From the IMG/VR virus record IMGVR_UViG_3300030098_002632, positions 1-34,996 of that record: a stretch of DNA of 34,996 nt. One strand, given 5' to 3'. Of the stretch, positions 1 through 34,996 are shown one piece after another. Both the position numbers and the translations under genes were made by a program. The notes below the pieces were generated by a model. That model made no database searches. It was not told the DNA's origin and saw nothing but the letters and a program-made list of their open reading frames with translations. Numbering within the stretch: the stretch's first letter is position 1; each line of letters starts with the position of its first letter. This DNA comes from a virus.

Positions 1-12
1 GGTTGTTCGCGG
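1..12. other. Left copy of 12-bp terminal repeat, probable cos cleavage site
   Basis: The first 12 bases, GGTTGTTCGCGG, are repeated exactly as the last 12 bases of the window (34985-34996). The repeat lies 63 bp upstream of the small terminase gene and is GC-richer than its surroundings. End-filled 12-nt 5' overhangs of a cos phage would give exactly this direct terminal repeat. An assembler overlap on a circular molecule would look the same, so the physical end type is inferred. Position and length match the lambda arrangement (12-nt cos next to the small terminase gene). Confidence 0.6.
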
Positions 13-75
13 CACGGATATCTTCTAGCGACAGAAATTTTTAGACGACTTCGCTTTGGAACTTAGGAAAAATTT
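13..75. promoter_or_regulatory. Non-coding cos-terS leader, possible terminase-binding (cosB-like) region
   Basis: This is the short gap between the terminal repeat and the small terminase start. It carries GCGAC and GACGAC motifs (around 28-32 and 44-49) that could be small-terminase binding sites, by analogy with lambda cosB; that is inference. The ribosome binding site AGGA (64-67) precedes the ATG at 76. I see no clear promoter here, so the terminase genes are probably reached by readthrough across the joined ends. Confidence 0.35.
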
Positions 76-651
76 ATGAGCAAAACTGACATAACAAAAA
101 CTGCAAAAGAACTTTCAGAGATCTTGGATATAACTGATCGTAGGGTACAGCAGTTAAGTAAACTTGGCGTAATACCTAAAGTGGCAAGAGGGCGTTATCC
201 TTTATTTAAAGCCATTCATGGTTACATTAAATATCTTAGAGAGTTATCACTAGAGTCAGATGCTCCATCAGATTTCAAAGATGCAAAACTAAGATCCGAA
301 AAAGCCAGAGCAGAAATTTTAGAACTTGAAGCAGCAACCAAAGCAAGCGAACTGGTACACAAAGATCATGTATCAAAAATATGGACAAGCATAACAAGTT
401 TAATAAAAGCAAAAACACTAACGCTTCCAAGTAGAGTGGGAGCTGATGTATATGCTGCACGAAATATAAATGAGGTTAGATCTATCCTCGAAGATGCAGT
501 TCAAGAAATACTTATTGAGTTAAGTGAAACAGAAATAGAGATAGATGATACAAGTACCAACAGAGAACTCAGCGGAGATAGCGAGGACGGCACTGACGAA
601 TCTTCGTCCACCACCGAAGCTGACGATCAGTCAGTGGGCGGACAACTATAG
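76..651 (+). CDS. terS: Small terminase subunit (Nu1-like DNA packaging protein)
   Basis: 191 aa. The N-terminal part (about residues 8-60) looks like a winged-helix DNA-binding domain: 'ELSEILDITDRRVQQLSKLG' fits a helix-turn-helix that reads the cos site. Residues 70-155 are charged and helical, suitable for oligomerisation and for contact with the large subunit. The tail is acidic and Ser/Thr-rich. In the family this protein recognises concatemeric phage DNA and recruits the large terminase. The call rests on the N-terminal pattern, the size, and its position between the probable cos site and an unmistakable large terminase. The ATG at 76 has AGGA upstream. The last 107 bp overlap the large-subunit gene in another frame, an unusually long overlap. 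Confidence 0.82.
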   Translation: MSKTDITKTAKELSEILDITDRRVQQLSKLGVIPKVARGRYPLFKAIHGYIKYLRELSLESDAPSDFKDAKLRSEKARAEILELEAATKASELVHKDHVSKIWTSITSLIKAKTLTLPSRVGADVYAARNINEVRSILEDAVQEILIELSETEIEIDDTSTNRELSGDSEDGTDESSSTTEADDQSVGGQL

Positions 652-2359
652 ATTTCTAAGTTCTGAAGCATCAGCTGAAGCTGGTAAATGGAATACAGCA
701 AGAGCTGAATATCAAAGAGAAATTATGGACACTTTCTCTCGACCAGATGTTGAGAAGATTGTCATAATGAGTAGTTCTCAAATTGGGAAAACAGAATTGC
801 TTATGAACATTATCGGATTTCATATTCATTATGATCCGTGTTCAATGCTTTGCATACAACCAACATTACAGATGGCAGGAACTTTCTCGAAGAATAGAAT
901 AGCTCCGATGATAAGAGATAGCGCAGCACTAACAAAGAAAGTGCAACCAGCAAGAAGCAGAGATAGTAATAATACTATTTATGCAAAAAGCTTTACTGGT
1001 GGATCTCTGGATTTAGTTGGATCTAACTCAGCAAGCTCAGTTAGTTCTCGACCTATTCGGATATTGTTATGTGATGAGGTTGATCGATACAGCGTTCAAG
1101 GCACGCAAGAGGGCGACATAATATCTCTTGGTATGCGAAGAACATCTAATTTTTATAATAGAAAAATCGCTTTAGTAAGTACGCCTACGATAAAAGGCAG
1201 CAGCAGAATTGAAGATGCTTATGAGCAAAGCGACAAAAGAAAATACTATGTTCCGTGTAAAGACTGCGGAACTTATCAAACTTTGGAGTGGAAAAATGTT
1301 TACTGGACTAAAGGAAATCATCAAGACGCGGTTTACACTTGTAAAGAATGTGGTTCTGCATGGAGCGACTCTGAGCGACTTGCTGCAATACGGAAAGGCA
1401 TTTGGAAAGCTAGTTCTGACTTTAATGGAACAGCTGGCTTTTGGATCAATGGTCTTTATTCTACTTTCACTTCATTGGGTGAAGCGGTTGATCTCTTTCT
1501 TAGCAGCAAAGATCTTCCAGAAAAACTAAAAGTATTTACAAATACATTCCTTGCTGAAAGCTGGGAAGAAACAGGAGAAAAAATAGACGACTATCAGCTC
1601 CAACAAAGAGCTGAAGATTATGATGGTGTTCCTCGCGATGTTGTTTTAATAACAGCTGGCGTTGATGTTCAGGACGATAGATTAGAAGTCACCATAACTG
1701 GCTTTACCAGAGATGAGCAAGTTTACATACTTGACCATAAAGTAATTTATGGAGATCCATCTGGTACTGAACTATGGGAAGAATTAGATAAGATATTGCT
1801 TGAGAAATATCCGCATCCAGTGGGTATAGATCTTGATATAAAATCTACTTGCGTAGATAGCGGCGGACATCACACCAATAGTGTATATACATTCTGTAAA
1901 CAAAGGATGAGCCGCCGCGTTTATGCAATTAAAGGTGTAGGCGGTAAAGATAGAGCGATGGTTGGGCGACCATCTAAAAGCAATATAGGAAAAGTAAATC
2001 TATATCCGTTAGGCAGTGATACTTTAAAAAATCATGTTTACGGTAGATTAAATATACAAGATGGATCTGGAATGATCCATTTTCCAAAACACTTAGACGA
2101 AGAATACTTTGCGCAGCTGACAAGTGAGGAACGCGTTACTCGTTTTGTTAGAGGAGTAAGGAGATCTGAGTGGGTTCAAAAAAGAAAAAGAAATGAAGCG
2201 TGGGATTGTTTATGTTATGCCTACGCAGCATATTCATTATTAAATGTAAACTTACGCGTACTGCATGAGAGATTAAACCGTGCGGCAAAACCTAAAGATC
2301 AACCAAAACAAAAGAAGATGCGTCCTAAAGGGCGTGGACAAAATTGGATGGATATATAA
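545..2359 (+). CDS. terL: Large terminase subunit, lambda GpA family
   Basis: 604 aa. This is the packaging motor ATPase and cos-cutting nuclease. Residues 26-36 ('LTISQWADNYR') match the conserved GpA start. Walker A variant is SSSQIGKT (76-83) and Walker B is ILLCDEVD (173-180). A zinc-knuckle-like pair follows: C236-x2-C239 and C264-x2-C267. The nuclease half starts at 'TAGVDVQDD' (D372), with D436 in 'CVDSGGHH'. The C-terminus 'EAWDCLCYAYAAY' is also typical. The ATG at 545 is kept although it overlaps the small subunit by 107 bp, because the next Met (about residue 61) would remove the conserved WADxYR segment. The stop abuts the next gene's ATG. Length is slightly under the usual 620-640 aa of lambda GpA. 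Confidence 0.96.
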   Translation: MIQVPTENSAEIARTALTNLRPPPKLTISQWADNYRFLSSEASAEAGKWNTARAEYQREIMDTFSRPDVEKIVIMSSSQIGKTELLMNIIGFHIHYDPCSMLCIQPTLQMAGTFSKNRIAPMIRDSAALTKKVQPARSRDSNNTIYAKSFTGGSLDLVGSNSASSVSSRPIRILLCDEVDRYSVQGTQEGDIISLGMRRTSNFYNRKIALVSTPTIKGSSRIEDAYEQSDKRKYYVPCKDCGTYQTLEWKNVYWTKGNHQDAVYTCKECGSAWSDSERLAAIRKGIWKASSDFNGTAGFWINGLYSTFTSLGEAVDLFLSSKDLPEKLKVFTNTFLAESWEETGEKIDDYQLQQRAEDYDGVPRDVVLITAGVDVQDDRLEVTITGFTRDEQVYILDHKVIYGDPSGTELWEELDKILLEKYPHPVGIDLDIKSTCVDSGGHHTNSVYTFCKQRMSRRVYAIKGVGGKDRAMVGRPSKSNIGKVNLYPLGSDTLKNHVYGRLNIQDGSGMIHFPKHLDEEYFAQLTSEERVTRFVRGVRRSEWVQKRKRNEAWDCLCYAYAAYSLLNVNLRVLHERLNRAAKPKDQPKQKKMRPKGRGQNWMDI

Positions 2360-5300
2360 ATGGCGATAGTTGTAAAAGATAGAGTAAAAGTTACCACAAG
2401 TACAACTGGTACTGGTACACTTACGCTTGGATCTGCTGAAACAGATTTCCAGAGTTTTTCCGTTATTGGTGATGGCAACCAAACTTATTACGCAATTAAA
2501 TCGGATGCAGGATGGGAAGTTGGCATTGGCACTTATACGCTTAGTTCAAGTACTCTAAGCAGAGATACTATTCTTGAAAGTTCTAACTCAGGATCAGCAG
2601 TATCATTAACAGGCACATCAACAGTCTTTACGACTTACCCTGCTGAACGAGCTAGCTTTAGCGATCAAGGTTTATCTAAAACTTATATAGCTGATGGAGC
2701 AATAACAGCAGGCAAGCCAACAATATTAACAAGCGCAGGCAAAGCCCAACAATTTACCTTAACAGGAAATAGTGTGACAAGTGGACTTGGAACAGATGTG
2801 CAACCAAATGGAAGTGATTATTTAAACAATTCAAGTATTACAAAAGTATCAGATACTCAATTTGTTGCTTATTTTACTGATAGCGGTAATAGCAATAGAC
2901 CAACTGCAATAGTTGGAACTATAGGAGCTAATAAAACAATTACTTATGGCTCTAAACAAACAATAACAAATGATACAAATGTTACAAAATGTGAAGTAAT
3001 ATGGGATAGCAATGCTTCAAAATTACATTATTACAATTATGTTTCTACAGACGCATATTTATATGGAGCAACTTCAAATGTTAATTTAGCCACTAATACT
3101 ATTAGTGGGATTGGCACATGGGGTGTTGTAATGTCAAACCAAATATACGATATGATTGGTTTATATGATCCTGATAACAACCAAGTTGTTTTAACTGCTA
3201 ATAGGACAGGCGATCAATTAGAAATTATGTCTATGAGCGCTTCAACTTCACCGCCTACAGTTAGCTTTGACACAACAGTTTCAAGCATTACACATGGTGG
3301 CGGAGAACGAGCTATTGGTTATGATACTAATGTTGATGTTTTTGTTTGCACTGGCAATGATGATGATAAATTTGTAGCTTTCACTAATAGTGGATCAGCA
3401 TTTACCGCAAGTTCAGTTCAGGATTTAGCTCTTGGCAATCAAGATTATATGGGTTTTAGTTTTGATCCTGACGCAAATAAATTTGTTTATCATTATCATC
3501 CAAATGGTAACACAACGCAAAAGATTGTAGCCTTAACTGTTGATAGCTCAAGAAACATTACCATTGGAACGCCTGTTGATTTAGGAACAGCAGATGGCAC
3601 TGGTTCAGCAACATCAAGCTATGATCCAATAGCAAAAAAACATATAATTTTTGTTGGAGACGCGGCAAATAAAGGTAATTATTATCCTGTCACAATGGAC
3701 AGTAGTGGCGCAATGACTGTTGGATCAGCGACTGAGTTTGCTAAAACAAATTATTCAGTCCAAAGAATTGTAAGCACACCATGTTTTACAGCTATGGATG
3801 AAAACCCTATTGTTATCTTTTATGGAGATAACAATACAAGTCAAGGAGAGTCCGCTGTATTTGCTTTTGAACAAACTCCTGTTTCTAACCTTGATAATAA
3901 CTATCTCGGAGTAGCTTCAACATCCGCAAGTGATACGGAAGAAGTTAAAATCAACTTACCAGAGGGAAGCATTAATAACTCACAGAGTGGATTAACAGTA
4001 GGTGATGATTATTTCTGTAATACATCAGGTGAGATTAAGAAGTTTATCACAAGTTCTACAACTACTGATACAACACCATCAGGGGCTTTTGCCACAATGG
4101 ATGGTTCTGATACAGCAACAGAAGAACCAAGCTCTGCTTATGAATCAACATCTGGAACATTTGTTATTGCATATAGAGATGGGAGTAATGGCAGTAAAGG
4201 TACTGCTGTTGCAGGCACTTGGTCAAATGGAGTTTTAACATGGGGAACGCCTGTTGTATTTGAAAGCACTGCAATAGACGATCAACCAAAAATATGCGCA
4301 GGTGGTGGCAGAGTTCATATCACATATAGGGATAGCTCTGGTAATGGTGGTATAAAAAGCGGTTCTATATCAGGCACAACTCTAACTTTTGGAAGTGAAA
4401 CAGTTTTTGCTTCAAGTGGCGATAGTGCTTATGCTAACCCAATGGGCTATCATGTTGCTTATGATACCTCTACAAATTATATTATAATATTTTATCAAGG
4501 TGGTAGTGCGTCAGTAAACACCTATGTTCAACCAGTTCATTTTGATACAAGTAGTTATGCCTATACTTTAGGAACAACTACAACAGTATATGCAGATAGT
4601 CTGACAAGCCGATATGCAGATATAGTTTTTGATCCAGATACAAATAGAACAGTAATACTTTATACAGATGGTACAAATTCTAATTATAAAACTGCAAATG
4701 TTATTCAATCAACAGGCACTAGCGGTTCACCAACAGTATCAGTCGGAGCAGATTCGGTTATTGCGAGTGTAAATTCATCTAATTCTTGTATGACTTATGA
4801 CACACAAAATAATAAAGTCTTTGCTGTATATAAAGATGACACAGATTCAAATGCTATGAAAGGCAGTATAGGTACTGTTACAGGCGGTGGAACAAACACA
4901 ATAGCATTTACAACTCCTGCTGAAGTTTGGAATCCTAGCGGTAATCCAAATAATGTTGAAATTGAATTTGACTCAGATAGTAACGAAGCTTTTTTCTTTT
5001 ATAGAGATGAAGATAGCGGAGATGATTTTACTTATAAAGTTATTACTATTGGAGCAAGTTCATTTACAGTTGCGTCAGGTGGTGTATTAAGTGCAAATGA
5101 TAATAGATTCGATAGTGGAAGTGCAAGTTTTGGAACAGGCAAAGGTGTCTTATGCGCAACAATGGACACTGGTAATTCAAGTGTGTTATCTTACGGTACA
5201 GTCTATTATGGAGTAGTTACAACCTACACCCAAACAGACGCGCAATACATTGGCGAAGCTATATCAACAACAGCTTTAAAATTAAAAGAAACACCAACTG

Positions 5301-6793
5301 ATATTATATTTGGCAAAGCGTCAACTACGATAGCAAAAGGCAATCCTGTTTTAGTAGAAGCTGATGGAGATTTTGCTAAAGTTGCAACAGTATCAACAAG
5401 TAGCACAGTATCAGGAACATATAGTCAAGGTTCTATAACTAAAATTGATGATCTTGTTAACGATAAATGGTCAATGGATGTTGCTTCTGATGGCACAACT
5501 TATGGTTATGCATTTCGAGAAACATCAGGAGAAACAAACTTTATTTTAGGAACAAGGTCAGGAGAAACTATTACTTGGGGAACACCAATAACATTAGCAA
5601 GTTTTAATTCGCTAGCGACAATTGTTAAATATAACCCAGATCAAGATGTTTTTGTTGTGACTTATGCAAATCAATCAACTCATAAACATTTAGCAATAGC
5701 AGTTTCTTATTCTGGAACAACTGCTACAGCAGGATCAGAGATTGAATTACTAGCTTCAGCTTGGTCAAGTGGTGGAGTAGATCAACATTATGACCAAGTT
5801 TATGACAGTAATAGCAAAAACAATGTTTTTGTATGTCATGGAGCTAATAATAGTTTAGGCACACAATCAACAGCAATAGTTATAACTGTTTCAGGCACAA
5901 CTTTAACAGCAGGAAGTGAAAATGCAAACACTAGCAATGGCGGTCAATATTATAGTCTTTGTGATATTGGGGGTGGAAAGCTAGTTTTATATTACAGAGA
6001 TGGAAGTGCATATTACCCAAATGTGATGGTGTTAGAAGTTAGCGGTAACACAGTTACTTTTGGAACAACAGTTGTTGTAAATTCACAAAGTTATGGTGGT
6101 TTCTGCACACCAATTTATAATCCTAATTATGCAAATAAAGCTATTTTATTTGGTAAGATTTACACAGGCAATAATTATTATTCTTATGCAAGTTTAGCTA
6201 TTAGCGGAACAACCATAACTGTAAGCAATTATAGTGATGGCAATATTGCTTCTGATAATTGCTATGTTGAAAGCTTTGGTAAGGTGGCAGACTATTCAGA
6301 TTACTCAGGAACATATATTGCGGTGTATTCTGATAGTGATGATAGCTACAAACAATGTAACAGATTTTGCACAACTACCGATGGCGCAACATTAACAGTA
6401 GGAAGTGAAAACAAAGACTCAGCAGGATCATCTTTATTTTATTCAGGCGTAGTTAGTAATGATGTTAATGATAAATCTGTTGTTTACTTTGGTGATTATG
6501 CAAATGATGATTATGAATATTATGTTGTAAACCCAACTTATTCAAACACAGTAACTACAACAACAATAAATTTAACAACAGAAAACTTTATTGGTTTTTC
6601 TGAAAACGCTGTATCAGCTAACGAAACATCCAAAGTAAAAGTTGTTAACATAGATGATAACCAAACAGGATTAACGGCAGGCAAAATTTATTATGTAAAA
6701 AATGATGGCACTTTATCTACAACTGCTGAAAGCGGTAAAGTAGTAGAAGCAGGCAAGGCAATTTCAGCAACCAAACTATTAATAAGAGGATAA
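2360..6793 (+). CDS. Giant virion protein with repeated beta-propeller-like domains (fibre/adhesin candidate)
   Basis: 1477 aa, the largest gene here. Residues 1-95 form an N-terminal module ('VKDRVKVTTSTTGTGTLTLG' to 'FTTYPAERASF') that I recognise from other phage structural proteins, where it probably anchors a fibre. Three long arrays follow (about 140-520, 590-960, 1000-1420) built of blades of the type Y-D-x-x-x-N-x-x-V-x-x-Y-x-D, as in Asp-box/sialidase-like propellers. They are joined by related linkers containing 'AGKPTILTSAGK', 'KGNPVLVEADGDFAK' and, at the end, 'AGKIYYVKNDG'. No catalytic signature was found. ATG abuts the terL stop (TAA-ATG). A receptor- or glycan-binding role is inference from domain type. 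Its place between terminase and portal is unusual. Confidence 0.7.
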   Translation: MAIVVKDRVKVTTSTTGTGTLTLGSAETDFQSFSVIGDGNQTYYAIKSDAGWEVGIGTYTLSSSTLSRDTILESSNSGSAVSLTGTSTVFTTYPAERASFSDQGLSKTYIADGAITAGKPTILTSAGKAQQFTLTGNSVTSGLGTDVQPNGSDYLNNSSITKVSDTQFVAYFTDSGNSNRPTAIVGTIGANKTITYGSKQTITNDTNVTKCEVIWDSNASKLHYYNYVSTDAYLYGATSNVNLATNTISGIGTWGVVMSNQIYDMIGLYDPDNNQVVLTANRTGDQLEIMSMSASTSPPTVSFDTTVSSITHGGGERAIGYDTNVDVFVCTGNDDDKFVAFTNSGSAFTASSVQDLALGNQDYMGFSFDPDANKFVYHYHPNGNTTQKIVALTVDSSRNITIGTPVDLGTADGTGSATSSYDPIAKKHIIFVGDAANKGNYYPVTMDSSGAMTVGSATEFAKTNYSVQRIVSTPCFTAMDENPIVIFYGDNNTSQGESAVFAFEQTPVSNLDNNYLGVASTSASDTEEVKINLPEGSINNSQSGLTVGDDYFCNTSGEIKKFITSSTTTDTTPSGAFATMDGSDTATEEPSSAYESTSGTFVIAYRDGSNGSKGTAVAGTWSNGVLTWGTPVVFESTAIDDQPKICAGGGRVHITYRDSSGNGGIKSGSISGTTLTFGSETVFASSGDSAYANPMGYHVAYDTSTNYIIIFYQGGSASVNTYVQPVHFDTSSYAYTLGTTTTVYADSLTSRYADIVFDPDTNRTVILYTDGTNSNYKTANVIQSTGTSGSPTVSVGADSVIASVNSSNSCMTYDTQNNKVFAVYKDDTDSNAMKGSIGTVTGGGTNTIAFTTPAEVWNPSGNPNNVEIEFDSDSNEAFFFYRDEDSGDDFTYKVITIGASSFTVASGGVLSANDNRFDSGSASFGTGKGVLCATMDTGNSSVLSYGTVYYGVVTTYTQTDAQYIGEAISTTALKLKETPTDIIFGKASTTIAKGNPVLVEADGDFAKVATVSTSSTVSGTYSQGSITKIDDLVNDKWSMDVASDGTTYGYAFRETSGETNFILGTRSGETITWGTPITLASFNSLATIVKYNPDQDVFVVTYANQSTHKHLAIAVSYSGTTATAGSEIELLASAWSSGGVDQHYDQVYDSNSKNNVFVCHGANNSLGTQSTAIVITVSGTTLTAGSENANTSNGGQYYSLCDIGGGKLVLYYRDGSAYYPNVMVLEVSGNTVTFGTTVVVNSQSYGGFCTPIYNPNYANKAILFGKIYTGNNYYSYASLAISGTTITVSNYSDGNIASDNCYVESFGKVADYSDYSGTYIAVYSDSDDSYKQCNRFCTTTDGATLTVGSENKDSAGSSLFYSGVVSNDVNDKSVVYFGDYANDDYEYYVVNPTYSNTVTTTTINLTTENFIGFSENAVSANETSKVKVVNIDDNQTGLTAGKIYYVKNDGTLSTTAESGKVVEAGKAISATKLLIRG

Positions 6794-6797
6794 AAAA

Positions 6798-7085
6798 ATG
6801 CAAGTATTGACATGGAATAGTGGCGATAATGAAAATATCGCAATCTATCAATTTTCAGAGGATACCATTATTGAAATTGGAAATGATCGAACATTTATTA
6901 AAGATGCAAGTGGTAATGAAATTTTAATTATTTCCGATGTTAACACATCTAATGTTAATCATTATACAAATGTTTCAGAACCAGAGTCCGAGTATTATGG
7001 ATATAAGTGGTTTTACACTGAAGCAGATGGATGGGTATTAAACGAGAATTGGGTTGATCCAAGAATAGAACAAGAACCACAATAG
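6798..7085 (+). CDS. Small hypothetical virion-region protein
   Basis: 95 aa, function not recognised. It starts 4 bp after the giant fibre-like gene, with AGAGGA ahead of the ATG, and is followed 9 bp later by the repeat protein, so it sits in the same transcript. The sequence is acidic and rich in aromatic residues (Y/W in 'YYGYKWFYTEADGWVLNENW'), with short beta-strand-like stretches and no signal or membrane segment. A fibre chaperone or a small decoration protein is possible from context only. Confidence 0.6.
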   Translation: MQVLTWNSGDNENIAIYQFSEDTIIEIGNDRTFIKDASGNEILIISDVNTSNVNHYTNVSEPESEYYGYKWFYTEADGWVLNENWVDPRIEQEPQ

Positions 7086-7094
7086 GAGTAAATC

Positions 7095-8240
7095 ATGTCT
7101 TATGGGTTTACTACCTATTCAGAAGATACATTTTCTTCTGAGGGTACAGTTGCAATACCAGTTGATGTTACAGCTGGCGTAGGATCTTTAACTTTATCAG
7201 GTAAAAGTTCAACAATTGCAGCTGGTGTAAATCTAACTGCTGGTGTTGGAAGCTTAACTCTATCTGGTAAATCAGTTACAGAAAATACAGGAGCTGTAGA
7301 AACACCAAATGTTGCAGCTTTAACACTTTCTGGAAAAGCAGCAACAATAGCAGGCGGTGTAAATGTTACTGCTGGAGCAGGATCTTTATCGTTATCTGGT
7401 AAAGCAGCTTCACTGGTTAACGGAAATATAGTTACATCTGGATTAGGAACTCTAAGTTTAAATACTTTTGCTCCTAATGTAGAGGATGGAGATAGCATCC
7501 CAGTCTTTGCTGGCTCTCTAACTCTATCTGGTAAATCAGTTACATCTGTTATTGGTCAGAATGCTGAAGCAGGATCTGGATCTTTAACTCTAAGCGGTAA
7601 GAGTACAACTGAAAACGCTGGTTTAAATGTTACAGCAAATACAGGATCTTTATCATTATCTGGTAAAACAGTTACAGAGAATACTGGAGAAGTTGTTACA
7701 GCTGGCGCAGGAAGTCTAAATCTAAACACATTTGTACCTACATTTGATGTTCCAGTAAATGTTACAGCAGGAACAGCGACATTAACAATTGATGGTAAGG
7801 CTTGTACCTTACTGATTGGGGTTAACCCAACTGCCAATAATGGCAGCTTAAATATAAACGGACAATCAGCAACAACGGCAACTGGCAATGTCATACCGTT
7901 AAATGCTGGATCGCTAACACTAAGCGGAAAGCAAGTAGAGTTTAATGAAAACGAAATTGCATTTCCTGCAACAGCAAGTTTAACGCTTTCTGGGAAACAA
8001 GTTTCTATAGTTGATGGCGATAATATAATTCTAGCAGGCGCTGGCACTTTAACTCTTAATGGTCAGTCAGCTTCAATAGAAATAGAAGTGAATGTTACAG
8101 CAGGAACAGGAACTTTAACAATAACTGGTAACAGCGTTACAGTTACAACTACAAGTGGCGGCTCTGGTGGCTTAATCTTAGTCAAAGATGATAGAGATAT
8201 TTTAGTTACCGATAAACGCACAATTACTATAGCAGCTTAA
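7095..8240 (+). CDS. Tandem-repeat structural protein (LTLSGK repeats)
   Basis: 381 aa, composed mostly of about 15 imperfect repeats of 21-23 residues with the core T-A-G-x-G-S-L-T-L-S-G-K followed by two variable positions and T. The regular alternation of small and hydrophobic residues suggests a beta-solenoid or beta-hairpin stack. The C-terminal 35 residues after a GGSGG linker ('LILVKDDRDILVTDKRTI') break the pattern and may be an attachment domain. SD AGGAG precedes the ATG. Position in the fibre block suggests a virion spike or fibre; no enzymatic motif is visible. Repeat number is probably variable between relatives. Confidence 0.65.
   Translation: MSYGFTTYSEDTFSSEGTVAIPVDVTAGVGSLTLSGKSSTIAAGVNLTAGVGSLTLSGKSVTENTGAVETPNVAALTLSGKAATIAGGVNVTAGAGSLSLSGKAASLVNGNIVTSGLGTLSLNTFAPNVEDGDSIPVFAGSLTLSGKSVTSVIGQNAEAGSGSLTLSGKSTTENAGLNVTANTGSLSLSGKTVTENTGEVVTAGAGSLNLNTFVPTFDVPVNVTAGTATLTIDGKACTLLIGVNPTANNGSLNINGQSATTATGNVIPLNAGSLTLSGKQVEFNENEIAFPATASLTLSGKQVSIVDGDNIILAGAGTLTLNGQSASIEIEVNVTAGTGTLTITGNSVTVTTTSGGSGGLILVKDDRDILVTDKRTITIAA
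7150..8145 (+). repeat. About 15 tandem 63-69-bp coding repeats
   Basis: DNA-level basis of the LTLSGK repeat protein. The repeats are diverged in DNA but keep the 'ctttaactttatcaggtaaa'-like core in frame. Units such as those near 7245-7270, 7515-7535 and 7575-7600 are the most alike. They could recombine to change the repeat number. Confidence 0.75.
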
Positions 8241-8255
8241 TTTAGGAGATTAATT

Positions 8256-8681
8256 ATGGCAGCAGGATCATGGACATTTTATAATGATTTCAAAGAGCAT
8301 CTAGCGAAAGCTGATGTGGATATGAACGGAGATACTTTTAAAGCAGTTTTATGCACAAGTGGTTACACACCATCAGCAGCACATTCTACTTTATCAGATC
8401 TAACTAATTTATGTGCGGACTCGGATTACAGTCCTTTCACATTAACAAATAATACAGTAACTGAAACTGGCGGTACGGTAACTTTCGATACGGACGATTT
8501 AAATTATGGGAGTTCCGTATCAATTACAGCTAAATACGCAGTGATTTATGATGACACACACGCATCTGATGCGCTTATGTGTTATGTGGATCTTGATACT
8601 GGCGGTGGATCTGTTTCAAGTACAAATAGTACCTTTCAAATAACTATTAACGCATCTGGAGTCTGGACACTTAGTGGTTAA
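8256..8681 (+). CDS. Conserved phage structural protein, Gly/Ser/Thr-rich beta protein
   Basis: 141 aa. It begins 'MAAGSWTFYNDFKEHLAKADVDMNGDTFKAVL' in pattern, a start I associate with a family of small virion proteins found between terminase and portal in many environmental phages. The rest is beta-rich (Thr/Ser strands, 'AKYAVIYDDTHASDALMCYV'). AGGAG precedes the ATG; 11 bp separate it from the next gene. The exact role (decoration, spike or fibre adaptor) is not known to me. No signal peptide or membrane segment. Confidence 0.65.
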   Translation: MAAGSWTFYNDFKEHLAKADVDMNGDTFKAVLCTSGYTPSAAHSTLSDLTNLCADSDYSPFTLTNNTVTETGGTVTFDTDDLNYGSSVSITAKYAVIYDDTHASDALMCYVDLDTGGGSVSSTNSTFQITINASGVWTLSG

Positions 8682-8692
8682 GGAGTAAAGCA

Positions 8693-9001
8693 ATGGTCAA
8701 ATCACCAAACGCCGTTGCCTTACAATCTCAAGTTGATGCCACTAAAAGCTCCGCAGGGATTCTCGACTATGCTTTTAACTGGTCGAGTGTAATAAATTCT
8801 ACTGAAAGTATAACTGGAAGCACTTGGGCGGTATCATCAACAGATTTAACTGTAGTATCTGATAGCACTAGCGGAACGACAACTACAGCTTTTATCTCAG
8901 GTGGTAAGGACGGTTACTACTACGAACTGAAAAATACGATAACGACGGATCAGTCGCGTACTTTCGTTCGCATATTTACTTTAGGAGTGCAGGCAAAATG
9001 A
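8693..9001 (+). CDS. Small Ig-like virion protein candidate
   Basis: 102 aa. The central part ('STESITGSTWAVSSTDLTVV' and 'GYYYELKNTITTDQSRTF') has the strand pattern of small Ig-like/adaptor domains that often lie just upstream of connector genes in phages. AAGGAG precedes the ATG. The last 4 bases overlap the next gene (ATGA), indicating coupled translation with the gpW-like protein. Function is inferred from context only. Confidence 0.6.
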   Translation: MVKSPNAVALQSQVDATKSSAGILDYAFNWSSVINSTESITGSTWAVSSTDLTVVSDSTSGTTTTAFISGGKDGYYYELKNTITTDQSRTFVRIFTLGVQAK

Positions 9002-9582
9002 CAATAGGCGACTTAGGAAAAGATTATGTTTATGTTGAGCCAACTGAAGTATATGCAGGCAGCACTTGGCGATGGAAAAAAGAATTTTCGGATTATCCAG
9101 CAGATAATTGGGCTTTAAATTATTATTTTAGAGAAACAAAAGGGCGTTATTCTTTTAACATAACAGCTACAGCTGACGGCAAAACACATAAAATAGATTA
9201 TGCGAAAACACATACTGACGATATTGCTCCATCCATCTACAGCGGACAAGGATGGGTATCTTACGGAGCAGATAGATTTATAGTTTATGAGGGAAATCTT
9301 GAAGTATTACCAGACTTTAATCTCCAAAATACAGGACAAGATCTTAGAACTCATGCTGAAAAGGTATTAGAGCAAATCAAAGCAGCGTTAGAGGGTAAAT
9401 CTTTTGTAGATAGCAGTTACTCTATTGCTGGAAGAAGTATAACAAAGCTTACTCCTTCAGAATTGATAGACGCAAAAGACTATTATCAACGCATAGTAGT
9501 AGCCGAGCAAAGAAAAAATCGCGCACGGAGAGGTTTAGAAACAGGACAAACAGTTCGCTTTAATTTTAAATCAGGATTTTAG
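8998..9582 (+). CDS. Two-part connector: beta domain fused to gpW-like head-tail joining segment
   Basis: 194 aa. Residues 1-110 are beta-rich and resemble small Ig/BppU-like adaptor domains ('GSTWRWKKEF', 'ADGKTHKIDYAKTHT', 'YEGNLEVLPDF'). Residues 115-180 match the shape of lambda gpW: a helix ('RTHAEKVLEQIKAALEGK'), a beta hairpin ('YSIAGRSITKLTP'), and a second helix with basic end ('DAKDYYQRIVVAEQRKNRAR'). It lies directly upstream of the portal gene, the place of W in lambda (A-W-B). gpW stabilises filled heads and prepares the tail joint. The fusion is my reading; a structure prediction would settle it. Confidence 0.6.
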   Translation: MTIGDLGKDYVYVEPTEVYAGSTWRWKKEFSDYPADNWALNYYFRETKGRYSFNITATADGKTHKIDYAKTHTDDIAPSIYSGQGWVSYGADRFIVYEGNLEVLPDFNLQNTGQDLRTHAEKVLEQIKAALEGKSFVDSSYSIAGRSITKLTPSELIDAKDYYQRIVVAEQRKNRARRGLETGQTVRFNFKSGF

Positions 9583-9585
9583 GCT

Positions 9586-11082
9586 ATGGCATTTTGGGAT
9601 CGGTTCACAAAACAAAAGAAAAAAAGCAAAAGGCATTTTACAGGCACTAATGGCGGACGATTATTTAATGATTGGAAAGCATCATCATCTTCACCAGATG
9701 CTGAATTAATAAATCTGGGAACTATGAGAGATAGAACAAGAGATTTAGCTCGTAATAATCCAATTGTTCAAAGATATTTTCAAGTTATCAAACAGGGTGT
9801 AATAGGTAATCAACAAGGTTTCAAGCTTATGGTTCATTCCAGAGATAGCGATGGAACTTTAGATGATTTTGCCAACGATCTTATTGAATACAGATGGTAT
9901 AATGATTTCTGTACTAACCCAGAAGTAAGCGGCAAATATACTATGTTAGATATTTATAACATGGTTTTAGAGGGCTTAATCAGGGATGGAGAAGTTTTTG
10001 TTCAGCTTATAAGGCAAAGAGATGGATTAAAACTTAAATTCTTAGAGCCAGATTATTTAGATGCAAGATTAAGTAAGGATCTATCTGGTAATAGACAAAT
10101 AAAAATGGGTGTTGAAGTTGATAGTCTAACTGATAAACCATTAGGATATTGGCTAACTGATAATCCTTATGCTTTATCTGTACCAGATACACAACTAACT
10201 AAATCAACACGCCTACCAGCAGATGATGTTTTACATATTTTTCAACCACAAAGGTTCGGTCAGACTAGAGGTTATCCATATAAATTAGCTTCTACAATGA
10301 CTGCGATAAAGTGGTTACAAGATTTTAGATTATCAGAATTAGTTGCTTCAAAAGCAGCTGCATCAAAAATGGCTTTTATTAGAACTCCAACTGGAGAAGA
10401 TAATGTTGCTGAAAGTTATCTGGACGAAGATGGCTATATGCCAGCAATGAATTTTGAGCCAGCTACAATAGATGTATTACCACATGGAACAGATATTGAA
10501 TTTGCTAACTGGAATCATCCAAATACTTCTGTAGAGAGTTTTGATAAAGCTATGATAAGAACTATTGCAAGTGGTTTAGGAGTATCTTATGCCAGTCTTT
10601 CAAATGATCTTACGCAAACAAGTTACAGTAGCGCAAGAGTAGGTTTACTAGATGAGAGAGATGGATTTAAACAGCTCCAAACATTTATAATTAACCATTT
10701 TGCGAAGCCAGTTTATCATGCTTGGTTAGAGCAAGAAATGACAACTGGTAATATCAATTTACCAATTGATAAATATGAAAAATTTGCTAATCCATGTGAG
10801 TTTTCTTCAAGAGGTTATCACTCTGTAGATCCTCTAAAAGAAATGCAGAGTAATCAATTAGGATTAAGCAATGGTTTATTAACCATACAAGATGTACTCA
10901 ATCAATCTGGAAAAGAGTTATCACAACACTTCTCAGAATTAGATGCGCAGCAAGCTCTCGCAGATAAATTTAATATTGAGTTAGCTTATGAACCTTATGG
11001 CACAAAGTTTAATCAACAAACTGGAGAGCCATTTAACGAAGATGAAAATCAAGAACCATCTCAGGAGAATAATAATGAGTAA
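9586..11082 (+). CDS. Portal protein, lambda gpB family
   Basis: 498 aa, within the usual range for this family. The N-terminus carries a basic stretch ('KQKKKSKR') followed by 'SPDAELINLGTMRDRTRDLA', typical of lambda-type portals, and 'RNNPIVQRYFQVIKQGVIG'. The core has 'EGLIRDGEVFVQLIRQRDG', 'FLEPDYLD', 'DDVLHIFQPQRFGQTRGYP' and 'SYSSARVGLLDE', all family landmarks. The dodecameric portal forms the DNA channel at the head vertex. The C-terminal tail is acidic. Its stop overlaps the start of the protease-capsid gene by 8 bp, so the two are translationally coupled. Confidence 0.95.
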   Translation: MAFWDRFTKQKKKSKRHFTGTNGGRLFNDWKASSSSPDAELINLGTMRDRTRDLARNNPIVQRYFQVIKQGVIGNQQGFKLMVHSRDSDGTLDDFANDLIEYRWYNDFCTNPEVSGKYTMLDIYNMVLEGLIRDGEVFVQLIRQRDGLKLKFLEPDYLDARLSKDLSGNRQIKMGVEVDSLTDKPLGYWLTDNPYALSVPDTQLTKSTRLPADDVLHIFQPQRFGQTRGYPYKLASTMTAIKWLQDFRLSELVASKAAASKMAFIRTPTGEDNVAESYLDEDGYMPAMNFEPATIDVLPHGTDIEFANWNHPNTSVESFDKAMIRTIASGLGVSYASLSNDLTQTSYSSARVGLLDERDGFKQLQTFIINHFAKPVYHAWLEQEMTTGNINLPIDKYEKFANPCEFSSRGYHSVDPLKEMQSNQLGLSNGLLTIQDVLNQSGKELSQHFSELDAQQALADKFNIELAYEPYGTKFNQQTGEPFNEDENQEPSQENNNE

Positions 11083-12994
11083 TGAAACAGATAACGATGA
11101 ATTAATCGTAAAAGGTATTGAAGTAAAAAACGACATTATAGAAGAATTAGATGTAGTTTTTGAACCAGATGAAGAAATGGATCTTCGACTCAATGAAGAA
11201 GAAGAAACCAGATCAGAAGAAAAACAAGAAGAACAGCTCGAAATGCGCGATGCTGTTTTTCCATTAGAATTTAAGAGGGATGAATCAGATAGTCGTACTA
11301 TTAATATGAGCATATCATCTGAATCACCAGTTATGAGAAGCTTCGGATTGGAAGTCCTAAGTCATCGTAACGACGACATCAATCTTAATCGCCTAAACAA
11401 TAAAGCTCCTTTATTGTTAAACCATGATGCTGAAAGGCAGATTGGAGTTATCGAGAATACTTCCCTTGATGAGAGTCGTGGCAGACTAAATGCTAGTGTA
11501 AGATTTGGAAGATCTGCACTCGCGCAAGAAGTATATGATGACATAATAGACGGTATCAGGTCGCAAGTATCGATAGGTTATTCCATCGATAAGCTTGATA
11601 GAGTCGATTCTGACGAATATGAAGAAGATGTTTTTAGAGCATCTTTTACTCCACATGAAGTCAGTATTGTGAGCATGGCAGCGGATCAAACCGTTGGCAT
11701 TGGTCGCAGTTTATCATTTAAAAAATTATCAAATACGGAGATCAATATGACACAAGAAGATAATAATAAGGAAACTGTAAATCAGGATGAGCAAATTAGA
11801 GTTGCTACAACTGAAGCAGTTAAAAAGCGCGATAAAGAAATTAGTGAAATTTATAAACTAGCTTCTCGCCACAACCAAACTCCACTAGCTCAAAAAGCAG
11901 TGGCAGAAAACCAAACTATAGATCAATTCAGAAACTTATTACTTACTGAAATTGAAAACAAACCACTTGAAACTCAAGAAATTGGTTTAACTGAAAAAGA
12001 AGCAAGAGATTTCTCAATTGTAAAAGCTGCTAAAGCAAAAGCTGGAATTATTTCAGAAGATGAAGCAGGCTTTGAGTTAGAAGCATCAAGAGCTTTTGGC
12101 GAAGCAACAGGAAAACAAACATCAGGTTTCTTTGTACCAGAAGATGTAACTAACAAATGGTCAGAAAGAACTATGAATACTACTAACTCAGCTGGTGTAG
12201 TATTTGATGACAAGCAATATAACAACTTGATCGATGCTTTAAGCGCATGGTCAACAGTTCTACAGGCTTCACCAACAATTCTTTCCAATAATACTGGCAA
12301 TATTACGATACCAAGAGTATCAGCACTTAGCACATCGAATTGGGTAACTGAAGGTGTTGCAGTTGCTGCTTCAGATCCTAGTATTGATACTGTAACTCTT
12401 TCTGAAAAGACTAATGGTTGTTATACAGATCTTACGAGAACGCTTATGCAAAACACTGATGGGCTTTCTGTAGAGCAAATGGTTAGAAATAACCTACTTA
12501 GAGCTATGGGCGTTGCATGGGATTTAGCATCTGTTGCAGGCACTGGCGCTGGTGGTCAACCAACTGGCATTGAAAACACAGCTGGCGTTAACGCTACTGC
12601 ATTTGCTGGAGCGACTCCAACTTATGCCGAGCTAATTGACATGGAAGCAGCTATTTATAACGATAATGCAGTTTTAGATAGCAATTCAGTTTACTGGATA
12701 ACTACTCCAACAATTAACGCAGCTACAAAAACTCTAGCTACTCAAGGCGCTGGATCTCCAGTTGCTAACATTGATGGCATAATTGACGGAAAAAGAGTTC
12801 TTATTTCTTCTCAGGTAACAGCTGGGAATGTAATACTTGGCGATTTTTCTGAATTTATTGTTGCCACATGGGGTGGATTAGAAATCAATAGCGATGCTTT
12901 CTCACTAAGCACAAGCGGTTCACTAAGATTAGTGGCTCTTAGCTCAGTAGATTTTGCTGTTAAACATCCAGTATCATTCTGCGTATCTACATAG
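11075..12994 (+). CDS. Fused head maturation protease and major capsid protein (HK97 fold)
   Basis: 639 aa. The start at 11075 is chosen because CAGGAG stands just upstream; an earlier in-frame Met at 10988 lies inside the portal gene. Residues 1-60 are very acidic and may be a scaffold-like segment. Residues 60-215 are a prohead protease: H117 in 'LLLNHDAER' and S166 in 'RSQVSIGYS' fit the S78-type His/Ser pair. Residues 225-335 are charged and helical, matching the delta/scaffold domain. Residues 340-639 are an HK97-type capsid protein ('ATGKQTSGFFVPEDV', 'NTGNITIPRVSALSTSNWVTEG', 'GQPTGIENTAGVN'). The protease should cut itself free in the prohead. Protease and capsid genes are separate in many relatives, so the fusion is noteworthy. 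Confidence 0.92.
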   Translation: MSNETDNDELIVKGIEVKNDIIEELDVVFEPDEEMDLRLNEEEETRSEEKQEEQLEMRDAVFPLEFKRDESDSRTINMSISSESPVMRSFGLEVLSHRNDDINLNRLNNKAPLLLNHDAERQIGVIENTSLDESRGRLNASVRFGRSALAQEVYDDIIDGIRSQVSIGYSIDKLDRVDSDEYEEDVFRASFTPHEVSIVSMAADQTVGIGRSLSFKKLSNTEINMTQEDNNKETVNQDEQIRVATTEAVKKRDKEISEIYKLASRHNQTPLAQKAVAENQTIDQFRNLLLTEIENKPLETQEIGLTEKEARDFSIVKAAKAKAGIISEDEAGFELEASRAFGEATGKQTSGFFVPEDVTNKWSERTMNTTNSAGVVFDDKQYNNLIDALSAWSTVLQASPTILSNNTGNITIPRVSALSTSNWVTEGVAVAASDPSIDTVTLSEKTNGCYTDLTRTLMQNTDGLSVEQMVRNNLLRAMGVAWDLASVAGTGAGGQPTGIENTAGVNATAFAGATPTYAELIDMEAAIYNDNAVLDSNSVYWITTPTINAATKTLATQGAGSPVANIDGIIDGKRVLISSQVTAGNVILGDFSEFIVATWGGLEINSDAFSLSTSGSLRLVALSSVDFAVKHPVSFCVST

Positions 12995-13025
12995 AATGGT
13001 TTTAACAACTAACTCATTTAATGGG

Positions 13026-13051
13026 AATGGAGAGGAGCAATCCTCTCCATT
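13026..13051 (+). terminator. Perfect 11-bp hairpin with GCAA tetraloop after the capsid gene
   Basis: AATGGAGAGGA (13026-13036), loop GCAA (13037-13040), then TCCTCTCCATT (13041-13051). It lies 31 bp after the capsid stop. There is no U-tract after it, so it is not a classical intrinsic terminator. It is more likely an RNA-processing or 3'-stabilising element that raises capsid mRNA relative to downstream tail genes. It also hides the only strong Shine-Dalgarno-like sequence (GGAG/AGGAG) before the next gene. Confidence 0.6.
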
Positions 13052-13058
13052 AAAACTA

Positions 13059-13235
13059 ATGAAAATTACTTTATTAAGAAATACTAGAATCGATGGAGAA
13101 TTTGTTGCAGCTGGTAAAACAGCAGAGATCAATGATCGAGATGGCAAATACTTAATCGCTAATGGTATCGCAACAGAATCTAAAAATTCTAAAGCAAAAA
13201 AAGATAAATCAACAAAAGATCTGGAAACAAGATGA
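13059..13235 (+). CDS. Small head protein of the 'KITLLRNTRIDGE' type, possible head-tail joiner accessory
   Basis: 58 aa from the ATG at 13059. An ATG at 12996 would add 21 residues, but without a ribosome binding site, and those residues run through the hairpin. The core ('ITLLRNTRIDGEFVAAGKTA', then 'EINDRDGKYLIANGIA') resembles a small beta domain common right after capsid genes, where a short SH3-like fold is followed by a Lys-rich tail. The tail here is 'KNSKAKKDKSTKD'. The next gene begins with a similar pattern, so the two may be ancient duplicates. The stop overlaps the next start (ATGA). Confidence 0.6.
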   Translation: MKITLLRNTRIDGEFVAAGKTAEINDRDGKYLIANGIATESKNSKAKKDKSTKDLETR

Positions 13236-13447
13236 CTAAAATAAAACTTCTTGAAGATCTTACTATTGGTTTAGTTGATTATTCTAAAGGCGATGTTCTG
13301 GATGTAGCTGGCGTTACAGCAGACAAACTCATTGATAGAAAAAAAGCAGAAGCAGCTGATAGCGATATTGTTGTTGAAACTGATGATCCAATTGTAAATA
13401 ATTACAGAGCAGATCAACCGTTAGAAGATAACAACGATGGCGATTAA
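13232..13447 (+). CDS. Small head protein, likely paralogue of the preceding gene
   Basis: 71 aa. The first 40 residues ('TKIKLLEDLTIGLVDYSKGD') share the strand-turn-strand layout of the previous product. The tail is acidic ('DSDIVVETDDPIV'), the opposite charge of its neighbour's Lys-rich tail, so the two might pair. It overlaps the genes on both sides by a few bases, which means tight coupling in the head-completion cluster. Function is not established. Confidence 0.55.
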   Translation: MTKIKLLEDLTIGLVDYSKGDVLDVAGVTADKLIDRKKAEAADSDIVVETDDPIVNNYRADQPLEDNNDGD

Positions 13448-13760
13448 TCTAGCAGATGACGCTTTTATCGATTTAGATGATTTTGCTATTAATGCCACTT
13501 GGACAGTAGCAGCGTCGAGTGATAAATATGTGGTTACTGGTATATTCTCTAATGAGTACTTTCCAGCGATGGATGACTATGGAGTTCCAGTAACTACATC
13601 ATCACCACAATTTACAATAAAAACAAGCAACATACCTACTGGAGCAAAGGTTGATGACACTTTAGTTCTGCCAGTAAATGATGTTGATACTACTTACAAA
13701 GTAAAAATAATTGAGAGGGATGGAACAGGAATAAGCCTGCTTCATTTACAGAAAAGTTAA
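13437..13760 (+). CDS. Head-tail joining protein, lambda gpFII-like
   Basis: 107 aa. The pattern 'VTGIFSNEYFPAMDDYGVPV', then 'SPQFTIKTSNIP' and 'KVKIIERDGTGISLLHLQ', fits gpFII-type joiners: a beta barrel about 100-120 aa long that ends with an 'i..rdgtG...L.L' strand. Such proteins attach to the portal/gpW neck and receive the tail. Position between the capsid and the tail terminator supports this. It overlaps the previous gene by 11 bp and shares one base with the next start (TAATG). Confidence 0.72.
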   Translation: MAINLADDAFIDLDDFAINATWTVAASSDKYVVTGIFSNEYFPAMDDYGVPVTTSSPQFTIKTSNIPTGAKVDDTLVLPVNDVDTTYKVKIIERDGTGISLLHLQKS

Positions 13761-14200
13761 TGGCTCATGTTCGACAAACTATTAGAGAAAAAATAGTTAC
13801 GAATGTAACTGGGCTTGCTTTAACTGGCTCAAATGTTTTTGACACTAAATTATACAATTTAACTCAAACCAACTTACCAGCTTTATGCGTATATGCAGAA
13901 ACTGAAAGTTCGGAGATGTCTAATATTACAAACAACACTTTAGACAGAAATTTAGAAGTTGTGATTGAAGCTTATTGTGAGCAGAACGACCAGATAGAAG
14001 ATACTCTGGACACGATATGTGAACAAATAGAAGAAGCAATAGGAGCAGATCCAACATTAACCGACAGCTGCGCATCAATAATTTTGATGACCACTGAAAT
14101 AGATTTTACGAGTTTTGGAGAAAAGCCAGTTGGCGTCGCAAAGCTCACTTATACTGTAAATTATTTAACTAAATTTACAGATTCTAGCAACCCACTATAA
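13760..14200 (+). CDS. Tail terminator protein, lambda gpU-like
   Basis: 146 aa. Features of the family are an N-terminal helix ('HVRQTIREKIVTNVTGL'), a strand carrying 'NLPALCVYAETESSEM', a 'RNLEVVIEAYCEQNDQIEDTLDTIC' strand-helix segment, and a late 'KPVGVAKLTYTVNYLT' strand. The protein caps the growing tail tube and joins it to the head. It sits directly upstream of the tail tube gene, as in lambda (U-V). Confidence 0.8.
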   Translation: MAHVRQTIREKIVTNVTGLALTGSNVFDTKLYNLTQTNLPALCVYAETESSEMSNITNNTLDRNLEVVIEAYCEQNDQIEDTLDTICEQIEEAIGADPTLTDSCASIILMTTEIDFTSFGEKPVGVAKLTYTVNYLTKFTDSSNPL

Positions 14201-14222
14201 ATAATTACAATGGAGATTAAAT

Positions 14223-14636
14223 ATGGCTTATGCAAAAGGCGTTGAAGCGGTTTTAAAAATCGGTTCAGATTCAATAGCTCAAGTTAGCTCATGGTCAATA
14301 GATGTAACTCAAGATACTGTCGAGTGTTCAGCTATTGGAGCAACAACAAAAACTTATGAAAGTGTGATGGTTGGTTGGACTGCAAGTGTCGATGTATTTT
14401 TTGACGCTGACGATTCAACTGCTCAAGCAGCTATCATAACAGCTAGCGGTATTCCTGCTGGCGCTCAAAGTTCAGTAACAGCATCTTTCTATTACGAGGG
14501 AGAAACTGGCGGTGATAAATACTTCACTGGTTCAGCTTTCGTAACTGGAATTTCACCAACACAAGAAGCCAACGGCTTGATGACAACTACTATTTCACTT
14601 CAAGGTACTGGCGCTCTCACACAATCTACAGCTTAG
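14223..14636 (+). CDS. Major tail tube protein, gpV-like
   Basis: 137 aa. 'AVLKIGSDSIAQVSSWSIDV' followed by 'DTVECSAIGATTKTYESVMV' and 'DVFFDADDSTAQ' is the standard opening of short tail-tube proteins. The end 'FTGSAFVTGISPTQEANGLM' is also typical. It polymerises into the tube through which DNA passes. GGAG lies upstream of the ATG. Only three bases separate it from the tail chaperone gene. No extra Ig domain is present, unlike lambda gpV. Confidence 0.88.
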   Translation: MAYAKGVEAVLKIGSDSIAQVSSWSIDVTQDTVECSAIGATTKTYESVMVGWTASVDVFFDADDSTAQAAIITASGIPAGAQSSVTASFYYEGETGGDKYFTGSAFVTGISPTQEANGLMTTTISLQGTGALTQSTA

Positions 14637-14639
14637 TAA

Positions 14640-15017
14640 ATGAGTATTCTGGGCGATCGCTTAATAGCGTTACAACAAGAAAAAGATAGATTTTCTTTTG
14701 ATGTTGAGGGTTTAGGCGTTGATGGAAATCCATTGACTGTCTTTTTTACTAAATTAACTGTACGAGAAGATGAGCGGTTGCGCAAATTACATCCAAAGTT
14801 CTACCAAGCTGTAAGCAGTGGAGATATTCCTAGCTTTAAAGCTCTGGTGGATCTTATTTGTTTAAAAGCGGAAGATGAAAGTGGCACAAAGCTATTTGAT
14901 GAAGCCGATAAACAAAAACTGCTTGGAATGGATGTTGGTTTCGTAATGAATTTTTCTACAAAAATAATAGAAAAATTATTTGAAGCTAACTCTTTGGAGC
15001 AAGCGGAAAAAAACTAA
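14640..15017 (+). CDS. Tail assembly chaperone, gpG-like (zero-frame product)
   Basis: 125 aa. The body ('FDVEGLGVDGNPLTVFFTKL', 'REDERLRKLHPKFYQ', 'FKALVDLICLKAEDESGTKL') fits tail chaperones encoded between the tail tube and the tape measure. The last codons GAA AAA AAC TAA contain a slippery heptamer, so a share of ribosomes should shift to -1 and make the longer GT product. The G form coats the tape measure during tail assembly and is absent from virions in the lambda model. Confidence 0.88.
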   Translation: MSILGDRLIALQQEKDRFSFDVEGLGVDGNPLTVFFTKLTVREDERLRKLHPKFYQAVSSGDIPSFKALVDLICLKAEDESGTKLFDEADKQKLLGMDVGFVMNFSTKIIEKLFEANSLEQAEKN

Positions 15018-15178
15018 ATGACGATCCGCATTTGTTATCGATATATGCACTCGCGGATCGATTAAAACAACCAGTCGAAGTTATAAAAGATATGACAATG
15101 GAAGAATTTATCCATTGGATAGCTTTTTACAACATTGAACAACAGAGAATAAAAGATGTCGCAAAAACTACAATATGA
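14640..15178 (+). CDS. Tail assembly chaperone gpGT-like (-1 frameshift product)
   Basis: The G reading frame shifts back one base at 15014 and continues for 54 codons to TGA at 15176-15178, giving about 179 aa. The T extension contains 'LSIYALADRLKQPVEVIKDM' and then 'TMEEFIHWIAFYNIEQQRI', the usual T-domain pattern (an Ala-rich helix, then 'mt..Ef..W.ay...e'). That extension has no start codon with a good ribosome binding site of its own, so frameshifting is the only sensible way to express it. The end overlaps the tape measure start by 23 bp. In lambda, GT links the tape measure to tube subunits. Confidence 0.85.
15008..15014 (+). promoter_or_regulatory. Programmed -1 ribosomal frameshift site A_AAA_AAC
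   Basis: Zero-frame codons are GAA(15006) AAA(15009) AAC(15012) TAA(15015), so the heptamer A AAA AAC is in the correct X_XXY_YYZ phase. It sits immediately before the gpG stop. The -1 frame is open from 15014 to the TGA at 15176. Downstream 'GACGATCCGC' and 'GCGGATCG' (15018-15027 and 15053-15060) can pair (CGATCCGC with GCGGATCG), offering a possible stimulatory stem. Confidence 0.88.
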
Positions 15179-16733
15179 GTTATCAGCTAGAGATAGAACT
15201 AAAGCAGCTTTAAGATCCTTTAAAAAAGGTTTAGCTGGAGCAGGAAAATCTTTATTAAGCCTTAAATCTGGTTTAGTGGGTTTAGCAGCTGGACTAGGAG
15301 CTATTAGATTTGCTCAAGCTACAAAAGATGCTTTAAACTTTGGAGCGCAGCTTCAAATTACAAGTGATAAAATTGGCGTAGCAGTTGAATCTTTACAAGC
15401 TTTTCGTATTGCAGCAGAATCGGCAGCTGGAGTTCAGTCTAATGTTATGGATATGGCTCTCCAGAGGTTCTCAAGGCGTGTTGGTGAAGCACAAAAAAAT
15501 ACTGGTGAATTAAAAGGAAGCTTACAAGAACTAGGAATAGATCTTAAAAATGCAGATGGTAGTTTTAAATCTGTTGAAGAAGTATTGTTTGAGTATGCAG
15601 ATGGTGTAGCGGCAGCTGGAAACGCATCTGAACAATTATTATTTGCCTTTAAAGCTTTTGACTCTGAGGGCGCAGTATTGGTCGGTATCTTAAAAGAGGG
15701 CGGAGCAGCATTAAGAGATCAATATAATAAAGCGTTAGAAAGTGGAGCAATATTGACTAAAGGCGCTGCAATGCAGAGTAAGGTCTTAAATGCTGAACTT
15801 GCTGTACAGGGCAAAATAATAAGCACTCAGCTAAAAGGACTGCTACTAGAATTTGGAGATCTTTTACTTCATGTAACGACAAATCTGGCAAAACTAACTA
15901 CAGCATTTAGAAACTTCCTTAAAAGCGATACGCAAAAATTTATTGATACTATAGGCTCTATGACTGAGAGTGAAGTATTAGACAATATAGATCTTTACAA
16001 TGAAAAGCTAAAAGAGCAGCAAGCTATATTAGATCAGTATAAAGATCAAAATGCGTTCCAAAAAATGTTAAGTGGATTTGACGAAAAATCATTTTTAAGT
16101 GCTGCAAAATCAGTAAAAGACTTCACATTAGTTTTAAAAACTTTGAAAGAAATGCAAAGATCTTTTGCAGAGGGCGAAAGCGGAGAAAAAGGTTTCTTTG
16201 GCGGATTAGCAGAGGGCTTAAAAAATGTTGAAAGAAATTTAAAAACAACAAAACAACTTGGAATGGATTTTGCTAAATCTATTGAAACAAATATGGTCGC
16301 TGCATTTGATTCAATTATTAAAGGCACAAAAACATTAAGCGAGGGCTTAAAAGATCTTGGAAGAATATTAATTCAAGAAGCAATGAAAATGATTATCTAC
16401 AGGATGATAATCGCTCCATTTACAGATATGTTCGGTGGGTTCTTAGACGGCATAGGATTATCAGCTCCAGCTAATAAGCAATACGGTGGATCTGTACAAA
16501 AGGGCAAACCTTATATTGTAGGAGAAGCTGGTATGGAGATGTTTGTTCCAAATCAATCTGGAACAATTGTACCTAACCACAAACTCGGCGGATCTGGAAC
16601 GATTGTTCAAAACATAAATATTTCTACTGGCGTTGCTGCAACTGTTAGATCTGAAATTATATCCTTGCTGCCATCTATTGCAGAAGTAAGTAAAGGCGCA
16701 ATGATAGATAGTCAATTAAGAGGGCAGATCTAA
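15156..16733 (+). CDS. Tape measure protein
   Basis: 525 aa. It opens with 'YELSARDRTKAALRSFKKGL', a common tape-measure start. Then come hydrophobic helices ('SLKSGLVGLAAGLGAIRFAQ'), the segment 'AVESLQAFRIAAESAAGV', and long helical regions. Near the end, 'MKMIIYRMIIAPFTDMFGGF' is followed by 'YGGSVQKGKPYIVGEAGMEM' and 'VPNQSGTIVPNH', the signature closing motif of many tape measures. Using the rule of thumb of about 0.15 nm per residue, a tail of roughly 80 nm is expected, shorter than lambda's. It is overlapped upstream by the frameshift product and abuts the distal tail gene. Confidence 0.93.
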   Translation: MSQKLQYELSARDRTKAALRSFKKGLAGAGKSLLSLKSGLVGLAAGLGAIRFAQATKDALNFGAQLQITSDKIGVAVESLQAFRIAAESAAGVQSNVMDMALQRFSRRVGEAQKNTGELKGSLQELGIDLKNADGSFKSVEEVLFEYADGVAAAGNASEQLLFAFKAFDSEGAVLVGILKEGGAALRDQYNKALESGAILTKGAAMQSKVLNAELAVQGKIISTQLKGLLLEFGDLLLHVTTNLAKLTTAFRNFLKSDTQKFIDTIGSMTESEVLDNIDLYNEKLKEQQAILDQYKDQNAFQKMLSGFDEKSFLSAAKSVKDFTLVLKTLKEMQRSFAEGESGEKGFFGGLAEGLKNVERNLKTTKQLGMDFAKSIETNMVAAFDSIIKGTKTLSEGLKDLGRILIQEAMKMIIYRMIIAPFTDMFGGFLDGIGLSAPANKQYGGSVQKGKPYIVGEAGMEMFVPNQSGTIVPNHKLGGSGTIVQNINISTGVAATVRSEIISLLPSIAEVSKGAMIDSQLRGQI

Positions 16734-17368
16734 TGGCAATTACATATCCTTTAAGTATTCCCAATACTACAAGCTTTTCCCAAATTAATATGATGGCTAA
16801 ATCAACAGTAGGCGTTTCTACATCTCCATTTACCAATCAAGCACAGATCTATAAATGGTCAGGTGAATATTGGGAAGCAGACATTCAAACAAAACCAATG
16901 AAAAGAGAGGACGCAGAATACTGGATTAGTTTTATGCTAAAATTAAAAGGATCTTTTGGAACTTTTTTAATTAATCCAGATGTATTAGGTAATACAGCAC
17001 GCGGCAGCTGCTCAACATCAGCTGGAACTCCAGTAGTTAATGGCGCTCATGCAGCGCAAAGTAATACATTAAATATTACAGGCGCTCCATCAGGAGCTAC
17101 AAACTATTTTAAAGCTGGTGATTATTTTAGTATTGGAAGTGGATCTACAACAAGATTATTTAAAGTTCTGGACGATACAAGTAGCAATGGTTCTGGTGAA
17201 TTAGTTGTTAACATTTTTCCACAATTAAGAGTGGCTTTAAGTGGCAGTGAAGCAATCACTGTTAGCAATCCAAAAGGTAAATTCCGTTTAGCGTCAAATG
17301 AAATGCGATGGCAAGTATCAACCGTTTCAATGTACGGAATAGGGTTTACCGCAATAGAAGCAGTATAA
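16733..17368 (+). CDS. Distal tail protein-like component
   Basis: 211 aa. The N-terminus ('YPLSIPNTTSFSQINMMAKS') and 'YWEADIQTKPMKREDAEYWI', then 'LKGSFGTFLINPDVLG', fit a widespread tail component encoded right after the tape measure, comparable in position to distal tail proteins or GTA-type tail proteins. A Gly/Ser-rich beta segment (residues 90-165) looks like an inserted domain. The C-terminal 'GKFRLASNEMRWQVSTVSMY' returns to the core. The stop TAA shares one base with the next ATG. Confidence 0.72.
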   Translation: MAITYPLSIPNTTSFSQINMMAKSTVGVSTSPFTNQAQIYKWSGEYWEADIQTKPMKREDAEYWISFMLKLKGSFGTFLINPDVLGNTARGSCSTSAGTPVVNGAHAAQSNTLNITGAPSGATNYFKAGDYFSIGSGSTTRLFKVLDDTSSNGSGELVVNIFPQLRVALSGSEAITVSNPKGKFRLASNEMRWQVSTVSMYGIGFTAIEAV

Positions 17369-17544
17369 TGAAAGATAAAAATAAAAAAGGTAAGCGTTCT
17401 CATCGCGGAATGAAGTATGCTTGGATAGAAAAGATCCGTGAACAGATTAATTTTGGTAAAAAAAGTAAACGCAAAAAAGCAAAAAAAGCTAAACGCAAAT
17501 GTAAAAAATGCGGTGGAGCTAACTGTAAATGTAAGGTTAAATAA
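17368..17544 (+). CDS. Very basic 58-aa protein with four clustered cysteines
   Basis: 58 aa from the ATG at 17368, which shares a base with the upstream stop (TAATG). A longer frame from 17308 would run backward into the distal tail gene without support. About 24 of 58 residues are Lys or Arg. The C-terminus 'KCKKCGGANCKCK' carries C-x2-C-x4-C-x-C, suited to a small zinc site. It sits inside the tail operon and ends in the first base of the hub gene's ATG, so it is co-translated with tail-tip proteins. A nucleic-acid-binding or assembly role is possible; I do not recognise a family. Confidence 0.6.
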   Translation: MKDKNKKGKRSHRGMKYAWIEKIREQINFGKKSKRKKAKKAKRKCKKCGGANCKCKVK

Positions 17545-18515
17545 TGGCTCGCACAATTACATTTGGATCTCAAATTGCAGCTGATGAAGTCGAACCATTT
17601 TTCGCTGTTAAATTAGATTTCTCTGGAGATTTTACTCGCACATTTTTAGTTACAGTTGGAAGAACTGGTGAGGGTAATAAGTATTTTATAAATACAGATC
17701 AACAACAAGAATTAACTATTGCCAGAGGTAACACAATTATCTTTGATACAAGTGATAGCAGCGTATCATCGCATCCTTTAAGATTATCGACTACAAGTGA
17801 TGGAACTCATGGCGGCGGATCTGAATATACAACTGGCGTAACAACATCTTCTTCACAAACTCAGATAGTTGTTGCTGGTGGCGCTCCAGATACCTTGTAT
17901 TACTATTGCAGCGTACATTCTGGAATGGGTGGTAAGATTAATATTGTCGATGCTCCTGCAAGAGTATGGACTGGTTTTGGCGACATCACAATTGACTCGG
18001 AAACATACAAAGGATTGGGTGATTTTGGACAAATTACAAATGTTGTTCAGAATGAAAAATTAACAGCAGAGGGTTTAACTTTAAGTTTATCTGGTATTCC
18101 TGTTGATTATATTTCAAATGCTTTACGCGACAATTATCAAGGGCGTAGCGTATCAATTTATTTTGGTGTTTTAGTTGACGGTCAATTAACTTTAACTCCT
18201 TATGAATTATTTACTGGTCGCATGGATCAGATGACAATTAATACAAGTGGTGATGGATCAAGAATAGATCTTACTGTTGAAAACCAACTTATAGATATGC
18301 AAAGAACACGCATATCCAGATACACTGAGGACGATCAAAAAGCTAAATATGGATCTACTGAAACAAGTTTAAGATATGTATCTGGATTACAAGAAAAAGA
18401 AGTGTTGTGGGGTATTCCATTTAGTGCAGTTCCAAATGTAGTTGCTCCACCAACACAAGATGAAATTAATAAAATTGTAGATGATTTTGTCAAAGGCGGA
18501 TTTAGAGGTTTTTAA
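17544..18515 (+). CDS. Tail hub protein with inserted cupredoxin-like domain
   Basis: 323 aa. The backbone, residues 1-32 ('EVEPFFAVKLDFSGDFTR') plus 139-323 ('ARVWTGFGDITIDSETYKGL', 'EGLTLSLSGIPVDYISNAL', 'DNYQGRSVSIYFG', 'LFTGRMDQMTI'), fits the DUF2163-like/GTA hub family, in which these two parts are normally contiguous. Between them lie about 105 residues of a cupredoxin-like domain: a Greek-key pattern with H77 ('SSHPLRL') and C122-x2-H125-x2-M128 ('YYYCSVHSGMGG'), the four type-1 copper ligands. Hub proteins form the baseplate ring that contacts the cell. The copper role is inferred from motif only. Confidence 0.78.
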   Translation: MARTITFGSQIAADEVEPFFAVKLDFSGDFTRTFLVTVGRTGEGNKYFINTDQQQELTIARGNTIIFDTSDSSVSSHPLRLSTTSDGTHGGGSEYTTGVTTSSSQTQIVVAGGAPDTLYYYCSVHSGMGGKINIVDAPARVWTGFGDITIDSETYKGLGDFGQITNVVQNEKLTAEGLTLSLSGIPVDYISNALRDNYQGRSVSIYFGVLVDGQLTLTPYELFTGRMDQMTINTSGDGSRIDLTVENQLIDMQRTRISRYTEDDQKAKYGSTETSLRYVSGLQEKEVLWGIPFSAVPNVVAPPTQDEINKIVDDFVKGGFRGF

Positions 18516-18934
18516 TGACTGAACTTGATAATTATATCGCCAAAAAATTACACGAAGATTTTGAATATGGAAAAAATGACTGCATGACTTTTACAAATGG
18601 AGCAGTTGAAGCTGTAACAGGCATTAATCATCTAAAAAAAATAAGAAAATGGAATAGTGCAGCTGAAGCTAAAAAAGTTTTAAAGCACGAAAAGCACAAA
18701 GAATTTATAGATATATTTGATAGCCGATTTCGACAACATACTAATTTAAGTAAGTTAAAAGATGGCGATATAGCTCTTGTTGATAATCCATCAGATACGA
18801 CTTTTTCAAAATATTCAGCGACAATTTATTATAAAGGTAAATTGGTTGGAGTAAGTAGTTCTGGAATGATTACTTTTCCAGTAGAAAGCGGAGAATACTT
18901 TTTTAACATTAGAAGTTTAAGAATTAGAGGATAA
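18515..18934 (+). CDS. NlpC/P60-like tail peptidase (DUF6950-like)
   Basis: 139 aa. 'FEYGKNDCMTFTNGAVEAVT' contains the Asp-Cys dipeptide that carries the putative nucleophile in this family of small tail-associated cysteine peptidases, related to GTA gp14. The gene lies between hub and tail-tip genes, where the peptidase is expected. The usual downstream His is not obvious: 'SKYSATIYYKGKLVGVSSSG' has Ser where 'H' is common, so activity is doubtful. In the family the enzyme opens peptidoglycan during DNA entry. ATG overlaps the hub stop (TAATG). Confidence 0.7.
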   Translation: MTELDNYIAKKLHEDFEYGKNDCMTFTNGAVEAVTGINHLKKIRKWNSAAEAKKVLKHEKHKEFIDIFDSRFRQHTNLSKLKDGDIALVDNPSDTTFSKYSATIYYKGKLVGVSSSGMITFPVESGEYFFNIRSLRIRG

Positions 18935-18935
18935 G

Positions 18936-20645
18936 ATGGGCGAATTTGTTACAATGCTGGCTACTAAATTTGCTGAATGGCTAGTTGGAGCGCAAGCAGT
19001 TAAAGCTGGTACTTTTGCCGCTAAAGCCGCTATCTTTGCAGCTAAAACTGTTATAGTTGGCGTTCCGTTATTATTGGCAGGAAAAGCATTGCTGCCAAAA
19101 ATGGATCTTAACTCTTTATTAGCTAGAAGCAGTATGCAGCGTAGTCCAATTGCATCGCGAAAAGTAGTTTATGGACGAGCAAAAGTAGGTGGAACTATTC
19201 TTTATATGAGTGAGGGTACTAGCGGAGTAGCAGCTAATAGGGAGCATCTCTATATGGTATCAGCTTTATCCTACAAAGAAATTGATAGCTTTGAAAAGAT
19301 CTACGCAAATAATGAAGAATTAACTATAAATGGATCTACTGGTCATGTAACTTCACCATCAAGATACTATCCAAATAGCAATCCAAGATTTACATTCGGT
19401 GTTAGTTCTGTAATGACTGGCACAACTACTCAGACTTTAGATAGTGCAGTTTATAGTAATACAGATCTTACAAGCAGCGATCAGTTTAAAGGCATTGCTT
19501 GTTTACAATTTTGGATGGCATACGATCCAGAAGTTTTTACAAGCGGTATTCCTAATGTAACTGCATTAGTTAAAGGTCGAAAAATTTTAGATTTTAGAAC
19601 TAGCACTACTGCTTGGAGTGATAATCCTGCTTTAATAATATATGATTATTTAACAGATACAGATTATGGATTAGGAGTTCCAGTTTCCAGAATAGATACA
19701 ACATCTTTTACGGCAGCTGCAAACACTTGCGAAGAACAAGTGGCATTAGATACAGATCCAGTTACTTATGAAAACAGATATACTTGTAATGGTGTTATAG
19801 ATACAGCAGCAACAATATCAAATAACCTTGAGATGTTATTAAGCTCATGCGTAGGTAGTTTAGCTTATATTGACGGAAAATATAAATTAAGAGTTGGCGA
19901 ATGGGTTGCTCCTACTCAAACAATAACAGAGGAAGATCTACGCGGAGCTGTATCTTTAATTACAAAACCAAGCCGCAGAGAAGTATTTAATACAGTAAAA
20001 GGTATTATCGTAACAGAAGCTTCAAACTGGCAACCAGCAGATTATCCAGAAGTAAAAAATACTGCTGCAATAACGGCAGCTGGTGAAGAAATAAAAAGTG
20101 AATTGCCATTGCCATTTACTAGCTCATCATCAATGGCTCAAAGAATAGCAAAAATATATTTGAATAAAAACTTACAAGATTACACTTTAACTTTACCTTT
20201 AAAATTAACGCAATTTTCATTAGAGCCAAGCGATACTGTTAATGTAACACTAGAAAAAAGTTTCGGTTTTAAAAATAAAATATTTGAGGTTGTTTCATGG
20301 TCATTTGGAACATCAAGTGGTGAGAATGGAGAATTAGTTTTAGGTGTTGATGTAACATTAAGAGAAACAGCAAGCAGCGTTTATGACTGGGCGGCAACTG
20401 ATGAAACAGCGATGCCAGAAACATCTGCTCCAACAGTTACAAAAATAGAAAATGTAGATGCTCCAAGTTTTTCACTTGCTGCAATTACAACTAAAAAAGC
20501 AGAAGACGGAACTCTGGTTGACGGTTGCGAATGTTCAATCACTGATCCAACAGATAATCGCCATGTCGTAGAATATGATGTGGCTTATAAAAAATCCAGT
20601 GATAGCAATTTTACAGAAATATCAGTTTTAAGGGATAGTAATTAA
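18936..20645 (+). CDS. Tail tip protein (gpJ-like), N-terminal part; gene split in FN3 domain
   Basis: 569 aa. An N-terminal hydrophobic region ('AIFAAKTVIVGVPLLLAGKA') is followed by 'RSPIASRKVVYGRAKVGGTI', 'EHLYMVSALSYKEIDSFEKI', 'NVTALVKGRKILDFR', 'IIYDYLTDTDYGLGVP', 'CNGVIDTAATISNNLEMLLS' and 'GKYKLRVGEWVAPTQTITEE', a clear gpJ-type tip attachment protein. The C-terminal 70 residues begin a fibronectin-III domain but stop after 'VLRDSN'. The missing strands of that domain ('TYDVKVRARTMAGKYSAYS') are at the start of the gene at 21401, beyond a two-gene insertion. The combined length would be about 890 aa. The TAA overlaps the ATG of the inserted gene (TAATG). Confidence 0.88.
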   Translation: MGEFVTMLATKFAEWLVGAQAVKAGTFAAKAAIFAAKTVIVGVPLLLAGKALLPKMDLNSLLARSSMQRSPIASRKVVYGRAKVGGTILYMSEGTSGVAANREHLYMVSALSYKEIDSFEKIYANNEELTINGSTGHVTSPSRYYPNSNPRFTFGVSSVMTGTTTQTLDSAVYSNTDLTSSDQFKGIACLQFWMAYDPEVFTSGIPNVTALVKGRKILDFRTSTTAWSDNPALIIYDYLTDTDYGLGVPVSRIDTTSFTAAANTCEEQVALDTDPVTYENRYTCNGVIDTAATISNNLEMLLSSCVGSLAYIDGKYKLRVGEWVAPTQTITEEDLRGAVSLITKPSRREVFNTVKGIIVTEASNWQPADYPEVKNTAAITAAGEEIKSELPLPFTSSSSMAQRIAKIYLNKNLQDYTLTLPLKLTQFSLEPSDTVNVTLEKSFGFKNKIFEVVSWSFGTSSGENGELVLGVDVTLRETASSVYDWAATDETAMPETSAPTVTKIENVDAPSFSLAAITTKKAEDGTLVDGCECSITDPTDNRHVVEYDVAYKKSSDSNFTEISVLRDSN

Positions 20646-20836
20646 TGGCAAAGACAACAATTTCAGAGGTAGATAAAAAGGTGGCAGTTTTGGAAGCGCA
20701 TTTAAAAGATCATATAAAAGAATGTACTAAGACTAGCGAGCTAACTTTAGTAAGAATTAAAAGAATTGAAGCAATTATGATAAGCAGCACGGCAGCAGTG
20801 CTTATTTTACTGCTTAAAATAGTATTTTTTTCCTAA
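20645..20836 (+). CDS. 63-aa membrane protein, XhlA-like (first gene of the inserted cassette)
   Basis: 63 aa. Residues 8-45 are an amphipathic/coiled helix ('VDKKVAVLEAHLKDHIKEC'), followed by one C-terminal membrane segment ('IMISSTAAVLILLLKIVFF'). This helix-then-TM design resembles haemolysin XhlA-type proteins, which partner holins. The start shares a base with the truncated tail-tip stop (TAATG), and no separate ribosome binding site is needed. It is followed by a 112-bp gap with a hairpin, an operator and a probable promoter. A role in lysis is inferred from the TM design and the neighbouring holin. Confidence 0.65.
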   Translation: MAKTTISEVDKKVAVLEAHLKDHIKECTKTSELTLVRIKRIEAIMISSTAAVLILLLKIVFFS

Positions 20837-20845
20837 ATCGCTCAG

Positions 20846-20862
20846 GACGCGTTTTAAGCGTC
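20846..20862 (+). terminator. Small hairpin GACGC-7-GCGTC
   Basis: GACGC (20846-20850), loop GTTTTAA, then GCGTC (20858-20862), just after the XhlA-like stop. There is no following U-run, so it is at best a weak or Rho-assisted terminator. It separates upstream tail transcription from the operator and promoter in front of the holin. Confidence 0.35.
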
Positions 20863-20874
20863 ATACAGCAACTT

Positions 20875-20891
20875 TTAATGTTTTACATTAA
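20875..20891. promoter_or_regulatory. Perfect operator palindrome TTAATGT-TTT-ACATTAA before the holin
   Basis: Two 7-bp arms, perfectly complementary, with a 3-bp spacer. The same 7-3-7 palindrome occurs at 24530 and 31931, each in front of a gene. Downstream TATAAA-like sequence (20898-20903) could be a -10 with TTAATG (20875-20880) as a poor -35 at 17 bp; the palindrome would then cover the -35 of a holin promoter. It is 58 bp upstream of the holin ATG. Confidence 0.7.
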
Positions 20892-20948
20892 TTAGTATAT
20901 AAAAACCCTACAACCATATTTAAACTTAATTTATAAGGACTTTTTTTC

Positions 20949-21404
20949 ATGTTATCAGTATTATTTTCATCGGCTCTCGGATTCGGAAGCTCTTTTCTCC
21001 CCAGTTTATTAAAATTTGCCGAAAACCGTCAGAAAGCAAAATTAGAAATACAATTGATGGAAACTAAAGCTAAATTTGCTAAAGAATTAAGCTCATTAAA
21101 ATTAAAAGAAGCCGAGCAGCAGGCTCTGGCACAACAAGCTCAATCAATTTATGCACACGATGAAACAATCCAAAAAGCAAATCATTCAAAATTCGTAGCA
21201 TCCTTATCAGCGTCGGTTCGACCAGTTATCACTTATATTATGTTCGCATTATTTTGCTTGGTTGTAGTTAGTCAGGTAGTAGTTGCAATACAAGAGGGCG
21301 AAGAAACATTAAAAGCAATACGCGATAGCTTCACGGAAGAAGCGTATATGATATTAAGCAGCACTGTTAGTTTTTACTTCGGTGGACGGATGGTCCGCAA
21401 ATGA
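20949..21404 (+). CDS. Holin, three-TM type (second gene of the inserted cassette)
   Basis: 151 aa. A short N-terminal hydrophobic stretch ('VLFSSALGFGSSFLPSLLKF') is followed by a long charged helix (residues 25-80, rich in K/E/A) and two C-terminal membrane segments ('VRPVITYIMFALFCLVVVSQ' and 'AYMILSSTVSFYFGGRMV'). This is the layout of the '3TM holin' family related to GTA release holins. It should form the membrane hole that times lysis. AAGGA precedes the ATG, and an operator and probable promoter stand upstream. Its stop overlaps the start of the tail-tip C-terminal gene (ATGA), coupling holin and tail-tip translation. Confidence 0.8.
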   Translation: MLSVLFSSALGFGSSFLPSLLKFAENRQKAKLEIQLMETKAKFAKELSSLKLKEAEQQALAQQAQSIYAHDETIQKANHSKFVASLSASVRPVITYIMFALFCLVVVSQVVVAIQEGEETLKAIRDSFTEEAYMILSSTVSFYFGGRMVRK

Positions 21405-22372
21405 CAAGAGCAATTATAACTCCTGTCGTATCTGGTGAAACTTACGATGTTAAAGTTCGTGCAAGAACGATGGCAGGAAAATATAGCGCCTACAGTGCTA
21501 CAAGCCAGATTACCATACCTACTTATTCTACAGCTCCAGCTGTACCTACTTCTCCAAGCGCTACAAGCGATCCTCTTTCTATTACTATTAAATGGACTAA
21601 TCCAGCTGATAAAGATCTTAAAGGTGTTGAAATCTATTACAGCACTACAAGTGGATCTGGTTTTTCACTTTTAACAAGTATTGATGGAGTTCCAAGCACG
21701 GCGCAAGAATTTGACTGGAATTATGAAGATGCTTTATCGCTCAACCAAACTTATTATTTTAAAATAAGATCTATTAATACAAGTGGCGTAGCATCTGGTT
21801 ACACTTCGGAAGTATCAGCTCAGTTTAGCACTATTGCAACTGGCGATGTTACTATGAACGCTATTTCAAATATCTCAGGATCTATTGTTTCTTACAATTC
21901 TAATGCAGAAAGCAGCACTCAGGATGCGATTACCTATTCAGCAAATGGAACTGGATCAGATAGCACTACATTTAACGGTTATATGGCAGCTGAAATAACA
22001 TTAGGAGCAATTGACAGCTCGATAGCTGGTTTTTTAATAACAGCAAATGCTTTAGCTAGTAAAAGAACTATTGGAACAGCAAAATACGCTTATGCAATTG
22101 TTTTACAAAAATTACCATCTAACGCTTATTGGACTAAAGCAGCAGCATCTGGAAATTATGCTGTTTTTTTAGGCACTGGTGATGCAACAGGGCAAAGCTC
22201 TACTGAGGGCATACAAGGATCTTTTAGCTCATCATTTTTAGATGATGCAACTGGCGTAACTGGAACAACAGGATCTAAATACGGATTATTTTTATATGAA
22301 CCAACAGAAACTACCGATCAATACTGGGTATTTGGTGGAACTGGATTAACTGTAACGGAATTAAAAAGATGA
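21401..22372 (+). CDS. Tail tip protein (gpJ-like), C-terminal part with FN3 domains
   Basis: 323 aa. Residues 1-45 ('AIITPVVSGETYDVKVRART') are the second half of the fibronectin-III domain that breaks off at 20645. A complete FN3 domain follows (about 46-150, 'PTSPSATSDPLSITIKWTNP' to 'YYFKIRSINTSGV'). The rest (residues 155-323) is Gly/Ser/Thr-rich beta and probably the receptor-facing end. The start ATG overlaps the holin stop, with no other ribosome binding site. If expressed separately, the two halves of the FN3 domain must pair without a covalent link. Possible alternative: an assembly or strain with an uninterrupted gene. Confidence 0.75.
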   Translation: MTRAIITPVVSGETYDVKVRARTMAGKYSAYSATSQITIPTYSTAPAVPTSPSATSDPLSITIKWTNPADKDLKGVEIYYSTTSGSGFSLLTSIDGVPSTAQEFDWNYEDALSLNQTYYFKIRSINTSGVASGYTSEVSAQFSTIATGDVTMNAISNISGSIVSYNSNAESSTQDAITYSANGTGSDSTTFNGYMAAEITLGAIDSSIAGFLITANALASKRTIGTAKYAYAIVLQKLPSNAYWTKAAASGNYAVFLGTGDATGQSSTEGIQGSFSSSFLDDATGVTGTTGSKYGLFLYEPTETTDQYWVFGGTGLTVTELKR

Positions 22373-22569
22373 GTTTAGAAAAAACAAAAGGTTATTTTTA
22401 TAACGCAGATGGAGATCTTATAGAAAGTTATATTGGATATTTGGATCTTACCAATATGGAAGAAGTTTTAGAGTTTAGAAAAAATGCAATCGGTTTTGTA
22501 GAAACAGAACTACTTAATACTGACTGTTTTAAATACAACATTGATACTGGAGAAATAGAGGAGTATTAG
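22369..22569 (+). CDS. Small hypothetical protein after the tail tip gene
   Basis: 66 aa, acidic, with 'GYFYNADGDLIESYIGYLDL' at its start and no membrane segment. It overlaps the tail-tip stop (ATGA) and is followed directly by the ATG of the next gene. A position right after the tip protein is typical of tail-fibre assembly chaperones, but there is no sequence support beyond that. Confidence 0.55.
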   Translation: MSLEKTKGYFYNADGDLIESYIGYLDLTNMEEVLEFRKNAIGFVETELLNTDCFKYNIDTGEIEEY

Positions 22570-23136
22570 ATGGATAAAATTATTCAAATTATTAAAAGCA
22601 TAATATCACCAGAACAAAACTGGTCAGCTTTTGCAATGAAGATAACTGGTCTTATTGTTGTCGCTGTAATCGCATATATAGCTTTTCAACAATATACAAA
22701 TTTAACAGCTGATGAGGACAATCAAAACATTCCAATAATAGAAGTTTTTGAAAATCAACCAGAAAAAAAAGGTGAAGTTGAAGAATTAGTAAATAAATTA
22801 TTAAGGTCAGATCGCGATATTCAATCTGTATGGTTATATGATTGGGTAGATGCAAGAAATGTTGTGCCTTTAATGATGTTACCAAGAAATAGTGAAGATT
22901 TATTGCCAACAGGATATTTCATGCAAGGAGATGAGTATGTGATTGGTCATTTTGTTTTAAGCCAATGCACTTCTTTAGATAGAAAAATACCAAATATAGC
23001 TTGTCCAATAATGTCCACAGATGATGCTTGGGGAGTATTGGTTGTAACTTATCAAGATGGATTAACTCCAGATTTAAAAACGACAAAAGCTACAGCAATG
23101 AAAATCTCTGAAATTTTATACCTACAAAACAACTAG
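22570..23136 (+). CDS. Single-TM protein with periplasmic sensor-like (GAF/Cache-like) domain
   Basis: 188 aa. A membrane anchor at residues 22-42 ('AMKITGLIVVAVIAYIAF') precedes a soluble domain of about 130 residues. That domain has the alternating strand-helix pattern of GAF/PAS-type folds: 'VEELVNKLLRSDRDIQSVWL', then 'YFMQGDEYVIGHFVLSQC' and 'IACPIMSTDDAWGVLVVTYQ'. GAGGAG precedes the ATG. It lies in the lysis/cargo zone. It could be an inner-membrane partner of lysis (i-spanin or antiholin-like) or a superinfection factor; none of these is proven. Confidence 0.6.
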   Translation: MDKIIQIIKSIISPEQNWSAFAMKITGLIVVAVIAYIAFQQYTNLTADEDNQNIPIIEVFENQPEKKGEVEELVNKLLRSDRDIQSVWLYDWVDARNVVPLMMLPRNSEDLLPTGYFMQGDEYVIGHFVLSQCTSLDRKIPNIACPIMSTDDAWGVLVVTYQDGLTPDLKTTKATAMKISEILYLQNN

Positions 23137-23174
23137 AAAAAAATAATTTTTAAAAAATAAATAAGGAGATAAAA

Positions 23175-23795
23175 ATGAAAAAGTTTATATTCGCACTTCT
23201 ATTAAGTTTATTTATATTTGAAAATTCAAGCGCAGATATTGAATGGAACGCTGCAATCACAAATGAATACATCTGGAGAGGTATGTCGCAAGGAGATGGA
23301 GTTGCTGTTTCTGGTGGAATAGATGTTTATAACGATACAGGATTATCAGCTGGGATATGGGTATCAAATGTCGATTTTGGAGATGATACAACTTATGAGC
23401 TTGATGTTTATGTCGGATATAATATCGGATTTTTAAACATTGGATATATTTACTATGCTTTTCCAGATAATACTGGTGAAGATTACAATTCTGGAGAAGT
23501 AAATCTTTCTGCCGATATAGGAGTTTTTACTATTGCAGCAAATATTCTAGCTCATGCTGATTGGGAAATGGATTTTGGAGATGAGATTTATTACTCAATT
23601 GATACTGCTTTTGGAGTAACTGATAATATCGATTTAAGTCTGCATCTTGGTCTATACGATTATGATTTAGATGATGATGAAACAGATTATGGAATGTCTA
23701 TTGATTTTCACTCTGGTTTCTCACTTGGAATAATTGATAGCACTAGAGATGATAGCGATCCTTTCTTAGTTATTACTTACTCACTTAATGGATAG
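23175..23795 (+). CDS. Phage-encoded outer-membrane porin-like protein (TorF family)
   Basis: 206 aa. A classic signal peptide (residues 1-20, basic 'MKK', hydrophobic core, cleavage after 'SSA') is followed by 'TNEYIWRGMSQGDGVAVSGG', the hallmark 'Y-x-x-R-G-x-S-Q' opening of TorF-type putative porins. Alternating beta strands follow to the C-terminus ('DLSLHLGLYDYDLDDDETDY', 'PFLVITYSLNG'). It should form a small beta barrel in the host outer membrane. It is a little shorter than the 220-250 aa I expect for this family. AAGGAG precedes the ATG. Phage use is probably receptor masking/superinfection exclusion or lysogenic conversion, as with lambda lom; that is inference. Confidence 0.82.
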   Translation: MKKFIFALLLSLFIFENSSADIEWNAAITNEYIWRGMSQGDGVAVSGGIDVYNDTGLSAGIWVSNVDFGDDTTYELDVYVGYNIGFLNIGYIYYAFPDNTGEDYNSGEVNLSADIGVFTIAANILAHADWEMDFGDEIYYSIDTAFGVTDNIDLSLHLGLYDYDLDDDETDYGMSIDFHSGFSLGIIDSTRDDSDPFLVITYSLNG

Positions 23796-23824
23796 CTTTT
23801 TACAAAATAACAATGGAGAAAAAA

Positions 23825-23959
23825 ATGAAAAATTTAATGATACTGATACTGCCATTATTTTTAATGGCTTGTGGATCTTCAAGAATAATGCTTAATGCAG
23901 ATATTCCACAAGATACAGAAATCAAAATTCAGATCGAAACAGATCAGAAAAGCGAATAA
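23825..23959 (+). CDS. 44-aa lipoprotein
   Basis: ATG at 23825, with GGAG upstream, encodes 44 residues. Residues 1-16 are a lipoprotein signal ending in the lipobox L-M-A-C (Cys16), followed by 'GSSRIMLNADIPQDTE'. The mature part is only about 29 residues and charged. It follows the porin gene by 29 bp and its TAA shares a base with the next ATG. It might be an o-spanin (Rz1-like), although it is not proline-rich, or a Bor-like surface lipoprotein accompanying the porin. Confidence 0.68.
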   Translation: MKNLMILILPLFLMACGSSRIMLNADIPQDTEIKIQIETDQKSE

Positions 23960-24264
23960 TGTATATCTATAAAGCAATGAAAGTTCGAGTTGTATCTGGT
24001 GATACGATCAAATGTTTCATAGATCTTGGATTTAATGTTTCACTACAATCTATGCGAGTAAAGCTTCTAAATTTAAAAGCTCCAACTGGCATTGCTGGTG
24101 ATAAAGCAAAAGCTCATCTCGATAGTATTTTGCCAGAAAAATTCTCTATAAAAACAAGAATTGAGGACGGCATAATCATTGCTGATGTTATGAGCGGCGG
24201 AGAAAGCATTAATCAAAAAATGCTCGACTCTGGAATGTGTGAGAAGTTCACGAAAGATGAATAA
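23959..24264 (+). CDS. Degenerate staphylococcal-nuclease-fold protein
   Basis: 101 aa. 'KVRVVSGDTIKCFIDLGFNV' and 'MRVKLLNLKAPTGIAGDKAK' align by eye with the SNase/thermonuclease pattern: G-D-T, then R-x-x-L-x-x-I-D-x-P-E. D15 and R33 are kept. The calcium ligand Asp and catalytic Glu of 'I-D-x-P-E' are replaced by K40 and T43, so nuclease activity is unlikely. The family's usual second catalytic Arg region is shortened too. It may keep a binding role. It is the last gene of the rightward late/cargo run, before the attP-like region. Confidence 0.68.
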   Translation: MYIYKAMKVRVVSGDTIKCFIDLGFNVSLQSMRVKLLNLKAPTGIAGDKAKAHLDSILPEKFSIKTRIEDGIIIADVMSGGESINQKMLDSGMCEKFTKDE

Positions 24265-24269
24265 TAATT

Positions 24270-24295
24270 CTCTCGCCTTTATCTCGCCTTTTTTA
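24270..24295 (+). repeat. Arm-type direct repeat, copy 1
   Basis: 26 bp, 25 identical to 24500-24525. Each copy is itself two tandem 11-bp units built on TCTCGCCTTT. The copies stand on either side of the core inverted repeats, as integrase arm sites do in lambda P and P' arms. Confidence 0.7.
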
Positions 24296-24313
24296 GTGTA
24301 AAAACACACTACT

Positions 24314-24349
24314 AAGCATAATTAAGCATATACATATTAGGAAAGCATA
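24314..24349 (+). repeat. Three AAGCATA sites in helical phase
   Basis: AAGCATA at 24314-24320, 24324-24330 and 24343-24349. Start-to-start distances are 10 and 19 bp, near one and two helical turns, so all three lie on the same face of DNA. Such phased short repeats between arm and core sites are typical of excisionase (Xis) or accessory factor binding. Confidence 0.55.
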
Positions 24350-24399
24350 AATTCCTAAAACCTAATCCCACCTTTAATAAGCGATGTAAAATAAGGCTT

Positions 24400-24451
24400 T
24401 ACGACCACTCAAAAATCGGTAGAATACTGTTTTTGGGAAACAGTGGTCGTA
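24400..24451. other. Candidate attP core: nested inverted repeats resembling a tRNA-Pro anticodon arm
   Basis: The outer arms are TACGACCACT (24400-24409) and AGTGGTCGTA (24442-24451), perfectly complementary. The inner arms are ACTGTTT (24426-24432) and AAACAGT (24438-24444) around TTGGG. Read as a tRNA, CTGTT-TTTGGGA-AACAG is a 5-bp stem with the 7-nt loop TTTGGGA, identical to the anticodon loop of the tRNA-Pro(UGG) at 26166-26243. The next bases (TGGTCGTAG) also resemble that tRNA's variable-loop region (AGGTCGCAG). Similarity ends before the T-arm. Confidence 0.5.
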
Positions 24452-24499
24452 GCCCTCTAAACCGCAGAAATCCAACACTTTTACCAAAATAACACAAAA

Positions 24500-24525
24500 C
24501 TCTCGCCTTTTTCTCGCCTTTTTTA
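24500..24525 (+). repeat. Arm-type direct repeat, copy 2
   Basis: Same orientation as copy 1 with a single mismatch (T24511 for A24281), 230 bp apart. It ends 4 bp before the operator and next to the integrase -35, so integrase binding could also repress its own promoter. Confidence 0.7.
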
Positions 24526-24555
24526 TTGATTAATGTGCCACATTAACTGTATAAT
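24526..24555 (+). promoter_or_regulatory. Integrase promoter with operator palindrome between -35 and -10
   Basis: TTGATT (24526-24531), 18-bp spacer, TATAAT (24550-24555, perfect -10). The palindrome TTAATGT-GCC-ACATTAA (24530-24546) lies between and overlaps the -35, an ideal place for a repressor to block RNA polymerase. The start codon is 29 bp after the -10, with AGGAG as ribosome binding site. Confidence 0.75.
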
Positions 24556-24583
24556 AAGGCATATTAACAAATAGGAGAAAACG

Positions 24584-25924
24584 ATGATTAATATAACTAC
24601 TAGAAAAATTGGCGAAGCTTCATACTGGGTTGCAGATTTTAGATATGCGCCGAGTGGTTTTTCAGTTGAGGACTGGAAGCAAAAATCAGATGAGTTAGTT
24701 GCCGCAAAACTTTTACCTAAAAATAAAAGATTAAATATTAACAAATCAAAAATGAATAAAAATGCTGTACGCGAAAAGTGCGCAGCATTAATTAACGATG
24801 TTCACGACCACGATATGAGTAAAGATATATTGATGGTGAAAGATCTTTTTGCAGATACTACTGGCATTGAAGATTTTGACTGGAAGCAGCATGAGAATTA
24901 TTTAGGTCGTAGATATGCAGTGGATCTAAAATTAAATAGATCTATCACGCAATCCACTTTTGATTACGAATTAAATCTTTGCAAAAAAATTGTAAAACTT
25001 TTTGGTGATAAAAACTGGTCTAAATTAAATGCTGAAAATTGCATGGTTGAATTAAGACAATATTGCGCTGACAATGCTAACGATTTAGAAACTGAGGATC
25101 TTCGATTAGCAAGTTCTTATGGAACATTTAAAAGATCTTTTAATTTGCTTAAAGCGATCTCCAGATACTTAAATAAATTCTATCAAGTTAAGGATGTTTT
25201 TGCTGATGTATTATTAAAAGATTTTCCTGCTCCAAAAATTATTTCTGATTATAACGAAATTAAAGATGCTAGAACTGATGCAGTTAATGTTGATGATGTT
25301 TTATATTACACTGAGCAAAGTTATTTAAAAGGCATCCATAACCGTCCAGAGCATCTTAGAAACTTATGGCTTGAGCAGTTACTTATTACGATCGAAATGT
25401 TTAAGAGAACTGGTATGAGAAAAGGTGAACTTCTTGCGTTGACTTGGGATGATCTACAGTTAGTTGAAAAGGGCAACAGAAAATTTGCTACTTTATCAAT
25501 TAACAAAAGCTTTAACAGAAATACCCAAATATTAAGCAAGCCTAAAACTGCTAAAGGTGTAAGAACCGTTCCTTTATCTTTTGATTTTTATGAAAGATTA
25601 ATGGCTTATAAAGAGATCCAAATAGAGAGCGAATTAATGTTTCCTAACTCCGTAGGTAAATATGATACCAGAGATCGTTTTGGTAAGGCTCTAAGAGCAG
25701 GAAATAAGCTTGTACATGGCAGCAATAAATCAAAGTATTTAACTGTACACGGCATCCGCCATTTCTACGCAACGAAGTTCTTAAATGAAAATCAAGGATC
25801 TTTAGATGACTTATCAGTTCTTTTAGGACATACTGATCCTGCTACAACTATTAAGAACTATGTTGATAACAGAAATATACCAACTGATAGACTTGCTGAT
25901 ATAGCAGATAGAATAGGAGCTTAA
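24584..25924 (+). CDS. int: Tyrosine integrase
   Basis: 446 aa. All catalytic elements are visible: R279 ('KRTGMRKGELLALTWDD'), the lysine of the beta hairpin ('SKPKTAKGVRTVPL'), H389-x-x-R392 ('TVHGIRHFYATKF'), H416 ('LLGHTDPATT') and nucleophile Y426 ('IKNYVD'). Residues 1-100 are the arm-binding/AP2-like N-terminal part, and about 105-210 the core-binding SAM-like domain. It catalyses phage integration at attP x attB and, with a directionality factor, excision. AGGAG lies ahead of the ATG. Its promoter carries the phage's operator palindrome, so expression is tied to the immunity circuit. The next small gene follows after 1 bp. Confidence 0.95.
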   Translation: MINITTRKIGEASYWVADFRYAPSGFSVEDWKQKSDELVAAKLLPKNKRLNINKSKMNKNAVREKCAALINDVHDHDMSKDILMVKDLFADTTGIEDFDWKQHENYLGRRYAVDLKLNRSITQSTFDYELNLCKKIVKLFGDKNWSKLNAENCMVELRQYCADNANDLETEDLRLASSYGTFKRSFNLLKAISRYLNKFYQVKDVFADVLLKDFPAPKIISDYNEIKDARTDAVNVDDVLYYTEQSYLKGIHNRPEHLRNLWLEQLLITIEMFKRTGMRKGELLALTWDDLQLVEKGNRKFATLSINKSFNRNTQILSKPKTAKGVRTVPLSFDFYERLMAYKEIQIESELMFPNSVGKYDTRDRFGKALRAGNKLVHGSNKSKYLTVHGIRHFYATKFLNENQGSLDDLSVLLGHTDPATTIKNYVDNRNIPTDRLADIADRIGA

Positions 25925-25925
25925 A

Positions 25926-26150
25926 ATGAAATATGTAAAAAATTTTTTTATAGATGAAGCTGCTGGTGAAAAATTATGGATTCATAAACTTCGAGATAAG
26001 ACTGGAAAAACTTTTACATTAAAATCTACAGTACAGCATACTGATAAAGAAGTTACAGAAAAATTATATACATTTTATAAAGATTTAATTAATCGAGATG
26101 GAACATTTAAAAGAGATTTTGAACTTTATAGTTATTATGCTAAATACTAA
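25926..26150 (+). CDS. Small basic hypothetical protein co-transcribed with int
   Basis: 74 aa, starting 1 bp after the integrase stop. It is rich in Lys and aromatic residues ('YVKNFFIDEAAGEKLWIHKL' and 'LYTFYKDLINRDGTFKRDFE'). No HTH is obvious. Being coupled to int it might assist recombination or be a small regulatory protein. I do not recognise a family. Confidence 0.55.
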   Translation: MKYVKNFFIDEAAGEKLWIHKLRDKTGKTFTLKSTVQHTDKEVTEKLYTFYKDLINRDGTFKRDFELYSYYAKY

Positions 26151-26165
26151 TCCGTGATGTAAGGA

Positions 26166-26243
26166 CGGAGTGTAGCGCAGTCTGGTTAGCGCACGCGCTT
26201 TGGGAGCGTGAGGTCGCAGGTTCGAATCCTGCCACTCCGACCA
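26166..26243 (+). tRNA. tRNA-Pro(UGG), complete with encoded CCA
   Basis: Acceptor stem CGGAGTG/CACTCCG (26166-26172 with 26233-26239), discriminator A, CCA 26241-26243. D-stem GCGC/GCGC. Anticodon stem CGCGC/GCGTG (one G-U pair) with loop TTTGGGA, so anticodon TGG at 26201-26203. T-arm GCAGG-TTCGAAT-CCTGC. Every stem pairs, so the gene looks functional. It is the only tRNA gene seen. Anticodon UGG reads CCA, which is the dominant proline codon here (14 of 16 in the capsid gene by my count). Because it is complete, it is cargo rather than a leftover attP tail. Confidence 0.96.
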
Positions 26244-26251
26244 TTTTCTTC

Positions 26252-26268
26252 TTGATGCTGTACATTAA
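26252..26268. promoter_or_regulatory. Degenerate operator copy before the 26.3-kb gene
   Basis: TTGATGC-TGT-ACATTAA keeps one perfect half-site and 5 of 7 bases in the other, with the same 3-bp spacer as the perfect copies. A TTGATG (26252-26257), 16 bp, TAAGAT (26274-26279) pair could be the promoter it covers. Confidence 0.5.
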
Positions 26269-26302
26269 ATGGTTAAGATAAAGCATTAATAGGAGAAAAA
26301 TA

Positions 26303-26866
26303 ATGAAAAATAAATTAACTGGGATTTTAATAGATCCATTTAAGCTTACTGTCGAAGATTTTGAATTAGATTACAACGACGAGTACGGTTATAAAAAAAT
26401 TCAAGAAGCTATCAACTGTAAAACTTTTAGTGTTACCAGATTAGATCAAACTGAAGTTATGTTTATTGATGATGAGGGAAGATTAAAAACTCACCAGAGA
26501 GGTTTTTATTTGCATACTTTGATAAATAGTTTAGGACACTTTAACGCCGAAATAGCGCAAGCTGATTTAGTATTTAATCAATTAGAGGGAAAGCATGGAT
26601 CTTTAGTGGATGACTTAAAAAGCAATGCTAGATTTTTTGTTGGTAAAGCACTTATTCTAAGCGATGGCGGCACTGGTGAAAGTTACGACACTCAATATTC
26701 TGTTGAAAAAATTAAAGGCGATTTTGCAATATATAAACTATATATAACTGATAATGATTTAGAAGTTGGAAATATTCCTTACGGAATTAGCTTTGTTGAA
26801 ACAAATAGGGCAGAGGGCTTTTCTTTACATCCACACACAACTCATATTGACGCGGCTTTAATATAA
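26303..26866 (+). CDS. DUF3846-like protein
   Basis: 187 aa. The first 65 residues ('KLTGILIDPFKLTVEDFELD', 'YKKIQEAINCKTFSVTRL', 'TEVMFIDDEGRLK') match my memory of the DUF3846 pattern found in many phages and plasmids: a short ubiquitin-like beta domain that ends with an 'n/d-e-g-k-l' strand. The rest ('GSLVDDLKSNARFFVGKALI' and 'VEKIKGDFAIYKLYITDNDL') is unassigned. AGGAG precedes the ATG, and a degenerate operator lies 34 bp upstream. The 3' end overlaps the convergent metallophosphoesterase gene by 9 bp. It may be expressed from the prophage; function unknown. Confidence 0.6.
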   Translation: MKNKLTGILIDPFKLTVEDFELDYNDEYGYKKIQEAINCKTFSVTRLDQTEVMFIDDEGRLKTHQRGFYLHTLINSLGHFNAEIAQADLVFNQLEGKHGSLVDDLKSNARFFVGKALILSDGGTGESYDTQYSVEKIKGDFAIYKLYITDNDLEVGNIPYGISFVETNRAEGFSLHPHTTHIDAALI

Positions 26867-27991
26867 CCCTGCATCAATTTTAGCTTTAGCAGCTGCGCGC
26901 CGACTGTTTAAAAAGTTAGCGCCAGCTTCTACATCTGCAAAGCAAGTAACCCAGCTCCACGGATTACGATCATTAGGATCTACGACAACAAAGACACTTT
27001 CACATCCATTACTATCCGCATCAAACTCAATATTCAGTTTTTCATGCGCATAATCATCCCACCATTTATAACCTTTTGCACGGCAGAGCCAGACAACTTC
27101 TCCAGCTTCTTCAAGATGTGTCTGCATAACGCTGCCAATGTGTAAATGTCCTGCAATATAAACATGAGCGCCACGACCAGCTCCAAACATTGCAGCACGC
27201 AAAACGCCATGTAATTTATTGTAAATCGATGTTCCTTTAAAGTTATGTTTTTGATAAATCTGGAAATCGCGACCATTAGGGAAAGTAAATTTAGCTCGAA
27301 TAGCCCAGTCATCTTCAACTGCATTTTTTGGTTTTTGCATCCATTTAACAGGATCTCCAGCGCCACTCCATGCGCCATGATTTCCACTGATAATAAGTTT
27401 TGCCAAACTCTGATCTATAATCCATTGAACCATATCCCAAGCTTGCTTCTGGGTAGTTTCAGAATTTTGGAAATTTCTTACTAGATACCCTACCCAATTA
27501 TTAAGATGGTCGCCTAAAAGTATAGAAGTTACATAGGGTTGATTTTCTTGCACGATTTTAAAATGTTTTTTAAGAGTAATCAGATCACAATAAGGATCGT
27601 CAATATGCATATCGCCAAAGATACAAAAGCCAATTGGCATAGCATTACCTTTGTAAGTTTCTTTAACTTTAATCTCTACCAATTCTTTTTTCTGTAAACG
27701 GTTCTGCTTACGCAAAAAAGCTTGAGAGCGATCTTCAATAATTTCTTCTATGGGTTTATCATCATCTTGGATTACAGGAAGATCTAAAAGCTCGTCAGAG
27801 GGCTTATATTCTTGCTCTGGTTTAACCTTATTTAGATCTATTCTTTGCCGTGCAGCGCTTAAACGCGCTTTAAAGGCATAATAAGTTAAACCTAAAGCTG
27901 TCGCTGCTTCTTTCTGATTTTTATATTTCTTGCCCTCGCCAATATCATTGTCAGCAATTGCTACAAGGACTTTTGCATCATCTAATAACAT
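26858..27991 (-). CDS. Calcineurin-like metallophosphoesterase with N-terminal helix-turn-helix
   Basis: 377 aa. All metal-binding motifs are present: 'FGDMHIDD' (D127, H129), 'LLGDHLNNW' (D161), 'ISGNHGAW' (N204, H205) and 'AGHLHIG' (H282, H284). It is a dimetal phosphoesterase, probably acting on nucleic acid or nucleotides. Residues 20-50 ('NQKEAATALGLTYYAFKARL') form an HTH, so the enzyme may be directed to DNA. It is the last gene of the leftward early operon, and its ATG shares a base with the stop of the nuclease-like gene upstream. Distal position in an early operon with Erf and SSB-like genes suggests a recombination or replication role. Confidence 0.85.
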   Translation of the reverse strand: MLLDDAKVLVAIADNDIGEGKKYKNQKEAATALGLTYYAFKARLSAARQRIDLNKVKPEQEYKPSDELLDLPVIQDDDKPIEEIIEDRSQAFLRKQNRLQKKELVEIKVKETYKGNAMPIGFCIFGDMHIDDPYCDLITLKKHFKIVQENQPYVTSILLGDHLNNWVGYLVRNFQNSETTQKQAWDMVQWIIDQSLAKLIISGNHGAWSGAGDPVKWMQKPKNAVEDDWAIRAKFTFPNGRDFQIYQKHNFKGTSIYNKLHGVLRAAMFGAGRGAHVYIAGHLHIGSVMQTHLEEAGEVVWLCRAKGYKWWDDYAHEKLNIEFDADSNGCESVFVVVDPNDRNPWSWVTCFADVEAGANFLNSRRAAAKAKIDAGLY

Positions 27992-28440
27992 TAATTTATG
28001 TTTTGAATAATCCTAAATTTTTCGATCTTCCAGTTCATCACTGGTTCAAGATCATAAACATCATCGCGAAAGTTTACTTTTTGCATATTAACAAAACCAT
28101 CTTCGTCAAATTGAACGGTAGCAATTACATTATCAGAAAACTGGACCAGAAAGATTACTGGGATGCCAAAATGGTTTATTACATCACGACCGAACATAAC
28201 TTTTTTCATGCTGCAATAAACAGTAGGGTAAAAACCAAAAGGCTTTTTTCTTTTTCGACATTCAACAAAAGCAACAGTTCTACCATCGCGTTTGCAAAGA
28301 TAATCTAGTGGGTATCTGGGCGGACAATCGTAAGCCGTAGCTTGAGCATAATTCATATATATATTGATAAGATCTTCTTGATCTTTTCGATGATATTTAT
28401 TTTCGTACATTGTCGGATAGTATTTTGGGGTGTTAACCAT
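27991..28440 (-). CDS. PD-(D/E)XK-like phage nuclease candidate
   Basis: 149 aa. 'YPLDYLCKRDGRTVAFVECR' has the spacing of the PD-(D/E)XK core: Asp, a strand, then E-x-K, here E-C-R with Arg in place of Lys and followed by 'KRKK'. The helix 'GFYPTVYCSMKKVMFGRDVI' and the strand 'GIPVIFLVQFSDNVIATVQF' continue the restriction-fold pattern. A Holliday-junction or repair nuclease is plausible. The Lys-to-Arg change may reduce activity. GGAG precedes the ATG at 10 bp. A 39-aa upstream frame overlaps its start by 8 bp. Confidence 0.6.
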   Translation of the reverse strand: MVNTPKYYPTMYENKYHRKDQEDLINIYMNYAQATAYDCPPRYPLDYLCKRDGRTVAFVECRKRKKPFGFYPTVYCSMKKVMFGRDVINHFGIPVIFLVQFSDNVIATVQFDEDGFVNMQKVNFRDDVYDLEPVMNWKIEKFRIIQNIN

Positions 28441-28552
28441 CGATCACAATCTCCGCACTTTGCTGGCTATTGCGTGAATAACAAATCGTAATATCTTCGG
28501 CAGTATCTCCTGTTATGTTAAAGACACAAATTCCAAAAATAAAAATGTTCAC
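28433..28552 (-). CDS. 39-aa small gene coupled to the nuclease-like gene
   Basis: A GTG start at 28552 follows GAGG and encodes 39 residues to TAA at 28433 ('NIFIFGICVFNITGDTAEDI', then 'TICYSRNSQQSAEIVIDG'). It fills most of what would otherwise be a 135-bp gap in a tightly packed operon. Its last 8 bases overlap the start of the nuclease-like gene, which fits translational coupling. The N-terminus is hydrophobic but short. No family recognised. Confidence 0.45.
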   Translation of the reverse strand: MNIFIFGICVFNITGDTAEDITICYSRNSQQSAEIVIDG

Positions 28553-28575
28553 TATTACCTCGTATAGATGAGGGC

Positions 28576-28821
28576 TTAATCGCCTACTGAATTATTGTCA
28601 TCCATAACTCCATGCCGAACGAACTGATAGACTTCCTTATTCGAGAATAAAAAATAATTTTTACCTTTTATTCTTGGCTTTGGGAACTTGCCGCTCTTAA
28701 TGTAATTATACAAATTTCGCTTATTGTTTACGGTAGATTTACCAAATAAAACTTCGCACACTTGAACGGTAGTCATTAACTCACCGTAATTATCGTATTT
28801 TATATTAGAAGTCGATGTCAT
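28576..28821 (-). CDS. AlpA/excisionase-like helix-turn-helix protein
   Basis: 81 aa. Residues 16-75 ('TTVQVCEVLFGKSTVNNKRN', 'LYNYIKSGKFPKPRIKGKNY', 'FLFSNKEVYQFVR') give the winged MerR/AlpA pattern of excisionases and phage regulators: a recognition helix, then 'G.fP.P.....~~~f....v..~l'. The start at 28821 overlaps the previous gene by 17 bp. A second ATG at 28776, just after GGTGAG, would give a shorter product that keeps the whole HTH. It is the best candidate for the recombination directionality factor, which could use the AAGCATA sites near attP; that link is inference. Confidence 0.68.
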   Translation of the reverse strand: MTSTSNIKYDNYGELMTTVQVCEVLFGKSTVNNKRNLYNYIKSGKFPKPRIKGKNYFLFSNKEVYQFVRHGVMDDNNSVGD

Positions 28822-29362
28822 CTAAATCATCTTTTTCTATAAATTGGGAAGCGGCAGTTCTGGACGCTTGATCTAATGATGCGTGCGCAGGGGAGCTACG
28901 CTCTGTCGAACCACCGCTGACGGAGTGCGAGCCAACATGGCGAGAAGAACTCACTCCGTTATTCTTTTTTTCTTTTAATGCTTTTTTTTCTTCTTTTGTT
29001 AATTCAAAACCAGCATATATTTTTTTATTAGGTTTTTTATTTTCTAAATTTTTCTTCTTCTGGTTATCGCAATAAGATCTATTATAGCTATCAACTTCTT
29101 TTATAATTACGCGCATATTATCCGTGTGCCATTCTTCATAATTAGGATCAGTTGGATCTGGAGTATTAAACCAGCACTCAACTTGAATATCACCAGCTGG
29201 AATAAAAATGCCTTTTCTTTCTTTATTAGTTCGAGGATCTATCATCGTATGATACTCTGGTATCTTATGAGTTACCTCTCTGTAGTCGCAGGTAAAGCCA
29301 TCTGGAGTAGCTTTGACATAATCATCAAAATAAATAAAAGGTTTCCATTTATTGTCGTTCAT
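28805..29362 (-). CDS. Single-stranded-DNA-binding-like protein with acidic tail
   Basis: 185 aa. The start at 29362 is chosen because it follows GAGA and overlaps the Erf gene by only 14 bp; an earlier start (29461) would run far into erf. Residues 1-110 ('KPFIYFDDYVKATPDGFTCD', 'GIFIPAGDIQVECWFNTPDP', 'EEWHTDNMRVIIKEVDSYN') are strand-rich and could be an OB-like fold. Then come a Lys-rich helix, a low-complexity Ser/Gly/His linker (125-170), and the end 'KDDLDDIDF'. That acidic tip ending in Phe closely mimics the partner-binding tip of bacterial SSB (DDDIPF). With Erf next to it, an SSB role is likely but unproven. Confidence 0.55.
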   Translation of the reverse strand: MNDNKWKPFIYFDDYVKATPDGFTCDYREVTHKIPEYHTMIDPRTNKERKGIFIPAGDIQVECWFNTPDPTDPNYEEWHTDNMRVIIKEVDSYNRSYCDNQKKKNLENKKPNKKIYAGFELTKEEKKALKEKKNNGVSSSRHVGSHSVSGGSTERSSPAHASLDQASRTAASQFIEKDDLDDIDF

Positions 29363-29996
29363 TTTCGTTCTCATTTTCTGTTGTTTCTTCATTCTCTGGA
29401 TCAACATCTTGTTCTGTTTCTTCAGTATCTGACTTACCGTCCTCGCCATCGGTTGCTCCATCTGTTAAATTATCTAAATGTTGGTAAATACTCTTTTCCA
29501 TGCTTACAAATTCTTCTGCTCTTGAACCGCTTTCAGCATTATCGTCATCATCAGCACTTGCAAGATCTAACAATGCCATTTTAAAATATCGCTGAGAATA
29601 AGAACTCACTGATCCATATTCTTGCGATGTTGATTTTTCTAAAAAAACTTTTTTTGAAGCTTCTATCCATTGGCAGCTTTTTACATGATAAATTCTAGTA
29701 GCATAAATATCTTGCTCTCGATCAGTAGCATAAGGCATATTAACGCAAAGTAATTTATGCCTACTTAAAAACGGTGTAACAATTGTATTTATTAAAGGCA
29801 GAGTAGTATGACTCCAAGCAAACGCATTTTTACCAACTTTTTTATCTTTTTTTATTACACTTCCAGAAAATTGTTTTGACCATTTAGACAAATCTCTTTT
29901 TACAGCAAGTAGTGCTGGTAAAATTTCATCTACTTTTACAGAAGTTCTAAAATCTAAATGATTTTCTTTATGTTTTAACTCGTCCAATATTGTCAT
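29349..29996 (-). CDS. erf: Erf-family single-strand annealing recombinase
   Basis: 215 aa. 'NAFAWSHTTLPLINTIVTPF' and 'RHKLLCVNMPYATD' are the family's N-terminal landmarks. The strong signature is 'SQEYGSVSSYSQRYFKMALL' followed by 'DLASADDDDNA', the 'Q..GsaiTYarRYal...lgla..DDD' motif. The last 65 residues are extremely acidic (E/D/N-rich). Erf anneals single strands, circularises and recombines phage DNA. The start overlaps the preceding gene's stop (ATGA), so this is one operon with the SSB-like gene. Confidence 0.9.
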   Translation of the reverse strand: MTILDELKHKENHLDFRTSVKVDEILPALLAVKRDLSKWSKQFSGSVIKKDKKVGKNAFAWSHTTLPLINTIVTPFLSRHKLLCVNMPYATDREQDIYATRIYHVKSCQWIEASKKVFLEKSTSQEYGSVSSYSQRYFKMALLDLASADDDDNAESGSRAEEFVSMEKSIYQHLDNLTDGATDGEDGKSDTEETEQDVDPENEETTENENENERQ

Positions 29997-30226
29997 GTAA
30001 TTTCAATTCCTGTTAAGTTTCTTCGTTCAATCATTTGTTCTTTTGACAATGGATATTTTCCTACCCACAAAATACATTCAAAATTGTCTGATTGAGTTAC
30101 AACTTCAATTGCTTCTTCTTCTGAATAGTGATCGACCGCATCATTAATTATGACTTTATGCTTATTGAGCCAGATAATATTATATGAATACCATTTAGCT
30201 TTTATGTTGTGTCCTGTACCCATCAT
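29993..30226 (-). CDS. Hypothetical early protein, 77 aa
   Basis: ATG at 30226 overlaps the TGA of the small TM gene (ATGATG), so coupled initiation is likely. A TTG start at 30289 is possible but lacks a ribosome binding site. The product ('AKWYSYNIIWLNKHKVIIND', 'HYSEEEAIEVVTQSDNFECI', 'LWVGKYPLSKEQMIERR') alternates strands and helices and may be a small alpha/beta domain. No family recognised. It is upstream of erf and overlaps it by 4 bp. Confidence 0.55.
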   Translation of the reverse strand: MMGTGHNIKAKWYSYNIIWLNKHKVIINDAVDHYSEEEAIEVVTQSDNFECILWVGKYPLSKEQMIERRNLTGIEIT

Positions 30227-30336
30227 TTTAACATTGGCGTAATTGTTATTGTTACTAAAAACGCAGCAAAGCAAGCAATGAGCATACAAGCTCTAATTGC
30301 TGCTTCTTGGTTTATAGATCTTCTTTTCTTGTGCAA
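30223..30336 (-). CDS. 37-aa single-TM peptide in the leftward operon
   Basis: TTG start at 30336 with a well-placed GGAG (30343-30346, 6-bp spacing) encodes 37 residues: a basic N-terminus ('HKKRRSINQEAAIRAC') and a membrane helix ('MLIACFAAFLVTITITPML'). The stop overlaps the next start (ATGATG). Its frame overlaps the end of the 44-aa gene. Small membrane peptides are common in early phage operons; the role is unknown. Confidence 0.5.
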   Translation of the reverse strand: MHKKRRSINQEAAIRACMLIACFAAFLVTITITPMLK

Positions 30337-30427
30337 TATGATCTCCAATAATATTTTTTATCCGACTTAATTTTAAAGCAGTCATTCTTTGTTTAAATTT
30401 TCGTGATTCAATATTAACCTTACTCAT
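30293..30427 (-). CDS. First gene of the leftward operon: 44-aa basic protein, leaderless
   Basis: ATG at 30427 opens 44 residues ('SKVNIESRKFKQRMTALKLS', then 'RIKNIIGDHIAQEKKIYKPR'), very basic and helical. There is no ribosome binding site. A -10 (CATTAT) ends 6 bp before the ATG, so the mRNA should begin at or within a base of the start codon. A basic, first-in-operon early protein might be an antiterminator (N-like) or an RNA-binding protein; this is inference from position and charge. Confidence 0.5.
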   Translation of the reverse strand: MSKVNIESRKFKQRMTALKLSRIKNIIGDHIAQEKKIYKPRSSN

Positions 30428-30433
30428 ATAGAC

Positions 30434-30499
30434 ATAATGAGTGCTTTAATGTGATACCGCAAACTTTAATTTATGAGATTAAGGCGTTCTACGCCGTAA
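30434..30499 (-). promoter_or_regulatory. Leftward early promoter with both operator types
   Basis: Reading leftward: TTGCGG (-35, 30462-30457), 17 bp, CATTAT (-10, 30439-30434), then the leaderless ATG at 30427. A degenerate type-A operator (TTAATGT-GAT-ACCGCAA, 30446-30462) covers the -35 and spacer. The type-B palindrome (arms TTAAGGCGT and ACGCCGTAA, 3-bp spacer) lies upstream at 30479-30499. Confidence 0.6.
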
Positions 30500-30512
30500 A
30501 TTGTGGATTATT

Positions 30513-31124
30513 TTATTGCCCTTTATTTAAAATAATGGCGCATTTATTTAGGACTGTTTGTAGATCTGTTGAGGTTGCGAGATTTAGATTTTTTTGCTCT
30601 TGTTTTTGCCAACTATCAAGCAAGTGTTTAGCAACTTCTAAATTATAACCGTAAAGAATTTTAGTTTTTAAATTATAATTTTGATTAATAGTTTTTATCA
30701 GATCTTTATTTTTTTTAAGATCCTCGATGTCATATTCAATTAATAGTTCTGCTTTGACCAGAGTATCTAATCGATCTCGCAATCTTCTTTCTTCATGCTC
30801 TACTCCAAGATCTAGTAATTCTTTTTCAATTTCCTTTAAACTCATAAATCGGAAATCTTCTAAAGTTTTTTTTAAAATGCACAAACTAATACGATAATCA
30901 ATTGGATCTATTTTTATGTTTTGCCAGTCGCCATCTTTTAATTGTCCGTATGTTCCAAGTACAGCTGCAATTTTTTCAAATATGAACCAGAGATCAAATA
31001 ATTTTTCATTTATTTCAAGTGCATTTTCAATAGGAATAGTAACCCAGTTATCTTTTTTAATTTGTTTATGAACTACTGTTTCTTTTCTTAACTTTTCATA
31101 AAAAAACTTATTTTGTCTTTTCAT
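30513..31124 (-). CDS. Hypothetical protein with winged-helix-like segment, downstream of the repressor
   Basis: 203 aa, about 35 bp downstream of the repressor gene and in the same direction, so probably in the same lysogeny transcript. 'MSLKEIEKELLDLGVEHEER' followed by 'RLRDRLDTLVKAELLIEYDI' looks like a winged-helix domain. The N-terminal 90 residues are helical ('ALEINEKLFDLWFIFEKIAA'). AGAGGA stands 2 bp before the ATG. It may be a second lysogeny regulator, an exclusion protein, or a replication initiator, since none is otherwise visible; I cannot decide between these. Confidence 0.6.
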   Translation of the reverse strand: MKRQNKFFYEKLRKETVVHKQIKKDNWVTIPIENALEINEKLFDLWFIFEKIAAVLGTYGQLKDGDWQNIKIDPIDYRISLCILKKTLEDFRFMSLKEIEKELLDLGVEHEERRLRDRLDTLVKAELLIEYDIEDLKKNKDLIKTINQNYNLKTKILYGYNLEVAKHLLDSWQKQEQKNLNLATSTDLQTVLNKCAIILNKGQ

Positions 31125-31158
31125 CTTCCTCTAATCCAGTTTACTAAAGGGCTTTTAG

Positions 31159-31803
31159 CTATCTTGTATTTTTAATTTTTATATCTGTAATAATATGAAA
31201 GCACTTTAGATCAGAAACTTTGATCGTATGCTCTCTATGGTTTCCGTATTTGGTAAATTTTATTTGATCGTTAAATCCGATAGCGCAATTATAACCAACT
31301 ATATAATGACCTTTTTTAAAATGAAAAACAGCATCGCAATTATGTACTAATTTTGACTGCGGCTTATATTCCATATCATCAAATACAATATAATTAATTT
31401 TATCTTCATTAACTTTGTACTCAACAGCACTTCTATCTGGTGGAAATTTATTGTCGGTATTTATTGATCTGTCGCGAGCAAACAATTGTATTGTCGAATT
31501 TTTTGGATCTAAAGTTCCAATAACTTTTAAGGAATTAGAATAATGTTCGTCATCCTCTACAAGATCTATTGGATCATAGTTAATATCAGTATGTTTTTTT
31601 AAATAGTCTTTTAAACGCATTAAATTATCATAACTAATTTTATGATGCGCATTTCCATCTTTATCTAAATTACGCCACTTACTAACTGTTTGTGGAGCTA
31701 CTTTACAATGACTAGCGACATCATTGTTAACTGAATCTACATTAAGATCTAGTCCGTCTAAAATTTTTCCGATTTTACTTCGTCTGCTCACAACTTCTAA
31801 CAT
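31159..31803 (-). CDS. CI-like repressor
   Basis: 214 aa. The start at 31803 is chosen because GAGGAG lies 5 bp upstream; a GTG at 31860 would add 19 residues with no ribosome binding site. The N-terminal HTH is clear ('NNDVASHCKVAPQTVSKWRN', about residues 25-45). The C-terminal half ('KPQSKLVHNCDAVFHFKKGH' and 'YIVGYNCAIGF') is strand-rich like the S24/LexA dimerisation domain, but I see no convincing Ala-Gly cleavage site or Ser/Lys dyad, so RecA-driven self-cleavage is uncertain. It is transcribed away from the rightward early operon and should bind one of the two operator families. Confidence 0.8.
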   Translation of the reverse strand: MLEVVSRRSKIGKILDGLDLNVDSVNNDVASHCKVAPQTVSKWRNLDKDGNAHHKISYDNLMRLKDYLKKHTDINYDPIDLVEDDEHYSNSLKVIGTLDPKNSTIQLFARDRSINTDNKFPPDRSAVEYKVNEDKINYIVFDDMEYKPQSKLVHNCDAVFHFKKGHYIVGYNCAIGFNDQIKFTKYGNHREHTIKVSDLKCFHIITDIKIKNTR

Positions 31804-31879
31804 ATCACTCCTCGATTTATTAACAACATTAAAATTAAACAATGAAATAAATTTATCCACAATATTTTAATGCTAAATT

Positions 31880-31900
31880 TTAAGGCGTGCTACGCCGTAA
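31880..31900. promoter_or_regulatory. Type-B operator palindrome in the immunity region
   Basis: Arms TTAAGGCGT and ACGCCGTAA, complementary at 8 of 9 positions, 3-bp spacer. It differs by one base from the copy at 30479-30499. It is 77 bp upstream of the repressor start and 72 bp upstream of the rightward early gene, a likely site for switching between the divergent promoters. Confidence 0.7.
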
Positions 31901-31930
31901 TCTGTTGATAATAATGTAAAACTTTATGCT

Positions 31931-31966
31931 TTAATGTATTACATTAAAAATTATAACGGTTACAAT
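31931..31966 (+). promoter_or_regulatory. Rightward early promoter with perfect type-A operator
   Basis: Palindrome TTAATGT-ATT-ACATTAA (31931-31947). Its right part contains ATTACA (31938-31943), 17 bp upstream of TACAAT (31961-31966). The ATG at 31972 is 5 bp after this -10, so the transcript would be leaderless. An alternative -10 is TATAAC (31952-31957). Either way the operator covers the -35. Confidence 0.68.
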
Positions 31967-31971
31967 CAGCT

Positions 31972-32169
31972 ATGAGATTACAAGATATAGTAGAAAAAGC
32001 AGAAAATTATTATGAAAAATTGTCATATATTGATGGCTTATCAAACATAGCTATTTTAAATAAATGCAAAATTGAGCATGGCTTCTGGACGGATAATTAT
32101 CCACAACTACCATCAGATGCTTTTACTATTTTTTTATTATTTGCAAAGTTTTTCCATGAACAAAACTGA
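31972..32169 (+). CDS. First gene of the rightward early operon, 65 aa, leaderless
   Basis: 65 aa, with no ribosome binding site and a -10 just 5 bp before the ATG. The sequence ('LQDIVEKAENYYEKLSYIDG', then 'LSNIAILNKCKIEHGFWTD') is helical with an aromatic C-terminus ('AFTIFLLFAKFFHEQ'). The middle could be a divergent HTH, which would suit a Cro-like protein, but the match is weak. It overlaps the next gene by 14 bp. Confidence 0.55.
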   Translation: MRLQDIVEKAENYYEKLSYIDGLSNIAILNKCKIEHGFWTDNYPQLPSDAFTIFLLFAKFFHEQN

Positions 32170-32338
32170 AATGGCGACATTGATGCTGCGATCTGGAACA
32201 TCCAGAACGGATCTTAGAATAGAATTAGGGCTACCGAGATTACATTGTGAAGCGATGTTAAAAGGTAAGATCCCAGTAAGTGCAAATGTTGCATCATATT
32301 TAATTAATAAAATGGAAGCTCAGAAATCTTATGAGTGA
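32156..32338 (+). CDS. 60-aa helix-turn-helix protein (Cro-like candidate)
   Basis: ATG at 32156; a longer frame from 32072 only adds the reverse-frame shadow of the previous gene. 'MATLMLRSGTSRTDLRIELG' then 'LPRLHCEAMLKGKIPVSANV' shows the helix-turn-helix pattern of small phage repressors: a first helix, 'L..eLgl....~~~l..G~ipvs'. As the second gene after the rightward operator it is in the position of a Cro or CII-type regulator. It overlaps both neighbours, so the cluster is co-translated. Confidence 0.6.
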   Translation: MNKTEMATLMLRSGTSRTDLRIELGLPRLHCEAMLKGKIPVSANVASYLINKMEAQKSYE

Positions 32339-32576
32339 TATGGGAATTAGAAATGGACGGTGGCATCCTAAATGGCAATATGAAGATTGGAATAAGTGGG
32401 CGAATACAGATGAGGGCAAACTAGAGCTTAGAGAAAAACAAGAAGAAAGCAGAAAGATTATAGAAGCCAGAAAAAAGAGAATAATAGAAACAGCAAAACA
32501 AGCCTTAAAGAAGCCACATTTTTTAACAGAGATCCAGAGAAAAGAATACAGGAGAGTTTTAGATGAAAACACTTAG
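32331..32576 (+). CDS. Small helical hypothetical protein
   Basis: 81 aa. 'IRNGRWHPKWQYEDWNKWAN' is Trp-rich, followed by a long charged helix ('ELREKQEESRKIIEARKKRI') and 'EIQRKEYRRVLDENT'. The ATG overlaps the previous gene by 8 bp. A DNA-binding or coiled-coil role is possible; not recognised. Confidence 0.55.
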   Translation: MSDMGIRNGRWHPKWQYEDWNKWANTDEGKLELREKQEESRKIIEARKKRIIETAKQALKKPHFLTEIQRKEYRRVLDENT

Positions 32577-32739
32577 CTTTATATTAGTTAGCTTATGTCT
32601 AATGTTATATATATTTATTTATTCAATTATATTTTTCTTAAATAAGTTAACTAACAATAAGCTAACGCTATTATATCAAGGTAAACTTAATAGCAGTCAA
32701 TCCCTGCCAAGCAATAAATCTGTTGATAAATGTGAATAA
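32563..32739 (+). CDS. 58-aa single-TM protein
   Basis: ATG at 32563, GGAG upstream, overlapping the previous gene by 14 bp. A hydrophobic segment covers residues 5-26 ('SFILVSLCLMLYIFIYSIIF'), followed by a short charged tail with 'SNKSVDKCE'. It could be a signal anchor. A small early membrane protein such as an exclusion or lysis-control factor is possible, with no direct evidence. Confidence 0.6.
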   Translation: MKTLSFILVSLCLMLYIFIYSIIFFLNKLTNNKLTLLYQGKLNSSQSLPSNKSVDKCE

Positions 32740-32751
32740 GGTTAATAAGTG

Positions 32752-32994
32752 ATGAATAAAGAAAAAGATTTTAAATGGGTAGTTAATAATGAAGATGATT
32801 TAAGTAAGTTTATTCATATCTTTCCCAGATACGAAGATGGACAACCATATATCCAAATACAAATTGGAACATCAGAAGATGGTTTTATTTTTAGAAAAAA
32901 TGTTAATGATAATTATGTTTATAATTTAATGGAGAAACTAATCTTACTTAGTAGGCAAATGAATAATGAGAAAGACAATCGCAACGGACATTAA
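32752..32994 (+). CDS. Small acidic hypothetical protein
   Basis: 80 aa from the ATG at 32752, preceded by AAGG; a GTG three bases earlier is also in frame. 'DLSKFIHIFPRYEDGQPYIQ' and 'QIGTSEDGFIFRKNVNDNYV' suggest a small beta domain, with a C-terminal helix. It overlaps the DUF6362-like gene by 29 bp. Function unknown. Confidence 0.55.
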   Translation: MNKEKDFKWVVNNEDDLSKFIHIFPRYEDGQPYIQIQIGTSEDGFIFRKNVNDNYVYNLMEKLILLSRQMNNEKDNRNGH

Positions 32995-33415
32995 GCCAGA
33001 TATTGTAGTATGGGCTACTCAAAAAGAATTAGATGCTATTGATATGATATTTAAGCGTGCAGCTAAAACAGATCTACGATTACCACCAGTAAAGTTAAAA
33101 AGAATTGCAGCTGCATGGTTAGATACAAAAACAGAATGGACGGAATATGGTTACGATCCTAAAGCAAAAGTCACCATCAAGCCATCGCGAGAAGATCTAA
33201 GTAATTATGATACAGCATTAGATATAGGTTTAAAATTATCAAGAGAAGATAGACAACTGATCTGGGCAGTAGCTATTTCTTGGGCAGCTAAACCTTATGG
33301 CACATGGACACGCGTTGCCAAGAAATATAATTGCACTCGCCAGACTGTTATGAACAGACATAGAGGAGCGTTACAGAGAGCGTATATCGCCATCAATTAT
33401 TATAATATCATTTGA
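32966..33415 (+). CDS. DUF6362-like helix-turn-helix protein, possible late regulator
   Basis: 149 aa. The C-terminal half ('REDRQLIWAVAISWAAKPYG', 'TWTRVAKKYNCTRQTVMNRH', 'RGALQRAYIAIN') matches the DUF6362 pattern as I remember it: a helical lead, 'W..va..~g.sr.t...r...~l', i.e. a clear HTH. It is the last gene of the rightward early operon, in the position of Q in lambda, directly before a promoter and structured leader that open the late region. A late-gene activator or antiterminator role is therefore a reasonable inference. Confidence 0.7.
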   Translation: MRKTIATDIKPDIVVWATQKELDAIDMIFKRAAKTDLRLPPVKLKRIAAAWLDTKTEWTEYGYDPKAKVTIKPSREDLSNYDTALDIGLKLSREDRQLIWAVAISWAAKPYGTWTRVAKKYNCTRQTVMNRHRGALQRAYIAINYYNII

Positions 33416-33441
33416 CACTCTTAACGAAATCAGCTTACGAA
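33412..33441 (+). promoter_or_regulatory. Probable late promoter
   Basis: A perfect -35 TTGACA (33412-33417) overlaps the end of the DUF6362-like gene. The best -10 at 18 bp is TACGAA (33436-33441), which is weak, so an activator may be needed. A perfect TATAAT (33401-33406) lies slightly upstream but has no good -35. It reads into the structured leader and then the late genes. Confidence 0.5.
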
Positions 33442-33451
33442 TATTATATTA

Positions 33452-33579
33452 TGGGCGTGTATCGTCCAACTGAGCAAGAACTCAGCGGAGTGGCGTAACT
33501 ATCATACTTCCTTCCTTACACACAACAAACTAAACGAATAGCTGGCATACTCCTATTTGCTGGCTCTGTTATGCCACTC
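33452..33579 (+). ncRNA. Structured leader RNA ahead of the late genes
   Basis: A 178-bp gap (33416-33593) without a gene holds four pairings. Hairpin 1 is TGGGCG/CGTCCA (33452-33457 with 33463-33468). Hairpin 2 is CTGAG/CTCAG (33470-33474 with 33481-33485). A long 12-bp stem pairs GAGTGGCGTAAC (33488-33499) with GTTATGCCACTC (33568-33579), one G-U pair. A competing stem pairs TGGCATA (33543-33549) with TATGCCA (33570-33576). The last two cannot form together, so the leader could switch. The next start's AAGGA lies just 3'. Confidence 0.55.
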
Positions 33580-33593
33580 ATAAGGAATTTATA

Positions 33594-33707
33594 ATGGGAA
33601 TATATGGAGATGTAGAGATGCCTGCGTGGATCTATAATACAAATAAAAAGAAACCAAAGAAAACACAATCAAAGAAGAAACCAACTTACCGACCTAAAAA
33701 GAAATAA
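33594..33707 (+). CDS. 37-aa Lys-rich peptide
   Basis: ATG at 33594, AAGGA upstream, immediately after the structured leader. It encodes 37 residues with 'GIYGDVEMPAWIYNTN' then a Lys/Pro-rich tail ('KKKPKKTQSKKKPTYRPKKK'). The stop shares a base with the methyltransferase-like start (TAATG). It could bind nucleic acid, or be a leader peptide whose translation responds to the upstream RNA. Confidence 0.55.
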   Translation: MGIYGDVEMPAWIYNTNKKKPKKTQSKKKPTYRPKKK

Positions 33708-34213
33708 TGCAGTATAAGATCCTTGATCCATGCTGCGCTACTCGCGCAATGTGGTTTAATAAAAATGATGATAGATGTTTATTTGCAGATCAAAGACAAG
33801 GTAGAATGGTAGTAAGACATCACAGACCGAAATCGGATAAAGGCGCAATAAGAAACAGAAATGATAAGGTTGTAGATCCTGTTCATGTACATGATTTTAG
33901 GCAAATGCCTTATCCAGATAATAGTTTTTATCATGTAGTTTTTGATCCACCTCATATTAGAAATATATCAATGAAATCTCAAATAGGTTTTGCTTATGGA
34001 TCTTTAGATAAGGAAACTTGGCAAGAAGATATAAAAAAAGGTTTTGCTGAATGTTTTAGAGTATTAAAACCAAACGGTACTTTAATCTTTAAATGGAATG
34101 AAGTTGATATACCTTTAAGAAGAATTTTAAAACTAACAGATTATACAGCTATGTACGGACATAGAACTGGTAAAAAAATGTTAACACATTGGGTAGCGTT
34201 TATTAAGGATTAA
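33707..34213 (+). CDS. SAM-dependent DNA methyltransferase-like protein
   Basis: 168 aa. 'ILDPCCATRAMWFNK' resembles the SAM-binding motif I of a phage methyltransferase group ('iLDaCCG.rmfWfdk'). 'VVFDPPH' is a D-P-P-(Y/F/H) catalytic motif, preceded by 'MPYPDNSFYH'. 'ECFRVLKPNGTLIFKWNEVD' is the family's late strand. Such enzymes methylate adenine or cytosine amino groups, often against host restriction. His replaces the aromatic residue of DPPY, and 'CCA' replaces 'CCG', so it may be altered. It sits between the leader peptide and the gpZ-like gene in the late transcript. Confidence 0.72.
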   Translation: MQYKILDPCCATRAMWFNKNDDRCLFADQRQGRMVVRHHRPKSDKGAIRNRNDKVVDPVHVHDFRQMPYPDNSFYHVVFDPPHIRNISMKSQIGFAYGSLDKETWQEDIKKGFAECFRVLKPNGTLIFKWNEVDIPLRRILKLTDYTAMYGHRTGKKMLTHWVAFIKD

Positions 34214-34217
34214 GATT

Positions 34218-34910
34218 ATGCCAACGATACAACTCAAATCAAATGTTAAAGCAATACTCAAAGAAACTAAACGCTTTGAAAGAGTAGAGCTTCCTAAATC
34301 ATTTGGTAAAGCTATTGATACGGCAGCACAAGAAACAGCTAAGACTTGTAATAGATTAACGACTAAGTTCTTTGAAAACCCTGTTAAGTTTACGCAAACT
34401 TCATTTGGTTTTTATAAGACTAACTTTAATCAAAAGACTATCGACCAGAAGCGAGCCTATATTGGATTAAAAGGTATAGGAAAGATACGCGGTGGTGGTT
34501 CAGCTGATATGATACAGAGAAGATCTGAGATGTTTAATCTAATGATCTTCGGTGGAATAAGACGAGCTAAGAAGAAATACTTAGTGAAGCCTGCTAAACA
34601 TTCAAAGCTAAATGCTTCAGGTAATTTTCCCAGAACCTTTTTGAAAAACAGATTAGCTAAACCAGATAAGTTTATACAGGGCATACCTAAAGGTTTCAGT
34701 GGAGAAAAGTTTAGAGGGTTATGGCAAGTCCAGAAGTCAGGATTAAAGATGGTTGCTAAGTATGATCCAACAACAAGTTATGATAAAAAGATTTATCCAT
34801 ACTTTAGAATAGTTAAGAACAATGTCAGGAAGATTGTACCGCGAGAGTTCAAAAAGAATATGAAGAAGTATAGTATGCGGCGCTTCTTTCCTAAACCAAA
34901 GAGAATATAA
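34218..34910 (+). CDS. Minor tail protein Z-like structural protein
   Basis: 230 aa, very basic. 'AIDTAAQETAKTCNRLTTKF' and 'NPVKFTQTSFGFYKTNF' at the start, 'MFNLMIFGGIRRAKKKYLVK', then 'HSKLNASGNFPRTFLKNRL' and 'TTSYDKKIYPYFRIVKNNV' follow the pattern of gpZ-like proteins ('P...t..s~~v', 'yl...i.GG.r', 'ln.~GN.pr~~~'). gpZ-type proteins help form the head-proximal tail end. Here it is upstream of cos, far from the other tail genes on the linear map, but it joins the late operon across the ends. Confidence 0.65.
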   Translation: MPTIQLKSNVKAILKETKRFERVELPKSFGKAIDTAAQETAKTCNRLTTKFFENPVKFTQTSFGFYKTNFNQKTIDQKRAYIGLKGIGKIRGGGSADMIQRRSEMFNLMIFGGIRRAKKKYLVKPAKHSKLNASGNFPRTFLKNRLAKPDKFIQGIPKGFSGEKFRGLWQVQKSGLKMVAKYDPTTSYDKKIYPYFRIVKNNVRKIVPREFKKNMKKYSMRRFFPKPKRI

Positions 34911-34984
34911 TTTAAAAAAAACATAAGGAAACTCTTTGTTTTAAGGGGGGTTTGTTAGGTTCTTTCCGATCGAAGACGCTTGCA
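34911..34984. promoter_or_regulatory. Non-coding region left of cos
   Basis: No gene. It contains an A-run (34914-34921), a G6 tract (34945-34950) and a GC-rich stretch next to the terminal repeat (CGATCGAAGACGCTTGCA, 34967-34984). The G-tract and the GC-rich stretch are candidates for cosQ/cosN elements by analogy with lambda. Confidence 0.3.
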
Positions 34985-34996
34985 GGTTGTTCGCGG
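34985..34996. other. Right copy of 12-bp terminal repeat (cos)
   Basis: Exact copy of bases 1-12. Joined through this repeat, the molecule is a circle of 34,984 bp, and the late genes at 33.6-34.9 kb run straight into the terminase genes. Confidence 0.6.

Follow-up and report, generated by a model that had tools for sequence, protein, structure and literature searches.

The tail hub protein encoded in the window (the whole stretch of DNA analysed, 34,996 nt, positions 1 to 34,996 of IMG/VR record IMGVR_UViG_3300030098_002632) carries an insert of ~105 residues with the predicted fold of a cupredoxin, a ligand set that is invariant across diverse relatives with one degenerate exception, and a modular distribution among virion proteins that includes a second insertion site within hubs. 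Taken together, these observations favour a reading in which the insert is a cupredoxin with a complete type-1 copper site, placed in a surface hairpin of the hub, belonging to a mobile family and acting as an accessory surface module for weak adhesion. We assign this reading as a whole a probability of about 0.55.

The hub gene and its insert

The insert-bearing gene (17544..18515, plus strand) encodes a 323-aa gpL-like hub protein, identified by core homology to phrog_2048 ('tail protein'; E 3.7e-38, residues 135-305) and by gene order, and aligning to the hub of Roseobacter phage CRP-406, which is annotated as 'minor tail protein L'. The hub gene is preceded by genes for a tape measure protein (15156..16733, plus strand; phrog_9483 and further tape-measure families) and a distal tail protein (16733..17368, plus strand; phrog_1302, E 2.9e-35), and followed by those for a DUF6950 protein in the lambda gpK position (18515..18934, plus strand; Pfam PF22262, E 2.1e-21) and a J-like tip protein (18936..20645, plus strand; phrog_5616, E 4.5e-78; phrog_31 'central tail fiber J', E 2.5e-50). 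The same order of tape measure, distal tail protein, hub, DUF6950 and J-like genes is found in the Roseobacter phages CRP-406, CRP-811, CRP-6 and CRP-831, whose hubs are 183-188 aa long and lack the insert. Terminases of the CRP phages are also the closest relatives of the window large terminase (~53% identity).

The insert comprises residues 33-138 (17640..17957, plus strand) and lies between the first strand, FFAVKLDFSGD, and the sequence ARVWTGFGD. Alignment of the window hub with those of CRP-406, CRP-811, CRP-6, CRP-831, other phages and IMG/VR contigs places the extra residues in the first beta-hairpin, exactly at the junction where the usual hub joins its first strand (FYAVExxFDSG) directly to RVWTGxGD. 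This agrees with the first-pass annotation, made from the sequence alone, which had described about 105 residues inserted into an otherwise continuous hub core.

Within the hub family the insert behaves as an accessory. The sequence collection was scanned with a closer hub set, the eight-sequence alignment being too diverse for scanning, and the insert was missing from 71 of 80 hub relatives; in the other nine it occupies the hairpin used in the window. These nine hubs represent six loci groups, and their domains cluster with that of the window (support 89/87, 92% of bootstrap trees), a pattern consistent with one insertion followed by descent. A hub on contig 3300030433_002229 carries the domain at a different hairpin, just ahead of the strand equivalent to the window PYELFTGRMDQM. 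Two separate acquisitions by hubs are proposed because these insertion sites differ and not because of the tree, as a topology joining this domain to the other hub domains was not rejected (AU p 0.198). Two further hubs (L391 and L392, hub ORF starting at 1734) have a different insert of ~50 residues (KYKIVSVGNTDFTAIGASSNTVGLDFTATGAGSGTG) at the hairpin used in the window, so this hairpin accepts insertions of more than one kind.

Predicted fold and copper ligands

The model of the insert, built from an alignment with 42 relatives, is almost all-beta and of high confidence (pLDDT 94.3, pTM 0.86), and has the Greek-key beta sandwich of cupredoxins. The top ranks of a Foldseek search against the PDB were rusticyanin, a three-domain nitrite reductase, pseudoazurin and amicyanin, all with probability 1.00. 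VIA-align scored nitrite reductase 2dv6 (N-terminal region) at Z 10.1, two-domain laccases at Z ~9.3 and rusticyanin at Z 9.2, modestly above the values of 7-8 that are usual for models lacking a clear match; since this margin is modest, the cupredoxin case leans on fold and ligands jointly. The modelled structure makes the assignment of the insert as a cupredoxin well supported: residues 33-138 are predicted to have the fold that had been proposed for them, and not one lacking the Greek key.

Comparison at the sequence level links the insert to copper proteins weakly. The plastocyanin-family Pfam model PF00127 (Copper-bind) scores 13.7 bits against a curated cut-off of 21.2, and its best E value among 43 domain members is 0.0066. 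A profile including the most divergent members reaches plastocyanins at E values of at least 0.044, and in the best of these weak matches both ligand His residues and the Cys between them coincide with plastocyanin ligands. Several members match Pfam PF25489 (At5g54830-like) below its cut-off, and no Pfam or NCBIfam model exceeds its cut-off over the insert domain. Querying PDB sequences with the window hub itself, or with the first profile, returned no cupredoxin; the matches were mostly antibody chains sharing the YYC motif, along with other chance matches.

The four predicted copper ligands are His77 (17772..17774), Cys122 (17907..17909), which is the sole cysteine of the protein, His125 (17916..17918) and Met128 (17925..17927), the last in the axial position, all on the plus strand and all present in the translated ORF precisely as first described. 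Conservation was assessed in sets picked, where possible, without using the residues under test. Among loci selected by the motif GSEYTTGV, which lies outside the ligands, H77 is present in 78/78 unique copies, and the Cys, His and Met are kept in all 77 copies uncut by a contig end. Conversely, loci selected by the C-x2-H-x2-M loop retain H77 in 76/76 untruncated copies, and selection by hub motifs only recovers all four ligands in 9/9 insert-bearing hubs. Copies from bacterial and archaeal genome contigs keep the ligands in 85/85 cases, part of this set having been selected by the C-x2-H loop. Across 37 representatives with <60% identity, the invariant columns are restricted to H77, Y120, C122, H125 and M128; one of them, Y120, is variable within the hub set. 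Even where WIKC replaces YYYC (L318 and L319), the four ligands are kept. Only one copy clearly departs from the pattern, a degenerate second one in cyanophage S-CAM4 with Glu in place of Met (CHE). H89 was ruled out as an additional ligand because the position is not conserved (W, N, I, F, R or absent).

The ligands are thus arranged as in type-1 copper proteins (His...Cys-xn-His-xn-Met) and do not vary freely, being kept in diverse sets chosen without them. From this pattern, the insert is predicted to carry a complete type-1 ligand set, and copper binding is strongly predicted. The insert shares its predicted fold and its His...Cys-x2-His-x2-Met order with amicyanin, pseudoazurin, plastocyanin and rusticyanin. 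Blue copper proteins function in photosynthesis and respiration, and type-1 cupredoxins are free electron carriers, whereas the insert is a domain within virion and surface proteins and its copper site is a predicted one. The ligands of amicyanin are His53, Cys92, His95 and Met98 (PMC12723479), a C-x2-H-x2-M spacing equal to that of the insert. The residue after the first His is Pro in 211/226 copies of the domain, but Asn in amicyanin and Ser in rusticyanin.

Carriers of the module and its possible role

The domain was found in >200 loci, and the ligands account for four of its five invariant columns, so the insert is more than a chance occurrence. Outside hubs, 156 complete carriers hold the domain internally (57), at the N-terminus (55) or at the C-terminus (44). 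They include tail fibres of HTVC028P, Baldr and Fussvirus, a putative proximal tail fibre of P-SSM2, structural proteins of S-B68, S-H9-2, S-CAM4 and S-TIM phages, a gpJ homologue (L119), a T4 gp15-like sheath stabiliser (L180), an SU10-like neck adaptor (L181) and baseplate-related proteins. PHROG counts for carrier proteins are inflated, because the cupredoxin-like domain is itself shared. Patchy presence among homologues and varied positions in unrelated virion proteins are the behaviour of a mobile accessory domain, and segments similar to YYCxxHSGMGG do occur in other marine phage virion proteins, as the first-pass annotation had stated. The module extends over tailed phages of cyanobacteria, SAR11 and uncultured marine hosts, and the sequenced isolates that carry it include HTVC028P, Baldr, S-TIM5, S-CAM4, S-B68 and P-SSM2. 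In the phage collection, only 22 of 50,697 records match, and their hosts or sources are marine where stated.

Carriers of the domain on genome contigs include proteins with lipobox-like starts (SAR86 and other marine bacteria), secreted proteins with several copies (Cellvibrionales) and large repeat proteins; on some contigs assigned to Pelagibacteraceae, the carriers resemble phage tail fibres. Judged by sequence, this is one mobile module family, common to many marine phage virion proteins and marine bacterial surface proteins. Two Cellvibrionales proteins (L302, ORF at 2512; L305, ORF at 2605) begin with a signal-peptide-like sequence, repeat the domain two or three times in tandem and have a hydrophobic C-terminus; they are simple cellular members of the domain family. 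Open-access papers on cupredoxins in connection with phage tails, cyanophages, virions and prophages yielded no description of this domain or of a copper-protein domain in virions.

Virion domains of the Ig-like and fn3 types, for example in lambda gpJ, share the patchy presence, the many unrelated virion carriers and the variable position of the module, but belong to another fold class, and an invariant metal-ligand set is the feature of the module. Lambda gpL and RcGTA g13 resemble the window hub in gene order, in the hub core and in being hubs that bear accessory and metal-binding domains. In lambda, the HDI domains of gpL help to build the last tail ring (PMC10721106), and both the lambda and RcGTA hubs hold an iron-sulfur cluster by four cysteines (PMC10721106, PMC7296036). 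This [4Fe-4S] site lies in the C-terminal domain of those hubs, whereas the window hub instead has a cupredoxin in its first core hairpin, and its single cysteine, C122, makes a [4Fe-4S] cluster impossible.

In the favoured reading, H77, C122, H125 and M128 would bind copper in the virion, and three copies of the module would ring the tail tip, as suggested by the lambda and RcGTA hubs (PMC10721106, PMC7296036). The position of the module at the tip is taken from these two systems because the full-length hub model, with a pLDDT of 36 from a shallow alignment, failed and was discarded. Since virion assembly takes place in the cytoplasm, copper uptake would probably follow lysis. The site would stabilise the module and shape a contact patch, and the module may serve as an accessory surface domain for weak adhesion, working as Ig-like domains are thought to on other phages and not as an electron carrier. 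A surface role is suggested because lipobox-type and secreted cellular carriers exist, and the wide placement of the module, including neck components, argues for a general surface (adhesion) module and against a tip-specific trigger or receptor key.

The leading alternative, although unlikely, is that the metal bound by the four residues, whether copper or zinc from the cytoplasm, serves solely to stabilise the domain or the virion and has no part in host contact. The zinc form of this explanation is countered by the presence of Met in the ligand set, as Met-containing type-1 sets are typical of copper rather than zinc. A structural metal of either kind would suit the occurrence of the module on neck components that do not meet the receptor, and has a counterpart in the [4Fe-4S] cluster of the lambda hub, which is without assigned function (PMC10721106), but it leaves the spread across so many virion proteins unexplained.

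Improbable is a redox-active site or receptor key at the tip, which would sense or dock a host copper-uptake or redox protein and so trigger or guide infection, comparable to the Ferrojan horse for iron. The type-1 ligand set is complete, the carrier hub is a tip protein and phage fibres offer iron analogues, yet the module is also found on the sheath stabiliser, the neck adaptor and bacterial lipoproteins, and no host receptor is known. Binding to a host metal receptor and redox sensing, both suggested by the first-pass annotation, are therefore unsupported as tip-specific functions, the module occurring on baseplate-related proteins as well, and a tip-specific trigger was set aside because carriers exist at the neck. 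The iron analogues also differ in kind. Phage fibres bind iron at HxH sites (PMC11705849), and the HxH iron fibres (T4 gp37, Alteromonas phage R22Y) and the Ferrojan horse share with the insert a metal bound or predicted in the adsorption apparatus; in these fibres iron is held by paired HxH motifs of the fibre trimer, whereas the insert has a copper-type site inside one domain, and no HxH motif is present in the window hub protein sequence.

Least probable is a cupredoxin fold that binds no metal and keeps the four residues solely because folding requires them, like domains of this fold that have lost copper. Such copper-free domains occur naturally, and the Pfam copper-protein model scores under its cut-off, but the four ligands are invariant while adjacent loop positions, even Y120, vary, and domains that lose copper usually lose their ligands.

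Beyond the favoured reading of a copper-bearing accessory module, a broader and rather unlikely proposal is that many marine phage particles are copper metalloparticles, with a module common to virions and marine bacterial surface proteins and with copper acting in adsorption, through copper-mediated contact or redox at the host surface. If true, virions would also make up a reservoir of oceanic copper in strongly bound form. For marine phages, metal in the adsorption apparatus has so far been discussed for iron, in the HxH sites, the Ferrojan horse hypothesis and the unexplained gpL [4Fe-4S] cluster; copper may likewise belong to many marine virus particles. What is new here is a known fold with a probable metal site, in a location and at a scale that we have not found described.

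Other features of the window

A very basic ORF of 58 aa (17368-17544, plus strand; C-terminal end ...KRKCKKCGGANCKCKVK) sits between the genes for the distal tail protein and the hub and overlaps both, at the stop codon of the first and the start codon of the second. L001 has a relative, and the CRP phages have no such gene there. The J-like sequence is divided between two ORFs: one holds the N-terminal J-like part (18936-20645), and the other, beyond a holin-like gene, is an fn3 ORF (21401-22372) that matches a later portion of phrog_31. An integrase gene (phrog_1, E 8.7e-29) is found near a tRNA-Pro gene (26166-26243) in the region 24584-26243, pointing to a temperate phage with a possible attachment site. 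Directly following the large terminase gene, a 1477-aa ORF (2360-6793) matches no PHROG family, and none of its Pfam matches is significant. A 668-aa ORF (10988-12994) matches both major head protein and head maturation protease families and appears to be a fusion of protease and capsid protein; it shares ~95 bases with the portal gene.

Follow-up and report, generated by a model that had tools for sequence, protein, structure and literature searches.

A tRNA-Pro anticodon-arm mimic beside the integrase gene of a marine siphovirus and its probable role in tRNA-dependent lysogeny

The phage genome and its integration module

The window, by which we mean the whole stretch of DNA analyzed in this work, is a virus record of 34,996 bases with the gene set of a lambda-like siphovirus, including TerL, a lambda-type portal, a capsid with protease, tail genes and an Erf-type annealing protein. 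Positions 1-12 and 34985-34996 share the identical 12-nt sequence GGTTGTTCGCGG, which looks like filled-in lambda-type cohesive ends. Since the same sequence stands at both ends, the genome is probably complete, although IMG/VR classes the record as linear. The best TerL match in the annotated phage collection was found among the Roseobacter phages CRP-8xx (~53% identity). Of these, CRP-811, CRP-821 and CRP-823 have a head-tail gene order similar to that of the window phage; CRP-811 differs from it in having neither an annotated integrase nor a tRNA that could be found. A sister phage, represented by the contig IMGVR_UViG_3300020472_000287 (loci L003 and L005), is ~90-94% identical to the window phage across most of the shared region. 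The 206-aa ORF at positions 23175-23795 of the window is absent from the same place in L005.

The integration module comprises, in this order and all on the plus strand where oriented, a small nuclease gene (23959-24264), the putative attP (~24262-24530), the integrase gene int (24584-25924), a 74-aa ORF (25926-26150) and a tRNA-Pro(UGG) gene (26166-26243). The nuclease gene, which lies on the other side of attP from int, resembles the phrog_452 endonuclease (E 1.9e-9) and served as the query to fetch relatives. The intact int gene encodes a protein of 446 aa that carries the HGIR and LGHTDPATTIKNYVD motifs and matches both Pfam PF00589 (E 1.8e-15) and the phrog_1 integrases (E 8.7e-29), which places it in the tyrosine family that characterizes tRNA-dependent lysogeny.

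The candidate attP core, CTGTT-TTTGGGA-AACAG (CTGTTTTTGGGAAACAG), occurs once in the window, upstream of int at positions 24427-24443 on the plus strand, with a probable overlap region at 24432-24438. It is surrounded by four copies of CTCGCCTT, found nowhere else in the window, that are candidates for arm-type integrase sites: a left pair at 24272 and 24283 (24272-24290, 11-bp spacing) and a right pair at 24502 and 24513 (24502-24520), both on the plus strand. Arm-type sites on both sides of the core are also characteristic of tRNA-dependent lysogeny. In the sister phage both left copies read CTCGTCTT with the same C to T change, as would be expected if binding sites change along with the protein that recognizes them. 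The core is also retained in the sister phage, and the surrounding ~128 bp contain a single change; the DNA between the left arms and the core has been replaced. Taken together, the core, the arm repeats and the integrase suggest a lambda-type attP layout. A 10-bp perfect inverted repeat, TACGACCACT/AGTGGTCGTA, which the first-pass annotation did not mention, occupies positions 24400-24451 (arms 24400-24409 and 24442-24451, 32 nt apart). The repeat is kept in L003 and extends with its right arm into the right core-type site; it may represent an additional Int or Xis site or a hairpin. An Rfam search of attP returned nothing credible.

The only tRNA found by ARAGORN in the window is the complete tRNA-Pro(UGG) at 26166-26243, which begins 242 bp past int on the same strand, has the anticodon loop TTTGGGA and encodes its own CCA (3' end ...CCGACCA). 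It is thus of the same isotype as the loop of the attP core and, by extension, as the host gene that would be broken. Since this tRNA has the prolyl identity elements C1-G72, A73 and G35-G36, it is expected to be charged. The stem of its anticodon arm, CGCGC/GCGTG, differs from that of the core. The whole anticodon arm is exactly matched in the tRNA arrays of two other phages, which points to a phage pedigree of this tRNA.

Resemblance of the attP core to tRNA-Pro

The 7-nt center of the core, TTTGGGA, is identical to the tRNA-Pro(UGG) anticodon loop and is flanked by a perfect 5-bp stem. It is followed at 24444-24452 (plus strand) by TGGTCGTAG, which corresponds in register to the variable region and the first T-stem bases of a tRNA; the phage tRNA has AGGTCGCAG at an equal distance, and GGTCG stands 3' of the core at the spacing of tRNA-Pro. 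The likeness stops at this point. Beyond GTAG the phage reads CCCTCTAAACCGC, with no T-arm, T-loop GTTCRA, acceptor stem or CCA, and hence attP does not carry the tRNA 3' half typical of canonical sites. These results bear out what the first-pass annotation had reported of the locus, namely the identity of the core loop with that of the phage tRNA, the variable-region-like bases that end before the T-arm and the complete, CCA-bearing tRNA beside int. Reading the core as an anticodon loop on the minus strand was rejected because TCCCAAA lacks U33.

The probability of such a resemblance by chance was assessed in two ways. Among 100,000 simulated regions of 200 nt with the dinucleotide make-up of the window, the loop 7-mer occurred 1,628 times, whereas neither its combination with a 5-bp stem nor that with GGTCG in register was obtained (0 in each case); the product of the separate frequencies gives an expectation of ~2e-5 for loop and stem together. 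We also scored the region between the arms against 27 tRNAs from a single genome, G014, which belongs to the likely host order. The best scores were obtained with tRNA-Pro(GGG) (13.2 over 33 nt, in register) and tRNA-Pro(UGG) (10.2), and the longest exact match was to tRNA-Pro(UGG), with 9 contiguous bp (TTTTGGGAA). Of 1,500 dinucleotide shuffles, four reached at least 13.2 with any tRNA and four reached at least 10.2 with tRNA-Pro(UGG), while none scored at least 10.2 with both tRNA-Pro genes. A chance resemblance to tRNA-Pro therefore appears unlikely.

Candidate host and search for the attachment site

The candidate host order was identified through a relative that uses a different tRNA. 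The syntenic contig L006 has the same gene order as the window phage up to the nuclease gene and terminates in CTTTTAATCAGCTTGTCGTAGGTTCGATCCC. This sequence is a tRNA-Lys(UUU) 3' half that starts at the anticodon loop and forms a canonical att site. Its region L006:3960-4138 holds other arm repeats (GTTTGCACAAA, two copies) together with this canonical tRNA-Lys 3' half. From this comparison, integration modules appear to be swapped among close relatives. The tRNA-Lys 30-mer of L006 was detected in only four GTDB genomes (SFB_27D_100_8, TMED109, MarineAlpha9_Bin3 and cluster2_bin.140), all of which are metagenome-assembled genomes (MAGs) of marine Alphaproteobacteria from one order of 28 genomes. 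In cluster2_bin.140, an integrase gene adjoins half a tRNA-Lys (L015:6759-8000), and therefore integration at the anticodon loop occurs in this alphaproteobacterial order. We infer that the order containing TMED109 and MarineAlpha9_Bin3 also hosts the window phage; no close TerL or integrase match was found in its 28 genomes.

Within the candidate order, the genomes with an exact match have the tRNA-Pro anticodon arm CCTGT-TTTGGGA-ACAGG. A detailed scan of G014 revealed one UGG and one GGG tRNA-Pro gene, and in all but one of the MAGs in which it was found, these being incomplete genomes, tRNA-Pro(UGG) is encoded by a single gene. The exception, G006, has a second copy at L051:1407-1560, near the end of a contig where its neighbors are tRNA-Gly, tuf and tRNA-Trp, and this contig may be a binning contaminant. 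Several tRNA-Pro(UGG) genes in the host were named beforehand as an argument against the break-and-replace reading; this may apply to G006, and the other candidate-order MAGs in which the gene was found show one copy.

A host attB in a tRNA-Pro anticodon arm had been predicted by the first-pass annotation, and none was found. The exact 23-bp core was detected in none of the GTDB genomes and, among viral contigs, only in the sister phage L003; the tRNA-Pro of the candidate order has only 9 contiguous bp in common with it. With up to one mismatch, the core had 15 matches in 385 Alphaproteobacteria, 0 of them in a tRNA; with up to three mismatches, it was absent from the two orders searched. The CTGTT/AACAG stem was seen in none of the sampled alphaproteobacterial tRNA-Pro genes. 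The closest to the right core half are the tRNA-Pro(UGG) genes of genomes G218 and G102, where the anticodon arm is likewise followed by TGGTCGTAG. Prophage junctions of the window phage, which were also proposed as a check, were sought and none were found: the half-cores expected at attL and attR matched only L003 and L010 among viral contigs. The latter match (L010:3984-4001, TTTTGGGAAACAGTGGTCGT-GCC) falls within an ORF for a small membrane protein on an unrelated viral contig and was judged to be due to chance. Peptide patterns recovered no integrase relatives from viral contigs, and the integrases matched in annotated phages were all distant. These outcomes leave two options, a host that has yet to be sequenced or a shared core of ~9 bp; the 9 bp shared with the tRNA-Pro of the candidate order would be the size of known short cores.

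Junctions were modeled by joining the tRNA-Pro gene of G014, as a representative of the presumed host, and the phage at TTTGGGA. ARAGORN detected a tRNA in attB but none in the resulting attL or attR, in agreement with the earlier claim that this attP does not restore the tRNA.

A probable case of tRNA-dependent lysogeny

The integrase would bind the four arm repeats and catalyze recombination between the 7-bp TTTGGGA in attP and the anticodon-loop segment of the host tRNA-Pro(UGG) gene. Because attP lacks the T-arm and acceptor stem, the host tRNA would be rebuilt at neither junction. The lost function would be replaced by the complete phage tRNA-Pro(UGG) downstream of int, and the lysogen would therefore depend on the prophage. 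The anticodon stem of the phage tRNA, by differing from the core, would also stop integration into the phage's own gene. We consider such tRNA-dependent lysogeny, in which the phage breaks the tRNA-Pro gene of its presumed host and supplies the replacement, the best explanation of the locus and a reasonably probable one. The break-and-replace reading in the first-pass annotation is partly supported, as the best fit to the sequence and as a match to a published mechanism; the host attB, the junctions and the dependence of the lysogen are its predicted elements.

The main rival, which is possible though rather unlikely, attributes a translational role to the phage tRNA. It would serve lytic growth by supplying codons or by replacing tRNA cut by host defences, the likeness of the core would be an accident or a relic, and attB would lie elsewhere. 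The share of CCA among proline codons, which is higher in the phage (61%) than in the likely host (43%), is consistent with such a role, as are the pedigree of the anticodon arm among phage tRNA arrays, unrelated to attB, and the outcome of the attB search. However, the single tRNA of this phage sits in its integration module, and the core fits the same isoacceptor in loop, stem and variable region, all in register. If integration does occur in tRNA-Pro(UGG), the host could still be independent of the phage tRNA, owing to a second gene copy or to a host gene that remains functional, and the phage tRNA would then be a fitness bonus. The two copies in G006 agree with this view, but one of them is the suspected contaminant, the other candidate-order genomes with a match have a single UGG gene (G014 having one UGG and one GGG) and the modeled attL and attR contain no tRNA; we regard it as improbable. 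Canonical integration, in which attP would restore the host tRNA 3' half and the match would look short only because the host tRNA is unusual, has precedents in L006 and the L015 island, both at tRNA-Lys. Given that the sequence past GTAG has no T-loop, acceptor stem or CCA and that ARAGORN finds no tRNA in the modeled attL, we find this explanation barely credible.

Tentatively, tRNA-dependent lysogeny could be combined with promoter capture, a refinement to which we assign little likelihood. Since int, the 74-aa ORF and the tRNA of the phage are all oriented like the core, the host promoter of the disrupted tRNA-Pro gene would face the replacement tRNA; it would drive int, the ORF and the tRNA after integration and couple tRNA supply to integration. 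Between int and the tRNA, no promoter-like site stood clearly above background.

Guerrero-Bustamante and Hatfull described tRNA-dependent lysogeny and put it to the test in 2024 (PMC10865867). In the published systems, cores of 8-17 bp do not rebuild the tRNA, the cognate phage tRNA is required, and close relatives differ in having canonical or non-restoring att sites; the tRNA of Fionnbharth is not closely related to that of its host (PMC10865867). The actinophages with this lifestyle, Fionnbharth (K4), LeBron/Gabriela (L), Cain (K6) and Gaia (X), belong to another lineage and infect another host phylum than the window phage, and the tabulated isotypes are Lys-TTT, Ile2-CAT and Leu-CAA rather than Pro(UGG) (PMC10865867). 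The window phage further differs from them in that its tRNA immediately follows int in the same orientation and that its attB and dependence are putative. A second group, the Rhizobium vTRX32-1-like podoviruses described in 2021, uses a 12-bp core within tRNA-Leu and carries a tRNA-Leu without the core motif, which is presumed to take over from the disrupted gene (PMC8631192). These phages have alphaproteobacterial hosts, as would the window phage, but are podoviruses, use tRNA-Leu and have junctions known from prophages (PMC8631192). A similar case comes from a Sinorhizobium study (PMC12429752, PMC11476347). Canonical anticodon-loop integration, as in actinophage Boilgate, L006 and the L015 island at tRNA-Lys, shares the anticodon-loop sublocation and a tyrosine integrase with the window phage; its attP, in contrast, carries the whole tRNA 3' half that the window attP lacks.

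The window phage is probably a further case of tRNA-dependent lysogeny. The mechanism is already known, in Alphaproteobacteria too; new would be its occurrence in this phage group and in a marine setting, and Pro(UGG) as the isotype. The prevalence of this lifestyle outside Actinobacteria was left open in 2024 (PMC10865867). If confirmed, our finding would extend tRNA-dependent lysogeny to a siphovirus that infects streamlined marine Alphaproteobacteria, has relatives with canonical tRNA integration and adds a new isotype. It would also suggest repeated, independent switches between integration modes, and prophages that may be indispensable to some ocean bacteria with small genomes.
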